From a virus: a stretch of DNA of 41,178 nt. The DNA lies in the IMG/VR virus record IMGVR_UViG_3300047557_000756, positions 1 to 41,178 of that record; one strand, given 5' to 3'. Of this stretch, positions 1-41,178 are shown piece after piece. The notes under the pieces were generated by a model, which was not told the origin of the DNA, did no database searches, and saw only the letters and a list, made by a program, of their open reading frames with translations. How positions within the stretch are numbered: the stretch's first letter is position 1; the number at the start of each line of letters is the position of its first letter. The position numbers and the translations under genes were made by a program.

Positions 1-138
1 TTCGGAGAACATAGCAGGATAGACCTTGCTGATATCTCCTTGACGTACTGATAGCACGTCGCGCATACGTTGGTCGCGAGCAGCGTACTTCGTCTGAAGA
101 CGCGATACCTTAGCGACTACCTCTTTGAGTGTAAGCAC
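1..138 (-). CDS. Portal protein, N-terminal 46 residues (partial, contig edge)
   Basis: This is the first 46 codons of the portal gene, cut by the window start. Residues 5-46 match the N-terminus of the full portal at 38509-40242, and the first 127 bases are identical to 40105-40231. The start here is GTG at 138, with AGGAG overlapping the terminase stop (TAGGAG), so only 8 bases separate terminase and portal in this variant. Residues 2-4 differ from the other copy (LTL versus LST). Joining base 40104 to base 1 restores a 577-residue portal, so this is the circular junction and not a second gene. Confidence 0.9.
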   Translation of the reverse strand, partial: MLTLKEVVAKVSRLQTKYAARDQRMRDVLSVRQGDISKVYPAMFSE

Positions 139-146
139 TTGTTCTC

Positions 147-1946
147 CTAAATGAACTGTCTGTCTTTTTCAGCAAGCAGTTCATCGATATTGATAACTGC
201 ACGCTTGCTTCTTTCGTAGCGTGATAAGAATGGATTTCGCATATGGTGAGTCTGGTGAATACCTTGGTTGAGCCATTCACGAACTTTGATTTCGCAGAAC
301 CAAAGCGCCATCACCATATCTGTCTTACCTTTGGTCGTAGGTGACCAAGTAATAAGTTGTTCTATCAAAGACTTGATATTCTCGGTTTGGTCAGATGGAA
401 GATGAATCAGATTATCTCTATGATGCTTTCCATCTTGCTGCTTGGTACCAAAGAGGGTGGACATAGATGCCACACCAAAGCCTGCATCCCATTTGTTATT
501 ACCAGTGTGGTGCTCTCTTAGTACAGTTCCTTTGGATGCAAGGAATTGTCTAATTCCCTCATCTTGCGTGAGAAAAGATTGAAAGGCATTGCGCTCGACG
601 ATCCATTCCGAAGGTGCATATACGTTAGTCCAATCGGTAATGAGTTGTCTGATTTGTGCAGGCGTAGGACGCGTAATCTTGATAGCGTCAACAATGTAGC
701 GCTTATGAGATATGCGATCAACTGCATAACAGACCGCCGCTGTGTCTCCGACCATTGCAGGGTCGAGTCCACAAACAAAACTGAAACCGTTGAGGTCTTT
801 GGGATGACCTGGATTGCCAGGCACCAATCGACCTGCTCGTCGCATTCCATCGATAGAGCCTTTCACACATACAGGGTCAAAGATTGCATCATCAGATATA
901 TCTTGCTGTTGATAAATCAAAGCCCACGTAGAGGCATCCATCGCTTGACGTTCGTTGAAAAGATTACGTCCATTCCAGCGGGGCCATAGACCTTCTTGCG
1001 TCTTCTGCTCTTCTGGTTGACCATCAAAGGGTTGATCTGAATAAGGCCAGAGGGTGACCCACTTATCAGGGTCTTCGTTAGATTCAAGGAGGGCTGGCAT
1101 AGCCAGATAGGTCCAAGGGACCAGACCACCTGGGTATCTATCTTGAGAGCGTAGTTCTTTGTATAAATCTACTGCAGCTACGCGGGTACCGATAACGATG
1201 AGCTTGCCTGTCGGGTTGAGACGGGAGCGTACATCTTGGGTAAGCCACTTGATCTGTCGTTCAAAGTCATTTGCATTGCTTAGCGTTACAGCATCGTCTA
1301 TGAGAATCATATCGGCACGCTTACCGTAAATCTGACCACCGATACCGACTGCCTCGATATTGGGGTCCTTCTCAGAAGACTCTCTGAGTTCATCACCGAA
1401 GGTGACGCGGGTCTGCTGCCAGGAGGCAGTCTTAGATTTGAACCCAACCCCAGCGGCGTATGCCTGCTGTAGTTCTTCGTACATTGGATGCGTCAGTCGC
1501 TGCTTGATAGCATAAAGGAAGTCTGCGGCTAGACGCTGGGTTTGGGAAACTATGAGAACTCTAAAGTTCGGGTTATTGACAATCTTCCAGGTTACGTAGT
1601 CTACGGTGACCGTAATGGACTTGGCGTGGTTGGGAGGAATGTTGATAAGGATGCGGTTATCTGCCAGACCCTTTTCGTACTTCATTGACGGATGAAGCCA
1701 GCTAGGGTCACGACCCTCGATTACATCTATCAGGTTCTGCTGATGTGGGAAGGTCTTGGACTTGAGAAACTTCTGGCGGAAGCCAGCGAAGTCTAAATCC
1801 TTGGTCTGTTCTTCTATAAAGGATTGACCACGTAGGCCTAGCCTCGTTCTATCCATACGGTCTGCAAAGACCTTATCGGATCTGCGGTAGTACTCATAGG
1901 TCTTGAGAGATTTACCAGCGGCTTTACAGCCGTCTTCTACTCGCAT
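147..1946 (-). CDS. Large terminase subunit (ATPase and nuclease)
   Basis: DNA packaging motor that fills the prohead and cuts concatemers. Seen in the sequence: a degenerate Walker A (PPNHAKSI, about residues 104-111), a Walker B (MILIDD, 213-218), a motif III-like IGTR near 252, and RNase H-fold nuclease acidic residues in GLDPAMVGD (D395) and KTDMVMALWF near the C-terminus. The size fits the family. The N-terminus is helical and looks like a terminase small-subunit helix-turn-helix. The ATG at 1946 has no usable ribosome site: AAGGA abuts it with no spacing. The frame stays open upstream to an ATT at 2006 with AGGAG at ideal spacing, so the real protein may be 20 residues longer. It heads the late operon, which continues into portal across the contig junction. 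Confidence 0.93.
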   Translation of the reverse strand: MRVEDGCKAAGKSLKTYEYYRRSDKVFADRMDRTRLGLRGQSFIEEQTKDLDFAGFRQKFLKSKTFPHQQNLIDVIEGRDPSWLHPSMKYEKGLADNRILINIPPNHAKSITVTVDYVTWKIVNNPNFRVLIVSQTQRLAADFLYAIKQRLTHPMYEELQQAYAAGVGFKSKTASWQQTRVTFGDELRESSEKDPNIEAVGIGGQIYGKRADMILIDDAVTLSNANDFERQIKWLTQDVRSRLNPTGKLIVIGTRVAAVDLYKELRSQDRYPGGLVPWTYLAMPALLESNEDPDKWVTLWPYSDQPFDGQPEEQKTQEGLWPRWNGRNLFNERQAMDASTWALIYQQQDISDDAIFDPVCVKGSIDGMRRAGRLVPGNPGHPKDLNGFSFVCGLDPAMVGDTAAVCYAVDRISHKRYIVDAIKITRPTPAQIRQLITDWTNVYAPSEWIVERNAFQSFLTQDEGIRQFLASKGTVLREHHTGNNKWDAGFGVASMSTLFGTKQQDGKHHRDNLIHLPSDQTENIKSLIEQLITWSPTTKGKTDMVMALWFCEIKVREWLNQGIHQTHHMRNPFLSRYERSKRAVINIDELLAEKDRQFI

Positions 1947-2003
1947 TCCTTGAGCTACACATTCAAGAATGATGCGCTTTGCTATATCAGCGCTGTTTTC
2001 TGT

Positions 2004-2017
2004 AATGGCAGGCTCCT
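2004..2017 (-). promoter_or_regulatory. Shine-Dalgarno AGGAG plus possible ATT start of terminase
   Basis: On the minus strand AGGAG (2017-2013) is followed after 6 bases by ATT at 2006-2004, in frame with terminase. No ATG, GTG or TTG lies in frame between the upstream TAG and the ATG at 1946. The 20 added codons encode ITENSADIAKRIILECVAQG, which supplies a helix preceding the helix-turn-helix-like segment. ATT initiation is rare (infC is the classical case), so this is an inference. Confidence 0.5.
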
Positions 2018-2042
2018 ATAAATTGACAGACCTCTGGGTACT

Positions 2043-2065
2043 AAAAAGAGGCGCCGCTTGCGCCT
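2043..2065 (-). terminator. Intrinsic terminator-like hairpin, minus strand, ahead of terminase
   Basis: On the minus strand AGGCGC (2065-2060), a 5-base loop and GCGCCT (2054-2049) are followed by CTTTTTAG. It lies 26 bases upstream of the terminase ribosome site, so it would stop or attenuate leftward transcription from the hub. Confidence 0.5.
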
Positions 2066-2207
2066 ACCTCGTGCTTGAGCGCCCGAGCTAGCCACAGCGA
2101 CGCGAGGGGTAATACTGCTCTCCCTTATCGGGAGCGCAGCGTAAGCGTAGCGACTGCAGACTCATCCCAGCCTGTCTACAGTCTCTATACTGTATTAGGC
2201 AGGAAAA

Positions 2208-2227
2208 AAAAGCGGTTTCCCGCTTTT
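2208..2227. terminator. Bidirectional intrinsic terminator
   Basis: AAAAGCGG, loop TTTC, then CCGCTTTT: an 8-bp perfect stem with A-tract on one side and T-tract on the other, able to terminate in either direction. It separates the terminase leader from the rest of the hub. Confidence 0.65.
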
Positions 2228-2239
2228 CTTCCAAAAATC

Positions 2240-2271
2240 TTTATAGATGTGACTAACGTCACATCTATAAA
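2240..2271. promoter_or_regulatory. Perfect 14-bp dyad containing a CRP/GlxR-like operator
   Basis: A 14-bp arm beginning TTTATAGATG is repeated exactly in inverse orientation around the 4-base centre TAAC. The core is TGTGA (2248-2252), six bases (CTAACG), then TCACA (2259-2263), which is the consensus half-site arrangement of Crp/Fnr-family regulators (E. coli CRP, corynebacterial GlxR). No T-tract follows, so it is a poor terminator and a good operator candidate. Confidence 0.6.
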
Positions 2272-2418
2272 CGGACAAAATAGGACACGCAGAAATAGAT
2301 CTCACTTTAGTGGAGATATTTATGTGGGGACTATAGACCAACGCCACCCCACTTTTATCATCGTGGGGTCGCCCTATTCTTTGCGCTGGCTCTCACGCTG
2401 TCGCCTATCGGCGAGAGA

Positions 2419-2448
2419 GTGGGGGATAGTGGGGGTAGGTGGGGCGAT
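2419..2448 (+). repeat. Three tandem 10-bp GTGGGG iterons
   Basis: GTGGGGGATA, GTGGGGGTAG and GTGGGGCGAT follow head to tail with an exact 10-base period, about one helical turn. Further GTGGGG copies lie at 2324-2329 and 2363-2368. Spaced repeats next to a terminase gene suggest protein-binding sites (packaging or replication), but the role is not shown by sequence. Confidence 0.5.
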
Positions 2449-2702
2449 AGCACCATCGGCACCCTCTCGCGCCCTGCCTTCCCCTAATAATTCTCTAGCC
2501 CTCAACTAATAAACCGCCCCAGCTCTGCCAGCTCTCGCCCCTTACTCACGCCTTCTCGCCCTACTCTTTGGATCTCTCAGCTTTCACTCAGCTATCTTTC
2601 AACATTGGATCTTTACTTGATAGTTTATTTTCGCAACATAATCGTTGCGTAATTGCCAGCTCTGGCAGGCTAAAGATCTGACCAGACATAACCGCCTCAC
2701 AC

Positions 2703-2729
2703 TTGTTGTTAGACTAGCTTTGTTATACA
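2703..2729 (+). promoter_or_regulatory. Weak candidate early promoter
   Basis: TTGTTG (2703-2708) and TATACA (2724-2729) are separated by 15 bases just upstream of the first early gene. The spacing is short and the match only partial. Confidence 0.25.
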
Positions 2730-2731
2730 CT

Positions 2732-2773
2732 CGCCCCGAAGGGGCGCACTCCGCGCTCATTGTGAAAGGATAA
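2732..2773 (+). promoter_or_regulatory. Leader hairpin and GAAAGGATAA ribosome site, unit 1
   Basis: CGCCCC-GAA-GGGGCG (2732-2746) forms a tight 6-bp hairpin. The extended ribosome site GAAAGGATAA (2764-2773) precedes ATG 2776. This is the first of four leaders sharing that 10-base element. Confidence 0.55.
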
Positions 2774-2775
2774 AG

Positions 2776-2940
2776 ATGAGAGCCACAAAGAAAGAGCTTC
2801 TAAAGCTAGATGAAATGCTTCATCAAGCCTACGCGACAATAGCTTGTGGAATTGACCCAATAGAGAATAAAGAAGTAATCGCCAGACTAGGCGATAACCT
2901 CAGAGCTATCAAAGAATTTATCAAGGGAGAGAAGCGATAA
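2776..2940 (+). CDS. Small hypothetical early protein (54 aa)
   Basis: Starts at ATG 2776 after the leader element GAAAGGATAA. The 54-residue product (MRATKKELLK...) is charged and predicted helical, with one Cys and no recognised domain. Its stop TAA overlaps the next start (TAATG), the hallmark of translational coupling seen throughout this early block. It opens the plus-strand cluster; function is unknown. Confidence 0.65.
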   Translation: MRATKKELLKLDEMLHQAYATIACGIDPIENKEVIARLGDNLRAIKEFIKGEKR

Positions 2941-3107
2941 TGAATACCGACAAGCTGGAAAGAATAGCTAGACAGCAGGCGAAAGCTCTCAAAGCCACCC
3001 TTGAGCTATTCTCAGAGGTGACCTACCTTGACTCAGACGGGCGCGAGCTTCTCAATGAGCTTCATCGCTGGCTTGAACATACGAAGCCACTCAGAAAATC
3101 GGCTTAG
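2940..3107 (+). CDS. Small hypothetical early protein (55 aa)
   Basis: ATG at 2940 overlaps the previous stop. The 55-residue product (MNTDKLERIARQQ...) is two amphipathic helices with conserved-looking Leu/Trp positions; no domain is recognised. It is followed by two hairpins that separate it from the next unit. Confidence 0.65.
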   Translation: MNTDKLERIARQQAKALKATLELFSEVTYLDSDGRELLNELHRWLEHTKPLRKSA

Positions 3108-3118
3108 AGCTTGCCTAT

Positions 3119-3178
3119 CGCCCACCTTCACGGGTGGGCGGTGGGGAAGGGCTAAACCTTCCACTTACGAAAGGATAA
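3119..3178 (+). promoter_or_regulatory. Double hairpin leader with GAAAGGATAA, unit 2
   Basis: CGCCCACC/GGTGGGCG (3119-3140, 6-base loop) is followed by GGAAGG/CCTTCC (3145-3162, 6-base loop), then CTTAC and GAAAGGATAA (3169-3178) before ATG 3183. The CCTT of hairpin 2 could alternatively pair with AAGG of the ribosome site, so the leader could switch between open and closed forms (inference). Confidence 0.55.
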
Positions 3179-3182
3179 ACAG

Positions 3183-3428
3183 ATGAATTGGAAACTAGAT
3201 CCTAATGACCCTTATGTATGGCAGGTAGAGGGCGCACCTTTCGGTGTGGATAACATAGACCTTGACGCATACGCCCCTTTTCGGCTATGGAATAACCGCC
3301 GTGTGTATGTCGGCAAATACACCGACAAGGGCAGGAAAGACCTCACCTTTAGATCGCGCCGTGAGGCTATGGATTATGTTGAGGAAGCTGTAAGGGAATA
3401 CCAAAGCCAAATAATTACCGCCCTCTGA
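3183..3428 (+). CDS. Hypothetical early protein (81 aa)
   Basis: ATG 3183 lies after GAAAGGATAA at good spacing. The product (MNWKLDPNDPYVWQ...) is soluble and mixed alpha/beta, with an aromatic-rich middle (YAPFRLWNNRRVYVGKYT) and a helical C-terminal third. No domain is recognised. It is the only gene in its leader unit. Confidence 0.7.
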   Translation: MNWKLDPNDPYVWQVEGAPFGVDNIDLDAYAPFRLWNNRRVYVGKYTDKGRKDLTFRSRREAMDYVEEAVREYQSQIITAL

Positions 3429-3439
3429 TGCTTGCCTCT

Positions 3440-3510
3440 CCTTCAGAGTTAGTCTAACCTCTGAGGGTGGGGGAAGGTATCAGACCTTCACAACAACTAC
3501 GAAAGGATAA
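3440..3510 (+). promoter_or_regulatory. Double hairpin leader with GAAAGGATAA, unit 3
   Basis: CCTTCAGAG/CTCTGAGGG (3440-3467, one T-G wobble, 10-base loop), then GAAGGT/ACCTTC (3473-3489, 5-base loop), then CAACTAC and GAAAGGATAA (3501-3510). The order and spacing repeat unit 2 although the stem sequences differ, which implies conserved structure. Confidence 0.55.
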
Positions 3511-3514
3511 GAAA

Positions 3515-3931
3515 GTGAGAAAGAGAAACACAGAAACGCGGTTCGCTTGTTCCTGTAATGGGTGTCGGAACTATCCGACAATGCCAGCGCAGGTATGGCA
3601 CGAGGCGCAGATACCTAGCAAGGAACAGGGAACTTATTTTTTCCGCAAAGACACGATGAAATTCTTTTCATCTCGTATCGTGGATTTCAAGCCCGTCAGT
3701 AGAGGGGGAGAGATAGATAGCCTTTCGGTTATTGTTTCAAGCCGTCACGGATACGAGGGTGCGAGCCGTTATTACGAGATAGTAGTGCTATGCCCTTACG
3801 GAACTATTCACAGAGAGGGCGAGAGTTTTGAGAACCTACGCAAGGCGCGGAGAGAGTGGGATAACGCTCTCGCAAGTTTCGCCCCTTGCTCTTGTCACGG
3901 GTGCCAACTAGACAGAGAGGTGAGTGAGTAA
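3515..3931 (+). CDS. Cys-rich putative zinc protein (138 aa)
   Basis: GTG at 3515 is chosen because GAAAGGATAA ends 4 bases before it. The ATG at 3467 lies inside the hairpin leader and has no ribosome site. Two CxCxxC clusters sit at the ends: ACSCNGC near the N-terminus and PCSCHGC near the C-terminus. They could bind one or two zinc ions. The middle looks like a beta-rich domain. The family is not recognised. The stop overlaps the next start (TAATG). Confidence 0.7.
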   Translation: MRKRNTETRFACSCNGCRNYPTMPAQVWHEAQIPSKEQGTYFFRKDTMKFFSSRIVDFKPVSRGGEIDSLSVIVSSRHGYEGASRYYEIVVLCPYGTIHREGESFENLRKARREWDNALASFAPCSCHGCQLDREVSE

Positions 3932-4041
3932 TGTTTGAGGTATCTACGAGCTGGATCAACGGACTAGGACAGGTCATAACCTACGCCCTGATAATCGGCG
4001 CGGTGTTGTGGCTCTTGAGTAAGTGGGAGGTGGGCGAGTAA
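3931..4041 (+). CDS. Single-pass membrane miniprotein (36 aa)
   Basis: ATG 3931 overlaps the previous stop. The product has one hydrophobic segment (about residues 13-29, VITYALIIGAVLWLL) and a short charged tail. It may act at the host membrane; too short to classify. Confidence 0.55.
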   Translation: MFEVSTSWINGLGQVITYALIIGAVLWLLSKWEVGE

Positions 4042-4194
4042 GTGGATAAGTGTCGTTTTTGTGGGTTGCGTGGGCTGGTGTTATCCACCGCCAATACTGA
4101 CTATTCCTGCGAACATTGTGGAGAGTGGCAGGAGGCTATTCTCGGAAGTGCGTGGGAAATCGTAGGCTACGAAAAGGAGGAGGTAAGTAAATGA
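4042..4194 (+). CDS. Zinc-ribbon miniprotein (50 aa)
   Basis: GTG 4042 directly follows the previous TAA. CRFCG (residues 4-8) and CEHCG (23-27) give the two CxxC knuckles of a zinc ribbon. The rest is an acidic helix. The stop overlaps the next gene (AAATGA). Likely a nucleic-acid or protein adaptor; target unknown. Confidence 0.6.
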   Translation: MDKCRFCGLRGLVLSTANTDYSCEHCGEWQEAILGSAWEIVGYEKEEVSK

Positions 4195-4328
4195 GTGGGG
4201 ACACTTGTAAAAAATGCGGTGTAGAAATGTGGAGGGAGGGGCGGATAGATGACGACATCAAGCTCTGCCACTCTTGCTATCTAGAAATAGCAGAAAAGGG
4301 TGGGAACCCTGATGAGGAGGGCGAGTAA
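4191..4328 (+). CDS. Zinc-ribbon miniprotein (45 aa)
   Basis: ATG 4191 overlaps the previous stop by four bases. CKKCG (6-10) and CHSCY (26-30) form two CxxC knuckles; the C-terminus is acidic. A second zinc-ribbon protein in direct series with the gene before it. Confidence 0.6.
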   Translation: MSGDTCKKCGVEMWREGRIDDDIKLCHSCYLEIAEKGGNPDEEGE

Positions 4329-4558
4329 TGGAAATCAAGTTACTAGACCACACCAATACAGGGTGGGCAAGAACGATACTAATTACCTACGAAGGAGAGA
4401 AATACCAGCTCACCCTTACTTGGGAGAATTGGGAAGGCTACGAAATAACAAGTGGCTATGACGATCTGCCCGAAAGTTTCAAAGAGAAATACACCGAAGG
4501 GCTAGACCTATACCGATTACTAGACGATAGAACGAGTGAGGAGTTATCTAATGCGTGA
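4328..4558 (+). CDS. Hypothetical early protein (76 aa)
   Basis: ATG 4328 overlaps the preceding TAA. The product (MEIKLLDHTNTGWARTILITYEGEKYQL...) looks like a small beta-rich domain followed by a helix. Its opening resembles that of the 136-residue protein at 4705 (KYKLPKGVELEILD..., Y.D.EYSIT), hinting at a loose paralogy. No function is recognised. Confidence 0.68.
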   Translation: MEIKLLDHTNTGWARTILITYEGEKYQLTLTWENWEGYEITSGYDDLPESFKEKYTEGLDLYRLLDDRTSEELSNA

Positions 4559-4712
4559 GTATGGAATACGAAAGACGGAAACCTACTATGTCCGAGCCAA
4601 TTCTGAGGAGGAGGCTAGGGCGTTAGTAGATCAAATGGACAACTCCTATGCGTGGAGTGTCAATGTGGAAGCTATTTGGGCAGGAGCAGAGGAGGAGAAC
4701 GCCAATGTCTAA
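4551..4712 (+). CDS. Hypothetical early protein (53 aa)
   Basis: ATG 4551 overlaps the previous gene by 8 bases. The product (MREYGIRKTETYYVRANSEEEAR...) has a beta strand followed by an EEEAR helix and a second strand, the pattern of small phage proteins of unknown role. It ends inside the start region of the next gene. Confidence 0.6.
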   Translation: MREYGIRKTETYYVRANSEEEARALVDQMDNSYAWSVNVEAIWAGAEEENANV

Positions 4713-5115
4713 GATGAAATATAAATTACCAAAGGGCGTAGAGCTGGAGATACTAGACGATGACGCTCACCGAAAAGACCGCCAAGATAGTGCTTTTTAT
4801 ACTTGGTATGACAGTAACAATGTCGCCTACCTTACTTATGAGGACAGGGAATACAGTATTACCTGCGTAGGTGAGATGCGTATTCACTACAAAAACCAAG
4901 TGATTAGATACTGTGACGACTTGGTAAATGCTGGCATAAAGAACGACAAAGACCTAGCCAAGATAGACAAAGCTGGGGGAGAGTGGATCAACAACTCTTG
5001 GTTTGAAGTCTATGATGAAATAAATAACGCCTACACAGGCGAGGTCTATCACACAGTTCAAGACGCTATTGAAAGCGTGGCTAATTGGATAGTGAAAGAG
5101 GAAGTCAATGCCTAA
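4705..5115 (+). CDS. Hypothetical early protein (136 aa)
   Basis: ATG 4705 is preferred because GGAGGAG lies 8-9 bases upstream; the more upstream ATG at 4648 lies inside the preceding gene without a ribosome site. The product is acidic, aromatic-rich and mixed alpha/beta (MSKMKYKLPKGVELEILDDD...). No domain is recognised. Confidence 0.68.
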   Translation: MSKMKYKLPKGVELEILDDDAHRKDRQDSAFYTWYDSNNVAYLTYEDREYSITCVGEMRIHYKNQVIRYCDDLVNAGIKNDKDLAKIDKAGGEWINNSWFEVYDEINNAYTGEVYHTVQDAIESVANWIVKEEVNA

Positions 5116-5356
5116 TTTACAGACCGCACAATTTTGGACAAAGGTAGAGGGCGAGAAAGAGAAAGTGCGAACCTTTGCCCTCATACCTAATGGGTGGGAG
5201 GATAAGTTAGACCAACACCCACAAGACGAACAGATTTTCTATTGGCTAGATGAACAAGAGTGGCTATCTCTTGGTGCTGGCGAGGTCTATGGTGACGCAG
5301 AAGTGCTGGCGTGTGCCTGTGATGAGTGCGAGTTTGAAAGGGAGGGAGAGCGATGA
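5108..5356 (+). CDS. Hypothetical early protein (82 aa)
   Basis: ATG 5108 overlaps the previous stop by 8 bases. The acidic product ends in CACDECEFEREGER, a CxCxxC cluster similar to those in the 138-residue protein at 3515. Aromatic residues are frequent. Function is unknown. Confidence 0.66.
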   Translation: MPNLQTAQFWTKVEGEKEKVRTFALIPNGWEDKLDQHPQDEQIFYWLDEQEWLSLGAGEVYGDAEVLACACDECEFEREGER

Positions 5357-5448
5357 ACTACATCAAGAACGAGAAGGGAAGGTTGGTCTGTTGTTCTTGC
5401 GAACGCGACATAATGGAACATCACAAGAGGCGGTGTCCATATGCCTAA
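5353..5448 (+). CDS. C2HC zinc-finger miniprotein (31 aa)
   Basis: ATG 5353 overlaps the previous TGA. CCSCERDIMEHHKRRCPYA shows C-x2-C, H and C ligands spaced like a short C2HC finger. Basic. At only 31 residues, the case rests on the motif and tight coupling. Confidence 0.55.
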   Translation: MNYIKNEKGRLVCCSCERDIMEHHKRRCPYA

Positions 5449-5587
5449 ATGCGGTGTATGTGGGTGGTCTTTCTCAGATAGAACGCTGATGAAACACGCT
5501 GAAACCCCGTGTGGGGAGGAGAGCGAGAAGGCAGGTAAATACCTACCTGAAGTAGATGATCTAATCAAGGAGATAGAGGAGGAGTAG
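5441..5587 (+). CDS. C2HC zinc-finger miniprotein (48 aa)
   Basis: ATG 5441 overlaps the preceding stop by 8 bases. CGVCGWSFSDRTLMKHAETPC gives C4, C7, H19 and C24, a classical single C2HC finger, followed by an acidic helix (LIKEIEEE). It may bind nucleic acid or a host protein. Confidence 0.6.
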   Translation: MPKCGVCGWSFSDRTLMKHAETPCGEESEKAGKYLPEVDDLIKEIEEE

Positions 5588-5591
5588 GGCG

Positions 5592-5696
5592 ATGAATAGC
5601 AACTGCGTAAGAGGACATCACAACCAATGCGAGGACAGTATCAAGGACACTTACCTTTGTTCCTGCCCTTGCCACCTACAAGGAGGAAGCAAGTGA
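5592..5696 (+). CDS. Cys/His-rich miniprotein (34 aa)
   Basis: ATG 5592 follows the previous stop by 4 bases. The product has CVRGHHNQC and CSCPCHLQ, five Cys and three His in 34 residues, a compact metal site. The downstream GTG start overlaps its stop (GTGA). Confidence 0.55.
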   Translation: MNSNCVRGHHNQCEDSIKDTYLCSCPCHLQGGSK

Positions 5697-6010
5697 ATAA
5701 AGAATACAGAGAATACCCTGACGGAGGGGTTTATTGGGCAAGGATAAAGCTAGAACAACAGGAGGAGGGCGTGTTATTCACCTCGCCTGTTGATAACGCA
5801 ACGCACCTAGTCAAGGGCGCAACGCTGGAAGTAATCAAAGGTCAATGGTGGAATAGCGATTTCCATAGTGACATACTAGACGCTATCTCAGAAATGGGAG
5901 GGTGTCGTTGGGTGCTTGGCTATACAACCGACTACGAATACTACGAAGGAGAAGGCGAGCATTACCTAGAAGTAATGGAAAATGGCAGACAAATGGAGGA
6001 AGCGGAATGA
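5693..6010 (+). CDS. Hypothetical early protein (105 aa)
   Basis: GTG 5693 is chosen because AGGAGG lies 8 bases upstream and it overlaps the previous stop. An ATG at 5627 lies inside that gene without a ribosome site. The product (MNKEYREYPDGGVYWARIKLEQ...) has an acidic C-terminus with a tyrosine-rich run (DYEYYEGEGEHY). No domain is recognised. Confidence 0.65.
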   Translation: MNKEYREYPDGGVYWARIKLEQQEEGVLFTSPVDNATHLVKGATLEVIKGQWWNSDFHSDILDAISEMGGCRWVLGYTTDYEYYEGEGEHYLEVMENGRQMEEAE

Positions 6011-6174
6011 ACAAGGAATACTATCAAGCAAAGGCAGACCTATGTCGTGACCTTGCTATCAAGCAAATGGTGGAGGGCAACGCGAAGGAGGCAGGGGCTA
6101 ACCTGATCCGTATGGTCAATAGCCTAAATCAAATTGAACTTATCAAGCATAAGGAGGAGAAGGCAAGTGAATAG
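6007..6174 (+). CDS. Small helical early protein (55 aa)
   Basis: ATG 6007 overlaps the preceding TGA (ATGA). The product is a helical hairpin with one Cys and regular hydrophobic positions (YYQAKADLCRDLAIKQMVEG). The longer frame from 5902 runs through the previous gene and is unlikely. Confidence 0.62.
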   Translation: MNKEYYQAKADLCRDLAIKQMVEGNAKEAGANLIRMVNSLNQIELIKHKEEKASE

Positions 6175-6346
6175 AGAAATGTATCTGCTAATAGCAGACA
6201 CGATTACCGCAGTAAAGAACGAGTTTGAAGCACCCACTATTGACAATGTGGTAGAGGCGTTAGCAGATGCCTTTGAGGGATACGACCCTCACTTTGACAG
6301 GGTTATCTTCCTCAATGACTGTGAGTTAGCGGAGGCGAGCGTATGA
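6167..6346 (+). CDS. Hypothetical early protein (59 aa)
   Basis: GTG 6167 overlaps the preceding stop, with AAGGAGGAG about 7 bases upstream. The product (NREMYLLIADTITAVKNEFEAP...) is acidic and helical, with a GYDPHFDRVIF segment. Unknown. Confidence 0.62.
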   Translation: MNREMYLLIADTITAVKNEFEAPTIDNVVEALADAFEGYDPHFDRVIFLNDCELAEASV

Positions 6347-6606
6347 AACTCATCAACTTTTATGAGGTAATGGATCGCAAGGGCGACATAGCGTGGGGAG
6401 GGGCAAGCGCAAGAGAAGCGGTAGCGTGGTTCAGGCGAGGCTTCAACAACTCTATCTTTGTATCGGTCTGGAACGAGGAAGATACTGAGGAACCCGTCTT
6501 AGTCACCGACAAGATAGATGTAACTAATCTCCTGCTTGCCTTGCTATTGAGCGAGAGAGAAGAACTCTACCCACCCAAGCCAAAGAAAGAGTGGGTATGG
6601 AAATGA
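6343..6606 (+). CDS. Hypothetical early protein (87 aa)
   Basis: ATG 6343 overlaps the preceding TGA. The segment FYEVMDRKGDIAWGGASAREAVAWFRRG looks like a beta-hairpin followed by a helix; a conserved-looking Trp-rich middle and a Pro/Lys tail follow. No domain is recognised. Confidence 0.67.
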   Translation: MKLINFYEVMDRKGDIAWGGASAREAVAWFRRGFNNSIFVSVWNEEDTEEPVLVTDKIDVTNLLLALLLSEREELYPPKPKKEWVWK

Positions 6607-6686
6607 TATTCTTAGGCGTGATAGTGGCAACCATAATTGCCTACCTGCTCATAGTATGGGAGGATAAGCTCAATGAACCTAGATAG
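6603..6686 (+). CDS. Single-pass membrane miniprotein (27 aa)
   Basis: ATG 6603 overlaps the previous stop. The product is nearly all one membrane segment (residues 2-19), ending in WEDKLNEPR. It overlaps the next start by 14 bases. Confidence 0.45.
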   Translation: MIFLGVIVATIIAYLLIVWEDKLNEPR

Positions 6687-6972
6687 ACGAAAGGCTAGTG
6701 CTGAGAAGCGAGCTGTATGGCTACGCAACTACCAGCGAGCAAGAGGGCGTGCGCTTACGCGCCTAGCCCAGAAGTATCCCGACCAATTCAAGGAAATCTT
6801 GGAAGAAGAAAGGCTATCTGATGAGGCTAATGGCAAAGCGTGGAGTGATATTAGTGGCAGGACTATCAGCGTTGTGGGTAGTTCTCGCGCACCCCGTAGG
6901 AAACGTAAAGTTCCCTTCAGACATACCCACCGAAGTCGTAAGGGCAAAAGCAAGTTGGGAAGAAAAAAATGA
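6673..6972 (+). CDS. Basic hypothetical protein (99 aa)
   Basis: ATG 6673. The first 55 residues contain an Arg-rich helix pair (RAVWLRNYQRARGRALTRLA, then KYPDQFKEILEEE), a small domain resembling ones in other actinophages. The last 40 residues are Arg/Lys-rich and lie in DNA that also encodes the signal peptide of the transglycosylase in another frame, so this is a 143-base overprint. A DNA-binding role is a guess. Confidence 0.65.
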   Translation: MNLDRRKASAEKRAVWLRNYQRARGRALTRLAQKYPDQFKEILEEERLSDEANGKAWSDISGRTISVVGSSRAPRRKRKVPFRHTHRSRKGKSKLGRKK

Positions 6973-7243
6973 GAACAGAGAATTGGCAAAGCAATATGCG
7001 TGGGTTGCGTTTGGTTGGAGAGGCAGAGAATGGCTCTGCCTCCACGATCTTTGGACCCGTGAGAGCAGGTTTGACCACTACGCACAGAACCCAACAAGTT
7101 CAGCTTTCGGAATTGCTCAACTGCTTGGAGAGAGAAGTAGAAAGCCTTCACTCCAAATACTGCGAGGCTTACGTTACATTGACGAGCGTTATGGATCACC
7201 TTGTAAAGCTCTCAGCTATCATAATAAACGAAACCATTATTGA
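6830..7243 (+). CDS. Secreted lytic transglycosylase-like protein (137 aa)
   Basis: Cleaves peptidoglycan glycan strands. ATG 6830 gives a signal peptide or anchor (MAKRGVILVAGLSALWVVLA) and is preceded by GAGG. The C-terminal domain carries WLCLHDLWTRESRFDHYAQN, the SLT-type motif with catalytic Glu78 in RES, then SSAFGIAQLLG and LRYIDERYGSPCKAL, as in actinobacterial and actinophage SLT domains. It lies in the early cluster, far from the endolysin and holins. It may act on the wall during entry or assembly, or be a second lysin. It overlaps the preceding basic gene extensively in a different frame. Confidence 0.8.
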   Translation: MAKRGVILVAGLSALWVVLAHPVGNVKFPSDIPTEVVRAKASWEEKNENRELAKQYAWVAFGWRGREWLCLHDLWTRESRFDHYAQNPTSSAFGIAQLLGERSRKPSLQILRGLRYIDERYGSPCKALSYHNKRNHY

Positions 7244-7269
7244 CAAAGAAAAAGATACTAAGTAGAGTA

Positions 7270-7308
7270 TTACTACTAAGCGTTCCTTATCCTTTCGCTC
7301 AGTAGTAA
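7270..7308 (+). ncRNA. 3'-UTR hairpin with anti-Shine-Dalgarno loop (candidate sRNA)
   Basis: TTACTACT (7270-7277) pairs with AGTAGTAA (7301-7308); after one A-C mismatch AGCG (7279-7282) pairs with CGCT (7296-7299). The 13-base loop TTCCTTATCCTTT includes TTATCCTTT; with C7296 it is the exact complement of GAAAGGATAA, the ribosome element of four early genes. A strong terminator starts two bases later, as in 3'-UTR-derived small RNAs. Confidence 0.5.
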
Positions 7309-7310
7309 GT

Positions 7311-7353
7311 AACCCCGCAGATCAAGAGTGCTAACTGCGGGGTTATTTTATTT
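7311..7353 (+). terminator. Strong intrinsic terminator of the early operon
   Basis: AACCCCGCAG (7311-7320), a 14-base loop, CTGCGGGGTT (7335-7344), then ATTTTATTT. A perfect 10-bp stem plus U-rich tail. Confidence 0.9.
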
Positions 7354-7414
7354 CAAATAGTTAGTGATTTACTTTGTCAAGTCAGGTTGTTTTTCGGGAG
7401 TGTCGCCGTTTAGA

Positions 7415-7446
7415 GTAAGTCAAAAATCGGTAAGTCAAAAAGTCGG
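7415..7446 (+). repeat. Tandem direct repeat TAAGTCAAAAA-TCGG
   Basis: TAAGTCAAAAATCGG (7416-7430) is followed at once by TAAGTCAAAAAGTCGG (7431-7446). It lies between the early terminator and the Cys-rich gene at 7497, just upstream of a TAAAAT hexamer (7452-7457) that could be a -10 box without a -35 box, so the repeats may be activator sites (inference). Confidence 0.5.
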
Positions 7447-7467
7447 TTGAATAAAATAGTTTCCGAG

Positions 7468-7494
7468 CCACAAAGTTTGTGGTTGAAAGGATAA
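7468..7494 (+). promoter_or_regulatory. Leader hairpin and GAAAGGATAA, unit 4
   Basis: CCACA-AAGTT-TGTGG (7468-7482) sits two bases before GAAAGGATAA (7485-7494), which precedes ATG 7497. Same hairpin-then-ribosome-site order as the other three leaders. Confidence 0.5.
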
Positions 7495-7496
7495 CT

Positions 7497-7619
7497 ATGG
7501 AGTGCTGTAATCATAAATGGAATAAGAGATACTGTTTCTGTCACCGTTGCTATGGGTATGACCCAGAGTTTGCGGGATATGAATGTGATATTGAGAAAGA
7601 AAGGCTAGAAAAAGCCTAA
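7497..7619 (+). CDS. Cys-rich miniprotein (40 aa)
   Basis: ATG 7497 follows GAAAGGATAA by two bases. MECCNHKWNKRYCFCHRC contains six Cys and two His in the first 18 residues, an obvious metal site, followed by an acidic tail with one more Cys. It is separated from the main early operon by a terminator and has its own leader. Function is unknown. Confidence 0.55.
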   Translation: MECCNHKWNKRYCFCHRCYGYDPEFAGYECDIEKERLEKA

Positions 7620-7630
7620 CCCTTGTCGGT

Positions 7631-7718
7631 TGAATAGAAGCCTGATCCCCTGAAGGCTATCGGAGGAGAGGACCAGACTCTATTCATCATTTCGCCACAC
7701 GAGCAGAAGGGGTTGCTC
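7631..7718 (+). ncRNA. Structured RNA candidate with complementary hairpin loops
   Basis: TGAATAGA (7631-7638) pairs perfectly with TCTATTCA (7679-7686), enclosing the hairpin AGCCT/AGGCT (7639-7658) with loop GATCCCCTGA and a purine-rich strand GGAGGAGAGG. A second hairpin, GAGCA/TGCTC (7701-7718), has loop GAAGGGGT. CCCCT in loop 1 and AGGGG in loop 2 are exact complements, so the loops could kiss. No gene is visible from 7620 to 7785. Confidence 0.4.
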
Positions 7719-7785
7719 GCTTCAGCGTGGATAGACCTATCAACTTCGGAGGTTAGCTGACAGGTCGGACACTTGTATTGATATA

Positions 7786-8418
7786 TCACTGATAAGGACT
7801 TTCGCCACCAAGATTATTCTGTAATCTGCGTAGAGAGTTCTGACATCTACGATCGGCAGTAGAGGTAGCGCACTCTAGATAGGTAGCTAACTCTTGGAGA
7901 GTAAGGTTCTCGTGATATCTCTTGATGAGAATATCTTTGTCCATCACATCTAGTTTGAGGTAAGCCTTCTTGATGTCAATGAGCGTGGCGAGCAGGTTGC
8001 CACCTTCAGCAGGAGCAGACTGCTTCTTTGGTTGCCCATCGTTGATGAGGTTCTGAGCCTGTTCTAATACTGTGTTATCTACAACGGAGGCGATAACGTG
8101 GGGGAGAAGCTGGGCTATGACGACAGTATCGTAGAAGGCTTCATCGGTAAGTTTATATCCGCTACGAGTAGCCTTCTCCCTGCGAGCGTAGCGTTCTGCG
8201 TGACGCTTCATCTGCCACGCCATACGCTTCTCGTTGATGACTCGCTGAACTGTGTTCTCTTCCGATAGTAATTGGTTGAAGTGTTCTGCTCGTGAGTAGT
8301 ACCACGACCAGCACTCTTGAACTACATCTTCTCGCTCAACAAAGTTGCGGTATCTACTGAAGATAGTTCTAGCTACGCTAAAGACTATATCGCCAGCAGA
8401 GGGGTGAGTCTCAGTCAT
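7786..8418 (-). CDS. Sigma-70-like / helix-turn-helix regulator (210 aa)
   Basis: ATG 8418 is chosen because GAGGT lies 5 bases upstream and the start overlaps the preceding stop. The N-terminal third contains EREDVVQECWSWYY, resembling region 2 of ECF-type sigma factors. The C-terminal part (LDVMDKDILIKRYHENLTLQELATYL then STADRRCQNSLRRL) matches a region 4 helix-turn-helix. It probably directs host polymerase to phage promoters or binds DNA alone. It is the last gene of the minus-strand replication operon. Confidence 0.75.
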   Translation of the reverse strand: MTETHPSAGDIVFSVARTIFSRYRNFVEREDVVQECWSWYYSRAEHFNQLLSEENTVQRVINEKRMAWQMKRHAERYARREKATRSGYKLTDEAFYDTVVIAQLLPHVIASVVDNTVLEQAQNLINDGQPKKQSAPAEGGNLLATLIDIKKAYLKLDVMDKDILIKRYHENLTLQELATYLECATSTADRRCQNSLRRLQNNLGGESPYQ

Positions 8419-8566
8419 TCTTACCTCTGACAATTTGAGCAGCAAGATAGAAAGTTTTAGCACGAACTGCTGTATCGTTGAAGTTGTACTCGTCACTTAT
8501 CATTGCATTAGTAGCCTGTTGTTCTAGTTCTAGGGCTATCTGCTCTCTGATTTCTTGTTCAGTCAT
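8411..8566 (-). CDS. Small hypothetical protein (51 aa)
   Basis: ATG 8566 lies in the last bases of the DUF1599 gene (ATGACTGA overlap), and its own stop overlaps the sigma-like start with the same ATGACTGA sequence. The acidic helical product (MTEQEIREQIALELEQQ...) ends QIVRGKND. The first seven bases of coding are shared by both genes (ATGACTGA), an interesting junction repeat. Confidence 0.65.
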   Translation of the reverse strand: MTEQEIREQIALELEQQATNAMISDEYNFNDTAVRAKTFYLAAQIVRGKND

Positions 8567-8975
8567 TGGGTAGTTCAGGCCACTTCTTATCTAATACCAT
8601 AATTGCAATAGCGGAATAGTTGAGCAGGTCTATGAAGGAGTCTCGGAGTGACTCGTTAGAGGGAGCGACCTTGCTATCAAGGAGGTTATTGATTCGAGCC
8701 ACCTTGTCCCACATTCGCACGCGGAGTCCGTTGAGTGGGCCACCTGGACTGTGAGCGATGTTCTTTGGGCCGTAATCTTTATGCTTGCGTAGAAGCAGAT
8801 TTCCTGCTGTGTCGAGGATTCTCCAGACATCTTTTACAAACTCCTCGTCTACTCTCTTGTTGGTATCAGGCGACAAGTTATCGTCCCAGCTTTGTAATCT
8901 ATCGAGACTATTATCATCCCCATATCCATCAATAATCTGGCTGCCTCTTGGAGATCCTTTTTCTTGCTCACTCAC
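8559..8975 (-). CDS. DUF1599 / nucleotide modification associated domain protein (138 aa)
   Basis: GTG 8975 with GGAGGAG 5 bases upstream. The segments LLRKHKDYGPKNIAHSPGGP, LRVRMWDKVARINNLL and ESLRDSFIDLLNYSAIAIMVL match the DUF1599 family (nucleotide modification associated domain 1), an all-helical, MazG-like fold common in phages and linked to nucleotide metabolism. The N-terminal 35 residues are a low-complexity acidic extension. Its start overlaps the primase stop (GTGA). Confidence 0.8.
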   Translation of the reverse strand: MSEQEKGSPRGSQIIDGYGDDNSLDRLQSWDDNLSPDTNKRVDEEFVKDVWRILDTAGNLLLRKHKDYGPKNIAHSPGGPLNGLRVRMWDKVARINNLLDSKVAPSNESLRDSFIDLLNYSAIAIMVLDKKWPELPND

Positions 8976-9631
8976 TTTACTCCTCCTACTAGGTTGGCTG
9001 TTGCTTCTTTTCCATTCACCAGATAGAAGTCTGTTATGTCCATACCTGGTGGTAATTGTACGATTTGTGAGTTGGCAACCTCACCTGCGACACGCCTAGA
9101 AAACTCTGCTCCAGGATTTGTGCCATCATCTTTCACATCATTGTCTCCGAGAATATACACAACATCAAAGCCACCGAATAGTTTGGGATAGAAAGGTTTC
9201 CACGCCGCTACTCCAGGTACTCCAACTGCTGGCACACCTACAACTGCATCCATAATAATCGCATCGAACTCACCTTCACAGATGACGATGCTCTTGGTTG
9301 CAGACATTGTAGCTACAACATTGAACAGGTGAGTCTTCTGTCCTACAGGTGAGCCATACTTTGGCTTGCCATCATCAAGCCTGCGGAACTTGAAGCCTAC
9401 ACATAAATCTAAAGCGGTGAAGTAGGGTATGGAAATCCAACCCTCATATCCTTGATGCCCTTCTATCGGATCTGTGATAGTTCCTAGTCGGTAGCGAGCT
9501 GCTACCTCTTCAGATATTCCACGTCCTGCGAGATAGGCTAGAGCCTCGTCGCTTATTGCCTCCGCGTAATGGTGAGCCGCCTCCTGTAACGATTTCGCCT
9601 GCTCTTGCGAGAGCATCTTTGAACCCCACAT
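8972..9631 (-). CDS. DnaG-like primase, TOPRIM catalytic part (219 aa)
   Basis: Carries the primase core without the zinc domain. LQEAAHHYAEAISDEALAYL and AGRGISEEVAARYRLG match the N-terminal catalytic subdomain of DnaG. IVICEGEFDAIIM holds the TOPRIM Glu and YILGDNDVKDD the DxD metal site. The zinc domain lies in the overlapping frame at 9510-9887. ATG 9631 or 9616 are possible internal starts, with only weak ribosome sites, so either coupled reinitiation or a +1 frameshift may join the halves. Confidence 0.85.
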   Translation of the reverse strand: MWGSKMLSQEQAKSLQEAAHHYAEAISDEALAYLAGRGISEEVAARYRLGTITDPIEGHQGYEGWISIPYFTALDLCVGFKFRRLDDGKPKYGSPVGQKTHLFNVVATMSATKSIVICEGEFDAIIMDAVVGVPAVGVPGVAAWKPFYPKLFGGFDVVYILGDNDVKDDGTNPGAEFSRRVAGEVANSQIVQLPPGMDITDFYLVNGKEATANLVGGVK

Positions 9632-9887
9632 TCTCTAATTCCATAATGACATTGACTGCATTGCCACCCTTGCCACAGGTGTGACAGTAATACAAATTGT
9701 TGTATGTATCTATGACTGCACTCTTGCGAGAGTCATCGTGCATACAGCAACGCACTGAGACGTTGCGTCCCTCTTTCACTTCTCCTCCGAAGTGTCTTAC
9801 TACCTCTGCTATGGAGACTGAGTTTGCATCTGAGTTGGTCTTTGACCTCTTCGCACGAACCACCCTGGACCAGTCTTGTGCTGGCAT
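9510..9887 (-). CDS. DnaG-like primase, CHC2 zinc-finger part (125 aa)
   Basis: Start ATG 9887 with AAGGAG 8 bases upstream. C47, H50, C68 and C71 in RCCMHDD and YYCHTCGKGGNAVNV form the CHC2 zinc ribbon that reads template DNA. The family-like part ends at about FKDALARAGEI; the remaining tail (GGGSPLRGGNKRRGSSLSRR) reads through the DNA used by the TOPRIM frame and looks non-conserved. The overlap with the TOPRIM gene is 122 bases. Confidence 0.82.
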   Translation of the reverse strand: MPAQDWSRVVRAKRSKTNSDANSVSIAEVVRHFGGEVKEGRNVSVRCCMHDDSRKSAVIDTYNNLYYCHTCGKGGNAVNVIMELENVGFKDALARAGEIVTGGGSPLRGGNKRRGSSLSRRTWNI

Positions 9888-9985
9888 CCGCAGTCTCCTT
9901 CACACTTCTCGTGAAACTCTTTGGCTAGGTCAGTCTTACCAATGGTATTGTGATGACCTGCCCAACAACAGCTACTGCAGATCAT
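9809..9985 (-). CDS. Cys/His-rich zinc miniprotein (58 aa)
   Basis: ATG 9985 overlaps the stop of the nuclease gene (ATGA) and its 3' part overlaps the primase zinc gene by 79 bases in another frame. ICSSCCWAGHH and CEGDCGCQHK give at least six Cys and several His. The first two thirds look like a conserved actinophage small protein; the tail after KTGPGWFVRRG is probably unconstrained. Confidence 0.6.
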   Translation of the reverse strand: MICSSCCWAGHHNTIGKTDLAKEFHEKCEGDCGCQHKTGPGWFVRRGQRPTQMQTQSP

Positions 9986-10449
9986 TCTGCTTTCTTCTTT
10001 CTAGTCTTTGGTTTTTCTTCTGCTACTACTTCTTCTTTTGGTTCTTCTACTACCTCTGGTGTATTCCAGAGTTCACTACTTGTTATCTGTCCTTGTGGTA
10101 CTGGCATTTGTTCTATCCATTTCTCTAATGTTTGCACTACCCACGCATCTTCGATGCTACCTCTGCGACGTTTGACTATGACGAAGGCTGGTGGGGTGAC
10201 GGGTAGTCCACGAGCCTTCGCATAGTTGGCTGCCTCAGTCTGAGCTTCTGCCCAGAACTGCGGAAGATTGATTGACTTACGGTTCTTACACTCCAGAATA
10301 TAGGTCTGACCTGCGATTATGGTAACGATGTCACCTTCATCATTCGATCCCGCCTTGGCTAGGCGCTCAGCAAAGTGTCCAAGTTTCCTCAAGTATTTCA
10401 TTACATCCGTCTCAAACTTGGAACCCTTAGCCTTATTGTATGAACTCAC
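9982..10449 (-). CDS. Holliday-junction-resolvase-like PD-(D/E)XK nuclease (155 aa)
   Basis: Cuts branched DNA during replication and packaging. E13 in KGSKFETDV, D40 in NDEGDIVTI and the E53-C-K55 motif in YILECKNRK give the catalytic set of the Hjc/RecB-like fold, followed by a helix with QFWAEAQTEAANYA. The last 35 residues are a Glu/Lys-rich low-complexity tail. ATG 10449 overlaps the helicase stop (ATGA). Confidence 0.82.
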   Translation of the reverse strand: MSSYNKAKGSKFETDVMKYLRKLGHFAERLAKAGSNDEGDIVTIIAGQTYILECKNRKSINLPQFWAEAQTEAANYAKARGLPVTPPAFVIVKRRRGSIEDAWVVQTLEKWIEQMPVPQGQITSSELWNTPEVVEEPKEEVVAEEKPKTRKKKAE

Positions 10450-11279
10450 AAAGCCCTCGCTAAGTTAGAGTTATAGACCATCCTGCCGTAAGCATCAGCG
10501 TCAGATATTTGGCAGGTGGCAAAGTTTACGAATAAACCTGCCCAGTCCTTGCCATCAACTGAATGCTTTCCGAAACGATTCTTTACGGCTGCAACCCTAA
10601 GCGTATGCTCAAACGGGTTGTAACCCAGCGTGAGTATCAGAGCTGGTAGTTGAGATACCTTACCTTGGATTGCTCGTCGGTGCGGTGGCTCAGTCATAGA
10701 TCCGTACTCAGTCTGTTCTGATACGTGATGCAGAACAAGCACGCAGGCTTCTGTCTTGCGTGCCATATCGTGTAGCTCCACCATTATCTGGCGTAAGCCT
10801 GCCCACTCATTATCAGATTCAGCGATGACATTCATCAGGTTATCTACGACTATCAACTGTGGTGCGATGCCATAGAGTTCAATGTAGGCCTTTACCTCTG
10901 CCTCAATATCATCAAGGTTTGGTGATGAATCAAAGACCCACTGTATGTGTGATATAGCCTGTAGATTTTCTTCATAAGCATCAGGGTTGATACTCATTTG
11001 ATTCTCTACAGTCTCTTGGGTGTGACCTGCTAGATGTGCTGCAGCACGCAACATCACCGTAGCAGTATCAGTATCTGCAGAAAAGAACAGAGTAGGCACC
11101 TTGGCCTTGATAGCATACACAAGAGCGAACATAGACTTTCCAGCGTTAGGTGCAGCGGCAACCATACACACTTGACCACGCCGAAACTTTATGCCTTTAG
11201 TATCTAAGTCTTTCCACACAGTCGGAAGTGGCTGCGCCAATGTATGGGCAGTCTTCCAAGCGCGGTCTAACCTAAGCAC
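10446..11279 (-). CDS. DnaB/RepA-like replicative helicase ATPase (277 aa)
   Basis: RecA-fold helicase. Walker A APNAGKS (43-49), FFSADTD strand, Walker B LIVVDN (142-147), LVLHHVSE motif III-like segment and KNRFGKH near the C-terminus, as in DnaB- and RepA-type hexameric helicases. It lacks a primase-binding N-domain and is short for DnaB. GTG 11279 with GGAGG upstream; it overlaps the WhiB stop by 8 bases. Works with the split primase; no DNA polymerase gene was found, so the host polymerase is probably used. Confidence 0.85.
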   Translation of the reverse strand: MLRLDRAWKTAHTLAQPLPTVWKDLDTKGIKFRRGQVCMVAAAPNAGKSMFALVYAIKAKVPTLFFSADTDTATVMLRAAAHLAGHTQETVENQMSINPDAYEENLQAISHIQWVFDSSPNLDDIEAEVKAYIELYGIAPQLIVVDNLMNVIAESDNEWAGLRQIMVELHDMARKTEACVLVLHHVSEQTEYGSMTEPPHRRAIQGKVSQLPALILTLGYNPFEHTLRVAAVKNRFGKHSVDGKDWAGLFVNFATCQISDADAYGRMVYNSNLARAL

Positions 11280-11532
11280 TTTCCTCCCGTCGTATTACTA
11301 TTCTTCTTTGTTTTCTTATCTGCTTTCGATGTGCCTCTGTAAGGCCACCCCAGATTCCGTAACGCTCGTTATGGATTCCCCATTCTGCACACTCAGCTTG
11401 ATGGATACACTTACCACATATACTTCTAGCGAAGTAAGTTTCAGGTTTTGTCCCTTGTCCTGGTTCTGGAAACCAGAAGTCACCACCTGATTGAGCGCAG
11501 AGAGGATCCTCGAATTCACGAGGCTCTCGCAT
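11272..11532 (-). CDS. WhiB-family iron-sulfur transcription regulator (86 aa)
   Basis: Actinobacteria-specific regulator that binds a 4Fe-4S cluster and the host sigma factor. C12, C39, C42 and C48 form the C...CxxCx5C cluster (SICGKCIHQAEC); GIWGG at 59-63 is the family turn, followed by a basic tail (RKQIRKQRR) that binds DNA. ATG 11532 is chosen to remove an upstream extension overlapping the previous gene; a ribosome site is not obvious. Phage WhiB proteins can act as dominant competitors of host WhiB (established for mycobacteriophage TM4). Confidence 0.92.
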   Translation of the reverse strand: MREPREFEDPLCAQSGGDFWFPEPGQGTKPETYFARSICGKCIHQAECAEWGIHNERYGIWGGLTEAHRKQIRKQRRIVIRREESA

Positions 11533-11536
11533 TGGG

Positions 11537-11902
11537 TCATCGGACCCAGATAGTTTGGCACTTGTCAGTAGCACCCTTTGGTGCCTGACACATATAACCT
11601 TTCCAAGGACCCTTAGCACTTACGCCTTCTTTGTAAGCCATTGGTCCGTGCTTGCAAGTATTACCTGATGGTGGATTTACTCTGTCATCTAGTCTATTTA
11701 CTGCTGGCGCAGCAGCACGTACGGGCGCAACAGATGGAGCGCCTGAGAATGATTGGCTAACGCTTCCAATGAGGGCAGAAAAGTCCTGCGCTGCAGCAAG
11801 CAGCGATTCCAGTTCCTCCTTATTCGCAGCGTATAAATTGATAAGAGTTCCATCTGGTGATTTGAAATTCACTTGGAACTTTGTTGACTCTGGTGCAGCC
11901 AT
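11537..11902 (-). CDS. Hypothetical protein with C-terminal zinc-type motif (121 aa)
   Basis: ATG 11902 overlaps the exonuclease stop (TAATG). The N-terminal half has a beta-rich segment (FQVNFKSPDGTLINLYAANKEELE), then an Ala/Pro linker, then NTCKHGPMAYKEG...GYMCQAPKGATDKCQ with C, H, C, C spaced for zinc. This last module is common in actinophage proteins of the replication block. Could be an accessory ssDNA-binding protein; not established. Confidence 0.72.
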   Translation of the reverse strand: MAAPESTKFQVNFKSPDGTLINLYAANKEELESLLAAAQDFSALIGSVSQSFSGAPSVAPVRAAAPAVNRLDDRVNPPSGNTCKHGPMAYKEGVSAKGPWKGYMCQAPKGATDKCQTIWVR

Positions 11903-12855
11903 TATTTATCTCCAGTCTTCTTGATGGAAAGCCTTGCGCTTTCCTTCCCTTGTTTCATCGGCACGAAGCCTAGTGCTTTCTCCACTGCTTCCTTGTCGAT
12001 GGTATTACTCTGAACAGTTGACCACTTGATCTCGTATCCAGTAGTAGTAACTCCAGTTTTACCAAGCAACTTATCGCGTAGTGCTTGTTTCTTTTCTTCT
12101 AATGTTTTTATTTCGGTGTCTATCTGCGTGTAATGCAGTGCGTCCATCGCAGCTTCGAAGTCATCAAGCTGAGGTAACTCAGACTTGGTAAGTCCTTTTT
12201 TTATACCAACGCATCCCATCTCACCAGAGGCATCATAGAATTTGCAGTAGCTCTGACAGTAGCTCTCGTGTCTTTCAGGCGCGGGAGCATCAGTCATAGT
12301 CCGAATCGCTGCTAACCAATTCAGAGCCTCTAGTGCGATGGCTTCGTCATAGGGTTCGCTGTGAACTAGGATGTCACGCTCGTCCCCATCACGAGGTATG
12401 GCTACAAGATTCACGTTCTGGACCTTCCCCAAGCCAGACTTAGAGATCAGGTAGCCATAGACTTGTACTTGCCAGCGTTGCTGTTCTGACGGAAAGTAAG
12501 AAAGGTTCTTGACTTTCGTAGTCTTCCAGTCAACGACATCGCCTGTCCCAGGAATGAAGCAATCAACGTGGGCCTTCATACCGTCGAACTCAACGGTCTT
12601 CTCCAGAAGGACCTCTTGATTCTCTGCAAGTGCATTCTCTATTGCAGCGTGAATGGCAGTCCCCATAATCGCTGCGAGTTTTACCTCGTTGTCATTGGTT
12701 TCAGGTTGATTGTTCAACCGATACCAAACTTTACGACGACAGCCACCAAGCTCTGATGGACCGATTTGAACTTGTGTGGACCTGCCACGCTTGTTCTCTT
12801 TCTCGTGAAGAGCCTTTACAAGTAGTTCTTTTATATCCATCCGTTGCTCTGCCAT
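11902..12855 (-). CDS. Cas4/RecB-like Fe-S exonuclease (317 aa)
   Basis: PD-(D/E)XK exonuclease with an iron-sulfur cluster. C39 (LGGCRRKVWYR), C200, C204 and C215 are the four cluster cysteines. GTAIHAAIE, D98 and VVDWKTTK (D109, K111) form the nuclease core, and QRWQVQVYGYL is the QxxxY motif. There is no CRISPR array or cas gene in the window, so recombination or DNA-end processing is the likely role. ATG 12855 overlaps the preceding gene by 25 bases; ATG 12840 is an alternative. Confidence 0.88.
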   Translation of the reverse strand: MAEQRMDIKELLVKALHEKENKRGRSTQVQIGPSELGGCRRKVWYRLNNQPETNDNEVKLAAIMGTAIHAAIENALAENQEVLLEKTVEFDGMKAHVDCFIPGTGDVVDWKTTKVKNLSYFPSEQQRWQVQVYGYLISKSGLGKVQNVNLVAIPRDGDERDILVHSEPYDEAIALEALNWLAAIRTMTDAPAPERHESYCQSYCKFYDASGEMGCVGIKKGLTKSELPQLDDFEAAMDALHYTQIDTEIKTLEEKKQALRDKLLGKTGVTTTGYEIKWSTVQSNTIDKEAVEKALGFVPMKQGKESARLSIKKTGDK

Positions 12856-13019
12856 CTCGTAATAGTTATGTTGAATACTAGTAGATTTATCTGAAAAACT
12901 CTAGCCACTGCACGCAGTGGTTGATAATCAAATACTTTGTAATAGTCCAGCCCAAATGACCAGTTGTCAAAATGATGTGGGTTCAGATGAACCGTCCACA
13001 CTTTCCAATCTTTTCTCAC
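12831..13019 (-). CDS. Small hypothetical protein (62 aa)
   Basis: GTG 13019 overlaps the protease stop (GTGA). The product (MRKDWKVWTVHLNPHHFDNW...) looks like a compact beta protein with Trp/His/Phe-rich N-terminus and a variable end that reads into the exonuclease start. No domain is recognised. Confidence 0.58.
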   Translation of the reverse strand: MRKDWKVWTVHLNPHHFDNWSFGLDYYKVFDYQPLRAVARVFQINLLVFNITITRWQSNGWI

Positions 13020-13582
13020 GTTAGCTCCCGTCTTTGAGTAACTAATTGAATCGGAGGACAGGTATTGATGTCAAGCATCGAGGCTATCTGAACGGCTTTC
13101 TCGGCGTGTTGCTCTACATTACCAATAGTGAGACGACCCATACGATCATAAAGATAACCGAGAGCATAAGCACCGCCACTGCCGATTCCATAAATGCCGC
13201 CATCACTCTTGATGAACGACAGGTCCGTCGCGATATGGAATACATTCCCATCAAACGCGACAATGTAGTCGAATCCTGATTCTTTATCTTTCGACGCTTC
13301 ATACGGGTCATATCCATTCTCTTTGAAAGCCGTGAGTATTGATGGCATCACTTTTTTACCCATCCATTGAACGGGATCTGCACCCTTGTATACAGGCGGA
13401 GTCCAGTTATAGGTCAAGATGTCGCCAGGTCTAGCATCACCGACAATACCCAGCAGGTACTTACCGATGTGAATTATTTTCGGAGTTGAGGTACTAACAG
13501 TCCTCATACTGTCTTCAGTGATTTGGCTATCAGCAGCTAAGACCGCTAGGTCTTCTAGTTCCACCGCCACCAGAGTTGTCAT
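13016..13582 (-). CDS. Proteasome-beta/HslV-like Ntn-hydrolase (188 aa)
   Basis: Self-compartmentalised N-terminal-nucleophile protease of the 20S proteasome/HslV fold. After Met removal the chain begins TTLVAVELEDLAVLAADSQI: Thr1, Asp17 and Gln19 align with HslV (TTIV...AGDGQ), and Lys34 (TPKIIHIGKY) matches Lys33. IYGIGSGGAYALGYL matches the GSGG...A segment near the active site. The length is close to HslV (about 175). ATG 13582 is preferred; an ATG at 13597 would add MYSSA as a mini-propeptide with GAGAG close by. It heads the minus-strand replication operon. Target unknown; no HslU or Mpa partner is seen here. Confidence 0.85.
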   Translation of the reverse strand: MTTLVAVELEDLAVLAADSQITEDSMRTVSTSTPKIIHIGKYLLGIVGDARPGDILTYNWTPPVYKGADPVQWMGKKVMPSILTAFKENGYDPYEASKDKESGFDYIVAFDGNVFHIATDLSFIKSDGGIYGIGSGGAYALGYLYDRMGRLTIGNVEQHAEKAVQIASMLDINTCPPIQLVTQRRELT

Positions 13583-13683
13583 AGCGGAACTATACATCTC
13601 TCGGCGTGTCGTCGCGGTAGCGACACACCAGTTCATTACAATATGAGCCGTCAGGCGAATTACAGTACGGCCCTCACGGGCCG
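13583..13683. promoter_or_regulatory. Divergent intergenic region with hairpin
   Basis: This 101-base gap separates the minus-strand protease operon from the plus-strand pair and must hold both promoters. GGCCC-TCAC-GGGCC (13669-13682) is a perfect 5-bp dyad adjoining the plus start. TACAAT (13637-13642) could be a plus-strand -10; no good -35 is seen. Confidence 0.35.
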
Positions 13684-13929
13684 ATGGGAGTGAGGACTGT
13701 GTTGTTCCGTCTACTTCGGCTGCTGAAATATAGCCAAGACATCCCACCAATTCAAGCCTCTGACCTACGCGATGTAGGTCCAACCCACCAGTGTGTCTGC
13801 GGTTGTACCGTGTTCAATACGTATGTCCAGTTTGAGAACTATGAGATAGTTTGGTATGCCTTGGATGTACAATGTGCTAATTGTGGAAACCTACTCAAAG
13901 CTCCTTGCCCAGTAGACAGGCCAGAATGA
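13684..13929 (+). CDS. Zinc-ribbon protein (81 aa)
   Basis: HQCVCGCTVFNTY and VQCANCGNLLKAPCPVD give two CxxC-type knuckles separated by about 25 residues, typical of small actinophage zinc proteins. ATG 13684 is the only ATG, but the first 25 residues (MGVRTVLFRLLRLLKYS) are atypical and the real start may be a later codon near PPIQASDLRD. It ends ATGA with the next gene. Confidence 0.7.
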   Translation: MGVRTVLFRLLRLLKYSQDIPPIQASDLRDVGPTHQCVCGCTVFNTYVQFENYEIVWYALDVQCANCGNLLKAPCPVDRPE

Positions 13930-14459
13930 ACATTCCCCTGACAGAAGAAGACTTGCTTATAGCCGAAGAACTGTCAGAGAAGACCTATCAGAAGTACAAG
14001 AATTTCAACGGTCATTACCGCAACCTTAGATCATCACACTCCATTGGCAGGTTCGGTGAACTAGCTGCCCATAAATACTTCAAGCAGTTGGGTATGCAAA
14101 CCAACCCACACTTTCTCAATGTTGAAGAAGATAACTTCTGTGATATCACAGCAGATACTGTGCGTTGGGATATCAAGACCTGGAACACTAGCTACTGGAA
14201 TGTCTGGGGTAGGGCAGTGTCAAGTAAGCAACTGCCATTCCTAGAGAAGAAAGCAGATGCCCTTCTATGGACCTCTGTAGACCCGCTACAGCCTGCAGAA
14301 GTAGTAATCTATGGTTGGAATACTGTTGCTGATATCAGGCTCTATGAGCCTGCTTGGATGGGTCCAGAAGGTAACAAGGTTCATAATCATCAGGTCCCGA
14401 TAGATAAGATTCGCCCACTTTCAGGCATAAAAAAAGAAGCCCCACCCATTTCTGGGTAG
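13926..14459 (+). CDS. PD-(D/E)XK-like nuclease-fold protein (177 aa)
   Basis: ATG 13926 overlaps the previous stop. IGRFGELAAHKYFKQLG (Glu), FCDITADTVRWDIKTWN (Asp...D-I-K) follow the E...D...DxK arrangement of restriction-endonuclease-like folds, with a Trp-rich middle and a C-terminal beta segment. Possibly a nuclease acting on host or competitor DNA; the family is not firmly recognised. Its last codons form the terminator stem. Confidence 0.65.
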   Translation: MNIPLTEEDLLIAEELSEKTYQKYKNFNGHYRNLRSSHSIGRFGELAAHKYFKQLGMQTNPHFLNVEEDNFCDITADTVRWDIKTWNTSYWNVWGRAVSSKQLPFLEKKADALLWTSVDPLQPAEVVIYGWNTVADIRLYEPAWMGPEGNKVHNHQVPIDKIRPLSGIKKEAPPISG

Positions 14460-14466
14460 GGCTTTT
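14437..14466. terminator. Bidirectional terminator between convergent operons
   Basis: AAGCCCCACCCA, loop TTTC, TGGGTAGGGCTT with one internal C-A mismatch, preceded by an A-tract and followed by TT. It ends the plus-strand pair and, read leftward, the late operon. Confidence 0.88.
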
Positions 14467-14485
14467 GCCTCGCGCTATCTACAAA

Positions 14486-14671
14486 CTACGCTGCTCCGCG
14501 ACCAAAATCTTTAGCCGATGGATCGAGCCACTTGAGTACTGGACCTAAGAAGCCAGCAAGTGCTGCTGCTCCAAGGGTCTTTACATCAGTTTCTCCTGCT
14601 AGGTAAAGTGCAATAGCAGCGGAAGCTGCAGCACGAAACCACGTAAGCGATACTTGCTTGAGTGTTTCCAT
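14486..14671 (-). CDS. Holin-like small membrane protein (61 aa)
   Basis: ATG 14671 overlaps the endolysin stop (TAATG) with AAAGG upstream. The sequence WFRAAASAAIALYLAGETDVKTLGAAALAGFLGPVLKWLDP has two short hydrophobic segments and resembles r1t-type holins. A small basic tail follows. Its place after the endolysin supports a lysis role. It is the last gene of the late operon. Confidence 0.75.
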   Translation of the reverse strand: METLKQVSLTWFRAAASAAIALYLAGETDVKTLGAAALAGFLGPVLKWLDPSAKDFGRGAA

Positions 14672-15207
14672 TAGTTGCCTTTCTTTTGTTTGCTGTGAAC
14701 CTTGCAGCAGGTGCAAAGTGGTGTCAAATTTGATACCAAATTAGCACCTTCTGCCACCTTCTTTTTGGGCTGAGGCTGTAGGGCAGCCTTGACCTGATTC
14801 ACAACTTTAGGTTGATTCATCCACCAGAACCAAGGGCTAGTGTCATTAGCGCTATCAGCGTTGATAGAAATATGAAGATGCTTAGAGTGTGAATTACTGC
14901 CAGTATAAACACGATTACCAGCGCTAGCCTTGAGGCGTGACCAAATTTTCTTATTGAAGATAAGGTAAGCAACCCTTTCATCTTCTTTGAGTTTTTCAAA
15001 TATCTCGGCACAGTCAATACCTGCCTTTGGATCGTGGGTCAGGTCTACTGCTAGGCCTGTATTGTGATCTGAGTTAGGACTTGCCTTGATGTGAGCCTTG
15101 CTTGGTAATAGTCCATCCGATGCTTTGTTGCGCTTCGGAGCAAGCGCAGTTGCCTGCCGAAGAACGGCAATAGCAGCAGGTGTTGCACGTTTTGCAACAG
15201 GTTTCAT
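14671..15207 (-). CDS. Endolysin, M15-type zinc peptidase (178 aa)
   Basis: Cuts peptidoglycan peptide stems at lysis. H48 and D55 in SDHNTGLAVDLTHDP and H112 in HSKHLHISI are the zinc ligands of the M15 D-Ala-D-Ala/VanY-like family. The N-terminal helix and the C-terminal Cys cluster LCTCCKVH (not family-typical) may be wall- or metal-binding additions. It lies between two holin candidates. Confidence 0.88.
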   Translation of the reverse strand: MKPVAKRATPAAIAVLRQATALAPKRNKASDGLLPSKAHIKASPNSDHNTGLAVDLTHDPKAGIDCAEIFEKLKEDERVAYLIFNKKIWSRLKASAGNRVYTGSNSHSKHLHISINADSANDTSPWFWWMNQPKVVNQVKAALQPQPKKKVAEGANLVSNLTPLCTCCKVHSKQKKGN

Positions 15208-15210
15208 TCG

Positions 15211-15414
15211 TCACTTCCTCAATGCTTCCTTGACTAGATCGGTAAGTAAATCTACTTTTTCTTCCAGAGCGTTTACTTTGTCTTTCATAGAACTACCGCC
15301 ATTAGGCTTGAGTTCATATAAGAATGATTTGACTAACCAACGCAGTCCCATAAGAACTGTTGAGGCTATTCCAAGTATGGTGGCAACAAGCATTGCCCAG
15401 TCTGTAGGTGTCAT
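15211..15414 (-). CDS. Single-TM holin or spanin-like protein (67 aa)
   Basis: ATG 15414 abuts the preceding stop. One membrane helix (WAMLVATILGIASTVLMGL) is followed by a basic turn and a coiled coil (DKVNALEEKVDLLTDLVKEAL). This is the layout of XhlA-like or second holin proteins in lysis cassettes. Orientation and role are inferred. Confidence 0.68.
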   Translation of the reverse strand: MTPTDWAMLVATILGIASTVLMGLRWLVKSFLYELKPNGGSSMKDKVNALEEKVDLLTDLVKEALRK

Positions 15415-17637
15415 TTATACGCTCCGTACTGTCACTACAAGTAAGCCTCCGAAACCAGAGAACTTCTTATCTTGTGGGGTTTTATTGATGAAGTCCATCT
15501 CTTCTATCAGGCCGATGTAGGACTCACCTGTTCTGAAGTCTTCTACACGGATGGTATCGCCTGCATTTTCTACCGCTTCGAGTTGCTGCATACGGTCCCA
15601 AGCAGAACCTTCGTAGCCTACTTCCACGCCGAACTTATCGCTCTCGTGGTCAAAGCAGAATAATGGATACTGGATAAGTCTCTGGCGTGGTACTGCTGGC
15701 AGAGATTTGAGTTGGTAACCAGTAAATAATGGTCCAAGAGTGTTATCGGTAGTAGAGCGAGTCAAGGTAAACTTGAAGCCCATATACTCTTGCGCTCCCT
15801 GTGGGTAAGGGATACCGATTTCTTGGACAGTAGATTCTTGAGAGAAAGAACCAATCGGATACTCGGTATTGTCATAGGCAATAGATGAGATATCTAAGCC
15901 ACCATCGGTGGTATCAATACGCGGGGTAAGGAGTTTGAATATCTTACCTTCGAGTGTGTTGTAACGGACAAAGCCAGTCTGGATATAACCAGATGCAACT
16001 AGTCTGCTTGCTGATTCAATATAGACAGCGCCATTACTTGATGTGTAGTTAGTTGTAAAGGCTAGACGATCTGTTCCATTGATAAAGGCACAGGCAGTTG
16101 TCTCACGGGTGGTATCACCTGATGCGTAGTAAGTGTCATAGGCATAGGGAAATACCAGTGGAGAAATCTGTGTAGACAGGTCAATGCGGATAGTTCCTGG
16201 TTCATCTTCTACGCCTGTTGCAGCCCACGCAAACTTGTCACGGAAGGCAAAGTCATAGACAGGTTGGGTGTTCTCCCAAATCAAAGGACCGTAGGCTAGA
16301 GATCCATCATCAGATACTGCAGCCACTCGAATACCTTTGGTGGTACCGATAAGCATATAACCAAGGTAGTAAGCAATCTTGTAGATGCGCTCGCCGCTAG
16401 GCATTTCAGCAGCAGTAATAGCGCTGGTCAGGGTAGGCATCGTTCCATTAGATGCCAAGGTGAACTTCTGGATATTGGATTGGGTACCAGAAAAGCCAGT
16501 GACATAGATAGCAGCACCGCTTGATGTGATGCTGGTATACACAAAGTCATCTACGGGGTGGGTATAGACAGCAGTAGGTAGAGACGTTGCATTGGTTGCA
16601 ATCTCATAAACCTTGTTATTGATACAGGCAACGATACGTTCCTTGGTGAACTCCATTACTACGTTGGTAGCAATAAGACCTGTCACTTGGAACATTTGGG
16701 TTGCAGCCACTGATGCGTAGTCAGTGAGCAACTTCTTGTACATCGTTAGTTTGGTAGAGCCACCAGCAGTAACGTTAGTAATCCAGTAGCAGTACACACC
16801 ATCATCGCAGTAGCCATACACCTTGTCATCGGTACCAGAGTTATAGTCCACGAAGTGCTGGACGTTGCTGGTAACAGTTCCTGTAGCCGCCGCCGATGGC
16901 ACATCTGAGGCAGTCTTGGCATAGGTGAAGGTGGTTGTAGTAGGAACTGTGGCAATGGTGTAGGTACCGTTGAAGGTAGCATCTACGCCAGTGACAACGA
17001 TTTCCATACCTACCGCTAGGCCGTGTGCAGCGCTGGTTGTCAGTGTAGCCACATTGGAAGTCAAAGCCTTATTAGAGACAGTTGCAGTGATGGTTGGATA
17101 TATCTTGTCAATGTCATAACCATCAAGCATTAGGCAGCCAAGGAAAGTGTTGTAGGTAGTGGCACCTGTATAGGCTAATTGATCCCATTGGATAGAGCGT
17201 AGGAACTGTTGCGGTCTAAGGTTGGCATTGAGAGCAGCAGTAGTTACGTGGGTGGCATCTACATCAAGAATCAGTGATGCTTGTCCTTTGGTCCAGACAT
17301 CTACACCTTTGGATTCAGTGTACTGAAATCGCAGTGATTCATCCTGAGCAGGCTCAAAGTATTTGATGCCTTGACCTAGATGAAATGATGACTGCGATCT
17401 GAACCACCATCCAGTGAGTGACTGTTCTCCAGCTTCACGGGTCTGGTCATACTGTTGCTTACGGTACTGAGCCGTGACACGACGATAGGGTGAATCATCG
17501 CTGGCAGCCACAAAGAATGGCAAGCCGTTGATGGCTATATCGTAGGCAACACCTGTGGCTTGATAGTTAGTCGAGCCTGCGGGATTGGAAAGGACATAGG
17601 GAATGCCCTCGGTAATGTCGTCACCATAAGGTGCCAA
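15415..17637 (-). CDS. Beta-rich tail protein (nozzle or minor tail type, 740 aa)
   Basis: TTG 17637 with AAGGAG 8 bases upstream. The N-terminus (FVAASDDSPYRRVTAQYRKQQYDQ...GEQSLTGWWFRSQSSFHLGQ) is typical of actinophage minor tail proteins with beta-propeller repeats; the long middle is rich in VYCYWIT/VYEIA-type blades. An inserted Ig-like module (VATLTTSAAHGLAVGMEIVV, then ATFNGTYTIA) lies near residues 190-255 and occurs in many phage surface proteins. In a podovirus it could be the tail nozzle. Expressed late, before the lysis genes. Confidence 0.72.
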   Translation of the reverse strand: MAPYGDDITEGIPYVLSNPAGSTNYQATGVAYDIAINGLPFFVAASDDSPYRRVTAQYRKQQYDQTREAGEQSLTGWWFRSQSSFHLGQGIKYFEPAQDESLRFQYTESKGVDVWTKGQASLILDVDATHVTTAALNANLRPQQFLRSIQWDQLAYTGATTYNTFLGCLMLDGYDIDKIYPTITATVSNKALTSNVATLTTSAAHGLAVGMEIVVTGVDATFNGTYTIATVPTTTTFTYAKTASDVPSAAATGTVTSNVQHFVDYNSGTDDKVYGYCDDGVYCYWITNVTAGGSTKLTMYKKLLTDYASVAATQMFQVTGLIATNVVMEFTKERIVACINNKVYEIATNATSLPTAVYTHPVDDFVYTSITSSGAAIYVTGFSGTQSNIQKFTLASNGTMPTLTSAITAAEMPSGERIYKIAYYLGYMLIGTTKGIRVAAVSDDGSLAYGPLIWENTQPVYDFAFRDKFAWAATGVEDEPGTIRIDLSTQISPLVFPYAYDTYYASGDTTRETTACAFINGTDRLAFTTNYTSSNGAVYIESASRLVASGYIQTGFVRYNTLEGKIFKLLTPRIDTTDGGLDISSIAYDNTEYPIGSFSQESTVQEIGIPYPQGAQEYMGFKFTLTRSTTDNTLGPLFTGYQLKSLPAVPRQRLIQYPLFCFDHESDKFGVEVGYEGSAWDRMQQLEAVENAGDTIRVEDFRTGESYIGLIEEMDFINKTPQDKKFSGFGGLLVVTVRSV

Positions 17638-17647
17638 GGATCACTCC

Positions 17648-17881
17648 TTACTTAGAGAGGGCTGCGATTTCTTCTGATGTCAAACCAAGTGCTGCAAGTT
17701 TTGCTTCTGCTGCAGCCTTTGCTGCTGCTTTTGCTTCTTCTTCAGCCTTACGTTGTGCTGCTTCTTCTTCTGCCTTTGCTCGCATTTGGTCTAGTTCTGC
17801 GATTTCAGCAGCGGTCAATGGGATTACCTTCTGCTCGCCAGTTGAGCAATCAACCTCAATGCGTGTTAGTTGTTCCGACAT
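17648..17881 (-). CDS. Coiled-coil tail accessory protein (77 aa)
   Basis: ATG 17881 overlaps the preceding stop (TAATG). LTRIEVDCSTGEQKVIPLTAAEIAEL resembles the tail-fibre-assembly-type opening found after fibre genes, followed by an Ala/Glu/Lys coiled coil (EEEAAQRKAEEEAKAAAKAAA). Probably a chaperone or fibre accessory. Confidence 0.68.
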   Translation of the reverse strand: MSEQLTRIEVDCSTGEQKVIPLTAAEIAELDQMRAKAEEEAAQRKAEEEAKAAAKAAAEAKLAALGLTSEEIAALSK

Positions 17882-18186
17882 TATTCCACCTCATTTAGCA
17901 TTTGTTTCAATGTTGATAAATCAAGACCCATTGCTTGAATACGAGCACGAGCAATTTCTTCTTTTGTTGGCTTTGGCAATCCTTCTAAGCCTTTACCATT
18001 AGGCGGGAAAGGCGCAGTTTCATCTGTGTGTGATGCTACTGCTAATTTTGCCCAAGTTTCGGCTTCTTCTTTTGTATCAAAAGAATCGCCGTTTGGATAG
18101 TGCGGTTGAAACCAAAACGGCTCAGGATTGATGCCGTCATATATGTTCACCGCGTTCTTATCATCTATTTCGTAATAGATTCCCAT
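17881..18186 (-). CDS. Tail accessory protein (101 aa)
   Basis: ATG 18186, with AAGGAG upstream of it. The first 60 residues (YYEIDDKNAVNIYDG...DSFDTKEEAETWAKLAV) look like a small alpha/beta domain, then a Pro-rich linker and a C-terminal helix LDLSTLKQMLNEVE similar in style to the 77-residue partner. Located directly after the fibre, so likely a fibre chaperone. Confidence 0.65.
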   Translation of the reverse strand: MGIYYEIDDKNAVNIYDGINPEPFWFQPHYPNGDSFDTKEEAETWAKLAVASHTDETAPFPPNGKGLEGLPKPTKEEIARARIQAMGLDLSTLKQMLNEVE

Positions 18187-18195
18187 TATTTCTCC

Positions 18196-19935
18196 TTATA
18201 CCGTTGTTTGACTGTAATTGAGAACTTGTCCTGCCGCTTGAATATATCCAAGTATTCCTAACACTCCACCTGTTGTCCAAGTAATACCATCTGCTGAGTA
18301 TGCTGTGTTAGCGGTAGTGCTTTGATAAGGAATAGCCACAAATCCCGTGTCTTTGGAATAAACAGGATAAGAAGTTCCTACCGAGCTTGGCTTTGTACGC
18401 GTTGTCCAACTTGTGCCATTTGTTGAAGTAATAGCAACTGTTCCGCTACCCAAAGCAAGGTATGTTCCTGCTTCACTTCCATAAATCTGACTACCAACTT
18501 GAACAGTTGAAGGAAGTGTTCCAAGAGTTACAGAAGTTCCTGTTGTTGTGTACCAAAGTTGCGTTCCAGTGTCGTAATTAGCAGTATGTAAAGCGGTTGT
18601 TCCGTTACTTGCCGCTACACCTGATGACCAGAAATAGGGTGATCCAGAAAATGATGCGTTTGAAGTATATGTTCCAGCCCACGATGAAGTGTAAGAACCA
18701 TAAGGGTCGCTATGTGCGCTGGCATACCATCTGCCAGCCGCCGCAACATATCCTTGTGACCAACCCACTGTAATTTGCGTTTGTGTAGGTCCAGCCGACC
18801 AACTTGTTCCGTTTGTAGATTTCACGCTTCGCTGACTGTCATACATTGAGAAACACAAGAAACCATTACCTGGTGTGTATAAATTGATAGTTGCTTGGAA
18901 ATTCGTGTATGGCAATGCCGCAGAAGTCCAAGATGAAAAACCTGTTGTTGAATAATATGCGTTGTTTTGTCCATAAGGTGTATAAACAAAATAACCATTT
19001 CCATAAGTAATATTTGCGCCAGCGCCAAGTGCTTGTGCTGTTGAAGCGACAGGCATTGTAAAGTTGGACCAAGTAACACCAGCATTTTGTGAATATCTGC
19101 CTGTTGTTGATGAACCTTGTGGCATAGCCAAAATTGTTGTATTGACAGCCGTTACGCTATTAGACGCGGCACTAGCGGCAGATGATCCAAAAGGATTATT
19201 TGATTTGACTGTAAAGGTATAAGAAGTTCCACCAGTCAATCCGCCAGCACCTACGGGAATTCGTATTGGGCTTTTTGTTCCTGTTGCCGTAATTCCACCC
19301 GTAGATGAAGTCATAGTGTAAGAAGCGGCATTTGATACACCCGTAAAAGTCACATCTACATAACCAGCACCAGCCGTAGCCGTTCCTATTGTCGGCGTAG
19401 CAGGTGCGCTAGATACATCGGCATTGAATACGCCGTAGAGGGTAGCGGTGGAGTATTGGGCAAATGGACTTGTGAATGGAGTCATTTCTATTGAAGTAAT
19501 TGGTGCCGTATTAGACCATAAACCAGCCAAAAGAAGTTGATATCCGCCTGTTGCATTTGTTTCTGCTACTGAATCAGATGAAACAGATTTATTCACTCCT
19601 GCGATATAGTTAGGAATATACACTTCAGCATTTCCAAAAGTAGAGGCTGTAGCACCTGCTGCCGTTCCAAAGGCTAATTCACCCGATGAACTAATTGTCA
19701 CAGATGTTGCAGAAGTTCCATTACCATACATATAACGACCAGAAATGTTTGTGCCTACTCCAGTTCCATTGAAATTGAATCTAATGTCCGAAACAGCAAT
19801 TCCAGTCCGTCCATCTCTTGTAGAAAACTTCAATACTAGATCAGTATAAGTCTGCGGAATGTTTGTGAATGAAATGCTTGCCGCGCCACCTGCGCCGACA
19901 GTCACAGTAGATAAGGCTTTATATGTATTTGCCAT
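18196..19935 (-). CDS. Receptor-binding tail fibre/spike with FnIII and propeller domains (579 aa)
   Basis: ATG 19935. Domain 1 (about 1-170) is a jelly-roll-like module starting TVTVGAGGAASISFTNIPQTYTDLVL and ending STATLYGVFN, paralogous to the two genes upstream. Domain 2 (about 178-268) is fibronectin type III-like (TPTIGTATAGAGYVDVTFTG ... YTFTVKSNNPFGSS). Domain 3 is a BNR/sialidase-style beta-propeller with repeating GTSWS/ITWTTGG motifs. Presumably it contacts the host surface. Confidence 0.75.
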   Translation of the reverse strand: MANTYKALSTVTVGAGGAASISFTNIPQTYTDLVLKFSTRDGRTGIAVSDIRFNFNGTGVGTNISGRYMYGNGTSATSVTISSSGELAFGTAAGATASTFGNAEVYIPNYIAGVNKSVSSDSVAETNATGGYQLLLAGLWSNTAPITSIEMTPFTSPFAQYSTATLYGVFNADVSSAPATPTIGTATAGAGYVDVTFTGVSNAASYTMTSSTGGITATGTKSPIRIPVGAGGLTGGTSYTFTVKSNNPFGSSAASAASNSVTAVNTTILAMPQGSSTTGRYSQNAGVTWSNFTMPVASTAQALGAGANITYGNGYFVYTPYGQNNAYYSTTGFSSWTSAALPYTNFQATINLYTPGNGFLCFSMYDSQRSVKSTNGTSWSAGPTQTQITVGWSQGYVAAAGRWYASAHSDPYGSYTSSWAGTYTSNASFSGSPYFWSSGVAASNGTTALHTANYDTGTQLWYTTTGTSVTLGTLPSTVQVGSQIYGSEAGTYLALGSGTVAITSTNGTSWTTRTKPSSVGTSYPVYSKDTGFVAIPYQSTTANTAYSADGITWTTGGVLGILGYIQAAGQVLNYSQTTV

Positions 19936-19938
19936 TTG

Positions 19939-20421
19939 TTATGCCGCCTTTATTCCGTAAAGAGTGAAAGTTGAACCCGATTTTATATCATTCGCGCCCG
20001 CACGCTTTATTTTGATAGATGTTATAGCATTTGTATTACGCCACAACAAAACTCTAGTCATAGCATAATTATTTGGAGAATCGCTACGCGTTACAACAGT
20101 TTTGAATGTTGTGGTATTACTGTAACTTTGAAAATGCGCTATGCCAACAGAGTTAGCACCTAAAGTTAGAGTAGATGGCGTGGCGGTTGAAGTTTCTCTG
20201 TCAGAAACCGCACTGCTTCCGTTTCCATATAAAGTGGTAACTGAATAATTTGTTCCCGTATCCGCGTTCAGTTCTAATTGCATATTTGATATTACTTGTG
20301 TGCTTGGTGTTGTTGCAACTAAAACTATGTCAGTATAAGTGCCTGAAATTCCTGAAAAAGTTACACTTGTTTGGTCACTGCTCAAAGTAGTACTTGTTAT
20401 CGGTGTATATGTGCTAGGCAT
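19939..20421 (-). CDS. Tail fibre jelly-roll paralogue B (160 aa)
   Basis: ATG 20421 overlaps the upstream stop. It carries the same module as the fibre N-terminus: TTLSSDQTSVTFSGISGTYTDIVLV, a central LELNADTGTNYS strand, VLLWRNTNAITSIKI and the ending STFTLYGIKAA. As a free-standing protein it may trimerise or decorate the fibre. Confidence 0.7.
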   Translation of the reverse strand: MPSTYTPITSTTLSSDQTSVTFSGISGTYTDIVLVATTPSTQVISNMQLELNADTGTNYSVTTLYGNGSSAVSDRETSTATPSTLTLGANSVGIAHFQSYSNTTTFKTVVTRSDSPNNYAMTRVLLWRNTNAITSIKIKRAGANDIKSGSTFTLYGIKAA

Positions 20422-20981
20422 TATGCCACCTTGATTCCGTAAAGGGCGAATGATGAGTATTGGGCGTAATTACTGCCGTCGTTTGTCCTGATTTTTATAT
20501 TAGTTATAGCAGCGGTATTCAACCATAAAGAAGATTGAAGACTCACCTCACCGCTACCGTTATTATCACACCCTGCTAATGCTCTAATAGTTGTATATTT
20601 ATTGGTGTTTGTATAATCTAAAATATCTACAAAAGCCGCAGTTGGGTTTGCGGTATTTGTACCGACATTTTGACCAAAAAATCGCGCAAAACCATTTCCT
20701 GTTGCGTTGCCTGCACTTGCACTAGTGCCGTCACCATTCAAATAATGCCAAGTATAGTTTCCACCTGTATCACTATTGAAACGTAAAACCATAACCTTGC
20801 CACTTGTAGATGTCAAAGCCGAACACCGTAATTGCAAATGTGTATAACTTGACGAAATTGAAGCAAATTCAATCTCAGAACTGCCACCAGCGCCAACAGT
20901 CACAGTAGCGATGGATTCAAAAGAAGCAGAATAAAGATTTCCGCTCTTAGCAGAGTCAAAGATTCCAAGAATAGGTGCCAT
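20421..20981 (-). CDS. Tail fibre jelly-roll paralogue A (186 aa)
   Basis: ATG 20981 overlaps the preceding stop. ESIATVTVGAGGSSEIEFAS, YTHLQLRCSA, RFNSDTGGNYTWHYLNGDG and SSFALYGIKVA align with the other two paralogues. N-terminal 18 residues differ (MAPILGIFDSAKSGNLYS), as in phage proteins that attach to a tail hub. Confidence 0.72.
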   Translation of the reverse strand: MAPILGIFDSAKSGNLYSASFESIATVTVGAGGSSEIEFASISSSYTHLQLRCSALTSTSGKVMVLRFNSDTGGNYTWHYLNGDGTSASAGNATGNGFARFFGQNVGTNTANPTAAFVDILDYTNTNKYTTIRALAGCDNNGSGEVSLQSSLWLNTAAITNIKIRTNDGSNYAQYSSFALYGIKVA

Positions 20982-21397
20982 TATTGGATATCTCCTATGA
21001 TAGTAAATGTATTACTTCCAGTACAAATAACAGATGCTGCTGAATACTGCGCTCTGAGTTTAGGAGCAGAGGCAGTACCGCCAGTAGATGTAATCGTCAC
21101 TCCAGATCCTTGAGCAAAAGTTACCTGACCTGCTCCAATTTGCTGAACATTGATAACATCATTAGCACTAAAGACTGATGGCGGAACGGTCACTGTGATA
21201 GCTGACGCATTGCTTGCTGTAACAATCTTATCTTTGTCGCCTATGACTAGTGTATAGGTGGTACCAGTTTGAGCATTGAAACCAGCAACGTTGGTACCAG
21301 AAGCACCAGTAGCACCTGCAGGACCAGTAGAGCCTGTTGGTCCAGTAGGACCAGTAGGGCCAACAATGTTAGGATTGGGCGTAATATCGACAGCCAT
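20981..21397 (-). CDS. Short collagen-stalk tail protein (138 aa)
   Basis: ATG 21397 abuts the preceding stop. Residues 12-35 are Gly-X-Y ([19 protein letters not shown]), followed by a beta domain with TYTLVIGDKDKIVTASNASA and VINVQQIGAGQVTF. The same domain ends the 277-residue protein at 21729-22562. Probably a trimeric fibre component. Confidence 0.72.
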   Translation of the reverse strand: MAVDITPNPNIVGPTGPTGPTGSTGPAGATGASGTNVAGFNAQTGTTYTLVIGDKDKIVTASNASAITVTVPPSVFSANDVINVQQIGAGQVTFAQGSGVTITSTGGTASAPKLRAQYSAASVICTGSNTFTIIGDIQ

Positions 21398-21729
21398 TAT
21401 GCAATCTCCGATCCGAACGCAGTGAACGAACTTGTACCATTTGTTGAATACACGGTAACAACATCTGTAGCATCAATAGTAATACCGCCTGTATAAGTAA
21501 ATGTAGCACCAGCAGATAGGCTCAAGCCGTATACAACATAGTGTTGGTTAGCAAGAACAGCACCATCTGGACGCACTGCGATACGAATAACATCAGCGGT
21601 AGAAGCGTGGGTATTGACCACATTGATTGTAGAAATAATAGTCTGCGTAGCAGCAGGTACTGTATACAGCGATGTTGCTGTAGCAGCGGATGGGGCTGAT
21701 TGGCCCAAGACTTTATATGTAGTTGGCAT
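21397..21729 (-). CDS. Tail protein, beta-sandwich (110 aa)
   Basis: ATG 21729 overlaps the upstream stop (TGATG); the longer in-frame ATG at 21798 lies inside the upstream gene without a ribosome site. MPTTYKVLGQSAPSAATATSLYTVPAATQTIISTINVVN is typical of small phage decoration or tail proteins with an all-beta fold. Confidence 0.7.
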   Translation of the reverse strand: MPTTYKVLGQSAPSAATATSLYTVPAATQTIISTINVVNTHASTADVIRIAVRPDGAVLANQHYVVYGLSLSAGATFTYTGGITIDATDVVTVYSTNGTSSFTAFGSEIA

Positions 21730-22562
21730 CAGGTAGTTACATCTCCAATCAGGGTCCAAGTATCTGTTGCTGTCTTGATAAGGCTTGCTGCAGACCACTG
21801 AGCGCGGGTATTAGTTCCAGTTCCATTGATGGTCACACCTGCTGCGCCAGTCACTGTTACCTGTCCAGCACCAATCTGCTGTAGGTTGATGATTGCGCCA
21901 GTGGCGTATGCAACAGATGAGTTGGCAGGCACAGTTACTGTTATGGCTGAAGCATTATCTAAAGTAACCAACTTGCCGTTGTCTGCTAGGACAAAGGTGT
22001 ATGTAGTTCCAGTCTGGGCATTCAAGGTCAAGTTCTGCTTGGCATCATTGATGGTAGGTGTATTGAGAGTTGGGCTAGTAAGCGTCTTGTTAGTCAACGT
22101 ATCTGTTGTTGCTCTACCAACCAAGGTATCTGTCGCTGCAGGCAGGGTTAGTGTGGTCGTTCCTGCTACTGCTGTTGCTTGGACTGTAGTAGTACCAGAG
22201 GTAGAACCAGCAAAGCCTACGTTTGTTACAGGCGAGATTGATGCCTTGAAAGCATTGAGATCATCGCTAGTGAGTACGTGCTTGACTGTTGCACCTGCTG
22301 AGTGTTGCACACCAGATGTTCCAGCTCGCGCTCTAGTGATTGTAAAAGTGTCGCTTGATGCGGCTGTAATAAATACGATTTCTTCGTTAGTGGTATCAGG
22401 GTCAATAGCAACGGTGAACTGGTCTACGTTACCTGCTGCGAGTGTGACTCCACCAAGCAAGGCAGAGCCAGTTCCTGATGCCACTGTCATTGTGGTGGCG
22501 CTAGACGATATTGTTGAGGCAAGCGTCGTCTCAACGCTAATCGACGAGTATTGTCTGGTCAT
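21729..22562 (-). CDS. Tail fibre/baseplate-type protein (277 aa)
   Basis: ATG 22562. The N-terminal half has a fibre-type module (VETTLASTISSSATTMTVASG, VDQFTVAIDPDTTNEEIVFI), the middle a short stalk (TTDTLTNKTLTSPTLNTP, the TNKTL motif common in tail fibres), and the C-terminal third the GTTYTFVLADNGKLVTL...IINLQQIGAGQVTV domain shared with the gene at 20981. Confidence 0.72.
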   Translation of the reverse strand: MTRQYSSISVETTLASTISSSATTMTVASGTGSALLGGVTLAAGNVDQFTVAIDPDTTNEEIVFITAASSDTFTITRARAGTSGVQHSAGATVKHVLTSDDLNAFKASISPVTNVGFAGSTSGTTTVQATAVAGTTTLTLPAATDTLVGRATTDTLTNKTLTSPTLNTPTINDAKQNLTLNAQTGTTYTFVLADNGKLVTLDNASAITVTVPANSSVAYATGAIINLQQIGAGQVTVTGAAGVTINGTGTNTRAQWSAASLIKTATDTWTLIGDVTT

Positions 22563-22571
22563 TAGCCTTCC

Positions 22572-23486
22572 TTATTTGGTGTAGTGGATTCTGATAGGGA
22601 ATTTGTCTTGCAGTTTCAACGCTTCCTCCTGTAGTCGCTGTTGATACAAAGCAAAGACATAACGAGAAGCAGATGCACCAGAGTTGTATGGGTTCTTGGT
22701 GTCATTGAGATCAGCCTCAGCGCTGGATAGATTGATACGACCAGCATCAAGGAATGATAGAAGTTTGTAGCAAGCGCCAAGGATAGTTACATCAGCAGTG
22801 CTGCCAGGAAGACCAGTAACATCTTCATAGTCATCGGTATTAGCATCAAGGGTATTAGGCGTTGTTGTGTACCACACCTGCACTGTACGTCCAGGTTGAA
22901 TGTTCTCGTAGATGTTGATGGTGTTGTTGGTATTGAAGGTAGCAGCGTTTGCCATAGGGTCTGCTCTCCAGCGATTGACTGGAAGCCATTCTTCAGATGA
23001 ACCAGTTGTCTGCCACGATACAAACAGAATCGCCTCTAGGTCATCTGGTAGGGCGTAGGTTGTCTGGGCTGCATTGAAAGTAAAGGTAGTTGAACTTACT
23101 GCCCACAACTTCGGATAGTATGAGTTGATAGTGTCGTTGATAGCCTTCTTGATTGACACTCGTGGGAATGTTGGAGCTAATGTTACTTGAGCATAGCGAG
23201 CGTGTGGTGAGGCTGTAGTTCCTTGGAAACCGCGACCAATCGGGTTAGTTGGAGCACCCATTACATTGAGTGTGTTGTTAGTCTTGTTGAAGGAATCAAT
23301 CCAGATTAGTTCATCGTCAATCTCAATCAAACCTTTAGCAAGGTTGTCAGATGAACCGACTTGAATCTCAAGGCTAGTGGTCGTCAGACCAGCAGTGTTA
23401 TTGACATAAGTGATGCGATCTTGACGGAGCGAATAACCTTGTAGGTTAGTTCTCACCTCGTCGATCATCTCGGACAGTGTTGGCAT
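22572..23486 (-). CDS. Head-tail adaptor / tail connector protein (304 aa)
   Basis: ATG 23486 with AAGGA upstream; an ATG at 23510 lies in the glycosyltransferase end. MPTLSEMIDEVRTNLQGYSLRQDR at the start, INDTINSYYPKLW in the middle, then ALPDDLEAILFVSW and a helical C-terminus (VFALYQQRLQEEALKLQDKF) resemble phage adaptor proteins that sit under the portal. It overlaps the glycosyltransferase by 41 bases. Confidence 0.65.
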   Translation of the reverse strand: MPTLSEMIDEVRTNLQGYSLRQDRITYVNNTAGLTTTSLEIQVGSSDNLAKGLIEIDDELIWIDSFNKTNNTLNVMGAPTNPIGRGFQGTTASPHARYAQVTLAPTFPRVSIKKAINDTINSYYPKLWAVSSTTFTFNAAQTTYALPDDLEAILFVSWQTTGSSEEWLPVNRWRADPMANAATFNTNNTINIYENIQPGRTVQVWYTTTPNTLDANTDDYEDVTGLPGSTADVTILGACYKLLSFLDAGRINLSSAEADLNDTKNPYNSGASASRYVFALYQQRLQEEALKLQDKFPIRIHYTK

Positions 23487-24546
23487 TGTTTCCTTCCGTA
23501 TACCAGCCATCTCCCCACAGAGTCTCTAGTCTGTGGAAGTATTGTTCGTATTGCTTTGCAATGACATCTACAGAGTAGAGCGATACTGCTCTATCTCTAA
23601 TTGCCTTGCGGTCTAGATTCTTGACATTCTGTGTTGCCAAGATAAACTCTTCTACATTGCGGCATCGATACCCTGTCACACCTTGTACGACAGTTTCGGT
23701 AAATGCACCCCAGTCTGTAGTAATCACTGGGGTTCCGCAGGCTTGTGACTCAATGTTCACATTACCAAATGGTTCTATGTACAGCGTAGGTACGAATGTT
23801 GCTATCGCATTACCCATTAGCTCTGCACGTTGTTCTGGTCCTACTGCTCCTAGATATTCACCATAGTTTGGTATGTGATCTCCAGGACCTGCCATAATCA
23901 GTCTTGCACCAATGGTCTTGCAGATATGCGCTGCAATATCTACGCCTTTGCGAGATACCATTCTGCCTATGTAAAGATAGTAATCACCCTTACCTTCGCC
24001 TAGCGGGAACATCTCTGGCTCTAAGTAACCAGGAATTACCGCATCAAAAAAGTTACCATCTACTGTTGCTGCATCTTTATGTTGAGCATAAACGCTGTGC
24101 ATCCAAGCGTAAGATTCAAATACTTTATAGTTAGAAAATACTCCAGAGTATCCGACACCAAACTCTACGACCATCATTCCTGGTAGAGCCAGTGCTATCG
24201 GTTGATGTGAACCACCACCGATGACACATACAAAGTCTTTCTGTTCTGCACGCTTGCGTATCTCAGCAGCAGCCTTCTTATTGAACTTCTGCCAGTGAGG
24301 TAATTTGTAATCAAATGGTGCTTGTACATAAGGCTTGTTGCCTACAACGATGCGTCGTTGTGTCTCTGTAATGCAAGGGATAAGTTCATCTACCTCAGCC
24401 TCATTCTCTTCACCAGCATAGAGATAGACTGTATGGCCTAAGCCCTTCATCATATTGCAGAATCTGCGTACCTTTTCGGTGTACGCACACCCTGCGAAAT
24501 CTTTAGTTACTTGGGTATGTGGTAGGCTAACTACGTGGAATCTCAT
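23446..24546 (-). CDS. GT4-type glycosyltransferase (366 aa)
   Basis: GT-B-fold retaining transferase. YIGRMVSRKG (192-201), LIMAGPGD (216-223) and EPFGNVNIESQACGTPVITT (258-277) are the donor-binding signatures of glycosyltransferase family 4/group 1; the E-x7-E pattern is present. ATG 24546. It follows the GT25 gene in the fibre region, so its substrate could be virion protein or a host sugar; not determined by sequence. Confidence 0.88.
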   Translation of the reverse strand: MRFHVVSLPHTQVTKDFAGCAYTEKVRRFCNMMKGLGHTVYLYAGEENEAEVDELIPCITETQRRIVVGNKPYVQAPFDYKLPHWQKFNKKAAAEIRKRAEQKDFVCVIGGGSHQPIALALPGMMVVEFGVGYSGVFSNYKVFESYAWMHSVYAQHKDAATVDGNFFDAVIPGYLEPEMFPLGEGKGDYYLYIGRMVSRKGVDIAAHICKTIGARLIMAGPGDHIPNYGEYLGAVGPEQRAELMGNAIATFVPTLYIEPFGNVNIESQACGTPVITTDWGAFTETVVQGVTGYRCRNVEEFILATQNVKNLDRKAIRDRAVSLYSVDVIAKQYEQYFHRLETLWGDGWYTEGNNANTVRDDRRGEN

Positions 24547-24555
24547 ACCACAATT

Positions 24556-25127
24556 CTACTGAAAACCTTGGAAATCCCTGACTAACTCGCCGCGTAAATC
24601 TGAGTATCCTTCAGACTGAATTACTAGGTTTGGCTGAGCAATATAGGCGTTAGTCCTATCAGCCCAGAGTCTATAAGCCACATCTATCCACTTCTCAAAG
24701 TCTCTGGCTATCTGGATAAACAGATCTACCTTAGCAGGATTGACGCAATAGGCTTGCGTACCTGTTGATACAACCTGTCTTACCCAGTGCTTATTGACTG
24801 GTTTGACTTCGTTCTTCAAGGCTCCCAAATAGAAGATATCCCAGTCTTCGGGTAGGTCTGCCATATATTCATCAATGACTTCATTGAAGTCTTCTCTGAA
24901 GAGGGCATCATCTTCACAGATAAGAACCATCTCATCGGGCTTTATCTTACGTAAAACCTCAATATGGCTAAGCCTGCCTGCCGCGATAGGTGACATTCCA
25001 AGATGTTGTCCATCAAGAGCCTTGTGGACTTCATACTCAAAACCTATCTTCTTTGACTCTGTATCAAAGTCTTGCAGGCGATCTGACCTACGCTCAACAT
25101 TGATGACGATAACTCTGTCAAAGTACT

Positions 25128-25131
<4 letters not shown>
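24556..25131 (-). CDS. GT25-family glycosyltransferase (191 aa)
   Basis: GTG 25131 overlaps the collagen-like gene stop (GTGA). [17 protein letters not shown] at the N-terminus and [13 protein letters not shown] (EDD at 73-75) are signatures of the GT25 family, which includes bacterial LOS galactosyltransferases and eukaryotic collagen galactosyltransferases. The direct coupling to a collagen-like fibre gene suggests the fibre as acceptor (inference). Confidence 0.87.
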
Positions 25132-26032
<901 letters not shown>

Positions 26033-26036
<4 letters not shown>

Positions 26037-26386
26037 GTAGTCACAGCTCCTGTCACGATGAACTTACCTTCAAGTATTCTTGTTATGGTAGTTCCTGAAT
26101 CTAAAACTAAGTCATAGGCATATCGACCAGCATCGATATCGCCTGTAATGGTAGATGACAGAGTTACTGTCACACGTCCATTGATAGCATCAAAGACCAT
26201 ACGACCATTGGCAGTAGAAGCCACAACTGTTGTCGTAGATGCGCCAACGAAGGGGCGCACTGTCATTGTCCCTGTGTATCCTGTCAGGTTCCAAGGAGTG
26301 GATGTACCACTGACGTTATTCTGTACTTGGAACTGGAAAGTAAATGTAGTTGCTTGGTCGCAGACCAGATTGTATTTAGCACTCAA
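26033..26386 (-). CDS. Beta-rich virion/tail protein (117 aa)
   Basis: TTG 26386 overlaps the upstream stop (TTGA). The product ([18 protein letters not shown]... [11 protein letters not shown]... [14 protein letters not shown]... [11 protein letters not shown]) is an all-beta domain like the N-terminal module of BppU-type baseplate and fibre proteins, which anchors appendages. It lies directly before the collagen-like fibre. Confidence 0.68.
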
Positions 26387-26670
26387 GATGAGATTCCTCT
26401 GAGAGCCTGCGCTGCAGCCAATCCAGAAGTAGAAGCGAGATAATTACATACCCCAGTAAAATCCAACCACTTACTTTTGTCAGTGATGCCAGCAATCTCA
26501 TTGAGGACTCCTACTGTGTCTGTAACTGTAGTGGTCACTGTACGAGCCGTAGCCCATTGCTGGGCTGCTAGTGCCATATCAACCATCTCGCTCATCAAGC
26601 GATAGGTTCCACCATTTGCTAGGCGATTCAACTCATCGTTGAGAGTTGTGCCATACACTCCTAGTGCCAC
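26383..26670 (-). CDS. Hypothetical structural-operon protein (95 aa)
   Basis: GTG 26670 with AGGAG 7 bases upstream. Predicted helical (LNDELNRLANGGTYRLMSEMVDMALAAQQWATA... VGVLNEIAGITDKSKWLDFTG). No domain is recognised. It sits between the basic miniproteins and the fibre genes, so it is probably virion-associated. Confidence 0.65.
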   Translation of the reverse strand: MALGVYGTTLNDELNRLANGGTYRLMSEMVDMALAAQQWATARTVTTTVTDTVGVLNEIAGITDKSKWLDFTGVCNYLASTSGLAAAQALRGISS

Positions 26671-26679
26671 GTGTTTCTC

Positions 26680-26835
26680 CTACTTCTTTTTTGCTACTGC
26701 TGCGTTATCTACCAAGTTTGGATATGGACGACCAGCAGCCTTAGCACGCTTCTTGGCGGCGCTTTTCTGCGCTGGTGTCAGTTTCTTAGATGTCTTCTTA
26801 GGATTCTTTGTATCCCAAAATGCTTTCTTCTTCAC
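26680..26835 (-). CDS. Lys-rich miniprotein (51 aa)
   Basis: GTG 26835 overlaps the preceding stop (GTGA). The product is strongly basic (VKKKAFWDTKNPKKTSKKLTP, then SAAKKRAKAAGRPYP) and ends in KKK. It may bind DNA in the capsid; the family is not recognised. Confidence 0.6.
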   Translation of the reverse strand: MKKKAFWDTKNPKKTSKKLTPAQKSAAKKRAKAAGRPYPNLVDNAAVAKKK

Positions 26836-27113
26836 CACTTCACCTTATCTGCCCAATATGCGGGACTCATCTTGCCTTTGGCAATGTTCTTTGCGTGACG
26901 TGCCTTGAAGGATTTTTGTCTAGCGGTAGGTTTCTTATCGCCTGTTACGCCTTGTTGTCCGAATCGGATGGTCTTGACTTGACTTCCTTCTTTGGCAACG
27001 ACGACGTGGCTCTTAGTTGGGTGAGAAGGCGTACGCTTGGGTTTGTTGAAGCCCGCAACGCCAGCTCTTGCAAGACGCGGATCACGCTTTGTCTTTCTTT
27101 CCATACTCTCCAT
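26832..27113 (-). CDS. Basic protein, DUF6321-like (93 aa)
   Basis: ATG 27113 (or 27104). The segments LARAGVAGFNKPKRTPSHP, HVVVAKEGSQVKTIRFGQQG and SFKARHAKNIAKGKMSPAYW form a compact basic domain seen in many environmental phages; I believe it corresponds to DUF6321, from memory. Arg/Lys-rich throughout. Role unknown, perhaps DNA condensation or RNA binding. Confidence 0.72.
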   Translation of the reverse strand: MESMERKTKRDPRLARAGVAGFNKPKRTPSHPTKSHVVVAKEGSQVKTIRFGQQGVTGDKKPTARQKSFKARHAKNIAKGKMSPAYWADKVKW

Positions 27114-27225
27114 ACTTTCCTAGAACTGCACGAATCGTGCCATTCTTGTTGAGTCTGACAACCATCCCGTCTCTGATAATGACAGAGTTGAACTTCTCAC
27201 GTCGGCGGTATTGGCCCGACGACAT
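27082..27225 (-). CDS. Basic miniprotein (47 aa)
   Basis: ATG 27225 overlaps the preceding TAA. Product MSSGQYRRREKFNSVIIRDG... with a beta-hairpin (MVVRLNKNGTIRAVL) and a basic end; it overlaps the next gene by 32 bases. No domain is recognised. Confidence 0.6.
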   Translation of the reverse strand: MSSGQYRRREKFNSVIIRDGMVVRLNKNGTIRAVLGKYGEYGKKDKA

Positions 27226-27398
27226 TACTTCTTCTTTGCCTTCTTCTTAGCCTTGGACATTCCTGCTTCAGACAAAGCGATAGCAATAGCCTGCTTCTTA
27301 GACTTTACAACAGGTCCCTTTTTACCTGAGTGAAGGGTTCCACCCTTGAACTCACGCATTACTTTGGCAACCTTCTTAGCGCCTTTGGCTTTCTTCAT
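27225..27398 (-). CDS. DUF6496-like basic miniprotein (57 aa)
   Basis: ATG 27398 overlaps the upstream stop. AKVMREFKGGTLHSGKKGPV and VKSKKQAIAIALSEAGMSK match the conserved core of the DUF6496 family (KVMREFK..LHSG..GPVV.S.KQAIAIALSEAG), common in phages and bacteria. Ends in a Lys-rich tail. Function is unknown. Confidence 0.78.
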   Translation of the reverse strand: MKKAKGAKKVAKVMREFKGGTLHSGKKGPVVKSKKQAIAIALSEAGMSKAKKKAKKK

Positions 27399-27529
27399 TT
27401 GTCTAGGTACCGTCCTGGATTCTTGTTCTTGGACTTCAATGGCTTCTGCTTCATAATGGCAGCATCAAGTGCATTCATTTTCTTCTTGGCTGGTGCCTTC
27501 TTCGCTACGGGTTTCTTATTCATCGGCAT
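27395..27529 (-). CDS. Lys-rich miniprotein (44 aa)
   Basis: ATG 27529 just after the preceding stop; its TGA overlaps the next ATG. Product MPMNKKPVAKKAPAKKKMNA then helical LDAAIMKQ and a basic Pro/Asn end. Looks like a nucleic-acid-binding tail peptide. Confidence 0.58.
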   Translation of the reverse strand: MPMNKKPVAKKAPAKKKMNALDAAIMKQKPLKSKNKNPGRYLDK

Positions 27530-27530
27530 A

Positions 27531-27674
27531 TTATTTGCCCTGCTTTGGTGCTGGCTTACCCATTGCGCCTGACATCAATTTGTCATAGGTCATAAATGGT
27601 TTGTCGTTTGTATCGCTAGGCCAAGGAAGAAATTCATCTTCCATTTCGTATTGCTTTGGATCGTTTGCTGGCAT
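27531..27674 (-). CDS. Small acidic hypothetical protein (47 aa)
   Basis: ATG 27674 abuts the preceding stop. Product MPANDPKQYEMEDEFLPWPS..., acidic at the N-terminus and ending PAPKQGK. No domain is recognised. Part of a run of six very short overlapping genes after the capsid gene. Confidence 0.55.
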   Translation of the reverse strand: MPANDPKQYEMEDEFLPWPSDTNDKPFMTYDKLMSGAMGKPAPKQGK

Positions 27675-27675
27675 T

Positions 27676-28017
27676 TTAGTTCTCCTTGAAGCCCATTGTG
27701 TTTCCGTCAAAAGCCTTACCAGCCTCGTTGGATAACATCAATGCAGCATCTATGTCTTTTTGTTTGGTGGATATTGGCTCTACTCCCTGCCTTACAGCAG
27801 AGTAGTAAGAATCCAATTCTTTGTCCCACTTGATTTCTTTTGTCTTATCCCATCCTTGCCTGGTAGGGAAGCACCCTGCAAAGTTTGGCATATTGATTGC
27901 TCTGACCATTTCGTTATCGCAAGTAGAGCAAATTTCTTTTCTTTCATACTCTGCGTAAGACTTAGATATCTCTTCTTGTACTTCGCAGGTCTGGCAAATG
28001 TAATCGTATCGTGGCAT
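27676..28017 (-). CDS. FmdB-type zinc-ribbon protein (113 aa)
   Basis: ATG 28017 overlaps the preceding stop. MPRYDYICQTCEVQEEISKS and ICSTCDNEMVRAINMP match the FmdB-like N-terminal zinc ribbon (two CxxC knuckles), followed by a helical tail (YYSAVRQGVEPISTKQKDID). FmdB-type proteins are often regulators in bacteria; in this position the protein may be virion-associated or regulatory. Confidence 0.75.
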   Translation of the reverse strand: MPRYDYICQTCEVQEEISKSYAEYERKEICSTCDNEMVRAINMPNFAGCFPTRQGWDKTKEIKWDKELDSYYSAVRQGVEPISTKQKDIDAALMLSNEAGKAFDGNTMGFKEN

Positions 28018-28340
28018 TAGATTTGTGTAAGGTAGGAGGAATAGCCTGCATCAATAAAGATTTGGGCTTCGGCATCGCTAATAATAGACTCAGTACCACC
28101 AAGATAGTATGAGTCAGCAGCAGCCAGCGTGTCTTGACTTGGTGTCTGCTCTACAGTAACTGTCGTTCCATTGACGATAAATGTATAACCACGTGGAATA
28201 TCTGTTAGAAATGGATTGGTAGTCCCAGTGATTGAACCACCAGTAATAGGCTTACCAGCAAGACGAGAGTATTTATCGTGGACATCAAATGATGCGCCCC
28301 ACGTTTCCCAACGCCAAGGTGTTGTAAGTCTGTAACTCAT
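28017..28340 (-). CDS. Hypothetical head-proximal structural protein (107 aa)
   Basis: ATG 28340. Product with a beta-rich centre (PRGYTFIVNGTTVTVEQTPS) and an acidic helical end. It directly follows the capsid gene, where head completion or decoration proteins are often found. No domain is recognised. Confidence 0.66.
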   Translation of the reverse strand: MSYRLTTPWRWETWGASFDVHDKYSRLAGKPITGGSITGTTNPFLTDIPRGYTFIVNGTTVTVEQTPSQDTLAAADSYYLGGTESIISDAEAQIFIDAGYSSYLTQI

Positions 28341-28400
28341 TTCTTCCTTTCTAATTTATTCACCACCAGGCAGGGTTTCCCCTGCCCGATAGACAACAAA

Positions 28401-29336
28401 CTAGTTGATTGTTGTAGCAGTCTCGATGCGATAAAGCGCTGCTTCACGGAGGCGGTTCCAGCCACCGAAGAGGTACCAGCCGATGGTACGGAAACGACGT
28501 AGTGCGTCGATTTCTGGACCAATAACGACTGAAGTATCTTGAGCAAGAGCTTCAGCGAGTGCTTCACGTCCAGCAACAACTGCCTTGTAGACAGTAACTG
28601 CAGGGGACTGTGTGTTTGCTGCTGATGGAACACGAGGTGTTTCAACAATGAAAGCACCTTCAAGAACGCCGACTGCACCAGCCACGAATGGTGTGCGATC
28701 TACGTACTTGGAGAGTTCCTGGAATCCACCAGTTCCAGATTCAGCGCGGAGGTCTGCGCTCTGGCGTGGGTGGAGGTATGCAGCATAAAGTTCACCGATA
28801 CGTGGAACTGCTTTGTTGGTACGAAGTTGGACAACAGCCTTACGAATAAGAGCAGTTGTCATTGTTCCTGAAGAGGTAACATCGTTTGTACCAGTTGCGG
28901 TTCCGCCGTAGAGGGCGTTTGATCCACCAGTCAAGACGGATGCTACAACGGTGTCGATTGAATCTGCAGCGTTGTAAGCGATGATGTCAGCGAGTGCTGA
29001 ATCTACGTCGTTGAAAGAAGTGAGGTTCAACTTCTTGGTGGTTGTTACGGCTGAGCCGTATTCATTGAGTGTAACAGTAACCTGTGATGGGTTACCAAGT
29101 GCGATTGAGGAAACATCAGAAGTTTCTGTCAAAGTACCAGTCGCTGTTGCGAGATCTGAGTAGATGGAGAATACAACTGACGAACCTGGCATTGCTTGCT
29201 GTACTGGCTTGACATCAGCCAACGCACGCATCACTGGGATGGAGCGAAGCGCCATACGGACGTATTGATCGTACGCCGTCTGGACGAGGTTGCTGATTGT
29301 CGAAGACGAAGTAAGCGTACCTGTAGGAATTGCCAC
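28401..29336 (-). CDS. Major capsid protein, N4-gp56 type (311 aa)
   Basis: Shell subunit with HK97 fold. MAIPTGTLTSSSTISNLVQTAYDQ and MALRSIPVMRALADVKP, then SSVVFSIYSDL, TVTLNEYGSAVTTTKKL, LYAAYLHPRQSADL and VVIGPEIDALRRFRTIGWY are diagnostic of N4-gp56-family capsid proteins. GTG 29336 with AAAGG upstream. Scaffold gene precedes it. No maturation protease is seen nearby. Confidence 0.92.
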   Translation of the reverse strand: MAIPTGTLTSSSTISNLVQTAYDQYVRMALRSIPVMRALADVKPVQQAMPGSSVVFSIYSDLATATGTLTETSDVSSIALGNPSQVTVTLNEYGSAVTTTKKLNLTSFNDVDSALADIIAYNAADSIDTVVASVLTGGSNALYGGTATGTNDVTSSGTMTTALIRKAVVQLRTNKAVPRIGELYAAYLHPRQSADLRAESGTGGFQELSKYVDRTPFVAGAVGVLEGAFIVETPRVPSAANTQSPAVTVYKAVVAGREALAEALAQDTSVVIGPEIDALRRFRTIGWYLFGGWNRLREAALYRIETATTIN

Positions 29337-29362
29337 TTATCTTGCCTTTCGGATAGGTTCGG

Positions 29363-29833
29363 TTAGAGTCCAGACGACCTAATAATTTCATCCAACTCTT
29401 CACGGCTACTAGCGTTCATCAACTTCTGATGAATCTGTGCTTGGAACTCAGGAGTAACTCCCTGTTCTACAGCATTAGTCATCCGTTGATACGCAGCCGC
29501 TTGACGCGGATCTACATTAGGTGTTGCCTGGGTTTCGGCTTGTTGAACACCGAATACATCGGCATAATCTTCAAGCCATTTAGATACAGACTCTTCAGTT
29601 GGGTCTATATCCTGTGGGATAAATGATGCAATTTTGCTATTTACCCCGCGACTAGCGAGGGCATCTTTGATTGCTCGTTCTCTATTTGCTTTTGCAAGTG
29701 ACTCGTACTGCGCCTTTAGTTCAGCGAGTTCTTTGTCTTTTGCCTTTGTTGCTTTACGCAACTGCTTGACGAGATCGCCACCATCATTAGATGGTGTATC
29801 AAAGTCGTCATCTTCGTAGTCGTAGTTGGACAT
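29363..29833 (-). CDS. Scaffolding protein (156 aa)
   Basis: ATG 29833 with GGAG/AAGGA upstream. Acidic N-terminus (DYEDDDFDTP), a coiled coil (LRKATKAKDKELAELKAQYESL), then an Ala/Gln-rich region and a C-terminal helix EELDEIIRSSGL. This order is typical of phage scaffolds, which guide capsid assembly and leave before packaging. Its place just before the capsid gene agrees. Confidence 0.82.
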   Translation of the reverse strand: MSNYDYEDDDFDTPSNDGGDLVKQLRKATKAKDKELAELKAQYESLAKANRERAIKDALASRGVNSKIASFIPQDIDPTEESVSKWLEDYADVFGVQQAETQATPNVDPRQAAAYQRMTNAVEQGVTPEFQAQIHQKLMNASSREELDEIIRSSGL

Positions 29834-29953
29834 AGGTCCTTCTCCCTTTGTTAGTTGGTTTCGTAGACCTCATACAGATTCGGGGACTCTCTGTATGGCT
29901 TCTACTACTGGTATTGGTGTCTCTCTAACGGGCCAGTCGTTCCGTTAGCAGGT

Positions 29954-31408
29954 CTAGAATTGGCCTGCTCTTTCGCGGCCTAGTGCGCCACCTGTAGCAC
30001 CTGATGTACCAGAGAACTGTGCAGTCTCTAGTTCAGTTAGCTTGCGGCGTTTTGCTGCTGCTTCTACAGCACCTGGGGTACCAAAGATTTCTGCTTCTGC
30101 AGTTGTCTGTGTGAACGGTCCCATACCTTGCTTTGCATAAATATCACCGAGCTGTGATGCTCGTGGAAGTAATGATCCGATTGTCTGGAATCCTTGACGT
30201 GCTTGCTCTGCAGTAACTCCGTAGCGTTGTAGTTCTTCTGCTCTAGCAAGCCCAGTGGAAAGTCCAGCCTGTCTTGCTCCTGCGCCAATTTCAGCAGCGC
30301 CTACCTTACGACGAATCTCTGTAAGGGCTTTATCTGGGTCAAGAGCGTAGGCAAGAATATCTCCACCAGTAATCTCTGGATAGAACTCACGTAGTGATGT
30401 TGCTACCTCTGGAGCTGCGTTGATAACGCGGTTCTGTGCAGTCTGAATACGATCTTCTAACTCTGCTGCAGATACATCACCAGCGATAAACTTCTCAAAT
30501 CCTTGTTGCACGCCCATATCTCCACGAGCATAATAGGAAGCAGGTAGACCATAGTTACGCATTACGTTCTGGTACTGGTCTTCAAGGGTAATATACTCAG
30601 CCTCAGATAAAGCACGTAGGCCCTTGTTGATACGCTGTGCATTGGCAGCAAAGCGCTTTTTGTAAGCATCTGTCTCGCGTAGACGCAGAGTAAACTCTGC
30701 TGGAGACAGGCCTTCTACAATAAATTCTTGTAGTGGTTTCACTAAAGAACCAAGACCGTAGCGCTCAAACTCTGAGAATAATAGGTTGTAGGCAGATTGA
30801 CCTTGACGGCGCTTCTCTGCTGCTGCAGCCTGTGCTGCTTGCTGTGCAGCAAGTGCAGCATCTGCTTGTTTAGTTCCTTTGGCTTGCAGTACTCTACTGC
30901 CATCAGAATAAACTAAATAAACATCACCAGTTGTTGGATCGGTATAAGTTCCAGTAACAGTTTTTCCACCGCCGCTCCCGTTATTTCCATTACCTTTATT
31001 ATCGCCACTACCAAATAATGTAGTGTAAGATTTTTTCAGGGTTTCAGCAGTTGGCTTTTGTCTCCACTCAAATCCACCACCAGGTAGATTGAATGCGTAC
31101 CACTCATACCCTGTTTTTAGTCCTTCGGTTGGTGGTGTTGAAATAGAACCAGCAGAACCAGGTTTGGTAACAATTTTACCTTGAAGACCAGCCGCTAGGC
31201 GGGCATCTAGTGCTTCTTGTAAACCTTTTTGTGCATCTATCTGTGCAGGACTAAGACCAGTCTTTGGATCACGAACGTAGTACGGATCTATTGTTGGTTT
31301 AGTTGAAACTTCAACAACATCGGGAGATGCTGAATAAGGCTCGCGGTCTTCTACTGGAAGTTTGGCTTGAATCCTTGCCCATTCTGCCTGAGTATATCTC
31401 TTAGCCAT
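29954..31408 (-). CDS. Putative internal virion/ejection protein (484 aa)
   Basis: ATG 31408. Contains a Gly/Asn-rich low-complexity linker (about 132-148) and a coiled Ala/Gln-rich stretch (AALAAQQAAQAAAAEKRR), then a long helical region with two similar segments (LGSLVKPLQEFIVEGLSPAE and MGVQQGFEKFIAGDVSAAEL), suggesting an internal repeat. It lies in the four-gene block between portal and scaffold. Role is inferred from position. Confidence 0.66.
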   Translation of the reverse strand: MAKRYTQAEWARIQAKLPVEDREPYSASPDVVEVSTKPTIDPYYVRDPKTGLSPAQIDAQKGLQEALDARLAAGLQGKIVTKPGSAGSISTPPTEGLKTGYEWYAFNLPGGGFEWRQKPTAETLKKSYTTLFGSGDNKGNGNNGSGGGKTVTGTYTDPTTGDVYLVYSDGSRVLQAKGTKQADAALAAQQAAQAAAAEKRRQGQSAYNLLFSEFERYGLGSLVKPLQEFIVEGLSPAEFTLRLRETDAYKKRFAANAQRINKGLRALSEAEYITLEDQYQNVMRNYGLPASYYARGDMGVQQGFEKFIAGDVSAAELEDRIQTAQNRVINAAPEVATSLREFYPEITGGDILAYALDPDKALTEIRRKVGAAEIGAGARQAGLSTGLARAEELQRYGVTAEQARQGFQTIGSLLPRASQLGDIYAKQGMGPFTQTTAEAEIFGTPGAVEAAAKRRKLTELETAQFSGTSGATGGALGRERAGQF

Positions 31409-31410
31409 TA

Positions 31411-32319
31411 TTACCCCTGGAATCCAAAGTCACGAAGTACCTGTAGCGCAACGCTAGATACTTCTTCACGAGCATTGTCGGTGTACTGCCAGCGTGGGTC
31501 TTTACGGACTGCACGTTGGAAATCATAAAGAGACATTTCTTTGTCTTGTCCATAAGCGCTACGAAGTAGCGGATCATCTAGGCTGATTGCATCTGGAGTT
31601 AGTTCAAGCAGATTAGCCATACGAGTTCTGTATGGAGCGTAGATGTTAGCAAGGTCTAAGCCTTCATCAAGCAAGGCACCTACCTTTTCAGGTAGGCCTA
31701 ACTTGGCCTGTTGACGGATAAGGCGAGAGAAGTCATCAAGAGATTCTCCCTTAGATATGCGTTGTAACCATCCATCTAGCTGTAAGCCAAAGTCTTTTTC
31801 TAGATTGAAACCATTAGCGCGAGCAACAGAGCGTAGGCTGTCAAGAGCATTGCCAATTTCACCCGCTGCACCCTTTGCAGAAATACCACCAGCTAGTTCA
31901 TCAAAGATAGTCTCATCATCAATGCCATCGATGTAATACTTCTCAAGAGTCTTGTCATCTGCTTTGAGGCCACGAGATGCAAGCTGACGCTTGATGGTGA
32001 CCATCCAGTTCTTGAGCTTCTCTTTATACAACTTATCGTTTTCAAGTTGCATAAGGATGCGGTTCTGGGCATCGCTATCTAACTTACCCCAAGCAGATTT
32101 GAAGTATTCTTCTTCTGCCTCTGCTAACTTACCAGCATCAAGAAGGGCGAAAATCCTTTTGATTTCAGCGCCATAGATTGGGTGGTTGATAAGCGCTTCA
32201 CCGATACCATACTTGGTGCGAACGTCTACAGTGTTTTTATTTGTGGAAGTATTTGATGTATCGGTTTCTCCATCAAGAACACCGCCACCGTCTATTACCG
32301 AAACACGAGGTCTAGCCAT
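31411..32319 (-). CDS. Putative internal virion protein (302 aa)
   Basis: ATG 32319 overlaps the upstream TAA (TAATG). Mostly helical, with GEALINHPIYGAEIKRIFALLD and a C-terminus of SLYDFQRAVRKDPRWQYTDN. KDPRWQYT also resembles ends of other phage ejection proteins. No catalytic motif is seen. Probably ejected with DNA or part of an internal core. Confidence 0.62.
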   Translation of the reverse strand: MARPRVSVIDGGGVLDGETDTSNTSTNKNTVDVRTKYGIGEALINHPIYGAEIKRIFALLDAGKLAEAEEEYFKSAWGKLDSDAQNRILMQLENDKLYKEKLKNWMVTIKRQLASRGLKADDKTLEKYYIDGIDDETIFDELAGGISAKGAAGEIGNALDSLRSVARANGFNLEKDFGLQLDGWLQRISKGESLDDFSRLIRQQAKLGLPEKVGALLDEGLDLANIYAPYRTRMANLLELTPDAISLDDPLLRSAYGQDKEMSLYDFQRAVRKDPRWQYTDNAREEVSSVALQVLRDFGFQG

Positions 32320-33074
32320 TATCGCTGACCTCCTTGGCTGAGAAGCCACTTAGTGTTATCAATACGCTTCTTACGTTCAACAGATGCAGGATCTTCTGCT
32401 TCGATTGTTGAAGTAATTTCTTGAGCAATCTGTTCTTTAGAAAAGCCTGGAGTCTGGGTAACAACTTTTTCCATCTTGCCAGTCTTAGGATTTTTTACTT
32501 CCTTGACAGTAGTAACGATACCTTCACTGTAAAGTTTGCTGATTCCTTTGACTAAATCCTGATACCAACCCATTTGCTTATCAGAGTCTTGGATTGTACG
32601 TCCTGCCTTCTTGAGCATAATTTCATCAATGTCAGCAGCAATCTCATCTTCAGTTACCTGATAGACCTGACGAGTAGGCAGGGCTGGAGCCTTCTTCTTA
32701 CCGCCTGCATACCAAGTCAAGTATTGCTCTGGAGTAATCTTTTGCTGTCCATTGGATGTGGCATACCAGTCAGATGCGCCGTCTACTGATAATTCCCAAA
32801 TAGCACGAGCCTGAATAGGGTCTGCGGTAATGCCATTCTTACGAAGGGTGGTGTTCCACTTATTACGCAATGCTTCGTCTGTTAGATAAAGGCGCTTTGC
32901 TTCAGTAATGCTCAGAGTCTTATCACCAGCAGGTACATCTATAACTTCACCCGAGCGCTTCATACGAGTCTGCTTAGCAGCAGACTGACCAAAGTAGACT
33001 TTATTTGCGTAGCCACCAGTAGTACCAGCGCTTCCGCTATAGTTATTGAAGAATGTATCTACAAAGTCTGCCAT
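32319..33074 (-). CDS. Putative internal virion protein (251 aa)
   Basis: ATG 33074 overlaps the upstream stop. The N-terminus (DTFFNNYSGSAGTTGGYANK) is low complexity; the middle has SITEAKRLYLTDEALRNKW and a helical C-terminus with many acidic residues. It shares the alternating helix/loop style of its neighbours. No family is recognised. Confidence 0.62.
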   Translation of the reverse strand: MADFVDTFFNNYSGSAGTTGGYANKVYFGQSAAKQTRMKRSGEVIDVPAGDKTLSITEAKRLYLTDEALRNKWNTTLRKNGITADPIQARAIWELSVDGASDWYATSNGQQKITPEQYLTWYAGGKKKAPALPTRQVYQVTEDEIAADIDEIMLKKAGRTIQDSDKQMGWYQDLVKGISKLYSEGIVTTVKEVKNPKTGKMEKVVTQTPGFSKEQIAQEITSTIEAEDPASVERKKRIDNTKWLLSQGGQR

Positions 33075-36000
33075 TATAGCCTTTCCAACAGAGTATCGTT
33101 CTCAAGAATGCGTGTAAACACCCTGTTGAACGTAACATCTTTATCAATTAGAGCGCCAGTAAAAGCACTCCACATCTCTTTGAGGTCAGCATTTTCCTCA
33201 TTGTTTATGTTTTTAGACTTGCGCTGTGATAGTAATGAGATAACGTAGTCGCGACCTTTTAGATATTCAGACATAGTTTTTATATCATTACGGCTTGAGA
33301 GTCTAGAATCTTTAGTAGCCTTATCAGCAAAAGTCAAGAAGTTCATAACCTTACGAGTATCAATCTTTCCACGCACTGATGCCCAGTCAGGATTCTCTTG
33401 AGACAAAGCTCCAATGAAGTCAGTCTTTAGTTGCTTCAAATCTTCAGCACCTCTGGACTCTAGGCTCTTGAGGCCGCGATTGATACGCTCTGCTTCAATA
33501 CGATCCATAGCCTTGTTGTACAGAATCCAACCACGTTCCGCATTGGTATCTTGAATGGCTTCGTATGGGTCTTGTGCGCCTCTAAATGTTGTAGTTGAAC
33601 CAGGAGCAACAGCCTGTTCTCTCTGATTACGGTAGACCGTAGGTGAGAACTCGCCAGCATTGGCATCTCCAACAAGGAACCAACCATATTCTGGGTTGGT
33701 TGCAATAAGGTCAGACAGTTGCTTTGCTCGCTTATCAGCCTCAACAGTTGCTGCTACGCCTGTATAGTTCTTAGATAGGCTGGTTGTGAAGTAATAATAC
33801 TCATCACCATACTTCTCATAGAACTTCTCAGCAGCATTGAGTGGGTCTTCTTCACGCATACGCTGATATTCGTCAATCCAAAACTGATAAGGACTGCGAG
33901 TTTGTGTAGCAAAAGGCAGTAACGCTCTTGAAACAACATCAAGACCGATAATCCACTTGACCTTATTGTTGATTTCTTTAGGCGTTGGTGCAGAGTCACG
34001 CTGTCCTGTAGCAAACTTATGGCTTTCTTCTGCCATAATAAGAACTGTCAGGTTAGAGCGTAGTGGAGACTCTGGGTCAAAGCCATCTAGCGCACGACGG
34101 AATGCTGCGTTCTGGATAAGGAAACTTCTTATACGAGTATCCTGCGGTCCGTAAGGAAGGATTTCCTTGACGATACGGTTAGTTTCCTTCTCAGGGAACT
34201 TCTTGATGAAAGAAGATAGCGGATACTGTACAAACCATCCAGCACCTGGATTCCACCACGCATTACCTTGATAGATAAGGTTCAATGATGGCTTAGGAAT
34301 AGAACGTGGGCGCTCGCCAACGAATAACCACTTAGCCCATTCACCAGGAATGTTGACATACTTGATGCCATCGCGCTCTTCAACCATACCGCTACGATCT
34401 GGTGAGTCATAAATAGTTTCTAGTTTGCGGATTACTGATGGGTCATTGAGGATAATACGACCCCACTTCTCAGCAACGTCAGCAAATGCGCCAAAGAATG
34501 GGAAAACATAACGCAGAGTAGAGGCTGCATCAACGCGCTCTGATGTGTCATAAAGGGTACGACGCATCTCAGCTCTAGCCCATTGGCGAGCCTTGTTCTC
34601 TAGACTGCGTAGATACTCAGGTGGAATGCTATCTCCAGGATAGGTTTCAATAGCGTTCTTTACTACAGCATCCATACGCTTGCGGTATAAATCTGTAAAT
34701 AGTGAGTTACGAACCAAAGTTGATTCTGGTAATTCACCAAAGCCTTTGTAGAAATTCTCAAGCAGGCTACCCCATAGTCTGCCGAAACTACCACGACCAA
34801 GTGCCGTGCTTATCTGTGCGCCGTTGACATCGGGACGACCAGTAACAGGGATGTATTTAGCGATATCATCTGCTGTGATATTGCGCTTTGAGGCAATACG
34901 CTTGAGTTCTGGGCTGATGTACTTAGGAAACAAAGCCTCAATGTTCTGCATATTAGCCTCAACGATTTCATCAACGTTGCGACCAAGTGCTAGATTCTTG
35001 AGAATCTCACGGCCTTCAGGATTCTTGAGCAAGAACATCTTAGCCTTGTTCATTACCTGCTCACGAGGAGCATCCTGTAACAAGATAGATGCAAGTTTAG
35101 AGCCACGAATCTGACGGTTGACTACACGTTCATAGGATGGAACCCAGTTCTCATCAGATCCTTTGATTACTACCCAGTCTCCAGTAAGTTCTGTAGCATT
35201 GCGTAACTTACTTGATGATTCACTGAAAGCGTTATCCATCAAGGTAGCAGCATTGGTTATGAACTTATCCTTGATATATCGATACTTTTCTGGCGTAGCA
35301 CCAAGAGCATCTTCGTAGGTAAATACTTCATCGCCAATCTTTATCTCACGCAATCCCATACCAAAGATGTCTTTGATTTTGGTCTTACCTTCAAGCATTG
35401 CATCAATCTCAGCAATCTGCTTGCGAATCAATTCTGGGTCGTCAGCATTATCAATACCGACAAGAAGTTCAGTCTTCTTAGTATTGAGTTTGACGCTATC
35501 TAGGTAATCAAATACGTCGGTAGGGTTAGCATCTTTGAATCTGTTGGCAACGATATTTTTGAGGCCAACACCTGTACGGTTGAGGATAGCCATTGCACCG
35601 ACAGTGTTAGCAATACGAAGGAATCCTTCAGTAACGCTACGGATTGGGTAACCAATACGAGCAAGAACCTCAAACTTGATAAGAGAGTCAATGTTCTGAG
35701 CCATTTCTCCCACGCCACGCTGGAAAGAATAGACAGGTCCGAGTGCTTCAAAGCGAGATGCTCTGCTTGCCTTAGTCAAAACTCCGTACATATTGTCAAT
35801 GTCAAGGGTAGGCAGTTCCTTGAGTAGTTGAGTCTCAGTCAAAGGCATTGGAATAACTAACTGAGTTCCGTCAATACCTTCGATTGGTGTAATTTTACCA
35901 CCAACAGGACCACCTGTAGCAGGATCTATCGCTCCAGTATAGGCACGTTCACGGATTAGGTTATGTGCTCTAGCACGAGCGCCTGCAAATGTGCTCCAAG

Positions 36001-37705
36001 CCTTTTGAACATCTTCAGGATTGGTATATCCAAACTGACGAGCAATCGTATCAAAGAGTTCTCGCTCAATTTCTTGGTAAACTCTGGCTCGTTCTAGGTC
36101 ACTTGTAGCCGCAACGTACTTATTGAAGAGTTCATTCTTGCGCTCTACAGTAAATTTAGATAAATCTAGGCTACGCTTAGTGGAAGCAATCTGGGACTTG
36201 ATGATTTTCTTCTGAGTATCATCTACGACAACCTCTAAGTCCTTCTCAAGTTGTGCGATTTTAGACTTGTAAAGGTTTTCTTGCTTCTCAGATACGCCAC
36301 GAACACGGCTAAGCATATTGTCAACAGTCTGAAGTGATTGATTATCTGTGAAATCAATCCAACCTTTAGGACGCTTGTAGCCAAAACCTGTGATAACACG
36401 TAGCGGAGTGCTTGCAGCTCCTGTACGAAGGTCAATAAGACCTTGGTTTCTAAAGGCCGCTGTTCTAAAGTCAGCGATTGCATCAACTCGTGGAATCATA
36501 TTGGGGTTGATGATGGATTCAGCGTTGAGTTTCTGGATATTAGAGGCTAACTCCTGCTCATATTGAGCAGCCATAGCGATATTCTTCTCAAGGTTGTCAC
36601 CTTGATTGACTAAATCCATCGTGTATTGACCGCTTACCTTGTCAACACCAGCGCCAAAGAACTTTGCTCCTACGATTTCATCTTGTAGATTAGCAATATC
36701 TGCCGCTAAATCTTTATTAGTCTGAAGCAAACGTGTGGCTGCTTCAACATCTCCCATTGCCCACTGGACAATATCGGTCTTCGCTGCGTGACGAGCAGCG
36801 GTATCTTCAATCTTGTTAGCTTTAGCAATAAGATCAGAGAATGCTGCAGGTGCTGCAGATTCACGGATAGACTTGACGCGAAATAGTTCTGCGGCAGTAA
36901 GGTTATCTGTTCTTTCTACGAAATCCTGTAGCGTTGCCTTGATACGCTCGGCACGCTTGCCTGTCTTTTCTCCAGCAAGGACTGCTTTGAGTTCAGCAGT
37001 TCCCTCTACTGCATACTTAGCACCGCGAGCTACCTTGAGTGCCTTACCAGCAACAAGGGTTGGGTCAATAACAAAGCGAGCAACGACATCTGTTCCCCAC
37101 GATGAGAAACGTCCGTATGTCTGTTCACGGAAAGCCTTCTCAGCTTGGTTCTTGTCATAGATATCAAAGTCATTGGCAGCAAAAAGCAAGTGGTCTTTGA
37201 TGAACTGCTCTGCCTTATTACGGCTTTTACCAAGCGTTGCAGCATTGAGAGCGTTCTCAACTAAATCAACTGGTTGACCAACAAGAGTTCTTACAAGAGC
37301 GCGACCTGGGGATACAGTTCTTGCCTTCTCCCACGATTCTCTAATCTTTGTTGGGTTGATAGTCTTGCCATCAAATAATGGATTGCCTTCTTCGCCAAGA
37401 AGTAAACCGAATGACACCGCTTGTGCAGAGAGGTTATACGCCTTCTCCATACCAGCAAAAAGGTTTCCCCAGAAACCTGCTCCGCCTGCCGCCTTTACTT
37501 TTTCTTGACGGTAGAATATCTCTTGTGCTTCAGCACGATTCTTTGGCGGTACTGCTTTACCAAAGTCAGCAGGAGCTGCTAGTGAGGTTGGCTTACGTGC
37601 ATCATTGTAGGCTTGATTGAATGCACCCATTGTGTCAAAGGCAGAGGGATTCTTCGCTTTGAGTTTCTCAGAATAAATCCTCTGTGCAATTTCTCTATCA
37701 CTCAT
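33074..37705 (-). CDS. Giant putative ejection/virion protein (1543 aa)
   Basis: ATG 37705. At 11% of the genome it is the largest gene. The N-terminal 100 residues carry IYSEKLKAKNPSAFDTMGAF; the bulk is helical with coiled regions (VSEKQENLYKSKIAQLEKDL), a middle segment with YDTSERVDAASTLRYVFPFF near residue 1055 and hydrophobic FGAFADVAEKWG that could insert in membranes, and a charged C-terminus. No lysozyme, protease or polymerase motif is obvious. Size, position between portal and scaffold and the absence of a tape measure fit a podovirus internal core or ejection protein. Confidence 0.68.
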   Translation of the reverse strand: MSDREIAQRIYSEKLKAKNPSAFDTMGAFNQAYNDARKPTSLAAPADFGKAVPPKNRAEAQEIFYRQEKVKAAGGAGFWGNLFAGMEKAYNLSAQAVSFGLLLGEEGNPLFDGKTINPTKIRESWEKARTVSPGRALVRTLVGQPVDLVENALNAATLGKSRNKAEQFIKDHLLFAANDFDIYDKNQAEKAFREQTYGRFSSWGTDVVARFVIDPTLVAGKALKVARGAKYAVEGTAELKAVLAGEKTGKRAERIKATLQDFVERTDNLTAAELFRVKSIRESAAPAAFSDLIAKANKIEDTAARHAAKTDIVQWAMGDVEAATRLLQTNKDLAADIANLQDEIVGAKFFGAGVDKVSGQYTMDLVNQGDNLEKNIAMAAQYEQELASNIQKLNAESIINPNMIPRVDAIADFRTAAFRNQGLIDLRTGAASTPLRVITGFGYKRPKGWIDFTDNQSLQTVDNMLSRVRGVSEKQENLYKSKIAQLEKDLEVVVDDTQKKIIKSQIASTKRSLDLSKFTVERKNELFNKYVAATSDLERARVYQEIERELFDTIARQFGYTNPEDVQKAWSTFAGARARAHNLIRERAYTGAIDPATGGPVGGKITPIEGIDGTQLVIPMPLTETQLLKELPTLDIDNMYGVLTKASRASRFEALGPVYSFQRGVGEMAQNIDSLIKFEVLARIGYPIRSVTEGFLRIANTVGAMAILNRTGVGLKNIVANRFKDANPTDVFDYLDSVKLNTKKTELLVGIDNADDPELIRKQIAEIDAMLEGKTKIKDIFGMGLREIKIGDEVFTYEDALGATPEKYRYIKDKFITNAATLMDNAFSESSSKLRNATELTGDWVVIKGSDENWVPSYERVVNRQIRGSKLASILLQDAPREQVMNKAKMFLLKNPEGREILKNLALGRNVDEIVEANMQNIEALFPKYISPELKRIASKRNITADDIAKYIPVTGRPDVNGAQISTALGRGSFGRLWGSLLENFYKGFGELPESTLVRNSLFTDLYRKRMDAVVKNAIETYPGDSIPPEYLRSLENKARQWARAEMRRTLYDTSERVDAASTLRYVFPFFGAFADVAEKWGRIILNDPSVIRKLETIYDSPDRSGMVEERDGIKYVNIPGEWAKWLFVGERPRSIPKPSLNLIYQGNAWWNPGAGWFVQYPLSSFIKKFPEKETNRIVKEILPYGPQDTRIRSFLIQNAAFRRALDGFDPESPLRSNLTVLIMAEESHKFATGQRDSAPTPKEINNKVKWIIGLDVVSRALLPFATQTRSPYQFWIDEYQRMREEDPLNAAEKFYEKYGDEYYYFTTSLSKNYTGVAATVEADKRAKQLSDLIATNPEYGWFLVGDANAGEFSPTVYRNQREQAVAPGSTTTFRGAQDPYEAIQDTNAERGWILYNKAMDRIEAERINRGLKSLESRGAEDLKQLKTDFIGALSQENPDWASVRGKIDTRKVMNFLTFADKATKDSRLSSRNDIKTMSEYLKGRDYVISLLSQRKSKNINNEENADLKEMWSAFTGALIDKDVTFNRVFTRILENDTLLERL

Positions 37706-38133
37706 AGAAGATTGGCCCGTAGTTGCCTTACATAGTTACGAAATGCCTGTGATGATGTTGGAGAAGCAGCAACAACTTCGAGAGCTGGAAGATATGACAG
37801 CATTCTGTCTCGATCTTCTTGTGTATCTAAGTTGTTGTTGATGCCTAAAACTTCTGGTCCTGCACCATCACCCATTGGAATGCCTGTAGTAATAGGCTCA
37901 CCTGGACGCTCTGTTGGTGCAAACAATGGAGTTACTGGAGCACCTGCTGCAGCAGCGCGAACATCAGATGCTCTAGCGCCACGTACATCTGGAGTCCTAG
38001 CAAGTGGAGCACCTGACTTGATAGCGGCGTTCTCTACACCTGAACCATATTCGGTTGATTGAAATGATAATCCATCTGTTCTCTTGGAGAACTTGCCAGG
38101 ACCTGATACGCCTGCCATTGGCCCTCTAGCCAT
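37702..38133 (-). CDS. Hypothetical virion-associated protein (143 aa)
   Basis: ATG 38133. The first 95 residues are Gly/Pro/Ala-rich and probably disordered (MARGPMAGVSGPGKFSKRTD); the last 45 form a helix pair (DTQEDRDRMLSYLPALEVVA, then SQAFRNYVRQLRANLL). It lies between portal and the giant protein, and the stop overlaps that start (ATGA). Confidence 0.66.
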   Translation of the reverse strand: MARGPMAGVSGPGKFSKRTDGLSFQSTEYGSGVENAAIKSGAPLARTPDVRGARASDVRAAAAGAPVTPLFAPTERPGEPITTGIPMGDGAGPEVLGINNNLDTQEDRDRMLSYLPALEVVAASPTSSQAFRNYVRQLRANLL

Positions 38134-38344
38134 TATTGTCCTCCATCTTCTCTAAATCTGATGTGAATTGTTCCCACACTTTAGAAACTTTTGTTTTTCT
38201 ATTTGCGTTATACACTGCTAAATCTAAAATCTCTGATGCGAACATTTCTATAGCTCGCGTTATATTCATAAATAAACCTGAGAGAACTACTAAGAAATCT
38301 GCGAGAGTAATAGAGCGCGGTACGTAATCTTTATCTTCGTCCAC
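38126..38344 (-). CDS. Small hypothetical protein with hydrophobic segment (72 aa)
   Basis: GTG 38344 with GAGGAT upstream. Residues 15-30 (LADFLVVLSGLFMNIT) are hydrophobic and could be an amphipathic or membrane helix; the end is acidic. No domain is recognised. Confidence 0.55.
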   Translation of the reverse strand: MDEDKDYVPRSITLADFLVVLSGLFMNITRAIEMFASEILDLAVYNANRKTKVSKVWEQFTSDLEKMEDNNG

Positions 38345-38365
38345 GCTCTATCCTCTCTAGTAACA

Positions 38366-38497
38366 CTAAGCCTTCTTGCCTTTACGAGCCTTAGCAGCAT
38401 AGCCAAAATCAACCTTACCGCCTTTAGGCTTCTTTGTATCTTTCTTGCCTTCAGTTGGCTTAGCCATTGGAGCCTTTGCACGACCACCTTTTTTCAT
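38366..38497 (-). CDS. Lys-rich miniprotein (43 aa)
   Basis: ATG 38497 with GGGAGGTG 4-5 bases upstream, one of the best ribosome sites in the window. Product MKKGGRAKAPMAKPTEGKKD then KGGKVDFGYAAKARKGKKA; nearly a quarter lysine. It resembles the short basic proteins after the capsid gene. Confidence 0.6.
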   Translation of the reverse strand: MKKGGRAKAPMAKPTEGKKDTKKPKGGKVDFGYAAKARKGKKA

Positions 38498-38508
38498 TTC
38501 ACACCTCC

Positions 38509-40242
38509 CTACCCTGCAATAGATGCGAGTAATTGAGCAATGTCTGGACGAGAGCCAGCAGCAGGGGCCGCACCCATTTGTTCTGGAGTTGGCTGCGAGG
38601 CAGGAACGGGGGCCATACCTGCTGCTGGAACTTCTGCGCCCATTGGCACTTCTGGTTGTTCTACGGGTTCAGGCATAAATACCTTCTCCACAATAGTCTC
38701 TAGTTGTAATCCCTTTTGACGACCTTTGATAACTTCAGCGATTCTGGAAACAATCTGAGAAGGATCTTGACCTTGGGCTGCAAGTGCTGGAATGGCCTGA
38801 GCGTATTGAGCAACAGCAACACGCAAAGAATCGCGCATCTCTTCAATATCCACACGCTGTTCTTCTTGAGTGACATTCAACTCCATTGGGATTTCGCGAC
38901 GTACATAGTCGCGGCTGACAAGTTTATCGCTACGCATCTGTAGCAAAGCAATGATGGCATTGTTTGGATTCATACCCGACATAATGCCGTAGCGAACATC
39001 TACGCCGTATTCGCCATTGATTTGTTTATTTGGGATGTACTTCATATTGAATGGAGTACCATCATCAACACCCTTGATTTCTTTCTGGATGTTGCCGAAA
39101 ATCTTCTCGTCTACTTCAAAGCAGAGTGATACAAGTTCAGTAAACAGGCGTGCAAACTGTGCTTGTGCTGCACGAACCTGAGTATCAAAGCCTGCTTGAA
39201 GCGCTTGAACTCCACGACCTGTGATGATAGAGGCATCAACGTTACCGCTACGTACTTCTGGATAACGAGCGCCAAGACGAAGTTCACGCTCTAGCACACC
39301 AGATTCAGTAAAAACTCCAGGTGGTAGTTCTAGTGGTACACGGCGAATTGCCTGTGGATTAGCAGAGCGCATAATGGCATCAGGGCCAAGGGCTAGTTCT
39401 TGTACATCTTGTGGAATAGCAATAGGAGCCTGAATAGATTTCTCTGCTGCTTGTATTTGCAATACTGCAAAGCGAGCGCGAGCGAGTTGCACTGCCAAGA
39501 TATCATCGAACTGACCGCGTGCTTCGCCATCAAGAGATGAACGAACAGCAACACGAGCCATACACTTACCCGTTGGGTTAGGTAGGTTTGACAAAACCAA
39601 GTTGTTGCGATCTGGTACATAAATCAAATCTTGGTCTTTGTCGTGATAGCGAATCATTGTGATATATGGAGAGCCAGATGCGTATTGGTTCTTAGCAACA
39701 ATCTGGTTATAGAACTCTGGATACTGCATCGCCAATGATTCTGCATCGGTATTGATGACTTGAGTTAGCGAGATGCAACGACCAAAGCGATCCATCTCAG
39801 GATAGACACCGAATGGATTGAGCAGGCGGATACGAGGATTATTTGATTCGTAATCCATCTCTACGATTGCTGGAAGCATACCGTAGGTATTGAACCAGTC
39901 AGCACCGTTATACATCTGAATCTGTAGTTCAGACATTGAGACGTAATAGTTAGCAATACGAGTTCTGGTATCTGCAGACTTGCGTGCGCTATCAGAAACC
40001 ATATTGGTAGCAGCGCAGTTGAAAGATGGAAGAGGTGCCATCACTTCTGCAAGATCACGAGCAGCAACGTCTACGAAGTTAGCAACAAGAGGCTTGGGGT
40101 AATCTTCGGAGAACATAGCAGGATAGACCTTGCTGATATCTCCTTGACGTACTGATAGCACGTCGCGCATACGTTGGTCGCGAGCAGCGTACTTCGTCTG
40201 AAGACGCGATACCTTAGCGACTACCTCTTTGGTTGATAACAT
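38509..40242 (-). CDS. Portal protein (577 aa)
   Basis: Dodecameric vertex protein for packaging and tail docking. MLSTKEVVAKVSRLQTKYAA at the N-terminus, FNTYGMLPAIVEMDY and IRLLNPFGVYPEMDRFGRC in the wing/stem region, and a long C-terminal helix with a Pro/Ala-rich tail are typical of podovirus-type and actinophage portals. In this variant ATG 40242 has TAGGAG upstream, overlapping the stop of the extra 155-residue gene. The N-terminal 42 residues are shared with the fragment at the contig start. Confidence 0.88.
   Translation of the reverse strand: MLSTKEVVAKVSRLQTKYAARDQRMRDVLSVRQGDISKVYPAMFSEDYPKPLVANFVDVAARDLAEVMAPLPSFNCAATNMVSDSARKSADTRTRIANYYVSMSELQIQMYNGADWFNTYGMLPAIVEMDYESNNPRIRLLNPFGVYPEMDRFGRCISLTQVINTDAESLAMQYPEFYNQIVAKNQYASGSPYITMIRYHDKDQDLIYVPDRNNLVLSNLPNPTGKCMARVAVRSSLDGEARGQFDDILAVQLARARFAVLQIQAAEKSIQAPIAIPQDVQELALGPDAIMRSANPQAIRRVPLELPPGVFTESGVLERELRLGARYPEVRSGNVDASIITGRGVQALQAGFDTQVRAAQAQFARLFTELVSLCFEVDEKIFGNIQKEIKGVDDGTPFNMKYIPNKQINGEYGVDVRYGIMSGMNPNNAIIALLQMRSDKLVSRDYVRREIPMELNVTQEEQRVDIEEMRDSLRVAVAQYAQAIPALAAQGQDPSQIVSRIAEVIKGRQKGLQLETIVEKVFMPEPVEQPEVPMGAEVPAAGMAPVPASQPTPEQMGAAPAAGSRPDIAQLLASIAG
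40105..40231. repeat. 127-base exact copy of contig start (circular junction)
   Basis: These bases match 1-127 exactly and lie in the portal N-terminus. The sequences diverge immediately afterwards. The length of 127 equals the largest k-mer used in common short-read assemblers, so this is most simply the overlap where a circular path was opened, not a biological direct terminal repeat. Confidence 0.9.
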
Positions 40243-40253
40243 TGTAAATACTC

Positions 40254-40721
40254 CTAGTAACCGCTAATAAATTTGTTCATTTTCTTTTTTGCTTCTCGCT
40301 TTGCAATACCTGTTCCGCGAGTAGCAGTACGAGAACGTTCTGTACCAATTTGACGTGCGGTTGACTTTAGTGCTTGGCTAATAGCCTTCTTTGTTTGAGC
40401 AGCAGACATACCAGCATCTCGTGCTCGCTTCATCAAAAGATCATAAGCATCTGAATCTACGTTGCTATAGCGAGCCTTTGCTGTAGTCTTTGCAAGACTT
40501 TTAGCATCAGACTTATCTGCTTCGTATTCTCTCATAACATCTTTTTTAGTTGCATTCTTGATTTTAGTCTTTTTGGCTTTTTCTAAAGCCTTTGCTTTTT
40601 CCCATTCAGCGCTGGTTACTCTTTCTCCAACTTCGCCTCTGCCAGGCTTATTGAAGTAAGTTGTTTTCTTACCATAGGCTTTTTCTCTTGCGGCCTTTGC
40701 CTTATCTGCTGCTGATGCCAT
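40254..40721 (-). CDS. Basic hypothetical protein, strain-variable (155 aa)
   Basis: ATG 40721 with AGGAG overlapping the terminase stop (TAGGAG). The protein is strongly basic and helical (ADKAKAAREKAYGKKTTYFN, later MSAAQTKKAISQALKSTARQ) and ends in KREAKKKMNKFISGY. It is absent from the copy at the contig start, where terminase runs straight into portal. Its position suggests a virion or packaging accessory that binds DNA, or an inserted mobile small gene; no nuclease motif is seen. Confidence 0.72.
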   Translation of the reverse strand: MASAADKAKAAREKAYGKKTTYFNKPGRGEVGERVTSAEWEKAKALEKAKKTKIKNATKKDVMREYEADKSDAKSLAKTTAKARYSNVDSDAYDLLMKRARDAGMSAAQTKKAISQALKSTARQIGTERSRTATRGTGIAKREAKKKMNKFISGY

Positions 40722-40730
40722 TGTTATCTC

Positions 40731-41178
40731 CTAGATGAACTGTCTGTCTTTTTCTGCAAGGAGTTCATCTATGTTGATGACCTTGCGCTTGCCCCGTTCA
40801 TAGCGGGACAAAAATGGATTTTTCAAGTGATGGGCGGTATGGATACCTTGCGATAGCCACTCACGAACTTTGATTTCGCAGAACCAGAGAGCCATCACCA
40901 TATCTGTCTTACCCTTGGTCGTAGGTGACCAAGTAATAAGTTGTTCTATAAGACTCTTGATATTTTCTGTTTGATCTGATGGAAGATGAATCAGATTATC
41001 TCTGTGATGCTTTCCATCTTGCTGCTTAGTACCAAAGAGGGTGGACATAGATGCCACACCGAAGCCTGCATCCCACTTGTTATTACCAGTGTGGTGCTCT
41101 CTTAGTACAGTTCCTTTGGATGCAAGGAATTGTCTAATTCCCTCATCTTGCGTGAGAAAAGATTGAAAGGCATTGCGT
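40731..41178 (-). CDS. Large terminase C-terminus, second strain copy (partial)
   Basis: Open to the contig edge. The last 149 codons match the terminase at 147-593 with a handful of substitutions (for example NQGIHQTHHMRN versus SQGIHTAHHLKN). It includes the nuclease region near KTDMVMALWF. The divergence is scattered and mostly silent, as between related phage strains, so this is the same locus from another genotype. Confidence 0.9.
   Translation of the reverse strand, partial: RNAFQSFLTQDEGIRQFLASKGTVLREHHTGNNKWDAGFGVASMSTLFGTKQQDGKHHRDNLIHLPSDQTENIKSLIEQLITWSPTTKGKTDMVMALWFCEIKVREWLSQGIHTAHHLKNPFLSRYERGKRKVINIDELLAEKDRQFI

Follow-up and report, generated by a model that had tools for sequence, protein, structure and literature searches.

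Why should a phage close a block of short genes with a hairpin whose loop is the complement of ribosome sites in its own genome? The window, by which we mean the whole 41,178-base stretch analysed from virus record IMGVR_UViG_3300047557_000756 (IMG/VR), contains GAAAGGATAA four times on the plus strand (2764-2773, 3169-3178, 3501-3510, and 7485-7494), each copy 2-4 nt upstream of the start codon of a short plus-strand gene, and its reverse complement once, at 7287-7296. These five occurrences in 41 kb compare with 0.06 expected from dinucleotide shuffles (maximum of 1 in 100 shuffles). The reading that we favor, with a probability of about 0.75, is that the phage encodes a multi-target antisense RNA that would occlude ribosome sites in the early genes of that same phage, thus acting in early-gene shut-off.

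Organization of the locus

The window is organized with genes for terminase, portal, helicase, primase, exonuclease, and tail proteins, together with a sigma-like factor (7786-8496), on the minus strand, and with a block of short genes on the plus strand, from 2776 to 7265, which we term early, judging solely by gene content and layout. The last gene of this block codes for a transglycosylase-like protein (6821-7243) and is followed by the hairpin and an intrinsic terminator (Table 1). Facing the block convergently is a small minus-strand gene for an FmdB-like zinc-ribbon protein (7616-7789), which serves as the anchor for finding the equivalent junction in relatives. The top TerL matches among annotated phages are the Planktophila phages LanE43-AprE7 and LanE43-AprF5 (PMC10202952), at 46% identity, and theirs are the only annotated-phage records that also have the FmdB-like anchor gene. 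Because these best TerL and anchor-gene relatives are Planktophila phages, the probable host is a freshwater member of the actinobacterial order Nanopelagicales. No relative turned up when bacterial genomes were searched with TerL, and no integrase or repressor is seen among the phage proteins scanned. The element was not found in the cultured Planktophila phages OX376640 and OX376641 by junction and simple hairpin scans, the latter of which miss bulged stems such as that of the window's hairpin.

Table 1. Features of the window, and loop words of related phages (L numbers) with their complements in the same phages' early leaders
Feature	Positions	Strand	Sequence	Remarks
Predicted sigma-70-type promoter	7240-7268	+	TTGACA-N17-TAGAGT	Start expected near 7275, at the 5' foot of the hairpin
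Hairpin presenting the putative antisense loop	7271-7307	+		RNA fold; stem covariation
Loop, 13 nt	7283-7295	+	UUCCUUAUCCUUU	Core invariant in class; co-varies with own leaders between classes
Pairing word	7286-7297	+	CTTATCCTTTCG	Predicted to pair with leaders
Intrinsic terminator	7308-7347	+		RNA fold; 3' end of the predicted ~73-nt RNA (about 7275-7347)
Predicted target 1	2764-2773	+	GAAAGGATAA	10-nt exact complement; before ATG 2776 (gene 2776-2940, 54 aa); duplex -14.2 kcal/mol
Predicted target 2	3168-3178	+	CGAAAGGATAA	11-nt exact complement; before ATG 3183 (gene 3183-3428, 81 aa); duplex -14.6 kcal/mol
Predicted target 3	3500-3511	+	CGAAAGGATAAG	12-nt exact complement; before GTG 3515 (gene 3515-3931, 138 aa); duplex -17.7 kcal/mol
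Predicted target 4	7485-7494	+	GAAAGGATAA	10-nt exact complement; before ATG 7497 (gene 7497-7619, 40 aa), past the terminator; duplex -15.0 kcal/mol
L163 loop/leader			TTCCTTATCCTTTC / GAAAGGATAAGGAA	14 nt
L044 loop/leader			TTTATCCTTTCA / TGAAAGGATAAA	
L072 loop/leader			CTAACCCTTTC / GAAAGGGTTAG	
L077 loop/leader			TACCCTTTC / GAAAGGGTA	
L080 loop/leader			CACCCTTCC / GGAAGGGTG	Three leaders; 8 nt at a fourth
L054 loop/leader			TTACCCCTT / AAGGGGTAA	Two leaders
L051 loop/leader			ACCTTTCCG / CGGAAAGGT	
L052 loop/leader			TCCCTTCAA / TTGAAGGGA	
L019 loop/leader			TCTCTCTTTCA / TGAAAGAGAGA	Plus further leaders
L006 loop/leader			CCTTTCGTCG / CGACGAAAGG	Two leaders; 9 nt at a third
Loop/leader, another class			CTCTCTTTCA / TGAAAGAGAG	

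The first-pass annotation had placed the hairpin at 7270-7308, with a 10-base complement at four early leaders that extends to 12 bases at the 3501 site; the fold gives a hairpin of 7271-7307 with its loop at 7283-7295, and all of the leader coordinates are reproduced. The strong terminator stem described there is also present, but the two-base gap before it is not, as in the predicted fold the stem begins directly at 7308, abutting the hairpin. The 101-nt stretch of hairpin and terminator has a minimum free energy of -34.6 kcal/mol versus -18.5 (sd 3.0) for shuffles (z -5.3). Duplex energies had been proposed as a check on the loop, and the predicted loop:leader duplexes (-14.2 to -17.7 kcal/mol, mean -15.4) are far stronger than those of shuffled loops (-7.8, sd 1.5); the 16S anti-Shine-Dalgarno (anti-SD) is predicted to bind the same four leaders more weakly (-9.4 to -10.3 kcal/mol). 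The similarity of the loop to the 16S anti-SD, also pointed out earlier, is genuine but is not a separate fact, because it follows from pairing with an SD. The motif is confined to the plus-strand block, with 0 of 40 inspected minus-strand genes using it. No antirepressor is recognized among the four predicted target genes, three of which have no family match while the fourth matches an unknown family.

Several other features lie close to these elements. Between the terminator and the FmdB-like gene is an inserted stretch (window 7380-7619) with a small gene whose leader has the targeted word, and comparable stretches with a targeted small gene are present in L014, L159, L134, L270, and L269, as though a newly gained gene had joined the same control. 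G-rich stem-loops often precede targeted leaders (window 3117-3165 and 3440-3490, a layout shared by many relatives), an example being ggggaggttctagacctagaacccc immediately upstream of the SD, and some targeted leaders have TATCCTT upstream, which might base-pair in cis with the SD. The terminator loop, (A/G)NCAAGAGTGC(T/A)AA at window 7321-7334, is conserved also in L003, L010, L011, L019, L044, L048, L051, L052, and L191, and in several phages it is kept despite a replaced stem (CCCGCAG..CTGCGGG versus CCGCCGG..CCGGCGG). It includes GAGTGCTAA, half a CIRCE element, and a CIRCE reading was dropped, there being 0 full canonical CIRCE elements in 29 small actinobacterial genomes.

Hairpins and leaders in related phages

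TerL and loop-word searches of IMG/VR yielded at least several hundred loci, and the convergent junction is present in 120 loci among the matches listed, with 85 distinct tails. An exact 15-mer loop scan of viral contigs gave many matches outside the lineage that are without hairpin and leaders and are apparent coincidences, and its matches were retained only if the stem is present. From these surveys the element appears to be common in this phage lineage, at a fraction not set exactly. Relatives sharing the window's loop word have TTATCCTTTC once each, in the hairpin closing the block. Among 17 distinct hairpins of the window's class the loop core is invariant and the stem variable, with 11 of 12 stem pairs altered on both sides, and the stem covariation score, 0.567, exceeds those of shuffles (0.173) and of slid partners (0.248 at most). 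Because the stem changes with compensation while the loop core stays invariant, selection, on this comparative evidence, maintains the hairpin as an RNA structure and constrains its loop.

Elsewhere in the lineage the equivalent hairpin carries a different word, the complement of which is found in the same phage's early leaders, for at least 10 loop classes (Table 1). These exact loop/leader matches are 10-14 nt long and often involve several leaders per phage. There are two builds: a separate hairpin followed by the terminator (the window, L072, L019, L051, and L052) and a word carried in the terminator's own loop (L163, L054, L077, and L080). Orthologous genes illustrate the changes, with the gene 3515 leader being GAAAGGATAAG in class A versus AGGAAGGG in class D (L260, 53% identity), the gene 3183 leader GAAAGGATAA in the window versus GGAAAGG in class H (L051, 67%), and the gene 2776 leader GAAAGGATAA in the window versus GAAGGGAA in L010 (72%), whose loop ACCCCTTC has merely a 6-base core in common with that leader. 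Some orthologs (genes 3515 and 3183) bear a leader fitting their own phage's loop, but there are counter-examples, the word being lost before the gene 3183 ortholog in class A phage L120 and lacking before gene 3515 in class C phage L328. Gene 6673, with a leader (AGGATAAG) that overlaps the preceding reading frame, was considered as a fifth target and rejected; this leader is much alike in every class whatever the loop, without co-variation, and it makes an informative negative case. No own leader match of at least 8 nt with the loop tested is found in L055, L063, L065, L082, or L010 (classes K, L, M, N, and Q). In L079 one loop fails and the terminator loop ACCCTTTC matches three leaders, and among initially unclassified phages, L208, L280, and L068 have a similar hairpin behind an inserted stretch, and L287 and L233 have a further loop variant.

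The fit between loops and leaders was evaluated by swapping loops among phages, a design that corrects for the general fit of pyrimidine loops to purine-rich SDs. In the first test a single phage stood for each of 17 loop classes, the non-matching classes included and some loop words trimmed by hand. The longest complements of loops to own leaders add up to 148 versus 116.6 (sd 4.9) when swapped, and 29 leaders have an 8-base complement versus 6.5 (sd 3.3) when swapped. Because of the hand trimming, the test was repeated in 74 phages with hairpins chosen automatically by structure and position and left untrimmed, giving 0.80 own matches per phage versus 0.27 when swapped. Loops that relatives have in common push the swapped values up, so the comparison is conservative on that side. 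The observed values are reached by 0 of 100,000 permutations on either measure of the first test and by 0 of 20,000 in the second, probabilities that are nominal and not literal since the phages share ancestry. Selection for pairing between loop and leader is thus supported at the level of sequence comparison, because the loop and the phage's own leaders co-vary. Two outcomes had been named beforehand as counting against the proposal, and the relatives show neither: complementarity to their own leaders is retained with both partners changed, and shuffled loops do not match as often, with 2.6 (sd 1.9) leader matches versus 29.

Two additional features were noted in these comparisons. Class D phages L243, L249, L254, and L255 have a second hairpin-like stretch, gtgcATCCTCCTTTCGGgcac, just upstream of the terminator hairpin, which holds a word near the 16S anti-SD beside the class word ACCCTTCC. 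The palindrome GTTTAAAC is present in 23 copies in 13.5 kb of L006 (early region, reverse-complement coordinates 3951-10435) versus 0.24 expected from shuffles, and in 18 copies in L005, with no more than 3 in any other locus compared.

Proposed mechanism and alternative explanations

In the proposed mechanism, a short RNA (~73 nt, roughly 7275-7347) would start at a promoter of its own, be released by cleavage from the 3' end of the transcript of the early operon, or both, and its hairpin would display a pyrimidine loop for pairing, over 10-12 bases, with extended Shine-Dalgarno segments in several early genes of the same phage. A block to ribosome binding is expected because the pairing would cover the SD itself, as in established SD-occluding RNAs, so those genes would be repressed, and build-up of the RNA during infection would provide a built-in early-gene shut-off. 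We infer that the RNA is a separate molecule that acts in trans by translational repression and has early shut-off as its purpose; with no integrase or repressor seen, turning down early genes as the RNA accumulates would be the simplest role. The earlier suggestion that the phage silences its own early genes stands insofar as co-variation and shuffles point to an antisense hairpin aimed at its own early ribosome sites; the timing attached to it, once the transcript is complete, is speculative.

The promoter of the window has a higher score than any of 200 shuffled versions of itself (p 0.005), and comparable promoters are in the same place in L077, L079, L052, L004, L218, and L019. The promoter score is below 0.05 versus shuffles in 15 of 60 tails (3 expected), such that about a quarter are statistically clear, and class D has no clear promoter at this place. 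An independent RNA of ~73 nt may therefore be made from its own promoter, and possible origins are this promoter, processing of the early transcript, or both. Description of the RNA as 3'-UTR-derived, as originally put forward, names just one of these possible origins, since the promoter offers an independent start. Because target 4 lies beyond the terminator, its position favors action in trans. This bears on an explanation confined to cis, in which the hairpin, being part of the early mRNA's 3' end, would bind leaders within its own transcript, altering translation or stability with no free RNA. The hairpin does end the same strand as targets 1-3, and pairing in cis would yield identical compensatory changes, but with target 4 past the terminator, an own-promoter signal at the hairpin foot, and a pairing span of 3.8-4.5 kb, we regard this as quite improbable.

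The same pairing could have superinfection immunity as its main purpose, with a resident RNA silencing an incoming phage that has the same leader word, and the words forming specificity groups. Many distinct matched words are found among related freshwater phages, and c4 RNA confers P1/P7 heteroimmunity through ribosome-site pairing (PMC12197685); however, without an integrase or repressor among the proteins scanned there is no lysogen to protect, and self-shut-off does not require a second phage, leaving immunity unlikely as the main purpose. Host mRNAs are very improbable targets, whether of an anti-SD-like decoy or of a host shut-off RNA, with the likeness to phage leaders arising incidentally because SD sequences are common: every loop has an anti-SD-like core and class D phages also bear the loop AUCCUCCUUUCGG, near the 16S tail, but the loops co-vary with the phage's own leaders, and few of 297 sampled actinobacterial genomes have the extended word ahead of an ATG: it occurs in 20, nearly always as a single copy, and 0-2 times in genomes of 1-1.5 Mb (among which we assume the Nanopelagicales to be). 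A host origin of the motif was rejected, with few such sites in actinobacterial genomes, and the bare leader pattern gives scattered, chance-like genome matches over unrelated phyla. Least probable of all is coincidence, in which case the hairpin would be an unremarkable one next to a terminator and its pyrimidine loop would happen to look like the complement of a purine-rich SD. Pyrimidine loops pair easily with SD words, and five classes are without an own match of at least 8 nt, but the swap and shuffle tests, the exact matches of 10-14 nt, often at several leaders per phage, and the invariant loop core on a changing stem all argue against it. An antisense RNA directed at the phage's own early genes is the reading we retain.

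Known RNAs and biological significance

Rfam 15 has no family at gathering score anywhere in the window. The 6C RNA of Actinobacteria also has exposed C-rich loops, but it is a host gene, with C-runs in two of its loops, and its Rfam model has no match in the window. The c4 antisense RNA of phages P1 and P7 blocks translation of a phage mRNA by base-pairing around its ribosome site through loop-exposed segments (PMC12197685). The likeness is that of a phage antisense RNA on a ribosome site, with related phages having different matched specificities (PMC12197685), although c4 acts on one mRNA (ant) in temperate phages, whereas here a single loop, at the 3' limit of the early block, is predicted to face up to four leaders. 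Hairpin 13 of Staphylococcus aureus RNAIII, like its other C-rich loops, base-pairs with SDs on several mRNAs and thereby keeps ribosomes from binding (PMC2837412); RNAIII too has a hairpin loop facing the SDs of multiple mRNAs, but it is a long host regulator, and here the predicted RNA is a phage RNA on the phage's own genes, co-evolving with their leaders. Cluster A mycobacteriophages L5, D29, and StarStuff make abundant, stable small non-coding RNAs in lytic infection, according to the part of the report cited here (PMC5712189). These are, like the RNA predicted here, small non-coding RNAs of actinobacterial phages, but in that same part they come from the early Pleft promoter and a region of about 500 bp, are of unknown function, and have no antisense pairing reported (PMC5712189).

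Antisense RNAs of phages are a known kind, and so are SD-occluding loops. New, to judge from the open literature searched, is a predicted small RNA of an actinophage lineage with one loop directed at multiple early genes of the same phage, co-evolving with them in many matched words. It is conceivable, though doubtful, that this is a lineage-wide antisense RNA family whose private words are orthogonal specificity groups, serving both early shut-off and self/non-self recognition among co-infecting phages. The prediction is precise, with one RNA of roughly 73 nt and four named targets, and the large natural set of matched and mismatched loop-leader pairs makes the evolution of antisense specificity directly testable. 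If the proposal is true, a single-loop short RNA controls several early genes of its own phage via the Shine-Dalgarno word that they have in common, a compact substitute for protein repressors. The phages concerned probably have as hosts some of the most abundant bacteria in fresh water, and the words could forecast cross-regulation among co-occurring phages.
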